Source: an uncultured Peptococcaceae bacterium (lineage in GTDB: Bacteria > Bacillota > Peptococcia > Peptococcales > Peptococcaceae). From it: a DNA stretch of 64,000 bases. Both the position numbers and the translations under genes were made by a program. Positions 1 to 64,000 of the stretch are shown here, one piece after another. The notes beneath the pieces are model-generated. The model saw only the letters and a program-made list of their open reading frames with translations. It searched no databases and was not told the DNA's origin. The first letter of the stretch is position 1. Every line of letters begins with the position of its first letter. The stretch lies in the NCBI GenBank assembly GCA_949743265.1, contig CATJSX010000079.1:1-64000 (forward strand), in the 5' to 3' direction.

Positions 1-1
1 T

Positions 2-322
2 AAAAAAGTTGTTCTTTATCATGAACTAGGTCATGCACTATTACACAAAAATATTGATTGCTACTTTATTCGCTACAATACGCGCTTAAAATGCTCGTTT
101 TATGAAACAGAAGCGGATTTATTCAATGCAGAAATGAGCGACTTGCCTGATAAAATCCCAGAAGAATATAAGTATTATACGCAAGAACAATTAGCTGGTT
201 TATATTGTGTCCCTGTTGAATTAGTACACTTAAAAGTATCGTGTTTAAAATTCGATTTCTACATCAAGAGAAAGCTCTTTATTTTTTCTCAAAAATTGTA
301 TACTTATAGAATGTTGCAATAA
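2..322 (+). CDS. ImmA/IrrE-like metallopeptidase, 5' end outside window
   Basis: The frame is open from the left edge, so the start is missing. The first visible residues contain the zinc-peptidase motif HELGH (about codons 6-10 of the visible part), followed about 30 residues later by ETEAD, which supplies the third metal ligand. This HEXXH plus ExxA arrangement is typical of the ImmA/IrrE (COG2856) family, which cleaves phage-type or ICE repressors. A cognate HTH repressor would be expected upstream, outside the window. The C-terminal end is short and basic. The position inside an integrase-bearing island fits a role in element induction; the actual substrate is unknown. Confidence 0.75.
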   Translation, partial: KKVVLYHELGHALLHKNIDCYFIRYNTRLKCSFYETEADLFNAEMSDLPDKIPEEYKYYTQEQLAGLYCVPVELVHLKVSCLKFDFYIKRKLFIFSQKLYTYRMLQ

Positions 323-355
323 AACTTCCACAAAATATAATTTAGGAGACTTTAA

Positions 356-2047
356 ATGCTATCTGTATTAGATAATATTCAAGATAATATAAATGAAATA
401 GACAAAACATTTAAATATACTAACTTCAACAAACAAATCATCTTTGATAACTATGCAAATATCACCCCGGGAACAGTAATAAATTTCGAATTTCCTTTAA
501 CAGTTTTTGTTGGTAGAAATGGTTGTAACAAAACTCGCGCATTGCAAGCAATTTATGGAATACCAAATGGTACAACTGTTGGTGATTTCTGGTTTAATAC
601 CTCTTTAGATCCAATAAATATAGGTCCTTTACCAAAATTCACTTATGTATATTCTGACGAAAATGATGAAAAGCTTTTATTTCCTGTAATATATAATCGT
701 GCCAAACGCGAAAACGATCCTGATTATTGGGAAACGGGAAAACTAACAAAAAACTTAAAAGAAAAAATTTTTTTACCTAAAGATAAGGATAGATATCCAC
801 CTATAGAAAAAAATTTGCTTTATATTGACTCAAAAGTCGAGCTTAGCGCTTATGATATTTTTTTCAACTTTAATAATAGAGATAAAAACCACAAAACAAA
901 TTATCGCGAAAATAAAAGGATAATCCGTAAAAAAGCTACGCAGTTAAAACAAAGTTTAGAAACAGGTAAAATTTATCGTTGCAAAAATAAGGAACAGAAT
1001 AATGCGCCTGAAATCATTGAGACAAAAATTTTAATGGAAATCAGCTGCATATTAGGTAAATCTTATCAAGAAGCAAAACAAATTTTCCACAAACAATATC
1101 ATTTTTGGGGAGAGTCTTTATTTCTTAATGAAGAATATAGCGAAGCACGTGCTGGAAGTGGAGAATTAAAAATCTTTAACCTTGTAAAAAAAGTAATGAC
1201 CGCCCCACATCACTCTTTAATTTTATTAGATGAACCTGAAGTTTCTCTTCATCCGGGCGCTCAGCTTCAATTAGTCAACTTTTTATTACAGCAAATTATC
1301 TGTAAAAAACATCAAATTATTTTAACAACACATTCTCCAACTCTGATTAGTTGTTTGCCTGATAAAGCAATAAAACTATTCCAACAGTCAGCTGTAAATA
1401 ATACTACTTTTTCGATTCTTGAAGATATATCGCCGAGAGTTGCTTTTGAAAATTTTGGTGAACCAATTCAAAATGATAAAATCAACATTCTAGTTGAGGA
1501 TTGCTTAGCACAACAACTCGTACAAAAAGTTATTACATCTTCTAATGAGCTTTCAAATGATACTTTCAATATCTCTTATTTGCAAGGTGGCGTTGATGAC
1601 ATTTATACACGTATGATTCCGATAAGCATGAATATTGATTCTAACATTTTTGTAATTTTAGATGGTGATCAAAATCCACCAAATAAAGATGAATATGATT
1701 ACCAAAAAATCCCATTATATGATATGAATAATCCTGATAAATACAAAACAAAGTTATGTTTTTATATAACAAAATTAATTAAAACAAAAGACATAGAGAA
1801 AATAAACTTCAGTTTAAATTCAAACCACAATACTCAGGATGATATAAAAAACTATCAAACATATTTACATTTTTTAAAAGATAAAACTTATTATTTACCT
1901 AAATTAACTTCTGAAGATATTATTTTATCGAAAGATGTGTTACAATACGGTCAATCAATTCCCTTGATTTATTCGATCTCTGGTTTTAGTAGATGTTTCT
2001 GCCAAAGAGAAAATAAGACAATTATCTTCGAAACTATTTTCCACTGA
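356..2047 (+). CDS. OLD-like AAA ATPase with Toprim-like C-terminus, frameshifted near its end
   Basis: The N-terminal half is an ABC/AAA_21-type ATPase: a Walker A variant GRNGCNKT (about residues 53-60; the third glycine of GxxGxGK is Asn), Walker B LILLDEPEVSLHP (about 287-299) and an H-loop TTHSP (about 323). After about residue 373 come ILVED and FVILDGDQ, resembling the acidic motifs of a Toprim domain, so the whole looks like an OLD-family ATP-dependent nuclease. An AGSGE signature precedes Walker B. The frame ends at 2047, but the next frame continues with convincing coding sequence to 2198, so the last part of the native protein is out of frame. The methyltransferase starts 16 bp after that distal end, suggesting one operon. 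The OLD assignment rests on motifs only. Confidence 0.75.
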   Translation: MLSVLDNIQDNINEIDKTFKYTNFNKQIIFDNYANITPGTVINFEFPLTVFVGRNGCNKTRALQAIYGIPNGTTVGDFWFNTSLDPINIGPLPKFTYVYSDENDEKLLFPVIYNRAKRENDPDYWETGKLTKNLKEKIFLPKDKDRYPPIEKNLLYIDSKVELSAYDIFFNFNNRDKNHKTNYRENKRIIRKKATQLKQSLETGKIYRCKNKEQNNAPEIIETKILMEISCILGKSYQEAKQIFHKQYHFWGESLFLNEEYSEARAGSGELKIFNLVKKVMTAPHHSLILLDEPEVSLHPGAQLQLVNFLLQQIICKKHQIILTTHSPTLISCLPDKAIKLFQQSAVNNTTFSILEDISPRVAFENFGEPIQNDKINILVEDCLAQQLVQKVITSSNELSNDTFNISYLQGGVDDIYTRMIPISMNIDSNIFVILDGDQNPPNKDEYDYQKIPLYDMNNPDKYKTKLCFYITKLIKTKDIEKINFSLNSNHNTQDDIKNYQTYLHFLKDKTYYLPKLTSEDIILSKDVLQYGQSIPLIYSISGFSRCFCQRENKTIIFETIFH

Positions 2048-2198
2048 TTCAATCCCAGAGATGCAACTCAATAAAGAAATTTCAGATGTGCAACATTCTT
2101 TAGTATTTTTATTATTAGAATGCTTCACTCAATGTAAGAATGCAGACTATTATGCTATAACTGATATTTTAAAAGAAATTCAAGGGAAAGCAAAATAA
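1975..2198 (+). pseudogene. Out-of-frame C-terminal end of the OLD-like ATPase
   Basis: Reading the +1 frame from about 1975 gives an uninterrupted stretch beginning SLVLVDVSAKEKIRQLSSK and ending in KEIQGKAK with a stop at 2196-2198. It fills the otherwise empty gap up to the methyltransferase ribosome-binding site. In the upstream frame the protein instead ends in an unconvincing Cys/Arg-rich tail at 2047. One extra base between about 1960 and 1980 explains both. There is no long homopolymer here, so a real mutation and a sequencing error are both possible. Confidence 0.65.
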
Positions 2199-2213
2199 CT
2201 TGGAGGTAATTCA

Positions 2214-3326
2214 ATGTTTAACGCCATTGATTTATTTTGTGGAGCTGGAGGACTTTCTTGTGGACTTCAGCAAGCTGACTCCAATATTGCATTAGGCGTA
2301 GATATAGACAAGGCAGCACTAACCACTTATCAAAACAATTTCCCTTCAACACAAATTATCGAAGATGATATTAAAAACGTTACAACTGAGCAAATTATAA
2401 AAGAAACAGACATCTTTCCTAAAAGCAATTTTCTATTGGCTGGTTGCCCACCTTGTCAAGGTTTTTCTTTGTTAGGAAAAAGAAATCCTAAAGATGAAAA
2501 AAACAAACTAGTATTTCAATATATACGCTTAATCGAAGAATTACAGCCTACATTTATTTTAATGGAAAACGTTCCCGGTATGAATCGTAATATTGGTAAA
2601 GATATCTTTTTATCTGTAATAAAAAGATTGGAGAAAAAATATTATTTAGAATATGACATACTTAATGCAGCAGATTATGGTGTACCTCAAACTCGAAAAC
2701 GTTTAGTACTACATGGCGTTAGGAAAGATATTTATGTGCAATTAAATGCTTTTTTTGATAAACCAATTATTTTACTGCCTGAACAAACACATTGTGAACG
2801 CAGCAAAAACACATCATCAAAATATCAAGACTGGCTCACAGTCGGAAAAACTATCATGGATCTTCCACCTATTTGTGCAGGTGAAAGTTATACTGGTCCT
2901 CAAAAAATTTTCAATCATCAAGCTAGAAATTTATCTGAATTAAATAAAACTAGATTGTCTATAATACAAAATAGTACTGGTTCCAGAAATAGTTTACCTA
3001 ATGATTATATATTAGCCTGTCACAAAAACAATAAAGTTCACAGCGATACATATGGCATAATGGACTTAAATAAACCAGCCCCTACACTAACCAGTGGTTG
3101 CACTTGTATAAGCAAAGGGCGCTACGGACATCCAACACAGAAACGTGGAATATCTTTAAGAGAAGCAACTAGATTACAATCTTTTCCAGACGATTTCATT
3201 TTTTATGGAAATTTATCTTCTATTAGTTTGCAAATCGGAAATGCAGTTCCACCGAATCTTGCAAAAGCAAGTGCAAAAAGGATTTATTTTTTGATGGCTA
3301 TTGTTGATGCCTTAAAAATCTCATAA
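2214..3326 (+). CDS. DNA (cytosine-5-)-methyltransferase
   Basis: It transfers a methyl group from S-adenosylmethionine to C5 of cytosine in a specific DNA site. All canonical motifs are present in order: motif I DLFCGAGGLSCGL (residues 5-17), motif IV GCPPCQGFS with the catalytic Cys (about 77-85), motif VI MENVP (about 116), motif VIII QTRKRL, motif IX REATRLQSFPDDF and motif X QIGNAVPPNLA. At 370 aa it is a normal single-domain type II enzyme with a modest target-recognition region between motifs VIII and IX. An AGGAGG-like site (TTGGAGG) precedes the ATG. The gene lies just after the OLD-like ATPase and before Uma2, so it could provide self-protection for one of them. Target sequence unknown. 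Confidence 0.92.
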   Translation: MFNAIDLFCGAGGLSCGLQQADSNIALGVDIDKAALTTYQNNFPSTQIIEDDIKNVTTEQIIKETDIFPKSNFLLAGCPPCQGFSLLGKRNPKDEKNKLVFQYIRLIEELQPTFILMENVPGMNRNIGKDIFLSVIKRLEKKYYLEYDILNAADYGVPQTRKRLVLHGVRKDIYVQLNAFFDKPIILLPEQTHCERSKNTSSKYQDWLTVGKTIMDLPPICAGESYTGPQKIFNHQARNLSELNKTRLSIIQNSTGSRNSLPNDYILACHKNNKVHSDTYGIMDLNKPAPTLTSGCTCISKGRYGHPTQKRGISLREATRLQSFPDDFIFYGNLSSISLQIGNAVPPNLAKASAKRIYFLMAIVDALKIS

Positions 3327-3370
3327 TACATGTCGCAATAAATTGTTTTTACAAAGGGAGTTGATATAAA

Positions 3371-3883
3371 ATGAATATGGCTCAAGAAATAGATCTGGTC
3401 ACACCAGAAGAATTTGAGACAATGGAAAAAGATGAACGATTTAATTATGAACTGATTGATGGTATAGTAATGATGTCGCCTAGTCCATCAAGAGAACATC
3501 AGAGAATTAGCATTAAGATTGCACATAAATTGATGAATAGTCTTGAAAATACATCTTGTCAACCTTTATATGAATACAATATAAGAATAAATGATAATTC
3601 TTTCAAGCCAGATTTAATGGTATTCTGCGATGAAAATGCTGAGTTGCCAGAAATTATCTTTGAAATTCTAAGCCCATCAACTCGTCATCGAGATCTGAGT
3701 ATCAAAGTTATAAAATACAAAGAAGCTGGTATTAAGGAATATTGGATTATTGATCCAAAGGTAAAAACCATCACTGTCCATGATTATATCAACCAAACAG
3801 CAGAAACTTATGCTGTCGGTGATACCATTCACTCCAAAGCAAGACCAGAAATCATTATTGCTGTAGCAGATATTTTTAAATAA
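3371..3883 (+). CDS. Uma2 family (DUF820) PD-(D/E)XK nuclease-like protein
   Basis: The protein has 170 aa with the Uma2 pattern: N-terminal TPEEFETM and YELIDG, then KPDLMVF, IIFEILSPSTR (the E-x-SPST element), a K on the YKEAGIKEYWIIDP segment, and a C-terminal strand region. The D of KPD, the E of FEI and the following Lys match the PD-(D/E)XK core. Uma2 proteins are common in islands, and their biological role is poorly defined. A GGGAG ribosome-binding site lies 11 bp before the start. It is on the same strand as the methyltransferase, 44 bp downstream, and could be co-transcribed. Confidence 0.85.
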   Translation: MNMAQEIDLVTPEEFETMEKDERFNYELIDGIVMMSPSPSREHQRISIKIAHKLMNSLENTSCQPLYEYNIRINDNSFKPDLMVFCDENAELPEIIFEILSPSTRHRDLSIKVIKYKEAGIKEYWIIDPKVKTITVHDYINQTAETYAVGDTIHSKARPEIIIAVADIFK

Positions 3884-3923
3884 AGTAAAAGCCCATCGTG
3901 CTATCAACACGACAGGCTTAAAT

Positions 3924-3990
3924 AAATATCGACAGCTTGCGCTATACGATACCTTCGACAAGTATAGTATATCATAAGCTGCCGATATTT
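3924..3990. repeat. Imperfect inverted repeat between uma2 and integrase
   Basis: AAATATCGACAGCTT (3924-3938) is matched in reverse complement by AAGCTGCCGATATTT (3976-3990) with one mismatch. The inner part (CTATACGATAC against GTATAGTATA) also pairs partly around a CTTCGACAA loop. It could be a terminator for the upstream operon, a regulatory hairpin for the integrase, or an accessory recombination site. There is no T-run directly after the distal arm, which argues against a simple terminator. Confidence 0.55.
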
Positions 3991-4016
3991 ATCAAACTAT
4001 TTTTAGGAGTGATAAT

Positions 4017-5061
4017 ATGGCTAAAGCGAAAAAACTACCTTCTGGTAGTTGGCGTGTTAATCAATATGTTGGCAAAGATGAAAATGGTAAAAGAATTTAT
4101 AAATCGTTCACTGCTTCTACTAAGAAAGAGGCAGAATTTATAGCGGCTGAGTATGTGATGAAAGCTAGACATAGCAAAGTCCCTCAAAACATAACACTTG
4201 GTGAAGCAATGGAACGTTATATTGAAAGCAAATCAAATATCCTATCTCCTTCCACTCTAAAAACATATAATGGCATCAAAAGAAATGGATTAAATGATAT
4301 AAAGAATGTACTGCTTAAAGATTTGACAAGAGAACTTATTCAAAAAGCCATCAACAACGAATCTATGAATCATTCACCTAAAACAGTTAAAAATATTCAT
4401 GGATTGTTATCAGCTACTTTAAAAGAATTTTATCCAGATTTCGTTTTAACGACAAAATTACCAAGCAAAATCAAAAACGAACTTTATATTCCAGATAGCA
4501 AAACTGTTTCTTTTATTTTAGAAAAAAGTAAAAACGATCAAGATCTTCATTTGGCAATTTTATTAGCCGCTTTTCTAGGACTTAGACGAAGCGAAATATG
4601 TGCTTTAACTTGGAAAGACGTCAATTTTAACGAATCATTGGTTACTGTTTCAAAAGCCATTGTAATTGATGAAAGTAAAAACTGGGTAGAAAAAGCGCCA
4701 AAATCATTTTCTGGCAACAGAAAAATCCCGCTTCCAGATGTAGTTGCCAATGAGCTTTTAAAGTACAAAAAAAACAACTGGTAAAATAATAACTTGTACA
4801 CCAAATAACATTTCAGACAACTTTAGAAATTTATTAAAACATTTAGATGTACCTCATTTTCGTTTTCATGATCTTCGACATTACAATGCTTCTATTATGT
4901 TAGCGTTTGGCATACCAGATAAATATGCAATGGAAATAATGGGACATGCTACTAATAATATGTTAAAAAACGTTTATCAGCATACTTTTGAAGAAAAACA
5001 AAACCAAGTCGCCAAAGACCTTAACGTATATTTCAGTGAAATTATGCAACACGAAAATTAA
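4017..5061 (+). pseudogene. Tyrosine integrase interrupted by a frameshift in an A8 run
   Basis: The first reading frame (to a stop at 4784) has the N-terminal AP2-like DNA-binding segment (GSWRVNQYVGKDENGKRIYKS), a SAM-like core-binding domain, and catalytic Arg I in LGLRRSE. The frame +1 after the A8 run at 4767-4774 carries the rest: HDLRH (box II), MGHA and the nucleophile Tyr in NVYQHT, to a stop at 5061. Removing one A joins the halves into a normal integrase of about 347 aa. As read, the first product lacks the catalytic HxxR and Tyr, so it should be inactive unless slippage occurs on the A-run. Its position next to tRNA-Leu fits an island integrase. Confidence 0.85.
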
Positions 5062-5062
5062 A

Positions 5063-5084
5063 AAACCCGCTATATAGCAGGTTT
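5063..5084 (+). terminator. Hairpin terminator after the integrase
   Basis: AAACCCGCTA (5063-5072) pairs with TAGCAGGTTT (5075-5084) with one mismatch. It lies directly after the integrase stop and before the convergent tRNA-Leu. Confidence 0.55.
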
Positions 5085-5090
5085 ATAAGA

Positions 5091-5172
5091 TGCGGTCGAC
5101 GGGACTTGAACCCGTACGAGTTGCCTCACACGCCCCTCAAACGTGCGCGTATGCCAATTCCGCCACGACCGC
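5091..5172 (-). tRNA. tRNA-Leu (anticodon GAG)
   Basis: The reverse complement folds as a class II tRNA. The acceptor 5' strand GCGGTCG pairs with CGACCGC. The anticodon stem CACGT/GCGTG encloses the loop TTGAGGG, giving anticodon GAG. There is a variable arm of leucine type, and the T arm is ACGGG-TTCAAGT-CCCGT. CCA is not encoded. It is the probable integration target of the island. Confidence 0.95.
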
Positions 5173-5226
5173 TCAACAAATATTACTAAGATAGTATAAA
5201 GGATTTCCCTTGATTTGTAAAGTATT

Positions 5227-5823
5227 TTAAAACATGATTTCCTTCAGAAGTTTATCCACTTGATCATAAGTTATTTTGATTGACTGACTGTTGTCAATAA
5301 TTTTATCAGCTAGTTTCATTTTTTCTGTGGTTGCCATTTGATTATTTATTCTAGCGCGAATTTGCGTTTCACTTAAATGATCCCGCTTCATAATTCGTTC
5401 AATTTGTTGACGCTCATTAGCAATAACCAACCAAGATTGATCGATTTTAGACAAATATGTTTTAGTTTCAAATAATAACGGAATATCTAAAATGAGCAAT
5501 CTTTCCTGAAATTTGGCATCAATGATTTGCTCTATTTCTTTTTCAATCAAAGGATGTGTGATTTGATTAAGTTTCGCTAATGCTGCCTCATCACTAAAAA
5601 CGATTGCAGCCAACTGCTGGCGGTCCAGTGCACCATCAGCATTGATGAGCGTTGCCCCAAAGGTTGCAGCTATTTGCGCCACTGCCTCCATATTCGGAGC
5701 AGTGATTTGATGAGCGATAACGTCAGCATCAATCACAGTCAAATTTTTGCTTCGCAAATAATCGCTTACGGTTGATTTGCCACAACCAATCCCTCCAGTT
5801 AAACCGATAATAAAAGCCATCAT
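5227..5823 (-). CDS. coaE: Dephospho-CoA kinase
   Basis: It catalyses the last step of coenzyme A synthesis, phosphorylating the ribose 3'-OH of dephospho-CoA. The P-loop GLTGGIGCGKST is at residues 8-19, followed by DADVIAHQI (substrate region) and LLFET, with a lid region NERQQIERIMKRD. At 198 aa it is normal length. The start could be either of two adjacent ATG codons (5823 or 5820). It is the last gene of a polA-mutM-ytaF-coaE run, with 21 bp to ytaF. Confidence 0.95.
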   Translation of the reverse strand: MMAFIIGLTGGIGCGKSTVSDYLRSKNLTVIDADVIAHQITAPNMEAVAQIAATFGATLINADGALDRQQLAAIVFSDEAALAKLNQITHPLIEKEIEQIIDAKFQERLLILDIPLLFETKTYLSKIDQSWLVIANERQQIERIMKRDHLSETQIRARINNQMATTEKMKLADKIIDNSQSIKITYDQVDKLLKEIMF

Positions 5824-5844
5824 ACTCTCCCTTCCTGCTTGCTA

Positions 5845-6468
5845 TTAAAACAATAATCGACTAAGACCAATCAAAATCAAAATACTGCCCGGCAATAAAC
5901 TCAATTTGTTATAACTGTTGCGTTCTCCCAAACGACTGCCAATAGACATTCCTAACGAAACAAACAAAAAAGCACTAATCCCAACACAAAGGCTAGTTGA
6001 AATAATTTTTAGCCCCAATAAAGCCGCTCCAATACCAGCTCCAAAAGAATCCAGTGATAATGCCAGCCCCAAAAGCAACGCTTCTGTGCCGCTGATTACC
6101 CCTGAACGATCCATATCTACTTTATTCGGCTCTTTAAAAATCTGAATCACAATACCCAAACTGCTAATAGTCAGTTCAAAAAGTGTGCCTTCTTTATTTT
6201 GGAGCATTTTGATGATGCTTTTGATTAATGAAAAACTGCCTAAACTCAACAAAATTCCTGCGCCTAAAAAACGTACTAAACCTAAATCAATCACTTGCAT
6301 CAATAACTGTCCAATAAACATGGCTGTTGCCAAAACGCCAGCCGAACAACAACAAATAATCAGTAGCGCTCCACGGGAAATTTTCATATTATCCAAGCCA
6401 TAGGAAATTCCTACGCCTAAGCTGTCTAAGCTCAACGCCATTGCAAACAAAACCGTCGTCAAGATCAT
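5845..6468 (-). CDS. ytaF: YtaF-type membrane protein (sporulation/MntP-like)
   Basis: This is a 207-aa integral membrane protein with about six hydrophobic segments and two similar halves, each with an acidic motif in a membrane helix (ALSLDSLGVGISYG near the N-terminus, ALSLDSFGAGIG near residue 140). This internal repeat and the SLDS motif are typical of YtaF/MntP-related proteins. YtaF is annotated as a sporulation membrane protein in Bacillus, but its biochemical role is not established. Its position between mutM and coaE is a common arrangement in sporulating Firmicutes and supports the name. Confidence 0.88.
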   Translation of the reverse strand: MILTTVLFAMALSLDSLGVGISYGLDNMKISRGALLIICCCSAGVLATAMFIGQLLMQVIDLGLVRFLGAGILLSLGSFSLIKSIIKMLQNKEGTLFELTISSLGIVIQIFKEPNKVDMDRSGVISGTEALLLGLALSLDSFGAGIGAALLGLKIISTSLCVGISAFLFVSLGMSIGSRLGERNSYNKLSLLPGSILILIGLSRLLF

Positions 6469-6533
6469 CGCTTTTACCTCCCAGCAATTTTAACTCTTAA
6501 TACTATATGGTTAAGATTGCTAAGAGGTGTCGG

Positions 6534-7388
6534 TTAATGACGAGCAGACGTCATGATCCTCTGACAATTAGGACAATAACAGCTGCCGCGACCAGAAATC
6601 GTCATACGTTCAATAGTTGTCCCACATTGGCGGCAAGGCTGACCGCTACGCCCATAAACACAATGATACTCTTGATAACTGCCTGCTTGACCAAAACTAT
6701 CGACATAATCTTTGATGGAGCTGCCGCCCATTTCAATGCCTCTTGATAATTGATGGCGGATTGCCTGCCAAAGCTGTTGTTGATTGATTTTCTCAACAAT
6801 ATTGCCAATACTTTCTGCCGGATGAATATGAGCTTCAAAAAGTATTTCGTCAGCATAGATATTGCCAATACCGGCGATGTGCCGTTGGTCCAGCAAAAAA
6901 GCTTTGGCTTTCTGCGTTTTGCCTTTGATTAAACTTTGCAAATAAGCCAAAGTAAATTCTTCGCCAAGCGGCTCAATACCCAAAGCCGCTAAGCCGTTGA
7001 TTTGCTGTAATTCATTGCTGCCAGTTAAATAAAAAGAGCCAAACTGTCTTACATCGTCAAAGCGCAACTCATAACCATTATCAAAAGCAATCACGATATG
7101 ACAATGTTTTCCTCTTAAAATCTCCGGTGACTGATACAATAATTTGCCAGTCATTCGCAAATGAACAGTCAAATTATCATCATTGTTCAGACCAATTAAG
7201 ATGTATTTTCCGCGTCGTCTGATATTAACAATTTGCGCTCCTATCAAACGTTCGGCAAAAAGTTCCGGCGCTTGATAAGGTAATTTCAACAATTTAGGCA
7301 GCGTCGCTTGAAAAGCCGTAATCGTTCTTCCTATGATCGCCTGCCGCAAAGAACGACAGACGACTTCTACTTCTGGTAATTCCGGCAT
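6534..7388 (-). CDS. mutM: Formamidopyrimidine-DNA glycosylase (Fpg)
   Basis: This base-excision repair enzyme removes 8-oxoguanine and FaPy lesions and nicks the abasic site. The N-terminal PELPEVE has the catalytic Pro2 and Glu3. The middle carries the helix-two-turn-helix region (LLDQRHIAGIGNIYADEIL). The C-terminal zinc finger has four cysteines (PCRQC ... CYCPNC). Length 284 aa is normal. It lies 18 bp downstream of polA, so repair incision and gap filling are co-encoded. Confidence 0.96.
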   Translation of the reverse strand: MPELPEVEVVCRSLRQAIIGRTITAFQATLPKLLKLPYQAPELFAERLIGAQIVNIRRRGKYILIGLNNDDNLTVHLRMTGKLLYQSPEILRGKHCHIVIAFDNGYELRFDDVRQFGSFYLTGSNELQQINGLAALGIEPLGEEFTLAYLQSLIKGKTQKAKAFLLDQRHIAGIGNIYADEILFEAHIHPAESIGNIVEKINQQQLWQAIRHQLSRGIEMGGSSIKDYVDSFGQAGSYQEYHCVYGRSGQPCRQCGTTIERMTISGRGSCYCPNCQRIMTSARH

Positions 7389-7406
7389 AATGTTTCCTCA
7401 ATTCTC

Positions 7407-10013
7407 TTAAATTCGTTCCATATCAAACCAGTTGAAACCAGCGCTAACATCAACTTTTAAGGGTACGTTTAGCTGTGCAGCGTTTTCCATACATTGTTTA
7501 ACGATTTTAATCAAAATGGCAATTTCATGTGGAGCCACTTCAAAGATCAATTCATCATGAACTTGCAGAAGCATTTTGGCTTTTAATCGACTCTTGGTCA
7601 AAGCCGTATCAATTTGAATCATAGCAACTTTGATAATATCGGCGGCAGAACCTTGAATTGGCGTATTAACAGCCGTACGTTCGGCAAAACTGCGCAAATT
7701 GAAATTTTTGCTGTTAATATCGCTAATCAAACGCCGACGACCAAACATCGTTGTAATATAACCGTCTTGGCGTACTTGCGCAATAGTTTGATCAATCCAT
7801 TGGCGTACACCGTGATATTTAGCAAAATAGCCGTCAATATACGTCTTGGCTTCTTTACGCGTAATTCCTAATTCTTTGCTCAGCCCGAAATCACTTTGTC
7901 CATAGATAATGCCAAAATTGACAGCTTTAGCATTGCGCCGTTGAATTTTGGTAACTTCGTCCATGGGCACGCCAAAAACCTCTGCTGCCGTTCTGGTGTG
8001 GATATCTTCATCACGGTTAAAGCTATCCACCAAAACGGTATCTTCACTCATATGGGCCATAATGCGCAATTCAATCTGCGAATAATCAGCTGCCAAAAAC
8101 AAATGTCCCGATTTGGAAGGTACAAAAGCGGTACGAATTTGTTTGCCAAGCTCTGTTTTCACTGGAATATTTTGCAAATTAGGCTCCGTACTACTCAAAC
8201 GTCCTGTAGCAGTAATGGTTTGATTAAAAGATGTATGCACCTTACTGGTTCGAGGATCGACAATATTGAGAAGTCCCTCAACATAAGTAGAGTTCAACTT
8301 ACTTAACTGACGATATTCCAAGATTTCTTTGACGATGGCGTGCTCTTCTGCTAAAGTATCCAATACTTCAGCATCGGTAGAATAGCCCGTTTTCGTTTTT
8401 TTGATAACTGGTAGTTTCAATTGTTCAAATAATACGATGCCTAGTTGTTTGGGCGAATTGAGGTTAAACTCGCTGCCCGCCAATTCATAAATATGTTCGG
8501 TAATTTCTTTAATACGCGCTGACAAATCATTGCCCATTTTTTCCAAATAGGCTATATCCAACCGCACCCCCTGAATTTCCATCGCTGCCAACACACGGCT
8601 TAAAGGCAACTCAATTTGAGCAAAAAGCGTCAATAATTCATATTGATCAATTAAAACACTCATAGGCTTCATTACCATTTCCAGACCTCTAATGCGTCCA
8701 AAAGCACGCTTTGGTTCTTCGCTGCTCAAGGTCATATTTAAATGGTCATAAAGCATTTTTTCCAGCGAGAGATCTTTAGCTTCCGGATTGAGTAAATAAG
8801 CGCACAACAAAGCGTCCCAAAACAGCCCTTTAATAACAATGCCTTCTTTCAAAAAACTACCATATAGTTTCTTGCTGTCATCAGTCAGTTTAAAAATTTG
8901 CTCGTTGACTAAATAGGGACGCAATATTTGCGCATAATCGCTGAAATTATGCTCACATTGAATCAAATAAGCGTTATGGTTAAAGCAAAGACTAATGGCA
9001 AGTACAGTATTGTCATAAATAGGCTTTTGATTCGTATCAACAATAATAGCCAACTCGTCAAAAGAATCGCCAGCTAAAATATGTTGCAACTGTTCCGGCG
9101 AAGTCAATTCCACACCGTCATCAGGCAAAGCCGTTAGTTCTTCTTTATGAATATCGGTCAAGTTTTTTAACAAACTGTTCAGTTCCAATTCTTTATATAA
9201 AGCAATCAATCCGTCTAAATCGGGCGCCTTGCATTTTAAGCCTTCCAAATCAAAAACAATAGGCACTTGAGTAAAAATAGTGGCTAATTCTTTGCTCATC
9301 AATGCTTGTTCTTTATGCTCAGCCAATTTTTCTCCCATTTTTTTGCCAGCAAAATCCTCTAAATGCTGATACAGATTTTCAATAGTACCATATTGATGCA
9401 AGAGTTTTAGCGCCGTTTTTTCACCAATACCCGGCACACCCGGAATATTATCAGAACTATCGCCCATCAATCCTTTTAAATCACAAATTTGCGCAGGCAC
9501 CAGTTGATATTCGCTTTGCAGCTTCGCTAAATCAAAGTCAACGACTTCGCTGATTCCCTTTTTAGTCAGATAAACACGCGTATGCGTATCCACTAGCTGT
9601 AAGCTGTCTTTATCACCTGTGACGACGATGCTTTCGATATTTTCTTTTTCAGCCCAACGCACCATCGTTCCAATAATGTCATCGCCTTCGTAGCCTTCCA
9701 TCTGATAAATAGGGATATTTAACTTATCTAATATCGCCTTAATCAAATCCATTTGCCCGCGCAGTTCCTCTGGCATTCCTTTACGATTAGCTTTATAATC
9801 AGCATATTGCTCATGACGAAAAACTTTGCGACTGATATCAAAAGCCACCGCAGCATAATCAGGTTTTTCCTGTTCCATTAAATTTAAAAGCATATGGGTA
9901 AAACCATAAACGGCATTGGTAATCACACCTTTGGAATTGCTCAGAAGCGGGATACCGTAAAATGCACGATGCGCCAAACTATTGCCATCAACTATAATCA
10001 ATTTTTTCATCAA
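7407..10013 (-). CDS. polA: DNA polymerase I
   Basis: The protein has 868 aa with an N-terminal 5'-3' exonuclease domain ([42 protein letters not shown]), a middle 3'-5' exonuclease-like domain and a C-terminal polymerase domain with motif [13 protein letters not shown], motif [15 protein letters not shown] and motif C VHDELIFE. In the middle domain the expected DxE reads VDTNQ, so proofreading is probably absent, as in Bacillus-type enzymes. It functions in Okazaki fragment maturation and gap repair. The start overlaps the stop of the upstream GIY-YIG gene by 4 bp. Confidence 0.96.
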
Positions 10014-10387
10014 AAATCCTCCTCGTCAAATCCTGCTTTTTCTTCTAATAAGAGCAGTTTTTCCTCGCGTCTCCATTGCTTTAAATCATATTCTCGGCGC
10101 ATAGCCGCTTTTTTGGTGGCATATTTTTCCCAGTAAAGTAATTTTACCGGCAAGCGCGCGCGGGTATATTTTGCACCTTTTCCAGCATTGTGAACTTGTA
10201 TGCGTCTGACCAAATCATCAGTCCAACCAATATATAATGTATGATCACTACAAAGCAAAATATAAGTAAAATAAACCAATTTCGTCTTTATTCCTCTTTT
10301 CAACAAACCTCTAGTTAGTATTATACCATTATTCTGGTAAAATCCTACTACAAATTTCACCCAAAATAACGCTTCTTGATCAGTCAT
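10010..10387 (-). CDS. GIY-YIG nuclease-superfamily protein (YhbQ/UPF0213-like)
   Basis: The domain reads [20 protein letters not shown], followed by a conserved Arg pair ([20 protein letters not shown]), PVKLLYWE and a basic [13 protein letters not shown] helix, the usual single-domain GIY-YIG layout of bacterial UPF0213 proteins. Such proteins normally begin right at the GIY strand. Here the longest frame adds about 36 residues without a good ribosome-binding site, and a TTG at 10279 preceded by AGAGGA is a plausible true start. Function is unknown beyond probable DNA structure processing. The 4-bp overlap with polA suggests translational coupling. Confidence 0.8.
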
Positions 10388-10451
10388 TTTTTCTTTTTGA
10401 AGACGTTATAATGTAATACATCTTACTATCTGAAAGGAAATCAAATCGCTT

Positions 10452-11189
10452 ATGAATAATCCTGTAGCAGTTATTACTGACGCTTCCCGCAGCATTGGCT
10501 ATGCTGTCGCCTTAACACTAGCACAAAAAGGCTATTATCTAGCGCTTAACTATCCTGAGCGACCGCAAAACACAACTGAAATAGAAACCATTAGTCATGC
10601 TCACCATGTGCGCATAAAAATCTACCAAGCCGATTTGACCAATTATCGCCAATGTGAAATGACAGTACAGCAAATTACCAACGATTTTGGCACTATCAAC
10701 GCGCTAGTCAATAATGCCGGTCAAACCAAAGATAATCTGCTTCTTAATATGCCCGCCAACGATTTTGATGACGTCATTAACGCCAATCTAAAAAGTACGT
10801 TCAATATGTGCAAAACCGTCAGTCATATTATGCTGGCTAACAAAGAAGGCGCTATAGTCAACATCAGCTCGTCGACCGCCGTTTATGGCAATGCTGGTCA
10901 AAGTAATTATGCCGCCGCCAAAGCAGGTATTATCGGACTAAGCAAATCCATCGCCAAGGAATTAGGTCCTTATAACATTCGTGTCAACGTGGTAGCGCCG
11001 GGCTTTATCCAAAATCATAAACTGCGCAATCTTAAAAAAGAGCACCAAGAAACGATAATTGACCGCACCTCCTTACGACGTACAGGCGAGGCAAAAGAAG
11101 TTGCCAATGCGGTAGCTTTTCTACTTTCCAATGACGCTTCCTTTATCACCGGTCAAGTATTGCACGTCGACGGCGGTCTGCAAATTTAG
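10452..11189 (+). CDS. SDR family oxidoreductase, FabG-like, with altered NAD(P)-binding glycines
   Basis: This is a 245-aa classical short-chain dehydrogenase/reductase. The catalytic Ser lies in NISSSTAVYG and the Tyr-Lys pair in YAAAK, and LVNNAG and VAPGFI are present. The C-terminal GQVLHVDGG is typical of 3-oxoacyl-ACP reductases. The cofactor loop, normally TGxSRGIG, reads TDASRSIGYA: two glycines are replaced by Asp and Ser, each a one-base change from Gly. Cofactor binding may therefore be altered. No fatty-acid synthesis genes are nearby, so this is probably an accessory reductase. It is monocistronic, followed by a strong bidirectional terminator. Confidence 0.85.
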   Translation: MNNPVAVITDASRSIGYAVALTLAQKGYYLALNYPERPQNTTEIETISHAHHVRIKIYQADLTNYRQCEMTVQQITNDFGTINALVNNAGQTKDNLLLNMPANDFDDVINANLKSTFNMCKTVSHIMLANKEGAIVNISSSTAVYGNAGQSNYAAAKAGIIGLSKSIAKELGPYNIRVNVVAPGFIQNHKLRNLKKEHQETIIDRTSLRRTGEAKEVANAVAFLLSNDASFITGQVLHVDGGLQI

Positions 11190-11220
11190 AAATGAGGCTT
11201 TGAAATAGACTTATCCAAAT

Positions 11221-11267
11221 AAAAATCCTTTTAGCTAATCATTTGTTGATTTGCTAAAAGGATTTTT
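11221..11267. terminator. Bidirectional terminator
   Basis: AAAAATCCTTTTAGC (11221-11235) and GCTAAAAGGATTTTT (11253-11267) are perfect inverted arms with A/T-runs on both sides. It serves the SDR gene and the convergent nucleotidyltransferase fragment. Confidence 0.85.
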
Positions 11268-11271
11268 GACA

Positions 11272-11490
11272 TTATAGGTTAATGTTTGCACATAATTTTT
11301 CTGTTTCATGGCAAAGCTCTCGTAATATTTGCGCTGAAATGACAGGATTAGATAAAGCATTATCAAAAATATCAATATCAGAGTTGTTGCTCTTACTTCC
11401 AGTTGCTCTTGAGCCGCTCAAAACGATTGCGAGTATGAACGGGCAGTTGCCGTAAGTTGACGTTATCTTTTCCAAAATGCTTTGTAACAT
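11272..11490 (-). CDS. Short nucleotidyltransferase-domain protein, probably truncated
   Basis: The 72-aa product contains the nucleotidyltransferase signature GSRATGSKSNNSDIDIF, with the first two catalytic Asp residues in SDIDI. Polymerase-beta-like MNT/KNT proteins are longer and need a third Asp on a later strand. Here the frame ends about 25 residues after the signature, close to a terminator. AGGAGAG lies 8 bp before the ATG, so initiation signals are intact. It is either a decayed resistance- or MNT-type gene or a deletion remnant. No HEPN partner is adjacent. Confidence 0.6.
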   Translation of the reverse strand: MLQSILEKITSTYGNCPFILAIVLSGSRATGSKSNNSDIDIFDNALSNPVISAQILRELCHETEKLCANINL

Positions 11491-11679
11491 ATACTTATAC
11501 TCTCCTGTTGTCTTTTCGACAATTATCGTTTGCTGTGCGTTGCGCTTATTTTATTGAATCATACCATATGCATTCTGTTGCTTTGAAAAAAATTCCTGCG
11601 AAACGTAACGCTGATTCGATAGAAATTTTTTCTCGTCAACCAATAATTCGCCCAAAGCGAATAAACTTAATAGCTGGTA

Positions 11680-12534
11680 TCAAGATTTGGTCATAATAAA
11701 AAAAGCTATTGCGATAGCGTTTGGTCCTACGTGTGTTCCTATAGTTGCGCCAACAGAGCACATTGGCAATTCATCATGATAGTCATGCCACAAGGCTTCA
11801 CTATCTTGAATATATTTCTTTAACGAACTATCTTCTAATCCCGTATAGCCTAAACAAAAAGGTTTATTAAAATCAATGCCGCCGGCCTTATCAATTTCTT
11901 GCGACAAAAAATGATTACCATTACGAGCGCCTCTTACTTTTCCCAGCATAATAACTTCACCATCGCTAATGGCTACAATCGGTTTTATCGACAGTATGCC
12001 GCCAACAAAAGCAGTTGTTTTAGAAATTCTGCCTCCCTTTTGTAAATATTCCAATGTATCAAGCAGCCCCAATGTACAAATCTGTTTTTTTGACGCTTCC
12101 AATGCAACAATAATATTTTCCAACGCCATACCGCTATCAATCAATTGCAGCGCATAAGTCACCAATATTTGTTCCCCTATGGTGGCGTTTAAACTATCAA
12201 TAACAAATACATCGCCCTCAAAACGCTGAGCGGCTAAAACAGCGCTCTGATAAGTACCAGAAAGCTTGCTGGAAACTGTTATCACAATGACTTTTTCACC
12301 AGCGCTGACAGCTTTTTCATAAGCTTCTTCAAAAACAAGCGGCGCTATCAAACTCGTAACTGGCAAAACATCGCTTTGCAGCAATTTTTCGTAAAATTCA
12401 TGATGATTGATGGTTACGCCATCAAGATATTCCTCATCACCAAAATTGATGCGCATAGGCAAAACCGTAATATTTTCTCGAAAAGGCGCGGTGATATCCG
12501 CTGTAGAATCAGTAATAATTCGTATTTTTTCCAT
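11680..12534 (-). CDS. DegV family fatty acid-binding protein
   Basis: The protein has 284 aa beginning KIRIITDSTADI, with the family's VLPMRINFGDEEYLDG region, SSKLSGTYQSA, and the middle LLDTLEYLQKGGRISKTTAF motif. Family members (FakB-type) bind a fatty acid between two lobes and present it to the FakA kinase. No FakA homologue is nearby, so the ligand and partner are not shown. The C-terminal GATIGTHVGPNAIAIAF matches the family signature. Length is normal. It appears monocistronic. Confidence 0.92.
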   Translation of the reverse strand: MEKIRIITDSTADITAPFRENITVLPMRINFGDEEYLDGVTINHHEFYEKLLQSDVLPVTSLIAPLVFEEAYEKAVSAGEKVIVITVSSKLSGTYQSAVLAAQRFEGDVFVIDSLNATIGEQILVTYALQLIDSGMALENIIVALEASKKQICTLGLLDTLEYLQKGGRISKTTAFVGGILSIKPIVAISDGEVIMLGKVRGARNGNHFLSQEIDKAGGIDFNKPFCLGYTGLEDSSLKKYIQDSEALWHDYHDELPMCSVGATIGTHVGPNAIAIAFFIMTKS

Positions 12535-12824
12535 AAGTATTCATTCCTTCCAAATAATGTTCAGCGCTACTGCTATAGAGTTGATATAACGTCATATGTC
12601 TCACACTGTTAAGCAAAGCACATAATTTTATCATGAAATCTTATACCGAAACGCTTTATTGACTCAATTTCAGCGCGGGTTTACGCTTTAAGTTGTGCAT
12701 ATTTTATTGCCCAGCTGAAACATTTGATAGCTATACCTTGAATATTTTTTTATAGTTTGATGAACGCTTTCTTGCATAGGTCAAATTTGCTGCCATGTTT
12801 CTGACGAAAACTCTACCATATTTT
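12535..12824. other. 290-bp gap with no supported gene
   Basis: The stretch between degV and marR holds the start region of degV and short AT-rich sequence. A minus-strand open frame of about 30 codons just after marR has no recognisable similarity and no start signal. I see no RNA gene or strong terminator here. Confidence 0.4.
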
Positions 12825-13283
12825 TCAGTCATTTTCTTCATAATTGTTCAAGTATTGGGTAAGATTGGCAAGGATTAACGCCATTGCCTCTAAAAAAACA
12901 ACACGCTGCTCATCGGAAAGACCATTGCTCCCATTTAATAAGACTTCCTCGATTCGTTCATCCATTTTTTTTGCCAATACCTTGCCGCTGTCAGTCAAAT
13001 AATGCAAGGTACGGTAAGACCGCTTGTTTTGACTTTGATCGCTATATACTAAATTTTTAGCTGTCAGTTGATTCAGACTCCGTGAAATAGCAGCTTTATC
13101 TTCACGACAAAGTTCAGTTAATTGTGTTGAAGTCAGTCCTTCGCTGTGCTGCCCAAGATAATACAAACACATCGTATGGTTCGCTCTCAGTCCAAATTGC
13201 TTCATTTCTACATCTTTCAATTTTTGCAGACAACGGTTAAGCGTCATAATAGAATTGACAAAGGATTCAAATCGGTTATTCAT
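12825..13283 (-). CDS. MarR family transcriptional regulator
   Basis: The 152-aa winged-helix regulator has the MarR helical N-terminus, the DNA-binding region GLTSTQLTELCREDKAAISRSLNQL (residues about 47-71) and a wing (SDQSQNKRSYRTLHYLTDSG). The C-terminal helices supply the dimer interface. Its own promoter, immediately upstream, contains two identical-arm palindromes (see 13303-13356), so it is very probably autoregulated. No transporter or enzyme sits in the same transcript; other targets would lie elsewhere. The ligand is unknown. Confidence 0.9.
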   Translation of the reverse strand: MNNRFESFVNSIMTLNRCLQKLKDVEMKQFGLRANHTMCLYYLGQHSEGLTSTQLTELCREDKAAISRSLNQLTAKNLVYSDQSQNKRSYRTLHYLTDSGKVLAKKMDERIEEVLLNGSNGLSDEQRVVFLEAMALILANLTQYLNNYEEND

Positions 13284-13302
13284 TCATTCACTCACTCCCA
13301 AG

Positions 13303-13356
13303 ATGTTGATTTTTCAACATTTGTAGTATATCATAATGATGTTGAAAATTCAACAT
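13303..13356 (-). promoter_or_regulatory. marR promoter with two MarR-type operators
   Basis: Two perfect palindromes ATGTTGA-N4-TCAACAT occupy 13303-13320 and 13339-13356, 36 bp apart start to start. On the minus strand a promoter lies within them: -35 TTGAAT (13353-13348), 17-bp spacer, -10 TATACT (13330-13325). One operator overlaps -35 and the other lies just downstream of -10, a layout suited to repression by a dimeric MarR protein. Confidence 0.75.
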
Positions 13357-13460
13357 CTTTTTGGCAATAGCTAGCGTCAAAAACCGTATTGCTTGCTAAA
13401 CACTATTTTTTACACTCATGAGTCTATAGCTCTAATTCTTATTAGAAATCATTTAAGCAA

Positions 13461-14015
13461 TCAGCTGCCATGCTGTTTTTCAGCAAAAAATTCCTCACGC
13501 CCCCGATACTCGCTCTTGATAATTTCAAACATTTCCTCTGGAGTCTCTGCACAGCCCTTTTGTAACCATAATTTTATAATCTTTGTTAAACCGCTTTTGA
13601 AAAATTCCATATGATACTCAATAAAATTACCCTCAAAATGTTTTTTAGCAAGACTATCGTCATATTGCAAAATTTTGTGCTTTTCATCATAGCCTAATTT
13701 GAAGTAAGTGCGGTAAAATATTTGATTTTGTTCTATATGTTGAAATAGTGCTAAATAATTGTTGGAATTATAGCCTTGTGCCATTTCATCTTTATACAAT
13801 TCCACAACTTCATTTTCTAGCTTTTCTCTTATCGTATCCGCCAATTCATATATATCGGCATAGTTTGCATAAAAGGTGCTGCGATTCAAATTTGTTTTTT
13901 TACAAATCTCAGACACACTGATTTGGTGCAATTCTTTGGTTTGAAGAAACTCTAAAAATGCTCGTTCTATTTTCTGCACAGATTGGCGCTTGCGTTTATT
14001 ATTTTTAGTATTCAT
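13461..14015 (-). CDS. TetR/AcrR family regulator
   Basis: The N-terminal HTH reads FLQTKELHQISVSEICKKTNLNR then STFYANYADIYEL (residues about 21-60), the TetR pattern. The 184-aa length and the C-terminal region (FIEYHMEFFKSGLTKIIKLWLQKGC) resemble the TetR_C family found in Firmicutes regulators of membrane proteins. It is divergent from the small membrane genes at 14134-15305, which it probably controls through the shared 118-bp intergenic region. The effector is unknown. Confidence 0.9.
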   Translation of the reverse strand: MNTKNNKRKRQSVQKIERAFLEFLQTKELHQISVSEICKKTNLNRSTFYANYADIYELADTIREKLENEVVELYKDEMAQGYNSNNYLALFQHIEQNQIFYRTYFKLGYDEKHKILQYDDSLAKKHFEGNFIEYHMEFFKSGLTKIIKLWLQKGCAETPEEMFEIIKSEYRGREEFFAEKQHGS

Positions 14016-14133
14016 AAAAAATCCCCTTTATTCCAACATTTATACCGATATTGTTGATTACTTTTGTTTGACAAATTTATTATACTATACTCATCATAAA
14101 CAAACAATTATTGCGTGCAAAGGGAGACAGAGC

Positions 14134-14226
14134 ATGATGAAGAAAATTTATTCTACAGCAATACTTATAGGTGTAGCAGGCAAGTATACTGTTTGCTTTG
14201 GGAAGAAACTATTGGTTGCTAAATAA
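14134..14226 (+). CDS. Small 30-aa hydrophobic peptide gene, possible remnant
   Basis: ATG at 14134 (or 14137) is preceded by GGGAGA at a good distance. The predicted peptide starts MMKKIYSTAILIGVAGKY and ends basic, with a short hydrophobic stretch. It lies 15 bp before the next gene. It could be a real small peptide, a leader, or the stub of a deleted oxidoreductase-type gene. I do not recognise it. Confidence 0.35.
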   Translation: MMKKIYSTAILIGVAGKYTVCFGKKLLVAK

Positions 14227-14241
14227 AGGAGGAAAATTCTA

Positions 14242-14613
14242 ATGAAGAAAAGCAGTTTTGTTGCCATGCTTATGGGAACAGTAAGCGGCGTACTATTTGC
14301 ACTTGGGATGTGTATGACACTTATTCCCGAATGGGAAGCCTTTCAACCGGGGATTATATTTGGTTGTGTGGGGGTTTTGCTTGGAGTAATTACTTTAATC
14401 GTATGGCGGAAAATGGCACATAAACAGCCGATTCACTTTTCTGGTAAAAGCATTCTTACTGGTGCAGTGGGCATCATTGGCGCTTTAGCCTTAGGCATAG
14501 GCATGTGTTTCTGTATGGTATGGAGTAAAATGGTTATTGGCATCGTCATCGGTTTAGTTGGCATTGTCGTTCTGCTTTCTTTAATCCCTTTGGTAAAAGG
14601 GCTAACTGATTGA
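14242..14613 (+). CDS. Four-TM membrane protein of unknown function
   Basis: The 123-aa protein has four hydrophobic, Gly-rich helices (LMGTVSGVLFALGMC; FGCVGVLLGVITLIVW; LTGAVGIIGALALGIGMC; VIGIVIGLVGIVVLLSL). GGAGG lies 8 bp before the start. The downstream gene starts within its stop codon. It is probably regulated by the divergent TetR protein. No family could be named with confidence. Confidence 0.75.
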   Translation: MKKSSFVAMLMGTVSGVLFALGMCMTLIPEWEAFQPGIIFGCVGVLLGVITLIVWRKMAHKQPIHFSGKSILTGAVGIIGALALGIGMCFCMVWSKMVIGIVIGLVGIVVLLSLIPLVKGLTD

Positions 14614-15305
14614 ACATCAAACAAATTATTCTTGATAGAGTTGAATATACAGAAATAGGAAAAAAGCTTATCAATGAACAGCGTTCACGGCTTATTTTAT
14701 TTGCTGTATTCAGCTTTCTTCTTAATTTTTTGTATGCCGTTTACAATGGCGCACTTGGTATAATCAACCAATCTATATGGTTCGTAACCCTATGCGCTTA
14801 CTATGTGATTTTAAGCACTATGCGTTTGTCTGCCGTTTTATGTGAACGACAACACCGAAATACATCTTCCAAGAAAATAGCATATTTTGTGATGAAATTA
14901 TGCGGCGCGCTCTTCGTCCTGTTAAGTTTTGTCTTAGCAGGAGTAATCTATATCAGCCAATCGCGAAATATTGCCACAAAACACGACGAAATCGTCATGA
15001 TTACCATTGCCACCTACGTCTTTTATAAAATAACCCTGACAATTATCAAAGCCATAAAACAGCGCAAAGACGCCTCGCCGCTGCTTCATGTTATTCGTTG
15101 TATTGGCTATGCAGAAGTTTTAGCGTCTGTCTTGACTTTGCAACGTTCTATGCTCATCTCTTTTGGTGAAATGAACAATGCAGATATTCGCACAATGAAT
15201 TTATTAACTGGAAGTGCTGTTTGTTTATTGATACTGACACTTGGCGTTGCGTTGATAATAAAAACAGTTGCCGAAAGTAAAAATAATGCACCATCGACGT
15301 TATGA
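14610..15305 (+). CDS. Polytopic membrane protein of unknown function
   Basis: The 231-aa protein has about six hydrophobic segments (for example LILFAVFSFLLNFLYAVY, LFVLLSFVLAGVIYI, LLTGSAVCLLILTLGVALII). It probably starts at TTG 14610, overlapping the stop of the preceding membrane gene by four bases, so translation is likely coupled. It forms a TetR-controlled pair with that gene. No catalytic motif is visible. Confidence 0.75.
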   Translation: MNIKQIILDRVEYTEIGKKLINEQRSRLILFAVFSFLLNFLYAVYNGALGIINQSIWFVTLCAYYVILSTMRLSAVLCERQHRNTSSKKIAYFVMKLCGALFVLLSFVLAGVIYISQSRNIATKHDEIVMITIATYVFYKITLTIIKAIKQRKDASPLLHVIRCIGYAEVLASVLTLQRSMLISFGEMNNADIRTMNLLTGSAVCLLILTLGVALIIKTVAESKNNAPSTL

Positions 15306-15428
15306 AACGCAATTAAATGCTTATAGCATTATCTTTCTTGCGTTCATAAACCAGCATTGTTTTACACGAACCCAGATTATAGTTATTGGCAAAAATTACC
15401 CAATAAACTTCCTTTGAAGTCATAAATA

Positions 15429-15483
15429 CTAAAAACCCTAGTAAAATATTTGGCGTTAAAGCCGCATTTTACTAGGGTTTTAG
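15429..15483 (+). terminator. Terminator after the membrane-protein pair
   Basis: CTAAAAACCCTAGTAAAAT (15429-15447) pairs with ATTTTACTAGGGTTTTAG (15466-15483). A small GGC/GCC hairpin lies in the loop. It is the main content of the 15306-15587 gap and may act for both strands. Confidence 0.75.
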
Positions 15484-15587
15484 TGTTCATTAGTTATTTT
15501 AACGTATTATAGTCTGCTGTAAACTTACCTTGTATACCAACTGCTAAATGAAAATCTGTCAATCATCTTTCAAAGATAATCTCTTTG

Positions 15588-17264
15588 CTATTTAAAGGGC
15601 CAAAATTGAATGCCTCCTTGAATAAAGGAAACATTATCATAGCCAGCTTGATTCAAAATCAACTGACCTTCAAAACCTCTGGTACTGAGAATACAAAAGA
15701 CAACAATTTCTTTATCCTTCGGCAATTCATGTGCCCTCGCCCGCAATTCTTCGATAGGAATATGCATTTGATGATCAGCAGGCAAAGCTTTTTGTGCTCG
15801 TTCATGAGCTGTACGCAAATCAAGGAAAAGCACATTATCATCATGAAGTTTAGTTTGTGCTTCTTGAAAACGAATACTGTGTGCTTTACCATCAATCGTA
15901 TTTTTCAAAACATTAGCTGCTACGATTAAATTATCCATCGCTGATGAAAATGGCGGTGCATAAGCCAAATCAATATTAGAAAGCTGTTCAGCAGTTACGC
16001 CAAAGCTCATAGCCGCAGCCATCGTGTCAATTCGTTTATCTACTTTACCTGGACCTACGATTTGTACGCCCAAAATTTTGCCAGTTTTACGATCAGCCAT
16101 CAAGCGAGTCATAATCAGTTTTTTACCCGGCATAAAATGGGTAATATCTGGTCCCGGCACAACACAAGTAACGACATCATAGCCTAAACGAAGTGCATCT
16201 TTTTCGCTGATACCTACTTTGCCTGCACTCCAATCAAACATTTTAACGACAGAAGTGCCCAGAACGCCAGGAAATTTATCCTGTGCCCCAGTAACGTTGT
16301 TGCCAATGATACGACCATGTTTATTGGCAGTGGAACCCATCGGTGCAAAGATACGTTCACCGCTGACGATATTCGTACACATCACACAGTCGCCGCCAGC
16401 ATAAATATCAGGATCGCTGGTTTGCAGATACTCATTGACAATAATCGCCTTATCGACTTCCAAACCGGCTTCTTGCGCTAATTTAACGCTTGGTCTAACG
16501 CCAGCAGAAACCAATACCATCTGAGCTTCAAAATTTCCTTTGTTTGTCTGAACGCCGGTAACTTTACCTTCATTGTCCACAAGAATTTTTTCCACTTTAG
16601 TGTCTAAAACAAAATTTAGATCTTCGCTTTCTAAATAATTTTGGAATACAAGCGCCATTTCTTCGTCAAGCATTTGGGGAAAAATCCATGGCTGCATTTC
16701 GATGACGGTGACATCGATACCCCAGTTAGCATAGGCCTCTGCCGTCTCCATACCAATTAAACCGGCACCAATAACGATTGCTTTTTCAACGCCTTCTGTT
16801 TTGATATATTCCTGCATATCGACAGCGTCTTTTGGCGTTTTCATGGTGAATACGCCCTGTGCGTCAATATTATCAATAGGCGGTTTGAAGTTATCAGCAC
16901 CAGTCGCCAACACTAACTTGTCATAAGGCAAATTTCTAACTTCTTTCGTTCCTACATTGACAATTTCCACTGTTTTTTGTGTCCGATCAATTTTAGTAGC
17001 TTCCCAGCCAAGGAGCGTATCAATATCTTTAGTCGCTTTCATAAATTCCGGTGTTCTGACAGCTTCCCAAGAAGTCGTCATTAAATCATTCAATTCTTTG
17101 ACGGTAGCCCCTACAAAATAAGGCAAACCACAGCCGCCGTAAGAAATCCATTCCCCTTTTTCTACCAATGTAACTTGAGCATTAGGGTTACATCTTTTAG
17201 CTCTGGCTGCCGCTTTGGGACCTGCTGCAACCCCACCGATTACTACTACTTTTAATTCTGACAT
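15588..17264 (-). CDS. CoA-disulfide/persulfide reductase with C-terminal rhodanese domain
   Basis: The protein has 558 aa. An N-terminal FAD domain (VVIGGVAAGPKAAARAKR) carries the redox-active Cys in SYGGCGLPYF (about residue 45). An NAD-binding motif AIVIGAGLIGMETAEAYA lies near 165, with a dimerisation domain after it. The last about 100 residues are a rhodanese domain with active-site loop CILSTRG. Such CoADR-Rhd fusions reduce CoA-disulfides, CoA-persulfides or polysulfide with NAD(P)H. A role in sulfane sulfur handling fits the nearby dsr locus but is inferred. A TetR gene lies 132 bp upstream on the same strand. Confidence 0.9.
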   Translation of the reverse strand: MSELKVVVIGGVAAGPKAAARAKRCNPNAQVTLVEKGEWISYGGCGLPYFVGATVKELNDLMTTSWEAVRTPEFMKATKDIDTLLGWEATKIDRTQKTVEIVNVGTKEVRNLPYDKLVLATGADNFKPPIDNIDAQGVFTMKTPKDAVDMQEYIKTEGVEKAIVIGAGLIGMETAEAYANWGIDVTVIEMQPWIFPQMLDEEMALVFQNYLESEDLNFVLDTKVEKILVDNEGKVTGVQTNKGNFEAQMVLVSAGVRPSVKLAQEAGLEVDKAIIVNEYLQTSDPDIYAGGDCVMCTNIVSGERIFAPMGSTANKHGRIIGNNVTGAQDKFPGVLGTSVVKMFDWSAGKVGISEKDALRLGYDVVTCVVPGPDITHFMPGKKLIMTRLMADRKTGKILGVQIVGPGKVDKRIDTMAAAMSFGVTAEQLSNIDLAYAPPFSSAMDNLIVAANVLKNTIDGKAHSIRFQEAQTKLHDDNVLFLDLRTAHERAQKALPADHQMHIPIEELRARAHELPKDKEIVVFCILSTRGFEGQLILNQAGYDNVSFIQGGIQFWPFK

Positions 17265-17313
17265 TCTCTCATCATCTCCTTAAAATTGTAAACAGCTGTC
17301 GCTTCTTATCTTG

Positions 17314-17361
17314 ATTATAGCCCTAAATCAGCGATAAAACAATTCTTATTGTCAAATTGTT
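17314..17361 (-). promoter_or_regulatory. Promoter and inverted repeat upstream of the CoA-disulfide reductase
   Basis: On the minus strand, -35 TTGTTT (17342-17337) and -10 TATAAT (17319-17314) are 17 bp apart. An inverted repeat AACAATT-N10-AATTGTT (17338-17361) overlaps the -35. A further perfect palindrome TAATACGTATTA lies at 17384-17395. Either could bind the neighbouring TetR protein. Confidence 0.5.
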
Positions 17362-17396
17362 CCATTCGTTTAATTTATCTATTTAATACGTATTAC

Positions 17397-17984
17397 TCAT
17401 TTTTCTTCCAAATACTCTCGTACTTTCAAAACGCCACCAGAAATAAACTGACTAACGATTTTTGCCATTTTTTCTTGACTGACGGGAACATCATTGATAA
17501 TCCATTCCAAGCTGCTTTCTACAAGCGCTCCTGTAACTAAAGCGTCAATGATTCTGCTTACAGACTCATCTTCAATGGCCCGTTCGCCGTCATTTAGGCT
17601 ATGCTTGATCAAATTTTTAAATTTAGTAGCAAATGGCGCGTTGCCTCGATTTTGATGGATACTCTTAATCGTTTTGCTATTAGCTTCAATATTTTCCAAA
17701 AACACTGCCACTTGCTGGTAAGGATTTTGCACAGGTTCTTTCATAGACTGCAATTTCAAATGAGCTTGCGTATTTTTAAAAATATCATTTTCGACTTGCT
17801 CCTGCACATCGTAAATATCAGTAAAATGGCTATAAAATGTTCCTCGGCTGACATTAGCTTCTGTTAAAATGTCTTTTACTGTAATTTCTTTAATATCTCG
17901 TTCAATATTAAGTTTGACGAAAGCGTCTTTAATAGCACTTTTTGACTTAACAACATCTCGTCTTTCACGATTTTCTCTAAGCAT
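17397..17984 (-). CDS. TetR/AcrR family regulator
   Basis: The 195-aa protein has an N-terminal HTH (ALKDAFVKLN-like helix, then ITVKDILTEANVSRGTFYSHF, residues about 36-56). The rest is helical with no recognisable ligand signature. It lies directly upstream of, and in the same direction as, the CoA-disulfide reductase gene, which makes that gene a likely target; the intervening 132 bp contain palindromes. It is a paralogue in type, not close in sequence, of the regulator at 13461. Confidence 0.9.
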   Translation of the reverse strand: MLRENRERRDVVKSKSAIKDAFVKLNIERDIKEITVKDILTEANVSRGTFYSHFTDIYDVQEQVENDIFKNTQAHLKLQSMKEPVQNPYQQVAVFLENIEANSKTIKSIHQNRGNAPFATKFKNLIKHSLNDGERAIEDESVSRIIDALVTGALVESSLEWIINDVPVSQEKMAKIVSQFISGGVLKVREYLEEK

Positions 17985-18222
17985 TTTTCCTCCTGACTTA
18001 TTATCTCAACCAAAATGTAGCTCAATAAACACACGCTGTGATTTCACATACTTCATACGTTATGTTTAATGTTAGACACTAGTATAAACGATTGGCTGAG
18101 AAAAGTCAAAGGCCAAAAATTTTTTATTTCATTTGGTACGATTAACATTTTTGACAACCTAGCGACCTTAATAATATTGAATATTTTTCTTCGACAGTCC
18201 ATCGATTGCTCAGGCAATCAAA

Positions 18223-18834
18223 CTATTTAAACTGTTTAGCCGAAATATCCTGATAAAATAGCCCATGCTGGGTACAGTACCACAATAGTCTACCAGTAGT
18301 TGAAATAGGAATTCTTGTTTGCAGTTCCCATTCGGGATATTGTTTGCACAAAATCAAACCATCACCAGTCAATAAAGCGACAAAAGCAAGATAATGCGTT
18401 TTTGTCATGGGATGATTACTGGTCACAAAAAAATCATCTTCTATAATTTCTACTGTAAGCTTCTCTGTTTCGTCTGCTCGTTGTGGCTTTAGTACATTCA
18501 ATTTTTTGCCACAACAGGAAATATCAGTATCTGTCATTGTCATAACCACATTTTGGCAATGTGGACAGACATAAAAAATCATTTTTTTCATATTGCCTCC
18601 CCATAAGTCGTTGACTTCCAATTCTCCTGAAAGCAGCTTTTGTACATCAATGCCTAATATTTTCGCCAGCTCGCCCAACAGCGAAATATCCGGACAACCC
18701 AAGCCACGCTCCCATTTGGAAATAGTTTTGTCACTAATAGCCAATTTCTCAGCTAGTTGTGCCTGTGTCAATTGCTGTTCTTTGCGTAATTGATAAATTA
18801 ACTCGCCAATTTTACTTGCATCCATTTGTTTCAC
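18223..18834 (-). CDS. XRE-type HTH fused to a desulforedoxin/superoxide reductase-like domain
   Basis: Residues about 8-65 form an XRE HTH (LRKEQQLTQAQLAEKLAISD, KTISKWERGLGCPDISLLGELA). Residues about 85-112 contain a rubredoxin/desulforedoxin-like site: YVCPHCQNVV then CCGKKL, four Cys. The C-terminus resembles the superoxide reductase domain: NHPMTKTHYLAFV and YCTQHGLFY carry the His and Cys residues expected of the Fe(His)4Cys centre. The fusion suggests a redox- or iron-sensing transcription factor, or a superoxide reductase tethered to DNA. Length 203 aa. No target gene is obvious. Metal binding is inferred from motif spacing only. Confidence 0.8.
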   Translation of the reverse strand: MKQMDASKIGELIYQLRKEQQLTQAQLAEKLAISDKTISKWERGLGCPDISLLGELAKILGIDVQKLLSGELEVNDLWGGNMKKMIFYVCPHCQNVVMTMTDTDISCCGKKLNVLKPQRADETEKLTVEIIEDDFFVTSNHPMTKTHYLAFVALLTGDGLILCKQYPEWELQTRIPISTTGRLLWYCTQHGLFYQDISAKQFK

Positions 18835-18935
18835 TCCTCGTTACTATTATAGAAAGGCAATAACAAAAACGCAATAAACGCTCCGTAGAGTTTTAAAAAT
18901 CATATACGCTACTCTAAAATCTCCCATTACAAAAT

Positions 18936-18983
18936 AAAAACTGTCGCTTTAACAGATCATATACCGCTAAAGCGACAGTTTTT
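18936..18983. terminator. Bidirectional terminator
   Basis: AAAAACTGTCGCTTTA (18936-18951) and TAAAGCGACAGTTTTT (18968-18983) are perfect arms with T-runs on both strands. It ends the kinase/solute-binding-protein transcript. Confidence 0.85.
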
Positions 18984-18990
18984 AAAACTA

Positions 18991-20295
18991 TTATTTTAAA
19001 GTTTCTTCTTGTAATTGATCAAATTTTGCCATACACTCATCAACTGAAGCGCCGCTTAACAAATCTCTGACGATTAAGCAGATATTGCCCCATTGTTCTA
19101 CACTCATATTTGCATCGGAGCCAAGAACATAAACGCCTTCATTGATACGATCGTTTAGTGGTTTTAGGGCGTCAATGCAGGCTACTTCGACGTTTTTCGA
19201 AGGTGAAATCACTTTATTATGCTCAGTATAGATTTTAAGTGCTTCATCAGAAAGAATAACATCCATTATAGCTAAAGTATCGTCTAAATGTTCAGCATTA
19301 ATGCCAACACCATATCCCGATAATGAAACAACTGGCATTTGCCCTCTATGACTGGGAAAACCAACCACTTGCAAATCAAAATCTGGATTACCGTAAGCCG
19401 TATCAGTATTAGCTGCTCCCCAATAAGCCATCACAATGGGTGTTTTTTGTGCTAAAAAATCTGGTCTTTCACCCTCAATAGCTTCATAAATATAAGCTCG
19501 TTCCGCATCAATATAATCCAAATCTATCATCTGTTTTAAAAATTCAAAGCCGGGACGCATATAATCACTTAGTTTCGCTTCGCCAGCATTAAGAGCAGCA
19601 ATTTCCGCTTTTGTATTATCGCCATTGTATAAATCAGCATAAGCCTGTGCGATAACAAAACATTCCAGCCACCAACGATTAGCGCCAACAGGTGTTTCAA
19701 TACCATTTTCTTTAAATACTCGACAGCATTCCAAAAATTCTTCCGGCGTATTAGGTATCGCTAAATCATACTGATCAAACATCTCTTTGTTGAGAAACAA
19801 ACCATAGACAACAATTTCTTGCGGTATTGCTACCAATTTGCCATCAACTGTATTAGCTGTTTTAACGACTTCTCTCAAATTTTGAACGCATGCTAATCCC
19901 GATAAATCTGCTAGTTTCCCTTCTGTGCCTAAAGCTTGGATTCCATCTGGATTCAATAAATAAATATCATCCATATTGTTGCGCGCACGATCAAGAATAA
20001 CATCATCATATGTTTTTTCTTGATAGTCTTCTGCTGTATAAGTACGGTATTCCACACTAATACCCAGTTTTTCTTCTGCCATAATAACTGTTAGTTCGTG
20101 AGCTGTTCTGGCTGTATTATCAGCATTGGGATCCGATTTTTCCATAGGGCCAAAGAAATTGACCACTCTTTTATTGTTTTCATCATTATCAATCAAATTG
20201 ACGCTGGTATTTTCCTTTTGATTGCAAGCTATCGTTGTTAACAATGTGGCTATCAATACAACAAACAATAAGCATTTTTTGTTAAATCCTTTCAT
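18991..20295 (-). CDS. Extracellular solute-binding lipoprotein
   Basis: The 434-aa protein has a lipoprotein signal peptide: a basic start, a hydrophobic core, and lipobox TTIAC with the lipidated Cys at about residue 24. The mature part has the family 1 extracellular solute-binding fold (IYLLNPDGIQALGTEGKLADL; VVSLSGYGVGINAE). No ABC permease genes are adjacent. Instead its start overlaps the hybrid histidine kinase by 4 bp, so the binding protein probably presents a ligand to the kinase rather than to a transporter. The ligand is unknown. Confidence 0.88.
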   Translation of the reverse strand: MKGFNKKCLLFVVLIATLLTTIACNQKENTSVNLIDNDENNKRVVNFFGPMEKSDPNADNTARTAHELTVIMAEEKLGISVEYRTYTAEDYQEKTYDDVILDRARNNMDDIYLLNPDGIQALGTEGKLADLSGLACVQNLREVVKTANTVDGKLVAIPQEIVVYGLFLNKEMFDQYDLAIPNTPEEFLECCRVFKENGIETPVGANRWWLECFVIAQAYADLYNGDNTKAEIAALNAGEAKLSDYMRPGFEFLKQMIDLDYIDAERAYIYEAIEGERPDFLAQKTPIVMAYWGAANTDTAYGNPDFDLQVVGFPSHRGQMPVVSLSGYGVGINAEHLDDTLAIMDVILSDEALKIYTEHNKVISPSKNVEVACIDALKPLNDRINEGVYVLGSDANMSVEQWGNICLIVRDLLSGASVDECMAKFDQLQEETLK

Positions 20296-22871
20296 TGTCC
20301 TCCCTCCTTTTGCTTAATATATTGATGTAATGTTTGTGTCAAAACTATCATGTCCACCGGTTTGGACACATGCGCGTCCATGCCAACATTAAGCGCATCT
20401 TTCACGTCTTCCGCAAAAGCATTAGCAGTCATCGCAATAATTGGTATGTTTTTAGCATCTAACCGTTCCAATGCTCTGATACGTTTTGTAGCTTCATAGC
20501 CGTTCATCACTGGCATCTGAACATCCATCAAAATTGCATCAAATTCATCTGCCGCAGTATGCTCAAAACGCTCTAACGCTATTTGACCATTTTCGACAAT
20601 TTCACAAGTTGCTCCTTCAATTTCAAGCAATTCTTGCAAAATCTCTGCATTGATCTCATTATCCTCTGCCACTAGAAAATGATAACCCTCTAAAGCCAGT
20701 TCTTCATGCCTTTCATCATCTGTTGCTTTTTCTTCGGCATAGAAGGCAGAAACTTTCTCCTTAAGTGCCGACACAAAGAAAGGCTTCAGTAAAAAGTCAT
20801 CAATTCCCGCTTGAAGTGCTTGCTCTTCTATACCATCCCATTCATATGCTGTCAGCAAGAAAATAGGAATAGGCTTAGAACAACACTTTCGTATCCGCTT
20901 AGCTGTTTCTATGCCATCAATGCCTGCCATTTGCCAAGCCAGTAGAAGCAAATGATAATCATTGTCGTTTGTCACAGAAGTTTCACAAATTGCACGAACA
21001 GCTTCTTCGCCATTGAATAAAACTTCTACTATGAGGTTCGTCTCTTCCATCAATGTTTGAATATCTTGACAAGCTTTACGATCACTATCAACTACTAAAA
21101 TGCGAGAAATGCCATACTTTTTCCAGAACTGCTTATCAGCTTTTTGATGAGCAATACGCAACTCAAGTTCAACAGTAAACAAACTCCCTTTACCAACTTC
21201 ACTAGTGACATCAATAGTCCCGCCCATCAATTCCACGATATTTTTCGTAATCGCCATACCTAAGCCAGTACCTTGCACCTTATTAGTAGTGCTGTTTTCT
21301 GCTCGGGTAAATGCATCAAAAATAATCTCCAGATATTCTGACGTCATACCAAAGCCGGTATCCTCTACTTCGATTCGAATAGACTCATATTGACTAGAAC
21401 GTTGCTCTAAGCCAATAATACGCAACCAAATATGCCCGCCTTGCGGTGTATATTTGACCGCATTGGAAAGCAGATTAAGCAAAATCTGATTCAATCGCGT
21501 TTCGTCGCCAATTAAGTATTCATGCTTAATTCCTGTCACTGCTACATCAAAAATCTGTCCCTTTTCTTTAGCTGCTGGTCGAATAATAGCATCAACTGAA
21601 GCAATGGTATTATTAAGCATAAATTCTTCCAGTGTAAGAACGGCTTTGCCACTTTCAATTTTCGATACATCCAAAATATCATTGATTAAACTCAATAAAT
21701 GTTGACCAGAAGATGTGATTTTTTTGGTATACTCTCGCACTTTGACTGGATTATCAGCATCTTTTGCCAATAACGTGGTAAAACCCAAAATGGCATTCAT
21801 CGGCGTGCGAATATCATGAGACATATTGGAAAGAAACATCGTTTTAGAAGTGTTGGCAATCTGCGCCACCTGTAATGCTTCAGCTAACTGTTTATTGTAC
21901 AACTCACGTTCTATTTCTCGTTCTTTGCGCAAATTAGCCTGTTGCTTTTCATAAACAAAATAAACTGCACAACAGATAAAAAACGCAGCTAACATTACTA
22001 TAACCACATTCAAAATATTTTGTTTGACCGCTTTTCCCTCACGTTGAATCGCTTCGACTGGTACATAACCAATCAAATATAACGAACCATTATTGACGGC
22101 CCACATATAGATCAGCGATTCTTTTTCATTGATATCATGATAAAACATAATATTTTTACCGTTTTTGATACTCTTTGCAATCTCAGACTGAATATTTTCC
22201 TCTAATATTTTGTTAGCGCGATAAAAATCCGCCAAATTCAAATGACCCGCTACTCGTTCACCAATTCCTTTGGGTTTCAGCAAAAAGCGCTCAGTCTTAG
22301 CATCCATAATATATAAAGAAGCATTGCTATTATAAAGTTTATCGGGAAACACATCATCAAGCGAATCATAAATATATTCAACATAAAGCGTTGCAATTTC
22401 TTCGCCATTTTCTCTAACAGGACAAGCCATTGTATAGGCCCATGTCCCCATTTCATTAAGATAAGAGGTCGAAACAAGTAACCCATCTATCATATTATTA
22501 TCAGAAAAATCTAAGGTATCCGTCGAAAAAAGTCTCCCATTATTAGAAATACCCTCTGTTTTTCCAGAAAGAACTAATGACATTTTGACAATGGTGCTAT
22601 TTCTATCATAAGAAAGAATGTAGTTTTCCAAATTATCAACCACAACCAGCTCTTCTGCAAGCAATTTCTGATACTCTGCGTCCCTTTGAAAGAGTATTTC
22701 AATAGTGCCTCTGATTAAATCTAAGCTTTCACTTAAATTACTAATGGCTGACTGAGACATTTCACTGGATATTTTGGTCGCAATAAAAAAAACAAAACTC
22801 CCCAAAAGAAGAAAAGCCAATAAAACAAAAATGATTAATACTTTTTTGTTATTATTTTTTTTCGTTTCCAT
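20292..22871 (-). CDS. Hybrid sensor histidine kinase with two receiver domains, the first degenerate
   Basis: The 859-aa protein has TM1 at about 10-32, an extracytoplasmic Cache-like sensor region to about 285, and TM2 at about 288-308. HisKA follows with FLSNMSHDIRTPMNAILGF (His about 354), then HATPase_c with N, G1 (DTGFGMT) and G2 (GTGLGMAI). The first receiver starts ILVVDSDRKA, but its phospho-acceptor position reads LLLLAWQMAG, Ala instead of Asp. The second is intact (DAILMDVQMPVMNG). There is no output domain, so a downstream phosphotransfer partner is expected elsewhere. It is translationally coupled to the downstream solute-binding lipoprotein gene. Confidence 0.9.
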   Translation of the reverse strand: METKKNNNKKVLIIFVLLAFLLLGSFVFFIATKISSEMSQSAISNLSESLDLIRGTIEILFQRDAEYQKLLAEELVVVDNLENYILSYDRNSTIVKMSLVLSGKTEGISNNGRLFSTDTLDFSDNNMIDGLLVSTSYLNEMGTWAYTMACPVRENGEEIATLYVEYIYDSLDDVFPDKLYNSNASLYIMDAKTERFLLKPKGIGERVAGHLNLADFYRANKILEENIQSEIAKSIKNGKNIMFYHDINEKESLIYMWAVNNGSLYLIGYVPVEAIQREGKAVKQNILNVVIVMLAAFFICCAVYFVYEKQQANLRKEREIERELYNKQLAEALQVAQIANTSKTMFLSNMSHDIRTPMNAILGFTTLLAKDADNPVKVREYTKKITSSGQHLLSLINDILDVSKIESGKAVLTLEEFMLNNTIASVDAIIRPAAKEKGQIFDVAVTGIKHEYLIGDETRLNQILLNLLSNAVKYTPQGGHIWLRIIGLEQRSSQYESIRIEVEDTGFGMTSEYLEIIFDAFTRAENSTTNKVQGTGLGMAITKNIVELMGGTIDVTSEVGKGSLFTVELELRIAHQKADKQFWKKYGISRILVVDSDRKACQDIQTLMEETNLIVEVLFNGEEAVRAICETSVTNDNDYHLLLLAWQMAGIDGIETAKRIRKCCSKPIPIFLLTAYEWDGIEEQALQAGIDDFLLKPFFVSALKEKVSAFYAEEKATDDERHEELALEGYHFLVAEDNEINAEILQELLEIEGATCEIVENGQIALERFEHTAADEFDAILMDVQMPVMNGYEATKRIRALERLDAKNIPIIAMTANAFAEDVKDALNVGMDAHVSKPVDMIVLTQTLHQYIKQKEGGQ

Positions 22872-23057
22872 ATTAGACTAACAACCTTTTATTAATCAAT
22901 TATTTAAAATTAATCATATTATAACATTTCACTTTTTTAAAGTCAAAGACTTCCTATTGCTTTCCACAGCAATCAAAGCCTTATTATATGATACGTAAAC
23001 GTCAAACAATTGACATTAAAAGGATTCATTTTTCACTATAACAATACATCAACAAAA

Positions 23058-23093
23058 AAATAGACAACTGCCTTTGCAGGCAATTGTCTATTT
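23058..23093 (-). terminator. Terminator downstream of dsrC
   Basis: AAATAGACAACTGCCT and AGGCAATTGTCTATTT form a near-perfect hairpin. On the minus strand the T-run of the distal arm continues as TTTTTTT. It ends the dsr transcript and insulates it from the kinase gene. Confidence 0.8.
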
Positions 23094-23147
23094 AGCCTAA
23101 TCAGCAGTTTCAAGCTGATTTCGAAAAATCTTCGTTATATGATATAA

Positions 23148-23465
23148 TCACACACAACCGGTTGGTTTTGGCAATCCAGCAACTTTACAAGCACCTTTTG
23201 CTGGACCAGATGGGAATAAATCGTAAATTTCTTTTAAAGAGAAACCAGATTCTTTGGTCATTTTACGAACCATTGGAGCAATACCATATTCAGCAAAGTA
23301 TTGTTTCAAGTAATTGATCAATTTCCAATGGTCTTCTGTTAATTCTTCAACGCCTTCTTCTTTAGCTAAATAAACAGCGACTTCTTCGCTCCATTCATCT
23401 AAATTTACAATAAAACCATCTTCGTCCAATTCTACGGATTTTCCATTTACTTCGATAGTTGGCAT
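23148..23465 (-). CDS. dsrC: DsrC, sulfur carrier for dissimilatory sulfite reductase
   Basis: The 105-aa protein has the DsrC/TusE fold and both redox cysteines in the C-terminal arm: GACKVAGLPKPTGCV, with CysB at 93 and CysA as the penultimate residue 104. Only DsrC proper, not TusE, has both. It accepts sulfur from DsrAB as a trisulfide that is later reduced at a membrane complex, normally DsrMKJOP, not in this window. It is the last gene of the cluster, 15 bp after the 66-aa gene and before a strong terminator. Confidence 0.95.
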   Translation of the reverse strand: MPTIEVNGKSVELDEDGFIVNLDEWSEEVAVYLAKEEGVEELTEDHWKLINYLKQYFAEYGIAPMVRKMTKESGFSLKEIYDLFPSGPAKGACKVAGLPKPTGCV

Positions 23466-23479
23466 AGTAAATTAGCACC

Positions 23480-23680
23480 TCACATTTTATATTTTTGATA
23501 TTTTTCTTTGGGGTCAACATACTCAGGATAATCAGCCAAATAGTCTCGCAGCATAGAAGTTGCCATATCAATCCCTTCTGCTAAACCTATTCTGTATTCG
23601 CTGGCTTTTGAATCTTTCATTTCCGTAACCAAGTTGTCGCAAAAATCCAGCCATTCAATGACATCGTCCATAAGCGCCAT
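23480..23680 (-). CDS. Unnamed 66-aa acidic protein in the dsr operon
   Basis: The product begins MALMDDVIEWLDFCDN and is predicted to be almost entirely helical, acidic, with a single Cys and a Tyr-rich tail (YPEYVDPKEKYQKYKM). GGGGGT lies 7 bp before the ATG. It is sandwiched between dsrD and dsrC in the same direction, so it is probably co-translated with dsrC. I do not recognise a family. A small helical accessory or chaperone for DsrC/DsrAB is one possibility, without direct evidence. Confidence 0.8.
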   Translation of the reverse strand: MALMDDVIEWLDFCDNLVTEMKDSKASEYRIGLAEGIDMATSMLRDYLADYPEYVDPKEKYQKYKM

Positions 23681-23700
23681 GTTCTTACCCCCATTTTATT

Positions 23701-23738
23701 TAACCAACGATAAAGGCTTATCCTTTATCGTTGGGTTA
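23701..23738 (-). promoter_or_regulatory. Strong intra-operon hairpin between dsrD and the 66-aa gene
   Basis: TAACCAACGATAAAGG (23701-23716) and CCTTTATCGTTGGGTTA (23722-23738) form a 16-bp stem with a CTTAT loop and one bulged base. On the minus strand it is followed by TTAAATAAAAT, not a clean T-run, so partial termination or mRNA processing/stabilisation is more likely than full termination. It could set the dsrC:dsrAB expression ratio. Confidence 0.6.
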
Positions 23739-23743
23739 AAAAC

Positions 23744-23938
23744 TTAAACGTTTTCTGGTAATGTAACATAAGAAGTTCCCAAGTATAAAAATTCTACTTT
23801 ACCTTCTTTTGCCAATTCATTAACAGCAGCGTCAACATCTTTTTTGTTTACGCCCAAAGCGGTAGCGATTTGCTTATTTTTCGCTTTACCATTCTTTAAA
23901 TACTCAAGAATTTTGGCCATTAACTCTTCGTCTGCCAT
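23744..23938 (-). CDS. dsrD: DsrD, small winged-helix activator of DsrAB
   Basis: The protein has about 64 aa (MADEELMAKILEYLKNGKAK...) with a helix-turn-helix-like middle (KNKQIATALGVNKKDVDAAVN) and a strand-rich end. Size, fold and position directly after dsrB match DsrD, found in sulfite/sulfate reducers and reported to stimulate DsrAB activity. The ATG at 23938 is chosen over the upstream GTG because GGTGG lies 8 bp before it. Presence of dsrD supports a reductive rather than an oxidative dsr pathway. Confidence 0.88.
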   Translation of the reverse strand: MADEELMAKILEYLKNGKAKNKQIATALGVNKKDVDAAVNELAKEGKVEFLYLGTSYVTLPENV

Positions 23939-23994
23939 TCTAAGCACCACCTAATCTATTATTATCGTTACATTAGGCACATCTACTTTCAAAT

Positions 23995-25071
23995 TTATTT
24001 ATCAGTAAATTTGAATTGAGCACTTGTACGGAATGTTTTCAAGGAGAATGTGAAATCATCAATGTGTTTGTCTGTGAATGGCAAATTAGCCAATTCAAAG
24101 AATTTTTCCCAACCGATTCTTTCAACCCATTCGCCATATCTTTCGCCCTTACGAGCATTGTTTACCCAAATTTCTACCAAGTTTTTGATTGCAGCTACCA
24201 AGCTGTCCCATCTTGGCGGTTCATTAGGAATAAACGGAATAACTAATTTAGAGAATGCTGGACCTGTACGGCTATCAGATACTTTACCGCCAACGAATAC
24301 GGCAACGCCGTCATGTTCTGGATCAGCGATTGGCATAGATGGACATACGGAGAAGCAGTTACCGCAGTACATACATTTTTCTTCGTTAATCGTTACTGAT
24401 TTTGCTTTTGGATTTGGTCTGATTGCACCAGTTGGACAAGCAGCAATGATATTTGGAATTTCGCAAGCATTAGCAACAGCGTCATCCATAACTCTTGGAA
24501 TCTTTCTGTGAACACCAACAAAAGCGATGTCAGAGCAGTGTACAGCACCGCACATGTTCAAGCAGCAAGCCATTGAAATTTTCAATTTTGCTGGCAGATC
24601 ATCTCTTTTGAAGTAATCAAACAGCTCATCCATAACCGCTTTAACCGTACCAGAAGCATCGGTTGCAGCACTGTGGCAATGTACCCAGCCTTGCGTATGA
24701 ATTAAATTTTTCAAAGATTTACCAGTACCGCCTACTGGCCAGCCTTCAGCTTCCAATTCAGCGATCAATGGTTCAACGTTTTCTTCATGAGAAGTTAAGA
24801 ATTCAACGTTATGACGGCTAGTAAAACGCAAATTGCCATCACAATATTTTTCAGCCAAATCAGCGAACCATCTCAACGTTTCGATACTCAAAAGACGAGG
24901 AGAAGCTGCGCGAACAGTGTACAATGCGCCTGCCGGTCCAACGTGTTTCAAAACGCCCGGTTTTACTTTTTCATGATATTGCCATTGACCATAGTTGTCT
25001 TGGCTCATTTTTGGCATTCTGTCCCAATAATGGGGAGGTCCAATATCAGTTGGTGCGTATTGAGAGATCAT
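23995..25071 (-). CDS. dsrB: Dissimilatory sulfite reductase beta subunit
   Basis: The 358-aa protein carries the siroheme/[4Fe-4S] cysteine motif region [19 protein letters not shown] (about residues 166-184) and a ferredoxin insert with [12 protein letters not shown] (about 234-245) preceded by [10 protein letters not shown]. The N-terminus [20 protein letters not shown] is typical of DsrB. With DsrA it forms the cytoplasmic heterotetramer that reduces sulfite to the DsrC trisulfide. Its start overlaps the dsrA stop by one base. Confidence 0.97.
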
Positions 25072-26303
25072 TATTCAGCCACCTCCATTTTTTTAGCTTG
25101 TTCAGCTTCAAAGTCTTCTGGATACCAGAAGTAATACGGATTTTCACGAGGATGGTTAACCATTTGTGGAATTGGATCCAATTCTACAGCTTTTAAGAAC
25201 TCAGCCATACCTTTTCTGTAAATCAATTCACCGATACGTTCACGAACTTTGGCGTTTTCATCCCACCAATCCCATGCTTTTTCAATGAAATCTTTAAATT
25301 CTTCGTAGTCGTTTTCTTTGTTCATTGGCATAAACGGTACGATTACCCATGATAAGAAAGCAGATTGAACGATAGTTGCTTTACCGCCGACCATGATGGT
25401 TGCGCCTTTTTCTTTACCAACATGAAGCGCTTTTGGCATTGCGCTGATGCAGTGCATGCAACGAGTGCAGTTGCCATTATCAATCTTAATTTCTTTTTTG
25501 TCTCCATCATATTTTATGCAGTTTGTCGGACAATAATCACAAACTAAACTTTGAATATCCATACCGCCGTCAGCATAAGCGGCAACTTCTTTCTGGTCAA
25601 CGATAATGCCGTCTCTCCATGTACCAATTACAGAAAAGTCAGCACGAGCTTTAGAAGATACACAGTCATTAGGACAGCCAGAAATTTTAATTTTGGATTT
25701 ATATGGCCACATTGGTCTGTGCAATTCGCTTTGATAATTTTGAGTAACATTATAGCAGAAATCCAAAGTATCAAAGCAAGCATATTCACAACGACCAGGA
25801 CCAACGCAGCAAACCGGCGTTCTCAAGTCAGAACCAGAACCGCCTAAGTCATAACCAGCATTGGAAAGATCATTGAAGCAATCTTGCAAATGATCAGTAG
25901 TGGTACCTAAAAATACGATATCACCAGTTGCGCCATGCATATTGGTCAAACCAGAACCATGTTTTTCCCAAATATCGCAAAGAGTACGCAAATCTTCGGA
26001 TCTGTAGAACCAGCCGGACGGCTGATTGACACGCATGGTGTGGAATTCGGTAACAGCCGGATATTTTTCTGGATTATCTGTATAACGACCGATAACACCG
26101 CCGCCATAACTTCTAACGCCAACGATACCGCCATGTTTCCAGTGTACCCGTTTTTCTTCATAGGAATCTTCTAATAAGTCAAGTAAAGTTTCTGCTTGTT
26201 CGTTTTTAGCAGCACTTTTCTCGATTTCTTTGACAAATGAAGGATAAGGACCTTTTTTCAACTCATCCAACATTGGTCTTGCTTTGCTTGTTGTCAAATT
26301 CAT
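25071..26303 (-). CDS. dsrA: Dissimilatory sulfite reductase alpha subunit
   Basis: About 410 aa. Siroheme-linked cluster ligands are visible in [18 protein letters not shown] and [19 protein letters not shown]. The inserted ferredoxin domain carries CDYCPTNC and [15 protein letters not shown]. The start at ATG 26303 ([10 protein letters not shown]) is preferred over an in-frame ATG at 26333 because GGGGGTG lies just upstream. The order ferredoxin-dsrA-dsrB-dsrD is compact. The protein is of the reductive bacterial type by gene context; phylogeny would be needed to say more. Confidence 0.97.
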
Positions 26304-26370
26304 GCACCCCCGTAGTATTATATAAATAGACACAAAACGTGTTACAACCTGTGCGCTCGCTCAAAACGAA

Positions 26371-26550
26371 TTAAAATTCGCTTAAGGTGATTGCTTCAGC
26401 CGGGCAGATCAAGATGCAGCTTTGGCAGCCCATGCATTCGTTTCCAGTAAGCTCTGCATGTTCATTGACGACAAATACTGAGCCAGGGCAGGCACCAGCA
26501 CATTCACCGCAAGCCACACATTTTTCAGCATCAACAGAAACCATGTACAT
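26371..26550 (-). CDS. 2[4Fe-4S] ferredoxin, 59 aa
   Basis: The small gene begins MYMVSVDAEKCVACGECAGA. It has two CxxCxxCxxxCP clusters (CVACGECAGACP and CMGCQSCILICP), the bacterial-type dicluster ferredoxin pattern. AAAGGAG lies about 11 bp before the ATG at 26550, with a second possible ATG at 26544. It is the first gene before dsrA in the same direction, 67 bp upstream, so it is a likely electron donor for DsrAB. The palindrome at 26587 lies in its leader. Confidence 0.92.
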   Translation of the reverse strand: MYMVSVDAEKCVACGECAGACPGSVFVVNEHAELTGNECMGCQSCILICPAEAITLSEF

Positions 26551-26586
26551 TTTTGAACAACTCCTTTCTAAAGTAAATTAGATTAG

Positions 26587-26612
26587 TTTTGTAAAATAAC
26601 TAATTTACAAAA
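26587..26612. promoter_or_regulatory. 26-bp palindrome upstream of the ferredoxin-dsr operon
   Basis: TTTTGTAAA-N8-TTTACAAAA: nine-base perfect arms, 37 bp upstream of the ferredoxin start, in a 203-bp non-coding gap. It is suited to a dimeric regulator. It resembles Rex- or Fnr-type sites only loosely (spacer too long), so the regulator is unidentified. Confidence 0.5.
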
Positions 26613-26753
26613 AAGACCAACTTAACACACTCTTAGAAAGAATGTACCAAACACAAATTTATCATCCCACAAACCTAATTTTTTTGCAATAAGTTTTTTA
26701 TTTTTTTTGCAGGATTTCTTGATGATAATTTTTATTGCATGAACAAGTAATTC

Positions 26754-28151
26754 TTAATTAGCATTTTTTGTCCCTCTTGTTTGATATTCATTTGCCTTTT
26801 GTACCAGATTTTCAGCCCAGCTTTCGCTTGCAGCTGCATGCAAATGATTATATGAAGCAAAAGTATTCTTGTATACTAACCCGTCAGAATGGCCATTGAT
26901 CCCCTTGCCACGCATAGTTTCAAAACCAAAAACGGCAGTATTTTCATCAAGACCAACTAACCTTGAATTATGAAATTCATGCCCATTCAGAACAATTCCT
27001 TCTGGAAAAAACGGATGAGCAGCCGTTGTTTTTTGAATAGTATAGCCATGTCCTTGCGGCTTTTTTTCCATCTGTACATCGCAATCAAAAACCCCTACCA
27101 TAGGGTAATGCTTTCCCGATACGATAATGCCATTAGAAAGATACATCAATCCGCCACATTCAGCATATACTGGTAATTCGTCTTCAATACGTGCTTTGAT
27201 AGTCAAACGTAATGATTCATTAGCCGAAATTTCATCTGCCATCACTTCTGGAAAACCACCGCCAATATATAATCCATCAATAGACGGAAGCACTTTATCT
27301 TTAATAGCATCAATAAAAATTAATTCCGCGCCTTTTTCGACCAAAGCCTCCAAATTTTCTGGATAATAAAAACTAAACGCTCTATCCTTGATAACGCCTA
27401 TCTTTGGACCAACTGTTTTCAGTGTCGTCACTTTTTCTTGAATTACTTCATCAAAAGAACATGCCTGTGCAGCAACTGCCAAAAGCGCCTCAAGATTAAC
27501 GTTTTCACTGACTAAACGCCCTAATTTTTCTACCCGCTCCAACAACAAATCCTGTTCTCCAGCCGGAATAAGTCCCAAATGCCGGTCAGGAATTTCAATA
27601 TCTTTCGATTTGGGCAAAATCCCCAAAACCGGCACTTGACAATACTTTTCAATAGACTGAAGCATAATATTTTCATGCCTAGCCCTTGCCACATTATTTA
27701 AAATCACACCGCCGATTTTAATACGAGAATCAAAATTAACGACGCCATTGACAATAGCCGCTACGCTGCGGGTAATCCGCTGGCAATTAACCACCAAAAT
27801 GACTGGCGCGTTCAACAAATAAGCAATTTGCGCTGTACTATTGCTGCCTTCTATATCCAGACCATCAAAAAGTCCCATCGCACCCTCAACAACGCTAATA
27901 TCTTTTCCCAAAGAATGCTTGATAAACGTATGACGAATTTGCGCCTCGCTCATCATAAAAGCATCAAGATTGCGACACTGTTCACCGCTGGCAAAGCTAA
28001 GCCAACTGGGGTCAATATAATCCGGTCCTTTTTTAAAAGGCTGTACCATTATTTTGCGTTGACTGAGTGCTTTTAATAATCCTAATGTAAACGTTGTTTT
28101 TCCTGAACGCCCCTGTACAGCGCCAACAACTATGCGGGGTATATTCTCCAC
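26754..28151 (-). CDS. dsrN: CbiA/DsrN-type cobyrinate a,c-diamide synthase-like glutamine amidotransferase
   Basis: About 465 aa. An N-terminal P-loop ATPase domain (VVGAVQGRSGKTTFTLGLL; EGAMGLFDG; PVILVVNCQRI) is followed by a C-terminal class I glutamine amidotransferase domain with the catalytic Cys in VYAECGGLMYLS and a GHEFHNS segment. This is the CbiA/CobB architecture. No other cobalamin gene is nearby and the gene sits beside dsrAB, so the DsrN role, amidation of siroheme for DsrAB, is more likely. GTG at 28151, preceded by GGGGGAG, is the preferred start; a longer frame begins at 28178. Confidence 0.88.
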   Translation of the reverse strand: MENIPRIVVGAVQGRSGKTTFTLGLLKALSQRKIMVQPFKKGPDYIDPSWLSFASGEQCRNLDAFMMSEAQIRHTFIKHSLGKDISVVEGAMGLFDGLDIEGSNSTAQIAYLLNAPVILVVNCQRITRSVAAIVNGVVNFDSRIKIGGVILNNVARARHENIMLQSIEKYCQVPVLGILPKSKDIEIPDRHLGLIPAGEQDLLLERVEKLGRLVSENVNLEALLAVAAQACSFDEVIQEKVTTLKTVGPKIGVIKDRAFSFYYPENLEALVEKGAELIFIDAIKDKVLPSIDGLYIGGGFPEVMADEISANESLRLTIKARIEDELPVYAECGGLMYLSNGIIVSGKHYPMVGVFDCDVQMEKKPQGHGYTIQKTTAAHPFFPEGIVLNGHEFHNSRLVGLDENTAVFGFETMRGKGINGHSDGLVYKNTFASYNHLHAAASESWAENLVQKANEYQTRGTKNAN

Positions 28152-28335
28152 CAAACTCCCCCTTTCTACTTTAATCACGTCTTTTGTTCATATCTAGTTT
28201 AACAGAAAATAAGCGACTTGTCTTGTAAATACTATTGGCAATCAATGATTTTTTATTAAATAGCTTATAATTTTTCTCTATTTTATTATACCCGCGTATT
28301 AGAAACGTCAATCAACAATATTTTTACCAATAAAA

Positions 28336-28364
28336 AGACATTCAGCGAATATCGCTGAACGTCT
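28336..28364 (-). terminator. Terminator after the hypothetical gene at 28496
   Basis: AGACATTCAGCGA (28336-28348) and TCGCTGAACGTCT (28352-28364) form a stem with one mismatch, followed on the minus strand by TTTTTA. Confidence 0.65.
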
Positions 28365-28495
28365 CTAAAAATCTTTTTTCGGAAAAAGTATTCCTACCAC
28401 TTAAAATTTGAGGTCAAATGCATATTCTTACATCTAATTACTGATAATTACTGAATTTGCCCTCATTTGACAATTTTTTCAAACTGGAAATGTTT

Positions 28496-28975
28496 TTATT
28501 CCGCTGTGTTCTTCAGCCAATCCATACCAGGATACGGCTCACATGTATGTGCATACCATTCTACACATTTTGCCGCTAACTCTCGATCCCTCATGGTGCA
28601 TTTCAAAGGAAAAACAGACTGTCCATCACTTGGCTCGATAGGAGCTTCCTCGTCAGAATCCAGAAGTTCTGGATCAAAGCAGCTCCATGCAGTCTCCGTT
28701 GCAGAGTCCCAGATTTGTAGAAAAATCAGATTGGGAGAAGATTCCATTATCAAATAGCCATCCTCGTTGTCCTCATCTGGAGACATCATAACGCTGTGGT
28801 ATTTTCCAGTGCGAACTTTTTCCACAATATCCTGAACGCCCGATTCAGAAATATCGCTAATTTCTTGGCTGGACAGCGCCCCACGACTAGCCATTTGAAT
28901 CTTGATACCTTCCGGCATAGGCGGAATTTCACGTTTTCTAATAATTTCATCCATAAAAATCATCGTGCCTTTCAA
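28496..28975 (-). CDS. Hypothetical acidic protein
   Basis: At most 159 aa; the longest frame opens with TTG, and ATG at 28963 is more likely. It is acidic, with no signal peptide or TM segment. The C-terminus has a conserved-looking stretch (MRDRELAAKCVEWYAHTCEPYPGMDW). It is monocistronic with its own terminator. I do not recognise the family. Its composition resembles cytoplasmic immunity-type or SMI1-like proteins only in a general way. Confidence 0.6.
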   Translation of the reverse strand: MKGTMIFMDEIIRKREIPPMPEGIKIQMASRGALSSQEISDISESGVQDIVEKVRTGKYHSVMMSPDEDNEDGYLIMESSPNLIFLQIWDSATETAWSCFDPELLDSDEEAPIEPSDGQSVFPLKCTMRDRELAAKCVEWYAHTCEPYPGMDWLKNTAE

Positions 28976-29018
28976 TGCTGCTAATTTCGATTTCTATTAA
29001 ATGATAAAAGTATTTAGC

Positions 29019-29972
29019 TTAAAGATTGGTAAACGTTACTGCTTTGATACTGTGGTCTTCGTTTTCCAAAGCTTCTACATTAAAGCCCAATGCTTCGGCA
29101 ATAGCTCTAAACGGCAGTACAGCGCGTCCTTCTGCTGTTACTTGAGCAACAGCATCATTGCTTAAAGTTTGTCCGTTCTTTTCCATATTAGCAGCGCCTA
29201 ATTGCATTTTGATGACATCATTGCCTAAAGAAATGCTAATGGTTTCCATTGATGGCGCATAAACCACCGTCGCGCCGCAGGCTTCGCTCAAAGCACGAAT
29301 AGGCACCAAAGTACGGTTATTTTGAATAAAAGGCGCTACATCAAGCGGAATAGTTTCATCGTTATAAACGAAACTCTTTTCACCGATATACATCGTTGCC
29401 GTTCCGCTAAAAATAGCCTGAACGCTACCAATCAGTGCTTTTTCATCTTGAAGAACTGTTTCTAAATCAGTTCCTTTTGCCGCTTTAATAGTAACTTGTC
29501 CCATAATATTGGAAGTCACTGTTGCTATAATTTGACCCTCATCATTGATAGTCAGTTCCACTTGATCAAAACCAGATTTTTGATTGTTGACTCTTTCTGC
29601 CCAAACCAGTAAATTGGCCAAATCGTCTTCTGTCGCTTTTTCTACACCATCCAAAGCGATTATAACTTCTATTGCTTCACTACCAGCTTTAGCTGTATTA
29701 TTTTTGAGCGCCAATGCCGAAACATCGCTTGACGGCGATCCCTCAGCCGGCTGTTCAGCATCCTTTGGTTGTTGCTCATCTTCTGCTGAAGCTGTCTCAT
29801 TTGATTGCACAGCGCTGTCAAATGATGAATTTTCTGTCTGTTCAGTAACAACAGCTGTATCCTTGTCGCTCTCTGGAACACCATCGGCCCATGCGCATAA
29901 AGGTGCTGCCGAAAATAACATACTGCTCAAAGTCAATACTGCCACTTTTTGTTTGATACACTTCATTTTCAT
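29019..29972 (-). CDS. Exported protein with copper amine oxidase N-terminal-like ('stalk') domain
   Basis: The 317-aa protein has a signal peptide (basic start, hydrophobic VLTLSSMLFSAAPLC, AWA cleavage), then a low-complexity Glu/Gln/Ser-rich linker to about residue 90. The middle domain (about 95-190) is a strand-rich region. The C-terminal about 115 residues form the copper-amine-oxidase-like domain: NNRTLVPIRALSEACGA and AEGRAVLPFRAIAEALGF are the diagnostic repeats. Such domains are abundant in cell-surface proteins of Clostridia and Negativicutes and do not imply amine oxidase activity. Function unknown. Confidence 0.88.
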   Translation of the reverse strand: MKMKCIKQKVAVLTLSSMLFSAAPLCAWADGVPESDKDTAVVTEQTENSSFDSAVQSNETASAEDEQQPKDAEQPAEGSPSSDVSALALKNNTAKAGSEAIEVIIALDGVEKATEDDLANLLVWAERVNNQKSGFDQVELTINDEGQIIATVTSNIMGQVTIKAAKGTDLETVLQDEKALIGSVQAIFSGTATMYIGEKSFVYNDETIPLDVAPFIQNNRTLVPIRALSEACGATVVYAPSMETISISLGNDVIKMQLGAANMEKNGQTLSNDAVAQVTAEGRAVLPFRAIAEALGFNVEALENEDHSIKAVTFTNL

Positions 29973-30045
29973 CGACTCCTTAATAATTTTTGATGGCTTG
30001 CTGCCACCTATTATAACACCCTCTTTTATTCTTGTATATCATTAA

Positions 30046-30322
30046 AATAAAAGCACTGCCAAATTTTTATTTGTCCCAAAATTTGCTCATCGTTTCATTA
30101 TCACAAATTTTTCTGCGACACACTGCAAGCCAAAAATTATATTTCACTGTTCGTTATTTCTGCCTTTCTATATATGGGCAAATATGTGCCTAAAGCTTCT
30201 ATCATTATATCCCAAAAAACCAGTTAAATCCCCTGTTAAGAGGGATCTAACCGGCTGAAAATTTTACTTGTAACTATTCACAAGACAATAAATTTAAAGA
30301 CAACTGAAATGCATATCAATTT
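30046..30322. other. Intergenic gap containing a terminator
   Basis: No gene is supported here. A minus-strand terminator at 30217-30254 (GGTTAGATCCC paired with GGGATTTAACTGG, then TTTTTT) ends the flavin reductase transcript. Confidence 0.6.
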
Positions 30323-32248
30323 TTAAGAAATAGCATACGCCGCTTCAACTGCTTCTTGTAAATTTTGCAAACCGTTCTTGGCACTTTTAGCGTCGCCAAG
30401 CAATACCACCTGTTTTGAAAAATCTTCTAATATAGCAGAGTCTAATTCATTAGGACGCGATCCGGTTGCAATGACGATGGTATCCAAATTAGTAAGTTCT
30501 TGATATGTGCCGTCTTTTTCAAAAACGACAGCCTCACGCCGCACTTCTGATACTTTAGCGTTAGTATATAAGGTAACATGGCAGGCTTCTAAACTGCGTA
30601 ACAACAATTTCCGCGGATTGGCAGCCGCTTCTTTAGCAATAGCCGGCGTCATTTCGATAATCGTAACTTCTTTGCCTTGTGAAGCTAAAAATTCAGCGGT
30701 TTCAGCACCCACTAAGCCGCCGCCAATGATCGCAACGCGATTTCCTGTTTCACAGTTGCCTAATAAAACATCGTGCGCACTAACACCATATTCGTTTAAA
30801 CCAGTGATGGGAGGAATAAACAAATGGCTGCCGATGGCGACCACCAATAAATCAGGCGCTTCGGTTTGCAGTAATGATTTGTCCAATTCCGTTTGCAAAC
30901 GAATGGTTACATTTAATTTTGCCAGCTGCGTTTTTTGCCAAGTTATCAAATTAGCAAATTCTGCTTTACCTTTGGGCACGCTGGCTATTCGCCATTGACC
31001 GCCTAATTCATCGCTCTTTTCAACAATAGTTACTCGATGTCCTTTTCTTGCGGCGGCAATAGCAAATTCACAGCCAGAAATTCCGCCGCCTGCTACTAAA
31101 ATATTTTTCGGCGTTTGGCTTGGGGTAAAATCAAACTCCGTCTCTCTGCCTGTAAAAGGATTTACTAAACAACGAATTCCATCGGTACGTGGCCCCAAAC
31201 ACCCTTGTACACAACCAATACATTGCAAAATATCTTCTGTGTGCCCTTGTTTTGCTTTTGTCGGCAGATAAGGATCCGCCAATGAAGCACGCGCCATCGT
31301 TACCATATCCACCTGATTGGACAACAAAATGGTTTCTGCCATATCAGGATCATTCACACGACCGCCTACGCCAATAACAGGAATCTTTAAAACTTGTTTA
31401 ACCGCTGCCGCATTTGAAATCAAACTGCCTTTCGTTATTCCATAAGGCGGTGTGGTATACTCATTAGTTACGAAAATTCCTTGCGTACAATGCATAACAT
31501 CCACGCCTGCCGCTTCCAAAATCCTTGCCACTACTTTTGCTTCGTCTATTCCCAAGCCGCCTTCTACATATTCGTTGACACACAAACGATAAAAAATCGG
31601 ATAATCTTCTCCCACTAATTCGCGCACACGTTTAACAACGTCTACAGAAAATTTGGTTCTGCCTTGCGTTGTACCGCCATAAGCGTCGGTTCTTTTATTA
31701 GAATATGGCGATACAAATTGACTTAGCAAATAACCGGAAGCCCCATGAATTTCTATTGCATCGAAACCCGCTCTTTTCGCACGCAATGCCGCTTGTCCAA
31801 ACTGTTCAGTCAACGTTTCAATTTCTGTCGTCGTTAAGGCTTTAGGAATTTCTTTTTGCGTATGATCTCGAATGGCAGAAGGCGCTACCAATGGTTTGCC
31901 CGTAGCGGCACTGTTGCCGGCACGCCCCGCATGATAAATTTGCGCCGCAATTTTACCGCCAACAGCATGAATACGGTCGGTGAGCGCTTTTAAGCCTTCT
32001 ATTTGCGCATCATCATACAATCCCGGCAGTTTTTTGCTTACGCCAGCCTCAGGACTAATCAAACAATTTTCTGTAATGATCAGCCCCCAGCCTCCTTTGG
32101 CTTTTTCTTCATGATAACGAATAAATTTTTCATTGACTGTACTATCGTCATTAACCATATTAGAACGCATTGCCGAGACGACCAAACGATTGGGTAATGT
32201 CAGACTTTTTATGGTAATGGGTTCAAATATCTTTTGAAAAGTTATCAT
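30323..32248 (-). CDS. NADH:flavin oxidoreductase of the 2-enoate/2,4-dienoyl-CoA reductase type
   Basis: The 641-aa protein has an N-terminal OYE-like FMN TIM barrel (ITIKSLTLPNRLVVSAMRSN; AGFDAIEIHGASGYLLSQF). A [4Fe-4S] site CIGCVQGC plus a later Cys lies near residues 340-356. The C-terminal FAD/NAD domains have ILVAGGGISGCEFAIAAA and VAIIGGGLVGAETAEFLA. These enzymes reduce alpha,beta-unsaturated acids, dienoyl-CoAs or bile-acid intermediates. It is last in a run with two amidohydrolases and two DASS carriers, 22 bp after the nearer amidohydrolase, suggesting that the cluster imports and reduces an unsaturated organic acid. Substrate unknown. Confidence 0.9.
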   Translation of the reverse strand: MITFQKIFEPITIKSLTLPNRLVVSAMRSNMVNDDSTVNEKFIRYHEEKAKGGWGLIITENCLISPEAGVSKKLPGLYDDAQIEGLKALTDRIHAVGGKIAAQIYHAGRAGNSAATGKPLVAPSAIRDHTQKEIPKALTTTEIETLTEQFGQAALRAKRAGFDAIEIHGASGYLLSQFVSPYSNKRTDAYGGTTQGRTKFSVDVVKRVRELVGEDYPIFYRLCVNEYVEGGLGIDEAKVVARILEAAGVDVMHCTQGIFVTNEYTTPPYGITKGSLISNAAAVKQVLKIPVIGVGGRVNDPDMAETILLSNQVDMVTMARASLADPYLPTKAKQGHTEDILQCIGCVQGCLGPRTDGIRCLVNPFTGRETEFDFTPSQTPKNILVAGGGISGCEFAIAAARKGHRVTIVEKSDELGGQWRIASVPKGKAEFANLITWQKTQLAKLNVTIRLQTELDKSLLQTEAPDLLVVAIGSHLFIPPITGLNEYGVSAHDVLLGNCETGNRVAIIGGGLVGAETAEFLASQGKEVTIIEMTPAIAKEAAANPRKLLLRSLEACHVTLYTNAKVSEVRREAVVFEKDGTYQELTNLDTIVIATGSRPNELDSAILEDFSKQVVLLGDAKSAKNGLQNLQEAVEAAYAIS

Positions 32249-32270
32249 CTTTAAATCTCCTCCTATGTTT

Positions 32271-33128
32271 TTACAGATCCGCCTCTGTCATATTTAAGAA
32301 ACGTAAAACATTTTTGAACAGTACATTATCCAAAAACTCTTCGTTAATACCACTATCCTTGTACTTTTGCAGCGATTCTTTTTGTGAAACGATAGGATAG
32401 GCAGAACCCCATACCATCTTTTCTTTAATAACCGTATTGGCACCCATAGCATAATCCAACATTCCCGGCGTTTGATACATATATAAATCAGGCATCAAAT
32501 AAACATTCTTGCGCATTAAAGCAATCCACATCATTTCTTGAATATATGGCCAGCCGCCATGAGCCAATAACAATCGCAAATCAGGAAAATCGCAAGCAAC
32601 AGTATCAATATCGACTGGCTGAAACAATTTCAAAGACGGATGCAGCATACCGCCATATCCCAGCATCATCGGCAGATTATTGCTTTGGCACATAGCATAA
32701 ATTGGATACATTCTTTCATCATTAACCGCCATTTTCTCTTGCTGACCATAACCCGGTTCTACAACAACGCCTGTACACATGCCTTCAACCACATAACGCT
32801 GAATTTCGTCTAACGCTTTTTGCCCATCTAACGGACTAACTTGCGCAAACGTGATAAAACGATCGGGATAATCTACCAACAATTGCTCCATTTCGCTATT
32901 AGGAATATGAAAAGCATGACGCGCAGGTACAATAGCTTTGACAATATTCAATTCGTCCATTTCTTTAAGCAACTGTTCCATAGAACCTTCAAAAACCGAC
33001 TGCGGTAAATGCATATTGTATTTACTGTCGGCTACTTTTACCCGTTTGGGAATATCGCTGTAAAAACCGCTTTTTAGAAATTCACCATACGGCACACGCA
33101 CTCTGCAATCAATAATTTTTCTCATCAT
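32271..33128 (-). CDS. Amidohydrolase_2-family protein lacking the HxH metal motif (B)
   Basis: About 285 aa, related to the ACMSD/amidohydrolase_2 fold: LLLAHGGWPYIQEMMW, MVWGSAYP and the C-terminal VLFKNVLRFLNM are family features. The N-terminal strand, normally DxHxH, reads IIDCRVRVPYGEF, and the C-terminal GSDYP reads GSAYP. The metal-binding His pair and Asp are therefore absent, while the HGG His remains. This may be a non-hydrolytic or differently activated enzyme, or a binding protein. A close relative lies at 36229. ATG 33128 (or 33125), after GAGGG, is preferred to the in-frame GTG at 33140. Confidence 0.85.
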   Translation of the reverse strand: MMRKIIDCRVRVPYGEFLKSGFYSDIPKRVKVADSKYNMHLPQSVFEGSMEQLLKEMDELNIVKAIVPARHAFHIPNSEMEQLLVDYPDRFITFAQVSPLDGQKALDEIQRYVVEGMCTGVVVEPGYGQQEKMAVNDERMYPIYAMCQSNNLPMMLGYGGMLHPSLKLFQPVDIDTVACDFPDLRLLLAHGGWPYIQEMMWIALMRKNVYLMPDLYMYQTPGMLDYAMGANTVIKEKMVWGSAYPIVSQKESLQKYKDSGINEEFLDNVLFKNVLRFLNMTEADL

Positions 33129-33151
33129 CAAATCCCTCACTTTTTAACATA

Positions 33152-34552
33152 TTAAATCAATCCCCACAAATGCCACCATGGCAGCATAACTAACCCAAAG
33201 AAAATCAAAAACATGATATTTTTTAACACATGCAACTTAATAAAATCGGTCATCTTCATTACACCAAAAGCAAAAATATACAAATACGCTGGTACTTCAT
33301 GCGGCAAAAACAGAAAGTCGACAGTATAATACAAAGACAATAACGGAGCCGTTAAACTCATGCCTAAATCATTGGCAATCTGAACAATCGGCGTACAAAA
33401 CGATGTCACTAAAGCAAGCGGCGTTAGCAAAAGATTGGCGACTGCACCAACGCCCATAATGGCGAATAATACTTCTGTTCTGCTTAATTTAGCAAATACC
33501 GGCGTCAAAATGGTGGTAATCAAATCGGTGACGCCTAAGGATTTGCCTACTATACCGATTGATAAACAACCAACAATAAAAAAGATAATATCTAATTTCG
33601 GTAATAATTTTTTGATAGTAGTGCTATCTGCCAACCCCACAAAAGGCATAAACGCTAACCAAGGAATTACCATAAACCCATAATCTGCTTCCATACCATG
33701 TAATGGCTGCGTTAACAAATATATAATAATGATCAGCGCATAAATAATAGCTTTTTTTTCATTGGCTGTCCACGGACCTAATTTTTCATACTCAGCTTTA
33801 AAGTATTCAGTACCCCCACTAATATCGCTATTTTTAGTCTTATACAGTTTGGTTAAAACCCAGAGATAAATCAACATAAAAAGAATCAATGGTATTCCAT
33901 AAAGCAGCGGATCCAATGTATTGATCACAAAATTGGGTTGCAATGTCTGCGCAGCGGCAACCATCGGTCCCATTTGCACTGGATAATATGCCAGCAAACG
34001 CGCCGTAATACTGCAAACGCCGCTTATCATCATCAAAACAACGCCTTCTCTTTTCTTTTCAATGCCTAGCGCCAGACAAAATCCAAAAGCAATGGTCGGC
34101 ATCAGTTTGGAACAATTTCCAAAAGTAAAATAGCTGATAATGCTGCCTAAAATCAAAAAAATATACAACATCCTATTAAAAGAACCACCGGCTTTTTGCA
34201 TACACCAAAAAGTAATGCGATTGATAACGCCTGTTTCCTGCAAAATAGTGGCAAATAACAAAGCCCCAATAACTACATAAGCAACACTATTTTCCCATGC
34301 GCTTAGAGCCGTCTGTCGCGTTGTTACATGACATATGGTATATAAAATAGGTAGCGCCATACCCAAAAACATGGTATTAAATAAACCACAAGCCATCAGC
34401 AAAATAACCATTATGGTAATCACGCAAAAAGAACGAATTTCCGTCGTGAAAACTTCCGTCACAGGAACCATCATAATTAACGTCGGAACACCCAATGAAA
34501 TAAGCCAAGACATTACTTTTTTTAGATTAAAAGGTTCTTTTACCTGTTCCAT
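33152..34552 (-). CDS. SLC13/DASS-family anion permease
   Basis: About 466 aa with 11-12 hydrophobic segments (LISLGVPTLIMMVPV, VITIMVILLMACGLF, IYALIIIIYLLTQP, IMFLIFFGLVMLPWW) and FGNCSKLMPTIAFGF in the substrate region. It resembles the divalent anion:Na+ symporters that move di- and tricarboxylates or sulfate. Start ATG 34552 is chosen because GGGGG lies 9 bp upstream; a longer frame starts at 34576. It sits between a second DASS permease and an amidohydrolase, in the same direction, so it is probably the importer for that pathway. Confidence 0.85.
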   Translation of the reverse strand: MEQVKEPFNLKKVMSWLISLGVPTLIMMVPVTEVFTTEIRSFCVITIMVILLMACGLFNTMFLGMALPILYTICHVTTRQTALSAWENSVAYVVIGALLFATILQETGVINRITFWCMQKAGGSFNRMLYIFLILGSIISYFTFGNCSKLMPTIAFGFCLALGIEKKREGVVLMMISGVCSITARLLAYYPVQMGPMVAAAQTLQPNFVINTLDPLLYGIPLILFMLIYLWVLTKLYKTKNSDISGGTEYFKAEYEKLGPWTANEKKAIIYALIIIIYLLTQPLHGMEADYGFMVIPWLAFMPFVGLADSTTIKKLLPKLDIIFFIVGCLSIGIVGKSLGVTDLITTILTPVFAKLSRTEVLFAIMGVGAVANLLLTPLALVTSFCTPIVQIANDLGMSLTAPLLSLYYTVDFLFLPHEVPAYLYIFAFGVMKMTDFIKLHVLKNIMFLIFFGLVMLPWWHLWGLI

Positions 34553-34595
34553 TTTAAAACGCCCCCTTTTTAACAAAAATTTCTAAAATTATTCA

Positions 34596-36062
34596 TCATA
34601 GCGAAAAAATCATATTGCCTATAGGAAATCCAACACAAACGATAACTACAAAAGCAATCATGACAACCGCAAAACCATAAATCAACATTTCTTTTTGACT
34701 AATCCATTCTTTTTGAGCAATCGCTAATGCTGTTGCCGGAGAAGCCGCAGGCGTAAAATAAGCCATATGGCAGCATTTAATCACAAAAATAATCAACAGC
34801 GCTGGATTCGCTCCAACGATACCCGCGCCAGCTAAAGCAATAGGCGATAGCGAAGATGCTGTACCCGCGTTAGTACAAAAATTAGTAAAAGCAACGGCAA
34901 TTACCATAAATAACATGATGAACAAAATAGGCGGCTTACCTTCAATGATGGGTCCAATTAAACCAGTAATAAACGCGACAAAACCAGTCGCTTCATTGTT
35001 GGCCAAAGCAGAAGTAATCGGCAATACAGCGGCTGTCAGCATAATAGCGTCCCACGAAATGCCATCCCGCGCCACTTCCTGAAAGTTACACAACGGTTTT
35101 CCATTTAATTGCAAAAACGCCATCACACAAATTACAACCATGATGGTTCCAGTCGTTCCCAATTGCTTAAAAAATACTGTAAACAGCCATTCTTTAGGCA
35201 GAAAACTGGGGACAATAAAAGCAATCAACAAAAACGCCGTCAAGATCAAAATCATTTTTTGTTCAAACTTTAGTTTCAGCACTTCCTCAGCATTTAATTT
35301 TTGTGCATCAAATCCTTTTAAACGCTCAATGTCAATTTTTAAAATGAATTTACCAAAAGCGAGATAGCCTAGCATAATTAACGTATCCAACAACAAAGCA
35401 CAGCCAATATACTGTGCATAACCAATTTCTAAACCAGTCATATTGGCGTACACCGACAGCGCGACAACAGATACTGGTTTAAAAGGGAAAAGATCCATTC
35501 CCAACGGACCGGCAACTAAAACGCCAAAAAACAAAAATTTTGCTAAAGCATCTTGCGATTGATAGCCCACAGCGGCACAAATCCCCGTTAATAAACTCCA
35601 ACCCAATAATACAGAAGGCGTCCCACTGGTTAAAGAACCTAAAATATAAACAGAAAACAAAAAAGCAAAACAAAACATCCATGGTCTGCCGTTGACTATT
35701 TTTCTGGTAACAAACCACAAAGAGATGGCTTTGCCAACGCCGCTTTTATTGATCAGACCAGCAAATGCCAACATAAAAATCAACAACACAGTTGTGCTAT
35801 TTCCAAAACTGCTGCTACAAATCGCTGAAAAATTAGTAAAATAACCCGTAAAAGCCAACATGCAAAGAACATATATACTTGGCCAAATCAATCCAATGGT
35901 GATCCAACCCCATAATGCTGCTAAAAAAACGCCAACTACCTTCATCCCTACATCAGTCAATGGCGCAACCGTTGGCAGACAAAAGAAAATAAAAGGAATA
36001 GCCATAAAAAAGACAGCGTTGCCATAATACAGTAAAGTCTTTTTATTGACAGAAACATTCAT
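34596..36062 (-). CDS. SLC13/DASS-family anion permease
   Basis: The 488-aa polytopic protein resembles the permease encoded at 51450 (GMKVVGVFLAALWGWITIGLIWPS against the corresponding N-terminus there). TNFCTNAGTASSLSPIAL near residue 400 corresponds to the SNT-type substrate/Na+ motif of the family. GGAGGA lies 10 bp before the ATG. A 43-bp gap separates it from the next permease. Two tandem DASS carriers in one cluster suggest import of one compound and export or exchange of another, which is an inference. Confidence 0.87.
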   Translation of the reverse strand: MNVSVNKKTLLYYGNAVFFMAIPFIFFCLPTVAPLTDVGMKVVGVFLAALWGWITIGLIWPSIYVLCMLAFTGYFTNFSAICSSSFGNSTTVLLIFMLAFAGLINKSGVGKAISLWFVTRKIVNGRPWMFCFAFLFSVYILGSLTSGTPSVLLGWSLLTGICAAVGYQSQDALAKFLFFGVLVAGPLGMDLFPFKPVSVVALSVYANMTGLEIGYAQYIGCALLLDTLIMLGYLAFGKFILKIDIERLKGFDAQKLNAEEVLKLKFEQKMILILTAFLLIAFIVPSFLPKEWLFTVFFKQLGTTGTIMVVICVMAFLQLNGKPLCNFQEVARDGISWDAIMLTAAVLPITSALANNEATGFVAFITGLIGPIIEGKPPILFIMLFMVIAVAFTNFCTNAGTASSLSPIALAGAGIVGANPALLIIFVIKCCHMAYFTPAASPATALAIAQKEWISQKEMLIYGFAVVMIAFVVIVCVGFPIGNMIFSL

Positions 36063-36228
36063 TCTATAATTCCTCCTTACAAAATAAAGGAGACAGTATC
36101 CCTCTAGTTTGTCAAGAAATTCTAATCATAATCGTTTGATATTCTAAAGCGCTCTATCACGACAAGACCTCTTTTTTCAAACACTGCTTTTTGCTAACAA
36201 ACATAGAATAATATTGTCTCCGCAAAAA

Positions 36229-37053
36229 TCATTGTTCTATTCCCAAAATCTTAGCCGCATTCTGATACAAAACATGATCCAACGCTTCCTCTGTCAAAGG
36301 CAGCGATTGATACATAGCAACAGCTTCTTGCGGATTATATGCCGGATAAGCTGTGCCAAATAAAATTTTATTTTTTAGCGTATAATTGGCGGCAACAACA
36401 TAATCCATATACCCCGGCTGAGTAGGCAACATATACACATCAGGCGACAAAAAAACTTTTTCCCGCTGATAAGCGACATGCATTATTTCCGTCGTATAAG
36501 GCCAGCCGCCATGGCCGCAAACAATACGCAAGTTTGGAAACAATAGCGCCACTCGGTCAAGATAAACGGGATTGTAATATTCCAGCTTGGCACAAAATAA
36601 GCCACCGAAAGTCAAATTTAATGTAATATCATTCTGCTGACATTTTTCATAAATAGGATACAGGCGCTCATCATCAGCAGCCATAGGCTCTTTCAAAAAA
36701 AATTGTCCCGGTTCCATAACCACACCGTACAGCGGACCATGAATAACATACTGGTCTATATCGTTCAACGCTTTTTCCATTTCAAAAGGATCACAATGTA
36801 TAAACCCATAAAATTTATTGGGGTATAAATTTTGCAGCTGTACCAAATATTCAGGATTTTGACCCAAACGCTGTGGCGTCATAGCAGCCACTATACCTGC
36901 TTCGTCCATATCTTCCAATAAATAGTCGACATTCCATTCAGTAACTGCACGGGGTTTAACCGCTTTCTTAGTAATGCTGCCCTGTGTGTAAAGATAAGAT
37001 TCTTTCCAATCACCAAAAGGCGGTCGCATTCGCCAATCAATTGCTCTCGTCAT
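36229..37053 (-). CDS. Amidohydrolase_2-family protein lacking the HxH metal motif (A)
   Basis: About 274 aa, paralogous to the protein at 32271. The N-terminus reads AIDWRMRPPFGDW where the family has DxHxH. CGHGGWPYTTEIMHVAY retains the His of the fourth strand, and FGTAYPAYNP replaces the usual SDYP. The start at ATG 37053 is preferred over the in-frame ATG at 37113 because a GGAAGGAAG site precedes it and the family begins there. It is the first gene of the cluster, 166 bp upstream of the first permease, and probably has its own promoter in the 37054-37411 gap. Confidence 0.85.
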   Translation of the reverse strand: MTRAIDWRMRPPFGDWKESYLYTQGSITKKAVKPRAVTEWNVDYLLEDMDEAGIVAAMTPQRLGQNPEYLVQLQNLYPNKFYGFIHCDPFEMEKALNDIDQYVIHGPLYGVVMEPGQFFLKEPMAADDERLYPIYEKCQQNDITLNLTFGGLFCAKLEYYNPVYLDRVALLFPNLRIVCGHGGWPYTTEIMHVAYQREKVFLSPDVYMLPTQPGYMDYVVAANYTLKNKILFGTAYPAYNPQEAVAMYQSLPLTEEALDHVLYQNAAKILGIEQ

Positions 37054-37113
37054 AATATTTATCTTCCTTCCTATTGCTCTTTTTACTCTAAAGTATTGCT
37101 TATGAATGCGCAT

Positions 37114-37411
37114 TCATCTTTTCAAAACCAATTATATCGTTAAAGATAAATAATTTGAATCAGATAATTCGAACGACAGATTTTATAACTATAAGCATTT
37201 TTGTACAACAGTTTACTACCTATCAAAACAAACTATATTATCTGCACATTCGACATATTTTCCAACGGCATTGAGTTAGCAATACAAGCAACCGATTTTA
37301 TCAGACGAATTTTGATAAAATATTTGGCAAAAACAGGTTTTTCATTGCTTTTTAGCACAACAACGGCTAAAATAAAATTATATCGCACGAATTAAGGGGT
37401 GTTAGTAGCCT
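37114..37411. other. Divergent intergenic region
   Basis: This 298-bp AT-rich stretch lies between the minus-strand amidohydrolase and plus-strand xpaC. It must hold promoters for both. No gene, RNA or strong repeat is supported; the boxes are too AT-rich to choose one confidently. Confidence 0.4.
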
Positions 37412-38362
37412 ATGGCTTTCCATCAGGATTATCAGCGCAAATACAGGCCAACATGGCAAAATTTTAAAGGTACAGTGTGGAGTTATTTTTTAAGCGCTTC
37501 TGGTTTTTTGATCACGCTGCCCTCAGTCGTTTATTTGGTCAGCACAACGGCAGAATATATGCCGCTGATCATCGAACAAGGAACAACTGCCTTAATCGGT
37601 GCTAGCTCTCATTTTATTTTCAGCGGTTTTTCTGCCATTTTAGGCACTACATTTTTGTACAAAGGCGCTAAACTAAGAGCACGAATGCGTCGCTTCAAAC
37701 GTTATCGCCTGCTTTTAGACGATCAAAGTCAATACGCCATAAGCGATATTGCACAAATTGTAGATCGTTCGCCCAATTTTGTCGCCAAAGATTTACAAAA
37801 GATGATTGGCGACGATTTATTTACCGATGTTTATCTTGATAAAAGCAGCGGTACCATTTTTATCGGCAAACAAAATTATTTGCCTATTATTCATAAAACT
37901 GCTGAAGAAATTACTGTCAATGCACAAACCGAAACAGAGCAAATTATTGATGAAGGTCGCAAACAAGTGGCGCAAATTAGAACTTTGAGCGTCAAATGTA
38001 CCGATCCCATTGTCAAAAATCACATGGCTCGTCTTGAGGAAATTTGCGATAAAATTTTTGTTTATACCGCACAGAATCCCAAAAAACTGCCGGAAATTCG
38101 CCGGTTTTTGAATTTTTATTTGCCAACAACGGTCAAACTATTGACTGCTTATGAAAAATTTCAATGGCAAAATGTACAAGGAGACAATCTTTCATCAGCA
38201 ATTAACAGTATTGAAAACGTTTTGCAAACTATCGTTATAGCTTTTGAGAAACTTTTGGACGATTTATTCAGCGATGAAGTTTTGGACATCAGCACCGATA
38301 TAGCAGTACTGGAAAACATGCTTGAACAGGAAGGATTGACTGATGGAGATTTTAAAGTATGA
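37412..38362 (+). CDS. xpaC: XpaC-like protein (5-bromo-4-chloroindolyl phosphate hydrolysis family)
   Basis: The 316-aa protein has two N-terminal membrane segments (YFLSASGFLITLPSVVYLV; FIFSGFSAILGTTFLYKG), a winged-helix-like middle (YAISDIAQIVDRSPNFVAKDLQKMI) and a long helical C-terminus. The layout and pairing with telA match the XpaC family. The name comes from an indirect phenotype, so the molecular role is uncertain; membrane stress and tellurite-resistance modules are the usual context. The telA start lies 34 bp after its stop. Confidence 0.85.
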   Translation: MAFHQDYQRKYRPTWQNFKGTVWSYFLSASGFLITLPSVVYLVSTTAEYMPLIIEQGTTALIGASSHFIFSGFSAILGTTFLYKGAKLRARMRRFKRYRLLLDDQSQYAISDIAQIVDRSPNFVAKDLQKMIGDDLFTDVYLDKSSGTIFIGKQNYLPIIHKTAEEITVNAQTETEQIIDEGRKQVAQIRTLSVKCTDPIVKNHMARLEEICDKIFVYTAQNPKKLPEIRRFLNFYLPTTVKLLTAYEKFQWQNVQGDNLSSAINSIENVLQTIVIAFEKLLDDLFSDEVLDISTDIAVLENMLEQEGLTDGDFKV

Positions 38363-38396
38363 TAGCATATTTCTTTTAAGGAGAGGACTTATTGCG

Positions 38397-39524
38397 ATGA
38401 ATCAAGAAAAATTTGATTTTACCCAACCGCCAACACTGACACTGGAACCTTTTGAGGAAGAAACCACGTCTCTTTTATCCGACCAAGAAGACCCTGCGGA
38501 AAATCTTTTAAGTGAAAGTGAAAAACAAATGATAGCGGATTTTGCCGCTAAAATTGATCTAACCAATTCCAATATGATTTTACAGTACGGTGCGGCTGCT
38601 CAGAAAAAAATTGCCGGTTTTTCCGAAAACGCCTTGAATAATGTGCGTACCAAAGATTTGGGTGAAATCGGCAATATGCTTACTACTTTAGTCAATGAAT
38701 TGAAAGGTTTCAATGCTGACGAAGAAGAAAAAGGTTTGCTCGGTTTCTTCAAAAAAAGCGGCAGTAAATTATCTTCGCTTAAAACGAAATATGATAAAGC
38801 CGAAAGCAACGTAGCAAAAATTGTTGACGTTTTGGAAGCTCATCAAGTACAGTTGTTAAAAGATGTCGCTATGTTAGACAAATTATATCAACTCAATCTC
38901 AACTATTTTAAAGAATTATCTATGTACATTTTAGCCGGTCAGCAAAAATTGGCAGCTGTTCGCGCTAATGAATTGTCCGCTTTGAGCCAAAAAGCGCTGA
39001 CCAGCAACTTGCCGGAAGACGCGCAGGCGGCCAACGATTTAGCCGCTTTATGCGATCGTTTTGAAAAGAAACTTCACGATTTGACATTGACGCGAATGAT
39101 CTCTGTACAAATGGCGCCGCAAATTCGATTAGTGCAAAATAACGATACCATCATGGCTGAAAAAATTCAGTCAGCTTTGGTTAACACCATTCCTTTGTGG
39201 AAAAGTCAGATGGTATTAGCCTTAGGTCTGGCTCACTCGCAACAAGCCATTGAAGCGCAACAAAGCGTCGACGATGTTACTAATGCTTTATTGAAAAAAA
39301 ATGCAGATGCTTTGAAAATGGCTACCATCGAAACAGCCAAAGCTGCCGAAAAAGGTATCGTTGATATTAGTACCATAAAATATACTAACGATGCACTAAT
39401 TAGTACATTGGACGAAGTCGTCAAAATTCAAGAAGAAGGTCGCGCCAAACGTCAGCAAGCGGAAATCGAATTGGGACGTTTAGAAGATCAGCTAAAAAGC
39501 ACCTTATTGCAAAATAGAAAATAA
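38397..39524 (+). CDS. telA: Toxic anion resistance protein TelA
   Basis: About 375 aa, cytoplasmic, almost all helical (coiled-coil rich), with family features such as IDLTNSNMILQYGAAAQKKI, GLLGFFKKSGSKL, LLKDVAMLDKLYQLN and MISVQMAPQIRLVQNN. ATG 38397, preceded by GGAGAGG, is the correct start; an in-frame ATG at 38343 lies inside xpaC. TelA proteins accompany XpaC and are linked to tellurite and cell-envelope stress. The mechanism is unknown. Confidence 0.92.
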   Translation: MNQEKFDFTQPPTLTLEPFEEETTSLLSDQEDPAENLLSESEKQMIADFAAKIDLTNSNMILQYGAAAQKKIAGFSENALNNVRTKDLGEIGNMLTTLVNELKGFNADEEEKGLLGFFKKSGSKLSSLKTKYDKAESNVAKIVDVLEAHQVQLLKDVAMLDKLYQLNLNYFKELSMYILAGQQKLAAVRANELSALSQKALTSNLPEDAQAANDLAALCDRFEKKLHDLTLTRMISVQMAPQIRLVQNNDTIMAEKIQSALVNTIPLWKSQMVLALGLAHSQQAIEAQQSVDDVTNALLKKNADALKMATIETAKAAEKGIVDISTIKYTNDALISTLDEVVKIQEEGRAKRQQAEIELGRLEDQLKSTLLQNRK

Positions 39525-39527
39525 CAG

Positions 39528-39574
39528 ATAACAAATAACGCTTCATCGAATTTCGACGAAGCGTTATTTGTTAT
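39528..39574. terminator. Bidirectional terminator
   Basis: ATAACAAATAACGCTTC (39528-39544) and GAAGCGTTATTTGTTAT (39558-39574) are perfect 17-base arms. It serves telA and the convergent MFS gene. Confidence 0.85.
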
Positions 39575-39586
39575 TAAAACAATCAT

Positions 39587-40729
39587 TTATGTTTTGTTCG
39601 ACGAAATCGTCAAAAAAATGCTGCTAACAGCGAAAACAGCTATAATCACGCCAAAAGCAATATATGCTCTTTCTACACTGCCAGTAAAAGTGGCTATCAT
39701 CGCTTGATAGTATGGTGAAACAAACTGCCCCAGATAGATCATCCCTGTAAAAACTGCCGCCCCAAAAGCAACTTGCTCAAAAGGCAATGTTTCGGTAATT
39801 CTCATCGTTACGATTATGGGATAAACAGCAGCCATTATAGAAACAATACAGTAGCTGACAAGCAACATCGGATAATTATAGGGAAAAGCATACAATACGA
39901 AACCAGCAGCCCCAATGAATAGAACGACAGCCGTCAGCCACTGCGCCAAAAATTTGCGCACTACCGGAAAACTCAAACTAGCTGCTGCTATGCTTAACGT
40001 TCCAATACTAGACGTCAATCCTGCTTCAGTAACGCCGCCTAATTGATGAGATTTCACATAAAAAGAAATGGTCGCCGGCATAATATAATATTGCACGTAA
40101 ACAAAAAAGACCACTATATAGCCAAAAATTAACTGTGACGGCAAAGACAGCCCCGCTTTCTTTTGCTTTTCCAAAGCATCAGAACGAATGGATTGTTTTT
40201 GTTCCAAAGGAATAAAACAGTAACAACAGAGCAACACAATGATAAAAATTCCATACAACATAAACGCTCGACGCCAACTCATTTGTACCATGGCAATAGT
40301 TGTAAAAAGCCCCGCTGAAAGCAAACCGCCTATAGCTGTATTAAGCCCTAACAACACTGCTCGTTCCTTTTCGGGATATTGTGCAAAATAAGCCATTTGA
40401 ATAGGCATACCCAAACCCATACCAAATCCCAAAATACCACGAGAGAGCAATATAAGATAAAAATTACTCAAAAATGCCGGCAACATTCCGCCTGCAATCG
40501 TGAGTACAAGCCCTGATAATAAAATCAGCTTGTGCCGAACTCTATTGCTTAATAGAGAGCTGGCAAAAAGCCCTATTAACAAGGTTGCCGCCGGCATGGT
40601 CACAACTTGAGCCACAAGTGTTTCACTAATCTGTGGGAAATCTGCGGCGAAATCTGTCATGACTGGCGAAATCAAACCTAAGCCGATAATATTGATAACG
40701 CCGTATAAAATTAACGTTACTTTTTTCAT
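39587..40729 (-). CDS. MFS transporter
   Basis: The 380-aa transporter has 12 hydrophobic segments. The region after TM2 reads LLSNRVRHKLILLSG, close to the MFS motif A position, and LSRGILGFGMGLGMPI is typical of TM4-5. The start is ATG 40729 (MKKVTLILYGVIN), because GGAGG lies 8 bp upstream; a longer frame begins within that ribosome-binding site. Drug/organic-solute:H+ antiport is likely, substrate unknown. Monocistronic. Confidence 0.88.
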   Translation of the reverse strand: MKKVTLILYGVINIIGLGLISPVMTDFAADFPQISETLVAQVVTMPAATLLIGLFASSLLSNRVRHKLILLSGLVLTIAGGMLPAFLSNFYLILLSRGILGFGMGLGMPIQMAYFAQYPEKERAVLLGLNTAIGGLLSAGLFTTIAMVQMSWRRAFMLYGIFIIVLLCCYCFIPLEQKQSIRSDALEKQKKAGLSLPSQLIFGYIVVFFVYVQYYIMPATISFYVKSHQLGGVTEAGLTSSIGTLSIAAASLSFPVVRKFLAQWLTAVVLFIGAAGFVLYAFPYNYPMLLVSYCIVSIMAAVYPIIVTMRITETLPFEQVAFGAAVFTGMIYLGQFVSPYYQAMIATFTGSVERAYIAFGVIIAVFAVSSIFLTISSNKT

Positions 40730-40970
40730 CAAGCATTCCTCCATTCTGTAAGCTACTGTTATCAGCCAACATTAGTATAACACTTATGATGAAAATTAAA
40801 CTGTCACCTGAAATTAAGGCATATAAAAAAATACTCAAACCACCAAATAAAGTATCTATAGCTATCGTTGGAAACTTCATCTGCAAAACTTTAATATCAT
40901 TATAAGCAACAACTGATTGATAAACTGCTGAATCATCAATAACCTTTTGCGTCAATTTCATAAATTTTAG

Positions 40971-40999
40971 TTGATTTTTTTGTGGTAATCTTGTATAAT
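40971..40999 (+). promoter_or_regulatory. Promoter of tRNA-Lys
   Basis: TTGATT (40971-40976), 17-bp spacer, TATAAT (40994-40999). The tRNA begins 16 bp later. Confidence 0.75.
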
Positions 41000-41014
41000 A
41001 ATATAAGTCGTTGA

Positions 41015-41087
41015 GGATTATTAGCTCAGTTGGTAGAGCACCTGACTCTTAATCAGGGTGTCCAGGGTTCGAACCCCTGATGATCCA
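41015..41087 (+). tRNA. tRNA-Lys (anticodon CTT)
   Basis: Cloverleaf: acceptor GGATTAT/ATGATCC, D arm TAGCTCAGTTGGTAGAGCA, anticodon loop CTCTTAA giving CUU, T arm CAGGG-TTCGAAC-CCCTG. The discriminator is A, and CCA is not encoded. Confidence 0.96.
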
Positions 41088-41091
41088 TCAC

Positions 41092-41145
41092 AAAAAGAGA
41101 GAAACGCTGACAGATAAAAATTCTCGTCAGCGTTTCTCTCTTTTT
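41092..41145. terminator. Terminator after tRNA-Lys
   Basis: AAAAAGAGAGAAACGCTGAC (41092-41111) pairs with GTCAGCGTTTCTCTCTTTTT (41126-41145), perfect 20-base arms. It can also terminate agrBD from the other strand. Confidence 0.85.
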
Positions 41146-41176
41146 GATTTACTCAACATAACAACAAATTATTACA

Positions 41177-41311
41177 CTATTCTTTTCTCATTTTATCTGG
41201 CATTTTAGGCTGATAATATTCAAATAAGCAAGCCCCATTTGATGCTAAAGTCCCTACAAAAAGCGTAACAGCTGCCAATGCTGAAAAAATTTGTGCTTTA
41301 AATTTCTTCAT
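41177..41311 (-). CDS. agrD: AgrD-type cyclic lactone autoinducer precursor peptide
   Basis: The 44-aa peptide has three parts: an amphipathic/hydrophobic N-terminal leader (MKKFKAQIFSALAAVTLFVG), a core TLASNGACLFEYYQPKMP with one Cys, and a charged tail DKMRKE. The Cys followed by an aromatic residue and the PxxP-like charged tail match clostridial AgrD precursors; the thiolactone ring is probably Cys28-Tyr32 (CLFEY). GGAGGTGAG lies 7 bp before the ATG. It directly follows agrB (56 bp). AgrB should cut at the tail and form the ring. Confidence 0.88.
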   Translation of the reverse strand: MKKFKAQIFSALAAVTLFVGTLASNGACLFEYYQPKMPDKMRKE

Positions 41312-41367
41312 CCGACTCACCTCCTTCCAAGATTCAATAGCTTATTTTAATTTCATCATAATGATGA

Positions 41368-41994
41368 TTAAAAATCTTTCTCCATTATTACACTGTGATC
41401 AGTTTTCGGCTTGTTCTGTGCTTTGAATTTGTTCTGTCCTACAGCAACAACCAAGGAAATACTCGCTTGCAAAACGCCAAAACTTAAACAAACTAAAAAT
41501 CTATACTTCCCTAAGGCTAACCCTATACTCAATATAATGCTGACCAGCAAAATAGCCAGCAAACTGCCTTTTCTAAATTTTTTCTGTTCTTTTGCTGTAA
41601 AAGGTCTGTTTTCATGTTCAACTGGTGCAAATACAATTCCTGCCACTGCAGTTATCAGCCAGCTTATGACAGCAAATACTCCATAGCTATTTATGGGAAA
41701 TAAAAAGATAAACGTTAAAAAAATACCGTATGAAGCCATTGACACCAAAGCACACCTAAAATGAGTGCTGGCGTGATAGCCGCCAAAACAAAACCGCATC
41801 ACCATAAAAGCGCCTAAATAAACTACACTCTCCCACAATTTTCCCAAAAGTACAGCACAAATCAAAATACTCGCCCAGTAACTAACCGTTGATATAGTTA
41901 CCTCTATGCAATACTGATAAACTTCTCGCTCATCATCTGCTATAATTTTTTCTTGATATAATCGTTCAGAAAGTTTGACCGCTAATTTTTCCAT
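41368..41994 (-). CDS. agrB: AgrB, accessory gene regulator membrane endopeptidase
   Basis: The 208-aa polytopic membrane protein carries the AgrB signature CFGGYHASTHFRC, with the catalytic His and Cys (about residues 77 and 84), and several TM segments (SYWASILICAVLLGKLW; SLLAILLVSIILSIGLALG). It cleaves AgrD at its C-terminal tail and forms the thiolactone. GGGGAGG lies 8 bp before the ATG. It has its own promoter (42021-42086) separate from the agrAC transcript, which ends at a terminator. Confidence 0.94.
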   Translation of the reverse strand: MEKLAVKLSERLYQEKIIADDEREVYQYCIEVTISTVSYWASILICAVLLGKLWESVVYLGAFMVMRFCFGGYHASTHFRCALVSMASYGIFLTFIFLFPINSYGVFAVISWLITAVAGIVFAPVEHENRPFTAKEQKKFRKGSLLAILLVSIILSIGLALGKYRFLVCLSFGVLQASISLVVAVGQNKFKAQNKPKTDHSVIMEKDF

Positions 41995-42020
41995 CTATTT
42001 TGCCTCCCCGCTTGGGAAAA

Positions 42021-42086
42021 ATTGTAACATTTTTAGACAATCTGCGAAATAGTTTGAGGATAATTTACTATTCATGAGGACAATTT
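42021..42086 (-). promoter_or_regulatory. agrBD promoter with tandem AgrA/LytTR-type repeats
   Basis: On the minus strand, AAATTGTCCTCA (42086-42075) and AAATTATCCTCA (42066-42055) are direct repeats with a 20-bp period and one mismatch. Five bases downstream lies a weak -35 TTTCGC (42049-42044), then a 17-bp spacer and -10 TACAAT (42026-42021). Two in-phase direct repeats just upstream of a poor -35 are the expected site of a LytTR activator such as AgrA. Confidence 0.8.
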
Positions 42087-42110
42087 GCAAATTTAGTATT
42101 TTTTCTCATA

Positions 42111-42156
42111 AAAAACTGCCGTATAAGACAAATTTTTATCCTAAACGACAGTTTTT
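42111..42156 (-). terminator. Terminator between agrC and agrB
   Basis: AAAAACTGCCG (42111-42121) pairs with CGACAGTTTTT (42146-42156) with one mismatch. The hairpin overlaps the agrC stop and separates the agrAC transcript from agrBD. Confidence 0.7.
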
Positions 42157-43450
42157 AATCCATAGAAATGTTATTCATTGTAATGTCTAAATAAAATATC
42201 CCCTCTTCTGCTTTTAAATTCATATAACCATTATATCGCGTAACGATTTCCTGAATAGTAAGCAAACCAATACCATGCAAATCTTTTTCCGCTTTAGTCG
42301 TTTCTATTTTGCCATCAACAATTTTAACTGGATTCACAACAGGATTGCTGATTTGCAGATCAATGTGATTTTCATTAGCCATCAAAGAAACCCTGATAAC
42401 AGCATTTCCTATACCGCTTGCTGCTTCTATAGCATTTTCCAACGCATCTGCCAACAAAACAGCAAGATCAATATCATTAACCTTTATCTCCCCTACTAAT
42501 GTCGTTATCACCATTTTAATTTTTAATGAAGCCGCTTTTTGCTTTTTCTCATTTAAGACGATATCTATCGCCAGATTTTGCGTCAAAGGAACTTCTACTG
42601 TTATAAAATTTCCTATCATCTTTTCAATGTAAGCTATGGCATCTGTTAATTTTTCTTCCTGAAGATAGCCTTTGAGCGCTAACAAAATATGTTTCAATTC
42701 ATGCCTTAAGACATTGGTTTGCTGCTTTTCTTCTATAATGCTGGCATAATATTTCTCTTGACTTTTTTGCGCATTTTGAAAAACAGCAAATCTTCTTTTG
42801 GTCACTTCATTATCCACTTGAGCTTCAAAAAGGTAAAAAATGATAATATTCGCCAAAATTAAAACACAAACTGTCATAAATGAACTCATATACTCTTTAG
42901 GATTATCCACTAAATAACTTGCCATCATCAATCGATTAAAACTCAAAACAGTTGCAAAAGGAAAAACCATTAACATGACTAAAGTTTTGGTTGCAATCTC
43001 AGCTTGATTAAACTTGCGGAAGAGTAATATTTTAATTAGTATTAGCGTTAAAAATTTTGATAAAATCGTACCACGAATTTGATCAATGGTTAATCGTGCA
43101 TTAAAAGACGCTAGATCTCCATAACAAAATACAGAAAAAGATTTTATAGCGACTTCTGCACCAACACCTATAACCATAAAAATTACCAGCACAAACAATT
43201 TCAGCGTTATTTTTCCTGTAAACAAGACTAGCGGAATCAGCGATAAAATCACAAAATTGCCAAACAACAGCCAATGTTTATTGGGTACAATTGTGTTTAA
43301 AGTCAGCCCTAAGATTCCAATCAACACCAGCACCAAAAACACACTAACTTTACTATACTTTTTGCGTTCCAAATTCAGTATACAAAACCAATACAAAGTG
43401 ATAACTTCCATCACAACAGAAAATACTTTCATAGAGATTTCTATGGTCAT
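42155..43450 (-). CDS. agrC: AgrC-type GHKL sensor histidine kinase
   Basis: The 431-aa protein has six or seven N-terminal TM helices (residues 1-215), the usual receptor domain for the autoinducing peptide, then a dimerisation helix with the phospho-acceptor His in LRHELKHILLALKGYL (about residue 250). The GHKL ATPase has N-box LADALENAIEAA and a G-box with HGIGLLTIQEI. The ATG overlaps the agrA stop by one base. It should sense the product of agrD/agrB and phosphorylate the response regulator encoded upstream. Confidence 0.92.
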   Translation of the reverse strand: MTIEISMKVFSVVMEVITLYWFCILNLERKKYSKVSVFLVLVLIGILGLTLNTIVPNKHWLLFGNFVILSLIPLVLFTGKITLKLFVLVIFMVIGVGAEVAIKSFSVFCYGDLASFNARLTIDQIRGTILSKFLTLILIKILLFRKFNQAEIATKTLVMLMVFPFATVLSFNRLMMASYLVDNPKEYMSSFMTVCVLILANIIIFYLFEAQVDNEVTKRRFAVFQNAQKSQEKYYASIIEEKQQTNVLRHELKHILLALKGYLQEEKLTDAIAYIEKMIGNFITVEVPLTQNLAIDIVLNEKKQKAASLKIKMVITTLVGEIKVNDIDLAVLLADALENAIEAASGIGNAVIRVSLMANENHIDLQISNPVVNPVKIVDGKIETTKAEKDLHGIGLLTIQEIVTRYNGYMNLKAEEGIFYLDITMNNISMD

Positions 43451-44184
43451 TATCTATAACCCCTTCGATAATTATAAAATAATTCATTAACGATATCCCA
43501 TTTATCTCTGCTGATTGGTATTTGTGCTCTGAATTTATCATCTTCCAACAAAGCCCAATACTTATAATCTTTTTCTTGATATAATCGCAGAACATACTGC
43601 AAATTAACTATATAACTCCGCTGACAGCGACAAAAACTCCGACAATCTTTGAGTTGTTTTTCTATTTTATGGAGAGCCATTTTCCAGCGGAAAGGCTCCG
43701 GCGATAACCGATGATAGATCTCAGTATAGTTCCTTTCACTGGCAATATAATAAATATCCTGAACGCGCAAGGCAATATGTTCATGAATTTTCCCTAAAAA
43801 TTGGTCATTAAAAACCATATAATTGTTCCATTCATATTTTGTTTCGCATTGTCGTAATACTTTATTGATTTCCTTTTCTTGAATCGGTTTTTGCAAAAAC
43901 CCCATAATTTCTATTGGAATCGCTTCATAAACTTTATTGGCGTGATTAGTAACAAACACGATCATAATATTTCGGTCTTTTTGCCTTATTTTTATTGCTG
44001 CTTCCAAACCGGTTATCCCGCCGGGAATTTCAATATCCAAAAATAACAAATCAAAATGAATCTCTGCTTGAAGTAACTCTTCCATCGTTTTATACGTATA
44101 AATTTGATGCCTAGCGTCTTCTAATAAAATATTTTCTATCTCTTTTCTGTCACAGTCTAAATCATCACAAACAGCGATATTCAT
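43450..44184 (-). CDS. agrA: AgrA-type LytTR response regulator
   Basis: About 244 aa. The receiver has the acidic pair CDDLD, phospho-acceptor Asp in LLFLDIEIPGG (about 51) and conserved Lys in FLQKP. The C-terminal LytTR DNA-binding domain includes VQDIYYIASERNYTEIYHR and FCRCQRSYIVNLQYV. ATG 44184 (MNIAVCDD) is preferred because GAGAGG lies 9 bp upstream; an ATG three codons earlier lacks a site. A plain promoter (TTTAGT-17-TATAAT, 44334-44306) drives it. Predicted targets are the tandem repeats at 42055-42086 and 47659-47690. Confidence 0.93.
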   Translation of the reverse strand: MNIAVCDDLDCDRKEIENILLEDARHQIYTYKTMEELLQAEIHFDLLFLDIEIPGGITGLEAAIKIRQKDRNIMIVFVTNHANKVYEAIPIEIMGFLQKPIQEKEINKVLRQCETKYEWNNYMVFNDQFLGKIHEHIALRVQDIYYIASERNYTEIYHRLSPEPFRWKMALHKIEKQLKDCRSFCRCQRSYIVNLQYVLRLYQEKDYKYWALLEDDKFRAQIPISRDKWDIVNELFYNYRRGYR

Positions 44185-44305
44185 TTTGTACATCCTCTCT
44201 TGACCTTCATTTTACATGCTTGCTGAACAGGGATTAAAAGCTACTGCTATCCCTCTAAATATTTTCCTTTTTTGTGTTTCTCAAAATCATTCATCTTCTT
44301 TTATT

Positions 44306-44334
44306 ATTATAGCTTATCTTTCAATCATACTAAA
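44306..44334 (-). promoter_or_regulatory. Promoter of agrAC
   Basis: -35 TTTAGT (44334-44329), 17-bp spacer, -10 TATAAT (44311-44306). No AgrA-type repeat lies upstream, so agrAC is probably not autoinduced. Confidence 0.5.
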
Positions 44335-44348
44335 GTAAAATATCGCCT

Positions 44349-45131
44349 TTACCACGCAAAAGGATAAAATTGACTAAGATATAACGAAAATTCTCGGCAT
44401 TTCATTTGATTAACAGGCAAATTAGAATCTGAAACTTTGTCATATAGCTGAATAAACAGGCTCTGTTTGTTCAGCTTAATTTTTAGAAAATCATGTTTAT
44501 AGCAAAGCAGCTTGTTAATCAGTTCGTCATGATTGTTCTCCGAAAACCACATTGCCCAGCAACTCGGCTGCCAAATCTCATCTTGTTTCAATCTTTCCAA
44601 CGCATGGTGTTGATCATAAGTCTGTGTATTATAGCATTGATACATTAAGTGACGCCAATATTCTGCTATTGGCGCTTTCGTTTTTGTATAGAACCAATGA
44701 TTTTCTAAAGAAGCAATATAAGCTCTTACGCCTAAATTAAGCTTAAACTGTTCATGAATTCTGTTTAAAACCGTATCTTTTTCCCGTTCAAATTTATCGA
44801 TTTCCAAAACGATATAAAACAATACCTGTGTATCAAATTTTATAACTGTAAGAGATTCTTTGCCAAAAGAAAAAACGTCTAAAAAGAACGGCCGCCCGCT
44901 ATCAAATCGTTGAGCAAACAACTGCAGCGCTTTTTTCTCTGAAAATTGATGCAGCGTTCGGTCTGCTTCAAATTTATAAACTGCTTTTTTATGGTCAAAG
45001 CTCATTTCCATATCCTGATAAATATTGCAATAGATTTTATCCAATCCCGTTGATAATTTAAGAAATTCTTCAGCAAAAATCATCAATTTCGCATGATTTG
45101 CTGTCAAGATTTTAATGAGTACCCTCTCCAT
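44349..45131 (-). CDS. Hypothetical 260-aa protein
   Basis: The protein appears soluble, with no signal peptide or TM helix, and is rich in aromatic residues and His. It has repeated charged helices (VLEIDKFEREKDTVLNRIHE) and a Trp-rich stretch (DEIWQPSCWAMWFSENNHDE). No catalytic motif or family is recognised. It is divergent from a small XRE regulator (118-bp intergenic), which may control it. It lies upstream of agrA on the same strand but is separated by the agrA promoter. Confidence 0.65.
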   Translation of the reverse strand: MERVLIKILTANHAKLMIFAEEFLKLSTGLDKIYCNIYQDMEMSFDHKKAVYKFEADRTLHQFSEKKALQLFAQRFDSGRPFFLDVFSFGKESLTVIKFDTQVLFYIVLEIDKFEREKDTVLNRIHEQFKLNLGVRAYIASLENHWFYTKTKAPIAEYWRHLMYQCYNTQTYDQHHALERLKQDEIWQPSCWAMWFSENNHDELINKLLCYKHDFLKIKLNKQSLFIQLYDKVSDSNLPVNQMKCREFSLYLSQFYPFAW

Positions 45132-45249
45132 GATGTCCTCCTAATTCTTATCCATTATTTAACTGTAAGAATTTATAATTTCTTTAGTTTATTATAATAT
45201 TCCGCAGCAAAATATACAATGGATACGATTAACTAATCAGGAGGGAATC

Positions 45250-45600
45250 ATGCTGGAGATTGATTATAAAAAATTAGGCAATCGTATTAAAGAGGCTCGA
45301 CTGACAGCCAATATCACACAAGAAACCTTAGCGGAATTAGTCGATCTGTCTATAACGCACATCAGCAATATTGAAAATGGACATGCCAAAGTCAGTCTGC
45401 CCGCTTTATTTGATATTGCCGTTGTTCTTTCTACTTCTATTGATGCATTGCTTTGCGACAGTCTTTTGCATCACGCCGAGCAGCATTATCTCAAAGAAGC
45501 TTCCGATTGCTTAGCTGATTGTAGTACAAAGGAACTCAGAGTTTTAGTTGATATTCTTAAAATAGCCAAAAGTTCTATGCGAAACCATTTAAAATATTAA
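45250..45600 (+). CDS. XRE family transcriptional regulator
   Basis: The 116-aa protein has an N-terminal HTH (IKEARLTANITQETLAELVD then LSITHISNIENGHAKVSLPAL, residues about 11-52) followed by LFDIAVVLSTSIDALL, the usual HTH_3 pattern, and a helical C-terminus. AGGAGG precedes the start. It is divergent from the hypothetical gene at 44349. Target and effector unknown. Confidence 0.88.
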   Translation: MLEIDYKKLGNRIKEARLTANITQETLAELVDLSITHISNIENGHAKVSLPALFDIAVVLSTSIDALLCDSLLHHAEQHYLKEASDCLADCSTKELRVLVDILKIAKSSMRNHLKY

Positions 45601-45648
45601 AAGCACTTTTAAAACTGATCGTACAATCATGTTAAGAAGTGCTTTTAA
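45597..45648 (+). terminator. Terminator after the XRE regulator
   Basis: TTAAAAGCACTT (45597-45608) pairs with AAGTGCTTTTAA (45637-45648), perfect arms. Confidence 0.7.
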
Positions 45649-45694
45649 ATCAAACCATATAATCATCTATTTTTCTGTCGGTTAATTTTTTGAT

Positions 45695-45743
45695 AAACAT
45701 TATAGTGCGTTTATAAAATAGCTATATAGGCACTATAATGTTT
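45695..45743. repeat. Perfect 14-base inverted repeat of unknown role
   Basis: AAACATTATAGTGC (45695-45708) and GCACTATAATGTTT (45730-45743) flank a 21-bp spacer. No T-run follows the stem on either strand. It lies in the 45601-45892 gap between convergent genes, where nothing else was found. Confidence 0.7.
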
Positions 45744-45892
45744 TATATCTTGCACTTAAAAGGTAACTGATACAAAAATAGATGTTTGCGAATACTATTT
45801 TTATGTATTTTCGTTATGTGTAGGCTAATATTAACTTCTTTGCTTCTGTAGATCATTTGATATTTCTGTTAATCTTTACAAGGCAAGATATT

Positions 45893-46465
45893 TCATATAT
45901 GGTTAACATTAATATTTGAACCTACCATCTTTTCTGCACCAGAATTATATAAACCTACATAATAATTCTTATTTTCACCTAATTTTGTGCTTATACTGTA
46001 TATAGAATCCATTTCTGTTGCCAACACACTACCTACATAAGTTCCATCTAACGAATAAAATGCTGCATCAAATGGCGTTTCAGCATTTGCTTGAAAATGA
46101 TTACTACTAAAATACACTTTAGTAAAAATATAATTTTCTGTTCCGTCCCATGTTCCTTTATAAGGATATGCAGCTTCTTTTTGTGGTATATGTTGATAGC
46201 CTATATTATGCCCCCTAACACAACGCAACATTTCTCCTTGTTCTACTTCAATGCCTAATATATTTTTCACTTCAATAGGAATTACTTCCAAAGCATCTCG
46301 CTCAATATAATGCAAATCTGCTATAGTTTTATATTCTTCAGCAACTACGTTCTCTTTGCTATTTTGAAAAATATCACTTTCTTTATCACATGTTAAACTT
46401 GGCATAGTATGCTCATGACACATGAGCATAATTAAAATGTTTATGACCATACCACAGAATTTCAT
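45893..46465 (-). CDS. Hypothetical exported protein
   Basis: The 190-aa protein has a hydrophobic N-terminus (MVINILIMLMCHEH) consistent with a signal sequence. The rest is strand-rich (ENYIFTKVYFSSNHFQANAETP; FYSLDGTYVGSVLATEMDSI; NYYVGLYNSGAEKMVG), like small secreted beta-sandwich proteins. It is the third gene after the agr-type promoter at 47625-47690, but a hairpin at 46591-46617 separates it from the second, so co-regulation is uncertain. No family recognised. Confidence 0.6.
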   Translation of the reverse strand: MKFCGMVINILIMLMCHEHTMPSLTCDKESDIFQNSKENVVAEEYKTIADLHYIERDALEVIPIEVKNILGIEVEQGEMLRCVRGHNIGYQHIPQKEAAYPYKGTWDGTENYIFTKVYFSSNHFQANAETPFDAAFYSLDGTYVGSVLATEMDSIYSISTKLGENKNYYVGLYNSGAEKMVGSNINVNHI

Positions 46466-46590
46466 CTTTACTGTTCACTCCTTTTAAATTATGAGTAAAT
46501 TTTTTCATTAGATTTAATTTTAAAAATCACTTGAGATATTTATAATCCATTCTCTATTGATTAAGGTTTGTAAAAATTATCAACAATCTA

Positions 46591-46617
46591 AGGGAAGTCG
46601 CAATTAGCAACTTCCCT
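46591..46617 (-). terminator. Hairpin downstream of the 78-aa membrane gene
   Basis: AGGGAAGT (46591-46598) and ACTTCCCT (46610-46617) pair perfectly. On the minus strand the stem is followed by a mixed A/T stretch (TAGATTGTTGA), so termination may be partial. Confidence 0.5.
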
Positions 46618-46629
46618 CTAAATGAATCT

Positions 46630-46866
46630 TCATTTTTGTTTTTTCTCTTTGCTATTCCGATAGAAACGTACCCGATAGAAACCTATACACAATGAAATAA
46701 AACCTGCCGACAAGCCACCCCATACATAGGTTAACTCGTTATAAGCTAACCATTTATAGATGATAGAAAACGGAAAAAGACCACTAAAAAGAACCATCAA
46801 CGAACTGGCTAAGAAAGCGATAATAATATACATGATATATAAACGCACTTTATCTATTTTTTTCAT
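46630..46866 (-). CDS. Small two-TM membrane protein
   Basis: The 78-aa protein has two hydrophobic helices (LYIMYIIIAFLASSLMVLF; VWGGLSAGFISLCIGFY) and a basic C-terminus (YRNSKEKKQK). AGGAG lies 9 bp before the ATG. It is 25 bp downstream of the exported glycine-rich gene and surely in its operon. Size and position resemble immunity proteins of exported peptides, but there is no sequence evidence for that. Confidence 0.7.
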   Translation of the reverse strand: MKKIDKVRLYIMYIIIAFLASSLMVLFSGLFPFSIIYKWLAYNELTYVWGGLSAGFISLCIGFYRVRFYRNSKEKKQK

Positions 46867-46891
46867 AATGGCTTTCTCCTAATCAGTTCTA

Positions 46892-47485
46892 CTATGGCAT
46901 GGGTATATAAATTTCATCTCCATCGGGAATTTCGTCTTCATAAATATCTCTAGTATACGTTCTGGTATCATAGAAAAGTTCTGTTTGATAAAGATTATTG
47001 GACGGTCCCCCATAAATACCTAATCTTTCATAATATTCAAATACGGTTGGAAGTCCTGCCTCTAAAATACGTGTTTGTTTCAAGAAATCAACGGTTATCT
47101 TATAATCTACAGGAAATTTACCAGTTAAAAACATTCCAGCCAAAGAACCTGCAACTGCCCCAACAACTACGCCTGTTGGACCATTATATTTTCCTAACAA
47201 AGCACCAGTAATTATTCCACCTACAACAGAAAGTGGTTGATCTCCTAAACCATATACATCATGCATATCATACAATGTAACCCATGGAGTCGGATAGGTC
47301 ATACCTCCTGCTTGTGGCACTACAGTCTTATGTTGCACCGCTAGCCTATGATATTTCACAGATGAATTACTTTCAGCGATACCCTCAGAAGATGTAGCAG
47401 CCATTGCTGATTGGGTACCTATTGTAAATAGCATAACAAACAACAATGATATTGACAATAATTTTTTTGAACGATTCTTTCTCAT
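46892..47485 (-). CDS. Exported glycine-zipper-like protein, candidate AgrA target
   Basis: The 197-aa protein has a Sec-type signal peptide (MRKNRSKKLLSISLLFVMLF...SAMA|A). Residues about 88-126 form a Gly/Ala-rich, probably membrane-inserting segment (LSVVGGIITGALLGKYNG, VVVGAVAGSLAGMFL), followed by a Tyr- and acid-rich tail ending DGDEIYIPMP. ATG 47485 is chosen because GGGAGAG lies 8 bp upstream; a longer frame from 47548 lacks a site. The upstream promoter carries the same tandem repeats as agrBD. An effector or bacteriocin-like function is a hypothesis; no family is recognised. Confidence 0.75.
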   Translation of the reverse strand: MRKNRSKKLLSISLLFVMLFTIGTQSAMAATSSEGIAESNSSVKYHRLAVQHKTVVPQAGGMTYPTPWVTLYDMHDVYGLGDQPLSVVGGIITGALLGKYNGPTGVVVGAVAGSLAGMFLTGKFPVDYKITVDFLKQTRILEAGLPTVFEYYERLGIYGGPSNNLYQTELFYDTRTYTRDIYEDEIPDGDEIYIPMP

Positions 47486-47624
47486 TAGTATCTCTCCCTT
47501 CGTTATTTCATGCCTACTCATAAAAAACATACACAAAATTTTTGACATTTCATTTTACATTTCTTAAGAAATTTTGCTGTTAGCATCCTTATATTGATTC
47601 AGGCCTTGAATCTGGAACAATTTG

Positions 47625-47690
47625 ACTATACCATAGCAAACATATTTTTACAATATGTAAGGGGTATTTTACAAACAATAGGGACATTTT
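47625..47690 (-). promoter_or_regulatory. Promoter with AgrA-type tandem repeats
   Basis: On the minus strand, AAAATGTCCCTA (47690-47679) and AAAATACCCCTT (47670-47659) repeat with a 20-bp period. Five bases downstream lie -35 TTGTAA (47653-47648), a 17-bp spacer and -10 TATAGT (47630-47625). Repeat consensus AAAWTRYCCY, period and 5-bp gap to -35 all match the agrBD promoter. Confidence 0.7.
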
Positions 47691-47888
47691 ACAAAAATTT
47701 ATATTTATTTTTTACATTCTCTTTAATGTTTTTACCTGCATAAACACTAAATATCTTCTAATAATCCTCAAAAATAATAACTTTTTCGATTTCTTTAATG
47801 TACAATTATTGATAAGTACTATTCCATTTGAAACAAATTGAACTTGTAGCAAAGATTTTGCTGAGGACCACATTTTGGGCAATCAAAA

Positions 47889-47920
47889 AAGCCTATGCGA
47901 TTTTATTTTCGCATAGGCTT
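47889..47920. terminator. Terminator after the DUF1540 gene
   Basis: AAGCCTATGCGA (47889-47900) and TCGCATAGGCTT (47909-47920) are perfect arms, with a T-run (TTTTTTGATT) on the minus strand. Confidence 0.8.
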
Positions 47921-47935
47921 CTCGGAACCGCTATC

Positions 47936-48103
47936 CTATTTTAAAGCAAAGGATTTGCAGTCGGTGCATTGATCCATAGTTGGATTCATTTCATGAGTAC
48001 CAACGGTAATCTCATTTAAAGAGCAGTAATTTTCACTGGTGCAATGGTTTCTGCACTGCTGAACAGTGCATCTGATGCTTTTGTTTGCTTTGCAGTTTGA
48101 CAT
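47936..48103 (-). CDS. DUF1540 domain-containing small Cys-rich protein
   Basis: The 55-aa protein has the DUF1540 pattern IRCTVQQCRNH, NYCSLNEITVGTHE and a C-terminal DQCTDCKSFALK; the cysteines are arranged as a small metal-binding domain. AGGAGG lies 8 bp before ATG 48103; a longer frame into ileS has no support. It is common in Clostridia, function unknown. It lies 74 bp downstream of ileS, in the same direction. Confidence 0.88.
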   Translation of the reverse strand: MSNCKANKSIRCTVQQCRNHCTSENYCSLNEITVGTHEMNPTMDQCTDCKSFALK

Positions 48104-48177
48104 TTGAATAACCTCCTGTATTTGAAATACAAGCATAGTATGCGCGACTGCAAAATTATTTATACCCCAAAATTTTT

Positions 48178-50967
48178 TTAATTTGCTAAGACGGCCGCAC
48201 AACGTGGGCATAATGTCGGATAACGCTCGTCTTGTCCGATTGCTTCGCTATAAATCCAGCACCGTTCGCATTTTTCGCCGGAAGCTGGTTCAACAATAAC
48301 CAGTAGTTGGTTAATGTTATCGCTTTGATAAGCGTTTGTCGGCGCGTCGTTTTTTGTTGATAACGTTACTTTAGAAACGATAAAAAGAGTTGCCAAATCT
48401 TTTTCCATTTCTTGCAGCAAAGCATAAGTTTCACCGTCAGCATACAGTTTAACATGCGCGTCTAATGAATGTCCAATGGCTTTGGAGCGTCTGGCATCTT
48501 CTAATGGTTTTGCTACTTCGTTGCGGATATTCAGCAGTTTATCCCATTTTTCTTCTAATTTTTGGTCAAAAACGACGGGATCAATTTCCGGCCAACCGGC
48601 TAACTGCACGCTTTGCACTTTATTTTTAATGGGCAAATGCTGCCAAACTTCTTCTGCAGTAAAGGACAAAATAGGACTGAGCATTTTTACCAGCGCTGTA
48701 GCAATGGCAAAAATAGCGCTTTGCGCAGAGCGTCTTTCTTTAGAATTTGCTTTCGTCGAATACAACCGATCTTTGACGACGTCAAGATAAAAAGCGCTCA
48801 TATCCACCGTACAGAAATTATGGATAGCGTGATATACCACATGAAATTCGTAATCTTCATAAGCCTTGGTGACTTTTTCCACCAATTGACCCAATTTCAG
48901 CATCGCCCAACGATCTAATTCTAACATATCTGCCAAAGCAATGCTGTCTTTTTGTTCATCAAAATCATAAATGCTGCCCAATAAATAGCGGAAAGTATTT
49001 CTAATTTTGCGATAGGTTTCGCTGACTTGTTTTAAGATACCTTTAGAAACGGTAACATCATTGCGATAATCGGCTGACGATACCCACAAACGCAAAATAT
49101 CTGCTCCCATATCATCAATAATTTCCTGCGGATCAATTCCATTGCCCAGTGATTTGCTCATTTTGCGGCCTTGTTCGTCGACAAAAAAACCATGCGTCAA
49201 AACGGCTTTATAGGGCGCTGTTCCATTGGTAGCTATGGCAGTACATAAAGATGAATTAAACCAACCGCGATGCTGATCGCTGCCTTCCAAATACAAATCG
49301 GCAGGATATTGCAATTCCTCTCTTAAACCAATGACGCCTCGGTGACTAGAGCCTGAATCAAACCAAACGTCCATAATATCGGTTTCTTTACGAAAATGTG
49401 TACTGCCACATTTGGGACAAGTCAATCCTTCGGGAATCAATTCCGCCACATCTTTAGCAAACCAAACGTCTGTTCCGTATTGGCGAACCAATTCTTGGAT
49501 TTTAGCAATAGTCTTGTCGTTGATGATTTCAGTATGACAATCTTGACAGTAAAAAATGGGAATCGGTACGCCCCATGTTCTTTGACGGGAAATACACCAA
49601 TCGCTTCGTTCAGCAATCATGCTGTAAATCCGATCATGACCCCATGCAGGAATAAATTGAATGTGATCAATGGCATCCAATGCTTGCTGCCTAAAACCAT
49701 CAATAGAAGCAAACCATTGCTCAGTAGCGCGGAATATCGTTGGCTTTTTGCAGCGCCAGCAATGCGGATACTGATGTTTGATAAATTTCAAATTCAGCAA
49801 ATAACCGTTTTCTTCCAGCCAAGCAACGATAGGCTTATTGGCGTCTTCTGTTTTTAAACCGGCAAACATACCGGCTTCTTTCGTCAGCGTTCCTGTATTA
49901 TCTACCGGTGAAATAACTGGCAGATGATATTTTTGAGAAACCATAAAGTCGTCAGGTCCATGTCCCGGCGCTGTGTGAACACAACCGCTGCCTTGTCCCA
50001 GCGTTACATGTTTGCCCAAAACGACAAGAGAATCCCGCTCCATAAAAGGATGACGACAGACAACGCCCTCTAAATCGCTGCCTTTAAATTCCTTTAAAAC
50101 CGTATAATCACTTAATCCCACTTCAGCCGCTACATCAGCTGCCATTTCTTTGGCAATGATGTATTTTTCCTCGCCGCAAGACAACAACTGATAAACGAAA
50201 TCAGGATGCAGAGAAATTGCCACATTAGCCGGTAATGTCCACGGCGTAGTTGTCCAAATAACGACAAAGGTTTTTCCATCAACTGCAAAAAGCCCTTTGC
50301 TGTTCGTGACAGGGAATTTCACATAAACAGATGGCGACCGTTTTTCAGCGTATTCAATTTCAGCTTCTGCCAAAGCTGTTTCACAATCGCTGCACCAATG
50401 CACAGGTTTAACGCCTTTGTAAATATAGCCTTTTTTAGCCATTTCGCCAAAAACGCCAATTTCCTCCGCTTCAAATTTAGGATCTAATGTTACATAACGG
50501 TTTTCCCAATCGCCTCTGACTCCTAAGCGTTTGAACTCTTCTTTTTGGATATTAACGAAAGACAAAGCATAATCAGTGCATTGTTTACGCAATTCGTTTT
50601 TGTCCACCTGATGATGGTCTAATCCCATTTCTTTGATAGCTTTCAATTCAATAGGCAATCCATGGGTATCCCAACCGGGAATATACGGTGCATCAAAACC
50701 AATTTGACTTTTTTGCTTAATAATAATGTCTTTTAAAACTTTGTTCAGCGCATGTCCTAAATGAAGATGACCATTAGCATATGGTGGTCCGTCATGCAAA
50801 ATAAATTTCGGCTTGCCGGCATTAGCTTGGGCAACTAAACGGTAAATATCAATATCCTCCCAAAACTTTAAAATATCCGGTTCTTTTTTAGGCAAATTGC
50901 CTCGCATGGGGAAATCAGTCTGCGGCAAATTCAATGTCTGTCCATAATCTTTCTTTTCCTTATCCAT
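48178..50967 (-). CDS. ileS: Isoleucyl-tRNA synthetase
   Basis: It charges tRNA-Ile. About 929 aa. The HIGH-type motif PPYANGHLHLGHALNK lies near residue 58. The editing domain follows (TTPWTLPANVAI, HTAPGHGPDD). KMSKSLGNG is near 600, the anticodon-binding region after it, and a C-terminal zinc site has CERCWIYSE and CPRC. GAGGTG lies 8 bp before ATG 50967. Expression is controlled by the T-box leader immediately upstream. Confidence 0.97.
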   Translation of the reverse strand: MDKEKKDYGQTLNLPQTDFPMRGNLPKKEPDILKFWEDIDIYRLVAQANAGKPKFILHDGPPYANGHLHLGHALNKVLKDIIIKQKSQIGFDAPYIPGWDTHGLPIELKAIKEMGLDHHQVDKNELRKQCTDYALSFVNIQKEEFKRLGVRGDWENRYVTLDPKFEAEEIGVFGEMAKKGYIYKGVKPVHWCSDCETALAEAEIEYAEKRSPSVYVKFPVTNSKGLFAVDGKTFVVIWTTTPWTLPANVAISLHPDFVYQLLSCGEEKYIIAKEMAADVAAEVGLSDYTVLKEFKGSDLEGVVCRHPFMERDSLVVLGKHVTLGQGSGCVHTAPGHGPDDFMVSQKYHLPVISPVDNTGTLTKEAGMFAGLKTEDANKPIVAWLEENGYLLNLKFIKHQYPHCWRCKKPTIFRATEQWFASIDGFRQQALDAIDHIQFIPAWGHDRIYSMIAERSDWCISRQRTWGVPIPIFYCQDCHTEIINDKTIAKIQELVRQYGTDVWFAKDVAELIPEGLTCPKCGSTHFRKETDIMDVWFDSGSSHRGVIGLREELQYPADLYLEGSDQHRGWFNSSLCTAIATNGTAPYKAVLTHGFFVDEQGRKMSKSLGNGIDPQEIIDDMGADILRLWVSSADYRNDVTVSKGILKQVSETYRKIRNTFRYLLGSIYDFDEQKDSIALADMLELDRWAMLKLGQLVEKVTKAYEDYEFHVVYHAIHNFCTVDMSAFYLDVVKDRLYSTKANSKERRSAQSAIFAIATALVKMLSPILSFTAEEVWQHLPIKNKVQSVQLAGWPEIDPVVFDQKLEEKWDKLLNIRNEVAKPLEDARRSKAIGHSLDAHVKLYADGETYALLQEMEKDLATLFIVSKVTLSTKNDAPTNAYQSDNINQLLVIVEPASGEKCERCWIYSEAIGQDERYPTLCPRCAAVLAN

Positions 50968-51008
50968 CAATTTTTCACCTCGTTAAATTTTAATTACAAA
51001 AAACAAAA

Positions 51009-51235
51009 AGCTCTCGATCCCCAAAGGGACGAGAGCTAACCCGCGTTACCACCCTAATATCAACTTTTATCGTTGACACTCGAAGCCTTTTAACGGCGGC
51101 TATCCGGATAAAGCTACTAATTTTCACCCTATCTGCTCCAAACCGATTTTCACCAAAAAATCATCTTCCGGCTTCCACTATCCCCGAATCGCTGTTGATG
51201 ACCCTTTTTGGCTACTGTGTTTTTCATCGCATTTA
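51009..51235 (-). ncRNA. T-box riboswitch of ileS
   Basis: On the minus strand the leader contains the T-box sequence AGGGTGGTAACGCGGGTT (51055-51038) followed by a terminator, GCTCTCGTCCC paired with GGGGATCGAGAGC, then TTTTT (51037-51009). The upstream about 180 nt have the paired elements expected of Stem I. Uncharged tRNA-Ile should favour the antiterminator. The 5' limit is approximate, and I did not assign the specifier codon with certainty. Confidence 0.92.
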
Positions 51236-51449
51236 TTATTTTTTCATCATAAAACAGCCCATCATGTTTGTCAACTACTTTATCAAAAAAATTTTTTCAA
51301 GCAAACTCACTTCTTTTTCTTGCTTTTTATCCAAGATTTATGAGTGGAGGAAAGCCCCATGCTGCATCATCGTAAGAATAATGACGGCAATTTGTTTTAT
51401 AATAAGGTCATCAGCTGATAAAAATATTTTGAAAGGGGTTATTCTGAAT

Positions 51450-52868
51450 ATGATATATTACTTGAAATGTTTTATCGGTATTGCACTCATGTTTGGATTT
51501 GGATATTTGCCGCCAATAGGCGCGATTACTGAAACAGGCATGCAAATTGTTGGTATATTTCTAGGCTTGATTTGGCTTTGGTCTACCGTAGAAGTTATCT
51601 GGCCAAGCATTTTAGGAATCATAGCGCTTGGTATGAGCGATTATTGTTCAATGACAGACGCTATAAAAAACGCTTTGGGTGAATCAACAATATGGCAACT
51701 ATTCATGGTTATGGTGTTAATTGGCGGTATTAATGAAAGTGGTTGTGGCGCCGCCATGGGACAATGGATTCTCACCAGAAAATTTGTGCGTGGTAAACCA
51801 GTACTTTTTTTATGGTTTTTCTTCGTTGGATTTATGACACTAAGCGTTTTTATCGGGTTTTTGGCAACAGCAATGTTGGGCTGGTCTATTCTCTATAATG
51901 TTATGGAACAAGCTGGCTATAAAAAGGGCGATAAATTTTATCCATTGGCAACCATAGGAGTTTATTTAGCAGCCAGCATAGGTTCTACTGTACTGCCATT
52001 TAAAGGCGTAAAACTTTCTTTATTAAAAGCCTTTAGCGATGTTGCAAACGCACCCATTGATTATATTGGGTATATGTTATTCACCTATAGCACGACTTTG
52101 CTGATTATGACTTTATGGGTGATAGTTATGCTCTATGTATTTCGAGTTGACTTTTCTAAAATGAAAAATATTGACTTTGATCAATTGGAACGAGATGGAA
52201 CGAAATTCACTACACAAGGGAAAATTTATATGGGCGCTTTTGGCGTTATCATTCTCTATATCTTGGTCACCTCCTTTGGACCAAAAGGTGTGCCGTTAAT
52301 TGATTATTTGAATCGTATTACCACTGCCAGTATTTTTGCTGTCATGGTAGTCATACTTTCTGTAGTAAAATATCAAGGCGAGCCGTTAATTTCATTTAAG
52401 AAAATGACTAAATATTTTGAATGGAACGGCGTTTTTATTTGTGCTTCTGCAATTCAAATTGCTTCAGCGCTAACAAAAGATGTATGTGGGGTTATTCCCT
52501 TCATTACAGAAATTTTGAATCCAATATTCTCTGGCTTCAACGGCTATATGTTTATCGTTGTTGTAATTGTTATAGCAATGATTCTGACTAATGTTGCCAA
52601 TAACATGGCTGTAGGACTTTTGCTTTTACCCATTGTGCTATCTTTTACGGCAACGTTGAATTTAGACATTAATTTAGTTGGAATTGTCATCGTTTACACA
52701 GTACAAATAGCTTTCATGCTTCCGGGAGCTTCTGCCCCAGCAGCGGTCTTGCACGGTAATGAAAAATTGACCCCTATCGAAATTTATAAATATGGTGGTT
52801 TTGCATTTGTTATGATTGGTATCGTTATTGTGTTTATCAGCTATCCACTATTTAGTTTAATTCTTTAA
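51450..52868 (+). CDS. SLC13/DASS-family anion permease
   Basis: The 472-aa polytopic protein is similar to the permease at 34596 (GMQIVGIFLGLIWLWSTVEVIWPS; LTNVANNMAVGLLLLPIVL in the substrate motif region). ATG 51450 (MIYYLKCFIGIALMFGF) is preferred, with AAAGGGG upstream; the longer frame from 51195 runs back through the T-box leader. It lies 30 bp before the arylsulfotransferase gene, so it probably supplies a sulfated or carboxylated aryl compound for that enzyme or exports the product. Substrate unproven. Confidence 0.87.
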   Translation: MIYYLKCFIGIALMFGFGYLPPIGAITETGMQIVGIFLGLIWLWSTVEVIWPSILGIIALGMSDYCSMTDAIKNALGESTIWQLFMVMVLIGGINESGCGAAMGQWILTRKFVRGKPVLFLWFFFVGFMTLSVFIGFLATAMLGWSILYNVMEQAGYKKGDKFYPLATIGVYLAASIGSTVLPFKGVKLSLLKAFSDVANAPIDYIGYMLFTYSTTLLIMTLWVIVMLYVFRVDFSKMKNIDFDQLERDGTKFTTQGKIYMGAFGVIILYILVTSFGPKGVPLIDYLNRITTASIFAVMVVILSVVKYQGEPLISFKKMTKYFEWNGVFICASAIQIASALTKDVCGVIPFITEILNPIFSGFNGYMFIVVVIVIAMILTNVANNMAVGLLLLPIVLSFTATLNLDINLVGIVIVYTVQIAFMLPGASAPAAVLHGNEKLTPIEIYKYGGFAFVMIGIVIVFISYPLFSLIL

Positions 52869-52898
52869 AAATATCATATCAAAAAGGAGCGATTTTAA

Positions 52899-54314
52899 AT
52901 GGGAAAACCAAGTGTCTATCCAATGGGAGTAACAATTTACCACCCTGAAAAATGCTTTAACGGCTATACATTATTTCCAGCGGCAGAGAATGGCGCAATG
53001 TTAATCAATATGAATGGAAAAGTGGAAAAATTGTGGGAAGGATTGCAGGGAATGCCTAATAAGCTCTTACCAAATGGTCAAGTAATGGGACACTTAGGAA
53101 GGCGAGACGGCGCTTATGGCTATCAAGATTACTTTGACGTAGCGCAAGTTGATTGGAATGGACAAGTCATATGGTCATATAATCAACACGAATACATTGA
53201 AGATCCCGAAAATGAACCAAGATGGATGGCCAGACAACACCACGATTATCAGAGAGAAGGTAACCCAGTGGGATATTACGTGCCAGAAATGGACTACAAA
53301 GAAAATGGTACGACTTTGATTTTGGCACATCAAACAATAGAAAATAAAAAAATATCGCCTCATTTATTATTAGATGATTGTCTATATGAGGTAGATTGGC
53401 AAGGCAATAAAATTTGGCAGTGGCAAGCATCGGATCATTTTGACGAATTTGGCTTTACAGAATTAGAAAAAATGGCCATTTATAAAAATCCTAACATTCA
53501 AAGAGTTTTACCAAAAGGTACAGGTGATTGGCTGCATATCAACTGCGCCAGCTATTTAGGTCCCAACAAATGGTATGATTTAGGTGATGAACGATTCCAT
53601 CCCGATAACATTATTTTTGATTCTCGTGAGGCTAATTTAATGGCAATTTTAGAAAAATCTACTGGCAAAATCGTCTGGCAAATAGGACCTAATTTTTCCC
53701 AAACAGGAAACTTAGAACCAGTAATCGGGCCACATCATACTCATATGATTCCTAAAGGGTTACCGGGAGAAGGCAATGTATTAGTTTTTGATAATGGCGG
53801 TTGGGGCGGATACGGCGCGCCAACGCCAGAAGCGCCAAAAGGTTTAAAAACTATACGGAGAGATCATTCACGAGTAATAGAATTTGACCCTATTACACTG
53901 GAAATCAAATGGCAATTTTCGGCTAAAGAAATGGGATTAAAAGTTCCAGTAGACGCTTATCAATTTTATAGTGCATTAGTCAGTTCTGCTCAAAGGCTGC
54001 CTAATGGCAATACTTTAATCACCGAAGGCGGTAGTGGAAGACTGCTAGAAGTAACAACAAATCACGAAATCGTTTGGGAATATATCAGCCCTTATGGCAA
54101 AGGCAAAAACTCTATGATTTATAGAGCATATCGTTATCCGTACGATTGGGTGCCTCAATTGGAAAAACCAGTGGAAAAAGAAATTATTCCGCCAGATAAC
54201 CAAAATTTTCGTTTAGAAAACGCGGCTGGTTTAGAATACGATACTGTCACAACAAAAGTAGCTTCATCCATAGAAAATGTTGGTTCTTTTGCTGATTGTG
54301 TGGAATCGTTGTGA
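52899..54314 (+). CDS. Arylsulfotransferase (ASST) family protein, cytoplasmic type
   Basis: The 471-aa beta-propeller protein has repeated blades of the form 'G..LW' (KVEKLWEG; GQVIWSYNQ; GNKIWQWQ; GKIVWQIG; LEIKWQF; HEIVWEYI). Conserved His residues occur in ARQHHDYQ, GDWLHINCAS and IGPHHTHMIP, regions that in ASSTs carry catalytic His/Arg. ASSTs move sulfate between aryl sulfates and phenols without PAPS. Unlike periplasmic ASSTs it has no signal peptide, so it should act in the cytoplasm after uptake by the adjacent permease. The sulfate-transfer activity is inferred from family. Confidence 0.85.
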   Translation: MGKPSVYPMGVTIYHPEKCFNGYTLFPAAENGAMLINMNGKVEKLWEGLQGMPNKLLPNGQVMGHLGRRDGAYGYQDYFDVAQVDWNGQVIWSYNQHEYIEDPENEPRWMARQHHDYQREGNPVGYYVPEMDYKENGTTLILAHQTIENKKISPHLLLDDCLYEVDWQGNKIWQWQASDHFDEFGFTELEKMAIYKNPNIQRVLPKGTGDWLHINCASYLGPNKWYDLGDERFHPDNIIFDSREANLMAILEKSTGKIVWQIGPNFSQTGNLEPVIGPHHTHMIPKGLPGEGNVLVFDNGGWGGYGAPTPEAPKGLKTIRRDHSRVIEFDPITLEIKWQFSAKEMGLKVPVDAYQFYSALVSSAQRLPNGNTLITEGGSGRLLEVTTNHEIVWEYISPYGKGKNSMIYRAYRYPYDWVPQLEKPVEKEIIPPDNQNFRLENAAGLEYDTVTTKVASSIENVGSFADCVESL

Positions 54315-54777
54315 AGTTAACTTTTGAATATTTTTTAGAGTAATTTTTGACAAACTATAGTAGATTATAGATAATTGTTTTTATAAAATATGCTGCTTCA
54401 TCAAAATGGAGCAGCATATTTTCTTTCCTGTCATTTATTATATTTTCCAACTCATAATACAACGCCACACTGTCAACAGCAAGCAAATCATCATGTTGGA
54501 CTAAATCATAGCGGAAAGACTATAAAAATCACCTCGGAGCAGATGTTCTCAACGATTCTGTTGATATACAGCTTTCGGCAAGACAAATCTATACTGTAGC
54601 ATAGTTGAAGAAGTATTATTCTATATAGAGATGATAACATTTGATAACTTGCTTTTTAGCTTTTATGTGCGTTGTTCATATAAACACATTTTTTAATAGT
54701 CGTACGTACCATTTATTGTTTTTTTACATGCTCTAAATTATCATCAGAAAAATATTCACAAACTTTATATTTAACGG
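54315..54777. other. Gap between the arylsulfotransferase and htpG
   Basis: A terminator lies at 54386-54421 (AAATATGCTGC paired with GCAGCATATTT, followed by TTCTTT). The rest, to the htpG promoter, is AT-rich with no supported gene. Confidence 0.6.
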
Positions 54778-54838
54778 TTGATTTTTGAGAACGAAAGGTT
54801 TATTATATTTATTAGCACTCGATACTTGTGAGTGCTAA
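54778..54838 (+). promoter_or_regulatory. htpG promoter with perfect CIRCE element
   Basis: -35 TTGATT (54778-54783), 17-bp spacer, -10 TATTAT (54801-54806). CIRCE TTAGCACTC-N9-GAGTGCTAA lies at 54812-54838, overlapping the start of transcription. HrcA should repress htpG here; hrcA is not in the window. Confidence 0.95.
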
Positions 54839-54871
54839 TAAATATAAACGATTGAAAGAGGCTGAAGAAAT

Positions 54872-56761
54872 ATGGAAAAAACACAATTTAAAGCAGAATC
54901 CAAGCGTTTGCTAGATTTGATGATTAACTCTATTTATACCCACAAAGAAATTTTTCTGCGAGAGATTATTTCCAATGCCAGCGATGCTACGGACAAGCGT
55001 TACTATAACGCTTTGGTACGCAATGAAACAGGATTAAACCGCGAACTGTTGCCTATTGATATTGCTATCGACAAAGATAAACGCACGCTGACCGTTTCTG
55101 ACCGAGGCTGCGGCATGAGTTATGATGAATTAGAAAATAATTTAGGAACAATCGCCAAAAGCGGTTCCTTAGCCTTCAAAAAAGAACATGAAGGAGCCGC
55201 TGACATTGACATTATCGGTCAGTTCGGCGTTGGTTTTTATTCGGCTTTTATGGTCAGTCAAAAAGTAGAAGTATTGACGAAAAGTGAAGAAACTGGCGAA
55301 GCCTATTTATGGTCATCTGAAGGCGCCGACGGCTATACCATTGAAGCGGCAGAAAAAGATGAAATCGGTACCAATATTATTATGACCATCAAAGATAATA
55401 CAGAAGAAGAAAATTACGATGAATTTTTAGATAGTTATCGTATTCGCGCCATTGTTAAAAAATACTCCGATTATATCGCTTATCCCATCAAAATGGCTAT
55501 GGAACAGCGTCGGGCTAAATCTGGCTCTGATCCGGCGAATATCGAATACGAAACCTTTATGGAAGTGGAAACTTTAAACAGCATGGTTCCCATTTGGAAA
55601 AAAGCAAAAAGTGAAGTCAGCGAAGACGATTATAACCAATTTTATCAAGACAAATTTATGGATTACGCCAAACCGTTAAAAATTATTCATTCTGCTACAG
55701 AAGGGGCGGCGACCTATAACGCCTTACTTTTTATTCCATCAGAAACACCCTATAATTATTACAGCAAAAACTTTGAAAAAGGTTTGCAGCTTTACGCCAG
55801 TGGTGTGTTGATCATGGAAAAATGCGCTGATCTTTTGCCAGATTATTTCAGTTTTGTGCGCGGTTTGGTCGATTCCCAAGATTTATCGCTAAATATTTCT
55901 CGCGAAATTCTTCAACATGACCGCCAGCTAAAAATTATCGCCAATAGTTTGGAAAAGAAAATCAAAAATGAATTGCTGACTATGCTCAAAAATGATCGCG
56001 AAAAATACGAATCATTTTTCGATAAATTCGGCTTACAGCTAAAATATGGCGCTTATGACAATTATGGCGCTGGCAAAGAAGCCGTCAAAGATCTGCTGTT
56101 ATTCTATTCATCGACAGAACAAAAATTGGTCAGTCTAGCTGAATACATCAGTCGTATGAAAGAAGACCAAAGCAACATTTATTATGTTTGCGGCAACAGC
56201 ATTGACCAAATTGATTTGCTGCCGCAAATCGAAATGATGAAAGATAAAGGATATGAAGTATTATATCTCACTGAAATGATTGATGAATTTGCATTGAAAA
56301 TGATGCGCGTTTATGAAGAAAAAGAATTCAAGTCTATTTCTGACGGCGATTTGAATTTAGAAAGCGATGAAGAAAAAGAAGCGGCAGAGAAAAAAGCTGA
56401 AGAATACAAAGAATTATTTGAAGCAATGAAAGAAGTTTTAGGCGATAAAGTAACAGCCGTTAAATTATCATCTCGTCTAAAAAGCCATCCCGTTTGTTTA
56501 TCAGTAGAAGGACCCGTTTCGTTGGAAATGGAAAAAGTTTTGAACGCTATGCCACAAAACGATATTCCAGTAAAGGCACAGCGCGTTTTGGAAATTAACG
56601 GCGAACATCCTATATTCTCCAAACTTTGTCAGTTAAAAGATGACCAAACCATGCTGAAAAACTACACAGAAATTCTTTACACACAGGCCCTTTTATTAGA
56701 AGGTCTATCGCCGGAAGACACACTTACTTATGTGAATGCCGTTTGCAGTTTGATGGTATAA
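54872..56761 (+). CDS. htpG: Chaperone HtpG (Hsp90)
   Basis: The 629-aa chaperone has an N-terminal GHKL ATPase domain ([45 protein letters not shown]) and a middle domain with the catalytic-loop region ([28 protein letters not shown] then [13 protein letters not shown]). The C-terminal dimerisation domain completes the normal length. It is an ATP-dependent chaperone acting in the cytoplasm. It is monocistronic, heat-regulated through CIRCE and followed by a terminator at 56776-56825. Confidence 0.97.
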
Positions 56762-56775
56762 GCAAAAAATAATCA

Positions 56776-56825
56776 AAAAGACTGCTGTGAAAGTGAGAAC
56801 ATCACTTTTGCAGCAGTCTTTTTTG
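56776..56825 (+). terminator. Terminator after htpG
   Basis: AAAAGACTGCTG (about 56776-56787) and CAGCAGTCTTTTTT pair, with an inner AAAGTGA/TCACTTT stem, then a T-run. Confidence 0.85.
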
Positions 56826-56866
56826 TTATAGCAAACACTAGCTTTCCTATGATCAGCTAAGCGCAA

Positions 56867-57082
56867 TCAATCCCTATGCCGTTCAAAAGCGATTGGCAGC
56901 AAGCTAAGAAATTTTTCAACATCTGTAGTTAATTCCTGAGGAAAAATAATTTCACAAAGGGCTTTTTTACCGTCTAATGTTTTCACAATAGCCAAATGCC
57001 CAACGCCTTCAAAAGCTTTGACTAAAAAAGCTAAATCTTTTGGCGAAAGCGTCAAATACAAACTCACCATAATATCATTCAC
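56867..57082 (-). CDS. DUF4911 domain-containing protein
   Basis: The 71-aa protein has an ACT-like strand-helix pattern (LYLTLSPKDLAFLVKAFEGVGHLAIV, LCEIIFP). Small proteins of this type lie next to the U32 peptidase gene in many Firmicutes. It starts within the U32 stop region (8-bp overlap), so it is co-translated. Function unknown; a ligand-binding helper for the neighbouring U32 protein is conceivable. Confidence 0.8.
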   Translation of the reverse strand: MNDIMVSLYLTLSPKDLAFLVKAFEGVGHLAIVKTLDGKKALCEIIFPQELTTDVEKFLSLLPIAFERHRD

Positions 57083-58298
57083 TTACCTTACGCACCAAAT
57101 CATAGGGCGCAACAGGCTGATGAACTTTTAGCTTGACCAGCTGTTGCGCGTGAGGAGCACTTTCAATAGATTGATTGTTATTGTCAGTCATAGCAGTAAT
57201 AATTTGTGCAAATTGAGTATAGGTTGGGCCAAAAAATTCAACGGTTTGACCGACTTTGAAATAATTGCGTTGTTCAATAGTGGCAATTTGAGTCGCCTCA
57301 TCATAATCAATCACCACACCGATAAAATCATAAGGCTTGATATAGCCGGAACTCTCATGGTTAAGCGCACCGTTTTCTGGCTTGCCGAAATAAAAACCTG
57401 TAGTATAAGGACGATGGCTGACTTTTTCTAATTCCGACAGCCAATAAGACAAATCAGCTGCTTGTTGCTTCGGATCAAAATAAGCATCAATCACTTGACG
57501 ATAAGCTCTTAAGACGGTAGAAACATAAAAAATACTTTTCATTCTGCCTTCAATTTTGAAACTATCAATGCCTGCTTGCAGCAATTTATCCAAATGAGCT
57601 AATAAACACAAATCCTGCGAATTGAATACATAGGTTCCACGCTCATCTTCCTGAATGGGATAAAATTCATTCGGTCGCTTTTCTTCCATCAAATGATAAT
57701 TCCACCGGCAGGCTTGCGCACACTGTCCTTTATTAGAATCCCGCTCTGTCATATAATTGCTCAACAAACAGCGACCAGAGTAAGAAATACACATCGCACC
57801 ATGAACGAAACATTCCAATTCCATTTGTGTTTTCGTTTTGATTTCGTCAATTTCCGCTAAAGATAATTCTCTTGCTAAAACTACTCGCTCAATACCGCCC
57901 AATTCTTTATAAAACAACACACTAGACCAGTTAGTGGTATTAGCTTGCGTACTAATATGAATAGGCAGTTCTGGTGCCACTTGACGAGCAATCCGTACTA
58001 CCCCTAAATCAGCGCAAATGATAGCGTCTGCACCATACTGCGCTAAAGCGCGCAAATAATCCTCTAAGCCCAATAAATCATCATTGTGAGGAAAAATATT
58101 AACAGTCACGTATACTTTGACTTGATGGGCATGAGCAAAAGCAATCCCCGTTTGCAACTCCTCATCAGTGAAATTACCAGCAAAAGCTCGCAAACCAAAT
58201 CTTTTGCCGGCAAGATAAACGGCATCAGCGCCATATTTGACGGCAAAGCGCAGTTTTTCCATATCACCGGCAGGCGCTAACAATTCCGGTTTCCTCAT
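57075..58298 (-). CDS. U32 family peptidase-like protein
   Basis: The 407-aa protein has an N-terminal TIM-barrel region (ELLAPAGDMEKLRFAVKYGADAVYLAG) and the family signature ELECFVHGAMCISYSGRC near residue 170, with further conserved Cys in GQCAQACRW. A C-terminal beta domain follows (GFYFGKPENG; VGQTVEFFGP). Related proteins act in tRNA/rRNA hydroxylation or collagen-type peptidase roles, so the true function is unsettled. It overlaps the O-methyltransferase gene by 35 bp, part of a mltG/O-MT/U32 cluster common in Firmicutes. Confidence 0.9.
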   Translation of the reverse strand: MRKPELLAPAGDMEKLRFAVKYGADAVYLAGKRFGLRAFAGNFTDEELQTGIAFAHAHQVKVYVTVNIFPHNDDLLGLEDYLRALAQYGADAIICADLGVVRIARQVAPELPIHISTQANTTNWSSVLFYKELGGIERVVLARELSLAEIDEIKTKTQMELECFVHGAMCISYSGRCLLSNYMTERDSNKGQCAQACRWNYHLMEEKRPNEFYPIQEDERGTYVFNSQDLCLLAHLDKLLQAGIDSFKIEGRMKSIFYVSTVLRAYRQVIDAYFDPKQQAADLSYWLSELEKVSHRPYTTGFYFGKPENGALNHESSGYIKPYDFIGVVIDYDEATQIATIEQRNYFKVGQTVEFFGPTYTQFAQIITAMTDNNNQSIESAPHAQQLVKLKVHQPVAPYDLVRKVSE

Positions 58299-58947
58299 CG
58301 TTTCTCTCCTTTTTTCTAAACAAAGCTACCCCATCGCCCAGCGGAATAATACTGCATTGATAATCCTTTCGCACTTTGAACGACTCCAAAAAATCTCTCA
58401 TACGATAAACAAAAGTTTTTTGGCGGTGTTTAGGATAGTTTAAATCAACTACCCAACCATTTAGTAAAATATTATCTGCAACAATCAAACCGTTGGGCTT
58501 TAATAAATCATAACTATAAACTAAAAAATTTTCGTACTGTCCTTTGGCGGCGTCCAAAAAAATCAGATCATATGTTTCTTCTAAATGAGGAAAAATCTCT
58601 CGAGCATCGCCGATAATCTGATGAATTTTAGCGTCTACATGCGCCTGCTTGAAATATTGAGCCGCCAAATCTGCCCGTTCTGGCATTAGTTCAATCGTCG
58701 TGATCCGACCTTTGCTCATGGCTCTTGCCATATAAATCGTAGAATGCCCGATAGCTGTGCCGATTTCCAGAATATTTTCCGCTTTGGTCAATCCGACCAG
58801 CAAATTGAGTAAATTGCCCACTTCCGGCTCAACGATAGAAATATGATGCTTTTCAGCATAAATCCTCATATCTTGCAACACTTTATCCGGTTGCGGCAAT
58901 AACGCTTTGATAAAACACTGCAAATTTTCTTCCAGTAAATCTTTCAT
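58264..58947 (-). CDS. Class I SAM-dependent O-methyltransferase
   Basis: The 227-aa protein has the COMT-like motif I ILEIGTAIGHSTIYMA (about residues 77-92), then TTIELMPERADLA, the acidic metal/substrate element DLIFLDAAKGQYENFL and VADNILLNGWV. It is typical of YrrM-type methyltransferases encoded between mltG and U32 genes. The substrate is unknown. Its end overlaps the U32 gene start by 35 bp, so translation is coupled. Confidence 0.92.
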   Translation of the reverse strand: MKDLLEENLQCFIKALLPQPDKVLQDMRIYAEKHHISIVEPEVGNLLNLLVGLTKAENILEIGTAIGHSTIYMARAMSKGRITTIELMPERADLAAQYFKQAHVDAKIHQIIGDAREIFPHLEETYDLIFLDAAKGQYENFLVYSYDLLKPNGLIVADNILLNGWVVDLNYPKHRQKTFVYRMRDFLESFKVRKDYQCSIIPLGDGVALFRKKERNDEETGIVSACR

Positions 58948-59012
58948 ACATTATCCTCAATCCTTTAAAGAGCAGAGAGCCTACTAGCTGGCGGCTTAAT
59001 AATGCTCATGCT

Positions 59013-60077
59013 TTAATTATAACCATATTTGCGGCGATTTTTAACATGTTCTTCATAAGTTTTGGCAAATACATGCGTACCATCGCTACTTTTATCCCAC
59101 AAATAATAAAAATACTCAGTATCAGCAGGCTGACAAGCGGCAGCTAAGGACTTAGCGCCAGGATTACAAATTGCTGTCGGTGGAAAACCGGTAAAAAGAT
59201 ACGTATTATACGGCGAATCATGTTCATAATCTGAATAATAAAGGCGATTTTTATGTTCCGGCAGTGCATACTGAATAGTAGCGTCACACTGCAAAGGCAT
59301 CTTAGTTTCAATCCGATTCAAATATACAGAGGCAATAATGGCTCGCTCTTCATCAACTCTGCCCTCCGCCTCAACTAAAGACGCCAAAATGACCACTTCA
59401 TCTAGCGATAAACCGCTGGTATTTTCCGGCAAACTCTCTTTGACATCGCTAAAACGATTAAGCATCGCGTTGACAACTGCTTGAGTCGAAGCGCCTTTGG
59501 CAATAATATACGTATCAGGAAATAAATAGCCTTCCAAACGGTGGCGATCTGCTGGTCGCTCAGGCAAAAAATCGTACTGGCTGAAATCACCGTTAATGAC
59601 AACTTCCCAGAAATCATCTACAGTCATAATATTTTCCTTCATTAAAACTTCAGCAATTTCCTCCAACGTATAGCCTTCGGGAATGGTGAATTTTACCGTC
59701 TCGCCAATACCATTTAATAAAATTTCTACAATTTCTTCTACAGACATACTGGGACTTAATTGATACGTACCATTACGCAATTTGCCATCGTAATCATGGC
59801 TTTTGACATACATTTGAAAACTTAAACTGCTGTTAATCAATCCTTCTTCTTCCAAGATAGCGGCAATTCTTTTGGTTGAAGCACCTTTGTCAATGATAAT
59901 TTCCTGACAAGCAATGCGATTCGTATCGACAGGCGCCGTATTGTTAAATACCATACGGTAGACTGCCGAAGCGCCAACCACAGCTAACACCAATAATGCA
60001 ATAACAACAATCAGAGGTCCCTTGCTTTTTTTGCGCACACTTTTACGACGAGAGGGCATATTTTTTTCTTCTGGCAT
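59013..60077 (-). CDS. mltG: Endolytic transglycosylase MltG
   Basis: The 354-aa membrane-anchored enzyme cuts nascent peptidoglycan strands and sets glycan length. It has a basic cytoplasmic start, one TM helix (GPLIVVIALLVLAVVGASAVY), LysM-like subdomains, then VILASLVEAEGRVDEERAIIASVYLNR with the catalytic Glu, and PLQCDATIQYAL and YDSPYNTY-type elements (SPYNTYLFTGFPPTAICNPG). ATG 60077 is preferred, with AAAGGAG 7 bp upstream; a longer frame begins at 60128. Confidence 0.94.
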   Translation of the reverse strand: MPEEKNMPSRRKSVRKKSKGPLIVVIALLVLAVVGASAVYRMVFNNTAPVDTNRIACQEIIIDKGASTKRIAAILEEEGLINSSLSFQMYVKSHDYDGKLRNGTYQLSPSMSVEEIVEILLNGIGETVKFTIPEGYTLEEIAEVLMKENIMTVDDFWEVVINGDFSQYDFLPERPADRHRLEGYLFPDTYIIAKGASTQAVVNAMLNRFSDVKESLPENTSGLSLDEVVILASLVEAEGRVDEERAIIASVYLNRIETKMPLQCDATIQYALPEHKNRLYYSDYEHDSPYNTYLFTGFPPTAICNPGAKSLAAACQPADTEYFYYLWDKSSDGTHVFAKTYEEHVKNRRKYGYN

Positions 60078-60184
60078 AAAAACGCTCCTTTTAAGATAAA
60101 TTTCGACTTCTCCTTCTATATTATACAATGATTTGGAAGAAATGAACAGTCAAAATCATACAAATTAAGAAAGTCGTCAGCTCA

Positions 60185-63100
60185 TCAGAGCGCAACATAA
60201 CGATTGATCGCAAAAAAGAAAATATATTTTTCTTTTACCGGCTTATGCCAAATTTTTTCTACCGCTTTAGCATATAGTTCAACTTGTCCGCCATATTCTT
60301 CGATAAAATCAACGACATCTTTTTCGCCGATATGATCGCTTTTATAATCAATTAAAACAAAACCGTCCTCTTCTTCCCAAATGCAGTCGATAATCCCTTG
60401 CACAATGACTGGTTTGGTATTAGGTGGCAGATTTTTTTCCGCTAAATGACTATCTATCGCCATCGTTAACGGCAGCTCCCGATAAACTATTTTTTCATGC
60501 TGCATTCGTTTGCCCAGTGGTGTAGCAAAAAAACGTTCAACAACCGACAGATCAATTTGTTCGACTAACCCTTGCGCGATAAATTCTTCTACTTCCAAAT
60601 GTGCTGCCAATTCCAGCAAATAATCCATCGTAATAACGCGCGACAAATCCACATGACGCATAAAAAGATGAATCAACGTCCCTTTTTCCGCCGCAGACAG
60701 ATGGCTTTTAGCTTGCACACACAAAGGTCGGCGAGTAAAACCGTACGCTTTAGATATTTTCGTTTCTTGATCTAGCTGCGGCGCATAATAGCGTTTAATT
60801 TCAGTAACGCTGACTTTAGAACTGATCAATGACGCCGCCAAATAAGGATATTGCCAATTGAGCTGTTGAGCAATAAGCGTTTGATATTTTCCGCTGGTTG
60901 TCAAAAGCTGACCGTTTTTGATCCGTTCCTTATCTAAAACAACCTCTTCTGACAGTGATTCCTCCTCAGGCGCAGAAAATTCATCAGAAACAATACGCAT
61001 CTGCCAATGACTATCCGGCTGATTTTGCTGGCTGACTACTACGGGCAAAAGCCATTGCAAATAACTAGCGGCTCTTTGCGGCGGTTTGGCAGGACAACAA
61101 GTGACTTTTTCGGCAATATTTTTTTCGGAAGCGATGACGATCAATTTTTCTCTAGCTCTGGTGAAAGCTACATATAATACCCGTTTTTCTTCGGTAAGCA
61201 TCGTTTTAAAAAGTTTATCTTTGATCACTTGCTGACAAATAGTCGGATAAGTCAAATTGATATCCAGCTTAACTACTGGCAGCGCCAAACCCAACTCTTT
61301 ATCCAGAATAATATCTTGATTGATATCACTCATATTAAATTTTTTATTAGCGCCCAGCAAAAGAACGATAGGAAATTCCAGTCCTTTACTTTTATGTATG
61401 CTCATAATGCGTACCACATTTTCGCTGTCGCTGATGAGTTTTGCCGGCTCTAGATCCTGCTGATTTTGATTCATTTGATCAATAAAACGCAAAAACATAA
61501 ACAGACCGCTATAACTGGTCATCTCGTACTGTTTTGCCCGCTCATGAAGCGCCCTCAAATTGGCTTGGCGTTGAGCGCCATGCGGCAGCGCACCCACATA
61601 ATCATAAAAACCGGTATCTTTATAAATCTGCCACACCAATGCGCTCGTTTCTTCCAAACGCGCCATCGTCCGCCATGCGTCCAACTGCTCTAAAAAAGCG
61701 ACGGTTTTTTCTTTTAGCGATGCAGACAGCTCGCTTGTTTCAGCCAAAAGCAACGTTTGATAAAAAGCGCTTTCTCTATCTAACAAACGCAAAAATACCA
61801 ACTCTTCTTCGTCAAAACCAAAAAACGGCGCTCGCAAAACTGCCGCTAACGGAACGTCTTGCAAAGGATTATCAATAATTGATAATAACGCTAAAAGAAT
61901 CTGAATTTCCCACGCACTGAAATACCCTTCGCTACTGTCGATGTGACAAGGAATCCCCTGAATTTCCAACTGTTGTACCAATTCTTCGCCAATACTTTTA
62001 GGCGAGCGCAGCAGAATAACGATATCACGATAAGTCGCTTTGCGGTAGCAGCTGAGATTTTTATCCCAAATAAGCGTCCCTTCCATCAACAAACCGTTGA
62101 TTTCTTCAGCCGCTATCCGCGCTTCCTTAGCAGCGGCGCTCAATTCCTTTTCTTCCGATTCTTCTGGTTCTTCTTCGTCAGCGGCTTGTCGCTCCAGTAA
62201 AATCAATTGGGCTTTTTCCCCCGCCAAAGACTGCTGCGCTAAAGGATAATCAGCGCCATAAACCAAAGCCGCCTGCTCATCATAGAGCAAATCCCCTGAT
62301 GTGCCAAGCATTAACTGCGCAAAAACATCATTAACCGCTTGAATAATGGTTTCCCGACAACGAAAGTTGCGGTTCAAATCAATTCGCTGACAAATATCAT
62401 CTTCGGCAACAGGAAAAGTCTGATATTTGTGCAAAAACAACTGCGGATTAGCCATGCGGAAGCCATAAATACTTTGTTTCACATCGCCAACCATAAACAA
62501 ATTATCTTCTCGACTGACTGCCTGCAAAATATTTTCCTGCAAATCATTGATATCTTGATATTCATCAACCAAAACTTCATGATATTGTGCTTTCAATTGC
62601 TGACTTAATGGTGAAAATACCCGCTCGCCTTGCTCATCTTCGGTATAAAGCAATTTCAACGCCAAATGCTCCATATCATCAAAATCAATCAATTCTCTGC
62701 TCTGCTTTAACTGTTGATAACGTTCTTTAAAAGCTAGCGTGACTTCCGCCAGCTGAGCGGTATACAACGACTGTTCTGCTATTTCGGCAGCAATCTCGTC
62801 AGCTCTGCGCCGACCGATAATAGTCAACTGCTTCTTGTACCGCTTTTTGGCTTCATCACGATAAAAAACGACTTGCTCTTTAATCGCTTCATCGCAGCTG
62901 CCTTTTTTAACACTGGGCAAGCGATCCCAAAAATCGCCGTAAATTTCAAGTTTTTCAACCAGCTCGTTCCAAGCAGCGCTGTGTTTGACAATGGTATTAA
63001 GTATGTCATATTCCTCGCTCAAATGAGTGTGATAACCGTCCAATCCCTCATCGCCTTCTGCCAGTTCTATCGCTTGTGCTAATAAATCGCAGCTTTCCTG

Positions 63101-63751
63101 CAACGACTGACGAGCAATAGGCAAAAATTGCTCCGTCCATGAAATTGCCTGCAAACGTTCAGGCAAACTATACAGCCATTCTTCCGGCTGCGGCAAACTC
63201 ATGCTTTGCGTATACAAACGCAGAATCAATTTAGCAATGCCTTCGTCCTCCCGACCACCATAACAATCTGCTAAGTGCGTAAACCATGCCGCTTTCGTTT
63301 CATCACCATAAAACTCCTCCAAAAGTTCGGTCAAAGCTTCCTGTTTGAGCAAAGCGCTTTCCACTTCATTAGCAATTTTGACATTAGGCGCAATATCCAA
63401 AAGAAAAAAATGGCTGCGTATCAATTCCAAACAGAAAGAATGAAGCGTGGTAATCTGAGCTTTGTTGAGCAGCAAGGTTTGTTCATATAAATAAGCAGAA
63501 TCGGGATGACGCTTTAACGCTTCATTTAATGCCGCACCAATACGCTCCCGCATTTCACCAGCGGCGGCATTGGTAAAGGTAACGATCAATAACTCGTCAA
63601 TAGCCACTGGCTGCTGAGGATTGATGATCTTTTGAATGATGCGTTCCACCAATACCGCCGTTTTGCCGCTGCCTGCCGCTGCGGCAAGCAATAAACTTTT
63701 GCCTGAACTAGTAATAGCTTGTTGCTGTTCAGCTGTCCAATGACTGCTCAT
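60185..63751 (-). CDS. addA: ATP-dependent helicase/nuclease AddA
   Basis: The 1188-aa SF1A helicase has Walker A AAAGSGKTAVLVERI (about residues 18-32), motif Ia LLIVTFTNAAAGEMRERI, motif II VDEYQDINDLQ (about 396), and downstream SIHKSKGLEFPIVLLLGANK and VAFTRAREKLIV. The C-terminal RecB-like nuclease shows GIIDCIWEEEDGFVLIDYKSD with the catalytic Asp/Lys. With AddB it resects double-strand breaks for recombination. Its start lies within the end of addB (23-bp overlap). Confidence 0.96.
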   Translation of the reverse strand: MSSHWTAEQQQAITSSGKSLLLAAAAGSGKTAVLVERIIQKIINPQQPVAIDELLIVTFTNAAAGEMRERIGAALNEALKRHPDSAYLYEQTLLLNKAQITTLHSFCLELIRSHFFLLDIAPNVKIANEVESALLKQEALTELLEEFYGDETKAAWFTHLADCYGGREDEGIAKLILRLYTQSMSLPQPEEWLYSLPERLQAISWTEQFLPIARQSLQESCDLLAQAIELAEGDEGLDGYHTHLSEEYDILNTIVKHSAAWNELVEKLEIYGDFWDRLPSVKKGSCDEAIKEQVVFYRDEAKKRYKKQLTIIGRRRADEIAAEIAEQSLYTAQLAEVTLAFKERYQQLKQSRELIDFDDMEHLALKLLYTEDEQGERVFSPLSQQLKAQYHEVLVDEYQDINDLQENILQAVSREDNLFMVGDVKQSIYGFRMANPQLFLHKYQTFPVAEDDICQRIDLNRNFRCRETIIQAVNDVFAQLMLGTSGDLLYDEQAALVYGADYPLAQQSLAGEKAQLILLERQAADEEEPEESEEKELSAAAKEARIAAEEINGLLMEGTLIWDKNLSCYRKATYRDIVILLRSPKSIGEELVQQLEIQGIPCHIDSSEGYFSAWEIQILLALLSIIDNPLQDVPLAAVLRAPFFGFDEEELVFLRLLDRESAFYQTLLLAETSELSASLKEKTVAFLEQLDAWRTMARLEETSALVWQIYKDTGFYDYVGALPHGAQRQANLRALHERAKQYEMTSYSGLFMFLRFIDQMNQNQQDLEPAKLISDSENVVRIMSIHKSKGLEFPIVLLLGANKKFNMSDINQDIILDKELGLALPVVKLDINLTYPTICQQVIKDKLFKTMLTEEKRVLYVAFTRAREKLIVIASEKNIAEKVTCCPAKPPQRAASYLQWLLPVVVSQQNQPDSHWQMRIVSDEFSAPEEESLSEEVVLDKERIKNGQLLTTSGKYQTLIAQQLNWQYPYLAASLISSKVSVTEIKRYYAPQLDQETKISKAYGFTRRPLCVQAKSHLSAAEKGTLIHLFMRHVDLSRVITMDYLLELAAHLEVEEFIAQGLVEQIDLSVVERFFATPLGKRMQHEKIVYRELPLTMAIDSHLAEKNLPPNTKPVIVQGIIDCIWEEEDGFVLIDYKSDHIGEKDVVDFIEEYGGQVELYAKAVEKIWHKPVKEKYIFFFAINRYVAL

Positions 63752-64000
63752 GCTGATTATCCTCCCTTATTTTCTGCCAGATTTCTGTTTTACTCAAATC
63801 TTTCAGCAATAAAAACCTTTCCTGAAGACTGGTATTGTTAATTTGGCAGACCGCTTGATAATGACAATATTGACAGCTAACGAATTGTTTCAGCTGACAA
63901 GGTCTGATGGCGATATTACCGCTGGCAATAGCGGCACCCGCTGCGGCGATAATATTTTTGACGTGAGTCTGCAAAAGCGCCAGTTCCTCTGGCGTCACCA
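63729..64000 (-). CDS. addB: AddB, C-terminal end (start outside window)
   Basis: About 90 C-terminal residues are visible; the gene runs off the right edge. The sequence RPCQLKQFVSCQYCHYQAVC contains the C-terminal cysteines of the AddB iron-sulfur-stabilised nuclease domain. The overlap with addA by 23 bp fits the usual addB-addA order. Most of the protein, including the nuclease core, is outside the window. Confidence 0.9.
   Translation of the reverse strand, partial: VTPEELALLQTHVKNIIAAAGAAIASGNIAIRPCQLKQFVSCQYCHYQAVCQINNTSLQERFLLLKDLSKTEIWQKIREDNQHEQSLDS

Follow-up and report, generated by a model that had tools for sequence, protein, structure and literature searches.

Direct-repeat pairs with a 20-bp period lie just upstream of two promoters in the window (the whole 64,000-nt stretch of DNA analyzed here), one driving the autoinducer genes agrBD (site 1) and the other a gene for an exported protein (site 2). 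Elsewhere in the genome there is a third such promoter (site 3). The repeats are probably operators of a LytTR-type response regulator, most likely AgrA, and the three promoters would then constitute an agr regulon that is not purely local. An earlier sequence-only reading had proposed a local quorum-sensing regulon. That proposal is partly supported, in that the window has a genuine agr locus, the motif common to both promoters is rare genome-wide, its geometry is LytTR-like, and a further promoter of this kind exists, but the word "local" is not borne out, site 3 being on another contig.

The agr locus and the exported-protein operon

The agr quorum-sensing locus is complete, with AgrB, an AgrD precursor, a sensor kinase, and a LytTR response regulator. 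agrA and agrC come first, followed by a separate agrBD unit that carries site 1.

43450..44193, minus strand: agrA, LytTR response regulator and proposed binder (LytTR 1.4e-15, Response_reg 5.7e-14)
42155..43450, minus strand: agrC, sensor kinase of the GHKL type (HATPase_c_5 6.8e-22; AgrC model 4.9e-07, below cut-off)
42109..42154, no strand assigned: inverted repeat AAAAACTGCCGT..ACGACAGTTTTT, putative bidirectional terminator between agrC and the agrBD promoter
42055..42086, minus strand: site 1, tandem repeats AAATTGTCCTCA / AAATTATCCTCA, one of two perfect pattern matches in the genome
42021..42049, minus strand: agrBD promoter, TTTCGC-17-TACAAT (or TTCGCA-16-TACAAT)
41368..41994, minus strand: agrB, processing protease/exporter (PF04647, E 3.9e-38)
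41177..41320, minus strand: agrD, cyclic lactone autoinducer precursor, ..GACLFEYYQPKMPDKMRKE (TIGR04223, 44.8 bits, cut-off 19)

The inverted repeat at 42109..42154 was read from the sequence; it falls outside the loop limit of the hairpin scan and so is unlisted there. Several members of the family have agrB directly after agrC, without a promoter of this kind, and separate transcription of agrBD is therefore not general in the family. AgrB relatives in the family are at most 35% identical, and comparable repeats were not found at their agrBD promoters; a 21-bp repeat before the agrA of one relative overlaps a terminator-like hairpin. The genome also holds a second, decayed agr locus (L109 5398-8290, contig C105) with a LytTR regulator, an AgrC split by a frameshift, and an intact AgrD (..LACFGIFYQPKVP.., TIGR04223 40.3 bits), but no recognizable AgrB. 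Two proteins of no known family adjoin the agr region in the window, one of 260 aa (44349-45131) and one of 190 aa that is apparently exported (45893-46465). LpxC is absent from 46/46 class genomes.

The second repeat pair precedes the following features.

47659..47690, minus strand: site 2, tandem repeats AAAATGTCCCTA / AAAATACCCCTT, period 20
47625..47653, minus strand: promoter of the exported-protein operon, TTGTAA-17-TATAGT, with TG before the -10
46892..47485, minus strand: exported 197-aa protein with a signal peptide and a glycine-zipper hairpin at about residues 84-121 (Gly-zipper models below cut-off)
46630..46866, minus strand: 78-aa two-helix membrane protein, 25 bp downstream (AmaP-like at 19 bits, below the cut-off of 55)

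The gene for the 78-aa membrane protein probably belongs to the same operon as that for the 197-aa protein. The predicted structure of the latter is of low confidence (mean pLDDT 40.5), and no relatives of it were found in the 21 genomes of the order, in GTDB or viral contigs, or in plasmids; a search of 399 genomes of the phylum gave one weak Gly-zipper match of 55 residues (E 5e-4). Close relatives yielded neither the exported gene nor a comparable AgrB (best 35%).

The claimed 20-bp-period pairs are present upstream of both genes. On the minus strand, site 1 reads AAATTGTCCTCA-N8-AAATTATCCTCA (42086-42055, the repeats at 42086-42075 and 42066-42055) ahead of agrBD, and site 2 reads AAAATGTCCCTA-N8-AAAATACCCCTT (47690-47659, the repeats at 47690-47679 and 47670-47659) ahead of the exported-protein gene. 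With the -35 elements aligned, the second 12-mer ends 5 bp before the -35 at both promoters, in agreement with the initial description, a distance that becomes 8 bp if counted from the 9-mer core of the repeat. The 17-bp spacer assigned to both promoters stands less firmly. It can be read at each, but the agrBD -35 in this 5/17 register, TTTCGC, is weak (hexamers 7/12), and an alternative register with TTCGCA, a 6-bp gap, and a 16-bp spacer scores better (9/12). In favor of the 5/17 register at agrBD, each of the three sites has a TATT that overlaps the beginning of the -35, always at one and the same offset. Equal spacers at sites 1 and 2 are thus a good but not a forced reading.

Rarity of the pattern and the third promoter

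Equally good repeat pairs elsewhere in the genome, the check that the sequence-only reading had set for itself, were not found. A whole-genome search (3.04 Mb) with AAAWTRYCCY-N10-AAAWTRYCCY returns two perfect matches, which are sites 1 and 2, and 11 matches with two mismatches, but not one with a single mismatch. The promoter-proximal half combined with a -35/-10 pattern likewise has two perfect matches in the genome, again the two known sites, and of its 18 one-mismatch matches only one, on contig C152, is accompanied by another repeat 20 bp upstream. Of 28 near matches examined (2 or 3 mismatches), 22 fall inside ORFs and C152:30510 alone has the exact 5/17 geometry with 7/12 promoter matches. 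When the repeat sequence is left free and only repeat and promoter geometry is scored, sites 1 and 2 rank first in 201 kb of the genome. Short repeats are common in DNA of 37.6% GC, and the pairs might in principle be chance repeats without operator function; against this stand their rarity, the exact geometry that they share, and the third site, and we consider the idea very improbable.

The pair and half-site patterns were themselves derived from sites 1 and 2, which calls for caution about circularity. A less circular test takes the agr repeats alone and demands a match of at least 16/24 together with a promoter of at least 9/12. On that basis, a hit that equals site 2 in both repeats and promoter should turn up about 0.03 times in a window and about 1.6 times in a genome, rough figures that come from a small simulation with one hit in 3.8 million positions. 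Judged by the agrBD repeats alone, site 2 would not be significant genome-wide. The case for it is strengthened because the third site (C152:30510) has the same period and geometry.

Site 3 (C152:30510-30575) reads TAAACATCCTCATTACTTGCAAAATATCCCCTGCATATTATGA-17-TATAGC, also with a period of 20. It was found by means of 20 pattern positions, and its likeness was then scored at 56 other positions, where it is identical to site 2 at 38/56; 27 control sites give 15.2 +/- 3.2 with a maximum of 21. By the same measure, sites 1 and 2 agree at 21/56 (controls 15.2 +/- 3.2). Local comparison of sites 2 and 3 gives 53/76 identical bases, with transitions accounting for 21/23 of the differences. This transition excess (window 47615-47690 against L095 8511-8586) is above a 2:1 bias (p 0.007). 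The homology extends over about 140 bp (E 3.6e-12 in a comparison with 18 kb) and stops near the predicted start of transcription. The TATT at the -35 is common to sites 1, 2, and 3. A consensus of the three, allowing up to 3 mismatches, finds only sites 1-3 among 46 class genomes; it is absent from the other 45, and reverse-read controls give zero. A further candidate, a 92% match on contig C121, was rejected because it falls inside a transporter ORF.

The homology of sites 2 and 3 over about 140 bp, which site 1 does not share beyond the repeats, could also mean that they are a duplicated promoter fragment under the control of an unrelated factor, the likeness to agrBD having arisen by chance in AT-rich promoter DNA; the figure of about 1.6 comparable matches per genome from agr-only matching would fit such an origin. 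Just 0.03 or so are expected in the window, however, and site 2 has a 20-bp internal repeat of its own, placed in the same register relative to the -35, in addition to the first rank in 201 kb that it shares with site 1 for repeat and promoter geometry. An unrelated factor at sites 2 and 3 therefore appears unlikely, and common operators at all three promoters remain the favored interpretation.

No plus-strand ORF of at least 25 aa follows site 3 for about 500 nt, so that the promoter may lead into an RNA or else be a relic. The fold z behind it is -3.4, probably driven by one long hairpin, and Rfam gives no match above its cut-off. Downstream of site 3, an inverted repeat (TAACAATAGGTCTCCTGTGAT.., L095 8845-8926) has nearly perfect arms of about 21 bp and no clear T-run. 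The idea that site 3 is what is left of a copy of the entire operon was considered and rejected, as no protein remnant was detected and the homology ends near the predicted transcription start.

The proposed agr regulon and known LytTR systems

Direct repeats with a period of 20-22 bp just before the -35 are the form in which LytTR operators have been described (PMC6193735; PMC2838878; PMC4227749). Published examples are mostly 9 bp long and separated by 11-13 bp, stand about 4-11 bp ahead of the -35, and often serve autoregulation, with the repeats themselves poorly conserved (PMC6193735). The present pairs fall within these ranges, with a period of exactly 20 at all three sites and a distance to the -35 of 5 bp from the 12-mer or 8 bp from the 9-mer core. 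The sequence consensus for LytTR sites is ACAGTTNAG, to which the repeats bear a loose likeness by eye, on the plus strand only, with ACAATTTG as the best reading.

Seven LytTR proteins are encoded in the genome, and AgrA is the putative binder on account of proximity, as the nearest of them and the one encoded between sites 1 and 2, and because site 1 lies at the genes for its own signal, as is usual for autoinduction. Any of the six others, including the AgrA-like protein of the decayed C105 locus, might bind these operators instead, which would leave the exported operon outside quorum sensing. Such an assignment is improbable given that site 1 lies on agrBD itself, directly downstream of agrAC, and that the other LytTR genes checked have no matching repeats next to them; upstream of the four non-agr LytTR regulators examined, no repeats with a period of 20-22 occur.

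With AgrA as the regulator, a pair of LytTR domains would bind the two direct repeats, which are separated by about two turns of the helix, and would assist RNA polymerase at the weak -35 next to them. AgrB and AgrD would produce a cyclic peptide, sensed by AgrC, which would phosphorylate AgrA and so raise agrBD transcription in a positive feedback loop. Activation by AgrA and dependence on the peptide are inferred. AgrA would also turn on the exported Gly-zipper protein and its small membrane partner, and the third promoter, of the same type and homologous to the second, would be part of the regulon. A fuller version, in which the outputs are the exported protein and its membrane partner (possibly a bacteriocin-type effector/immunity pair) together with an RNAIII-like RNA at site 3, is speculative and rather doubtful as a whole.

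The regulon is small and new, yet of a known kind, and its interpretation is probable but unproven. It would be a concrete and testable case of an agr regulon from beyond the well-studied pathogens, in which one output gene belongs to no known family and the third target may be non-coding, and, if true, would show what peptide quorum sensing controls in a little-studied bacterial lineage.

Several characterized systems offer points of comparison. VirR boxes of Clostridium perfringens are found directly upstream of the -35 and are strictly phased, and a regulatory RNA is among the targets of VirR (PMC2838878); the box sequence differs from that found here, and the RNA at site 3 is only a candidate. 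The HdrR/BrsR operators of Streptococcus mutans resemble the present sites as autoregulatory 9-bp direct repeats 11-13 bp apart and 4-11 bp before the -35, but their motif differs and the regulator is paired with a membrane inhibitor rather than a peptide-sensing kinase (PMC6193735). In the Staphylococcus aureus agr P2/P3 system, the two promoters have -35/-10 spacers of 18 and 20 nt, in contrast to 17 nt here, and the proximal repeat is centered near -60 as opposed to an estimated -46 or so (PMC4227749). The motif also differs, and the gene order here is A-C-B-D. Both systems encode a LytTR regulator with agr and place a direct-repeat pair upstream of the autoinducing and of the output promoter (PMC4227749).
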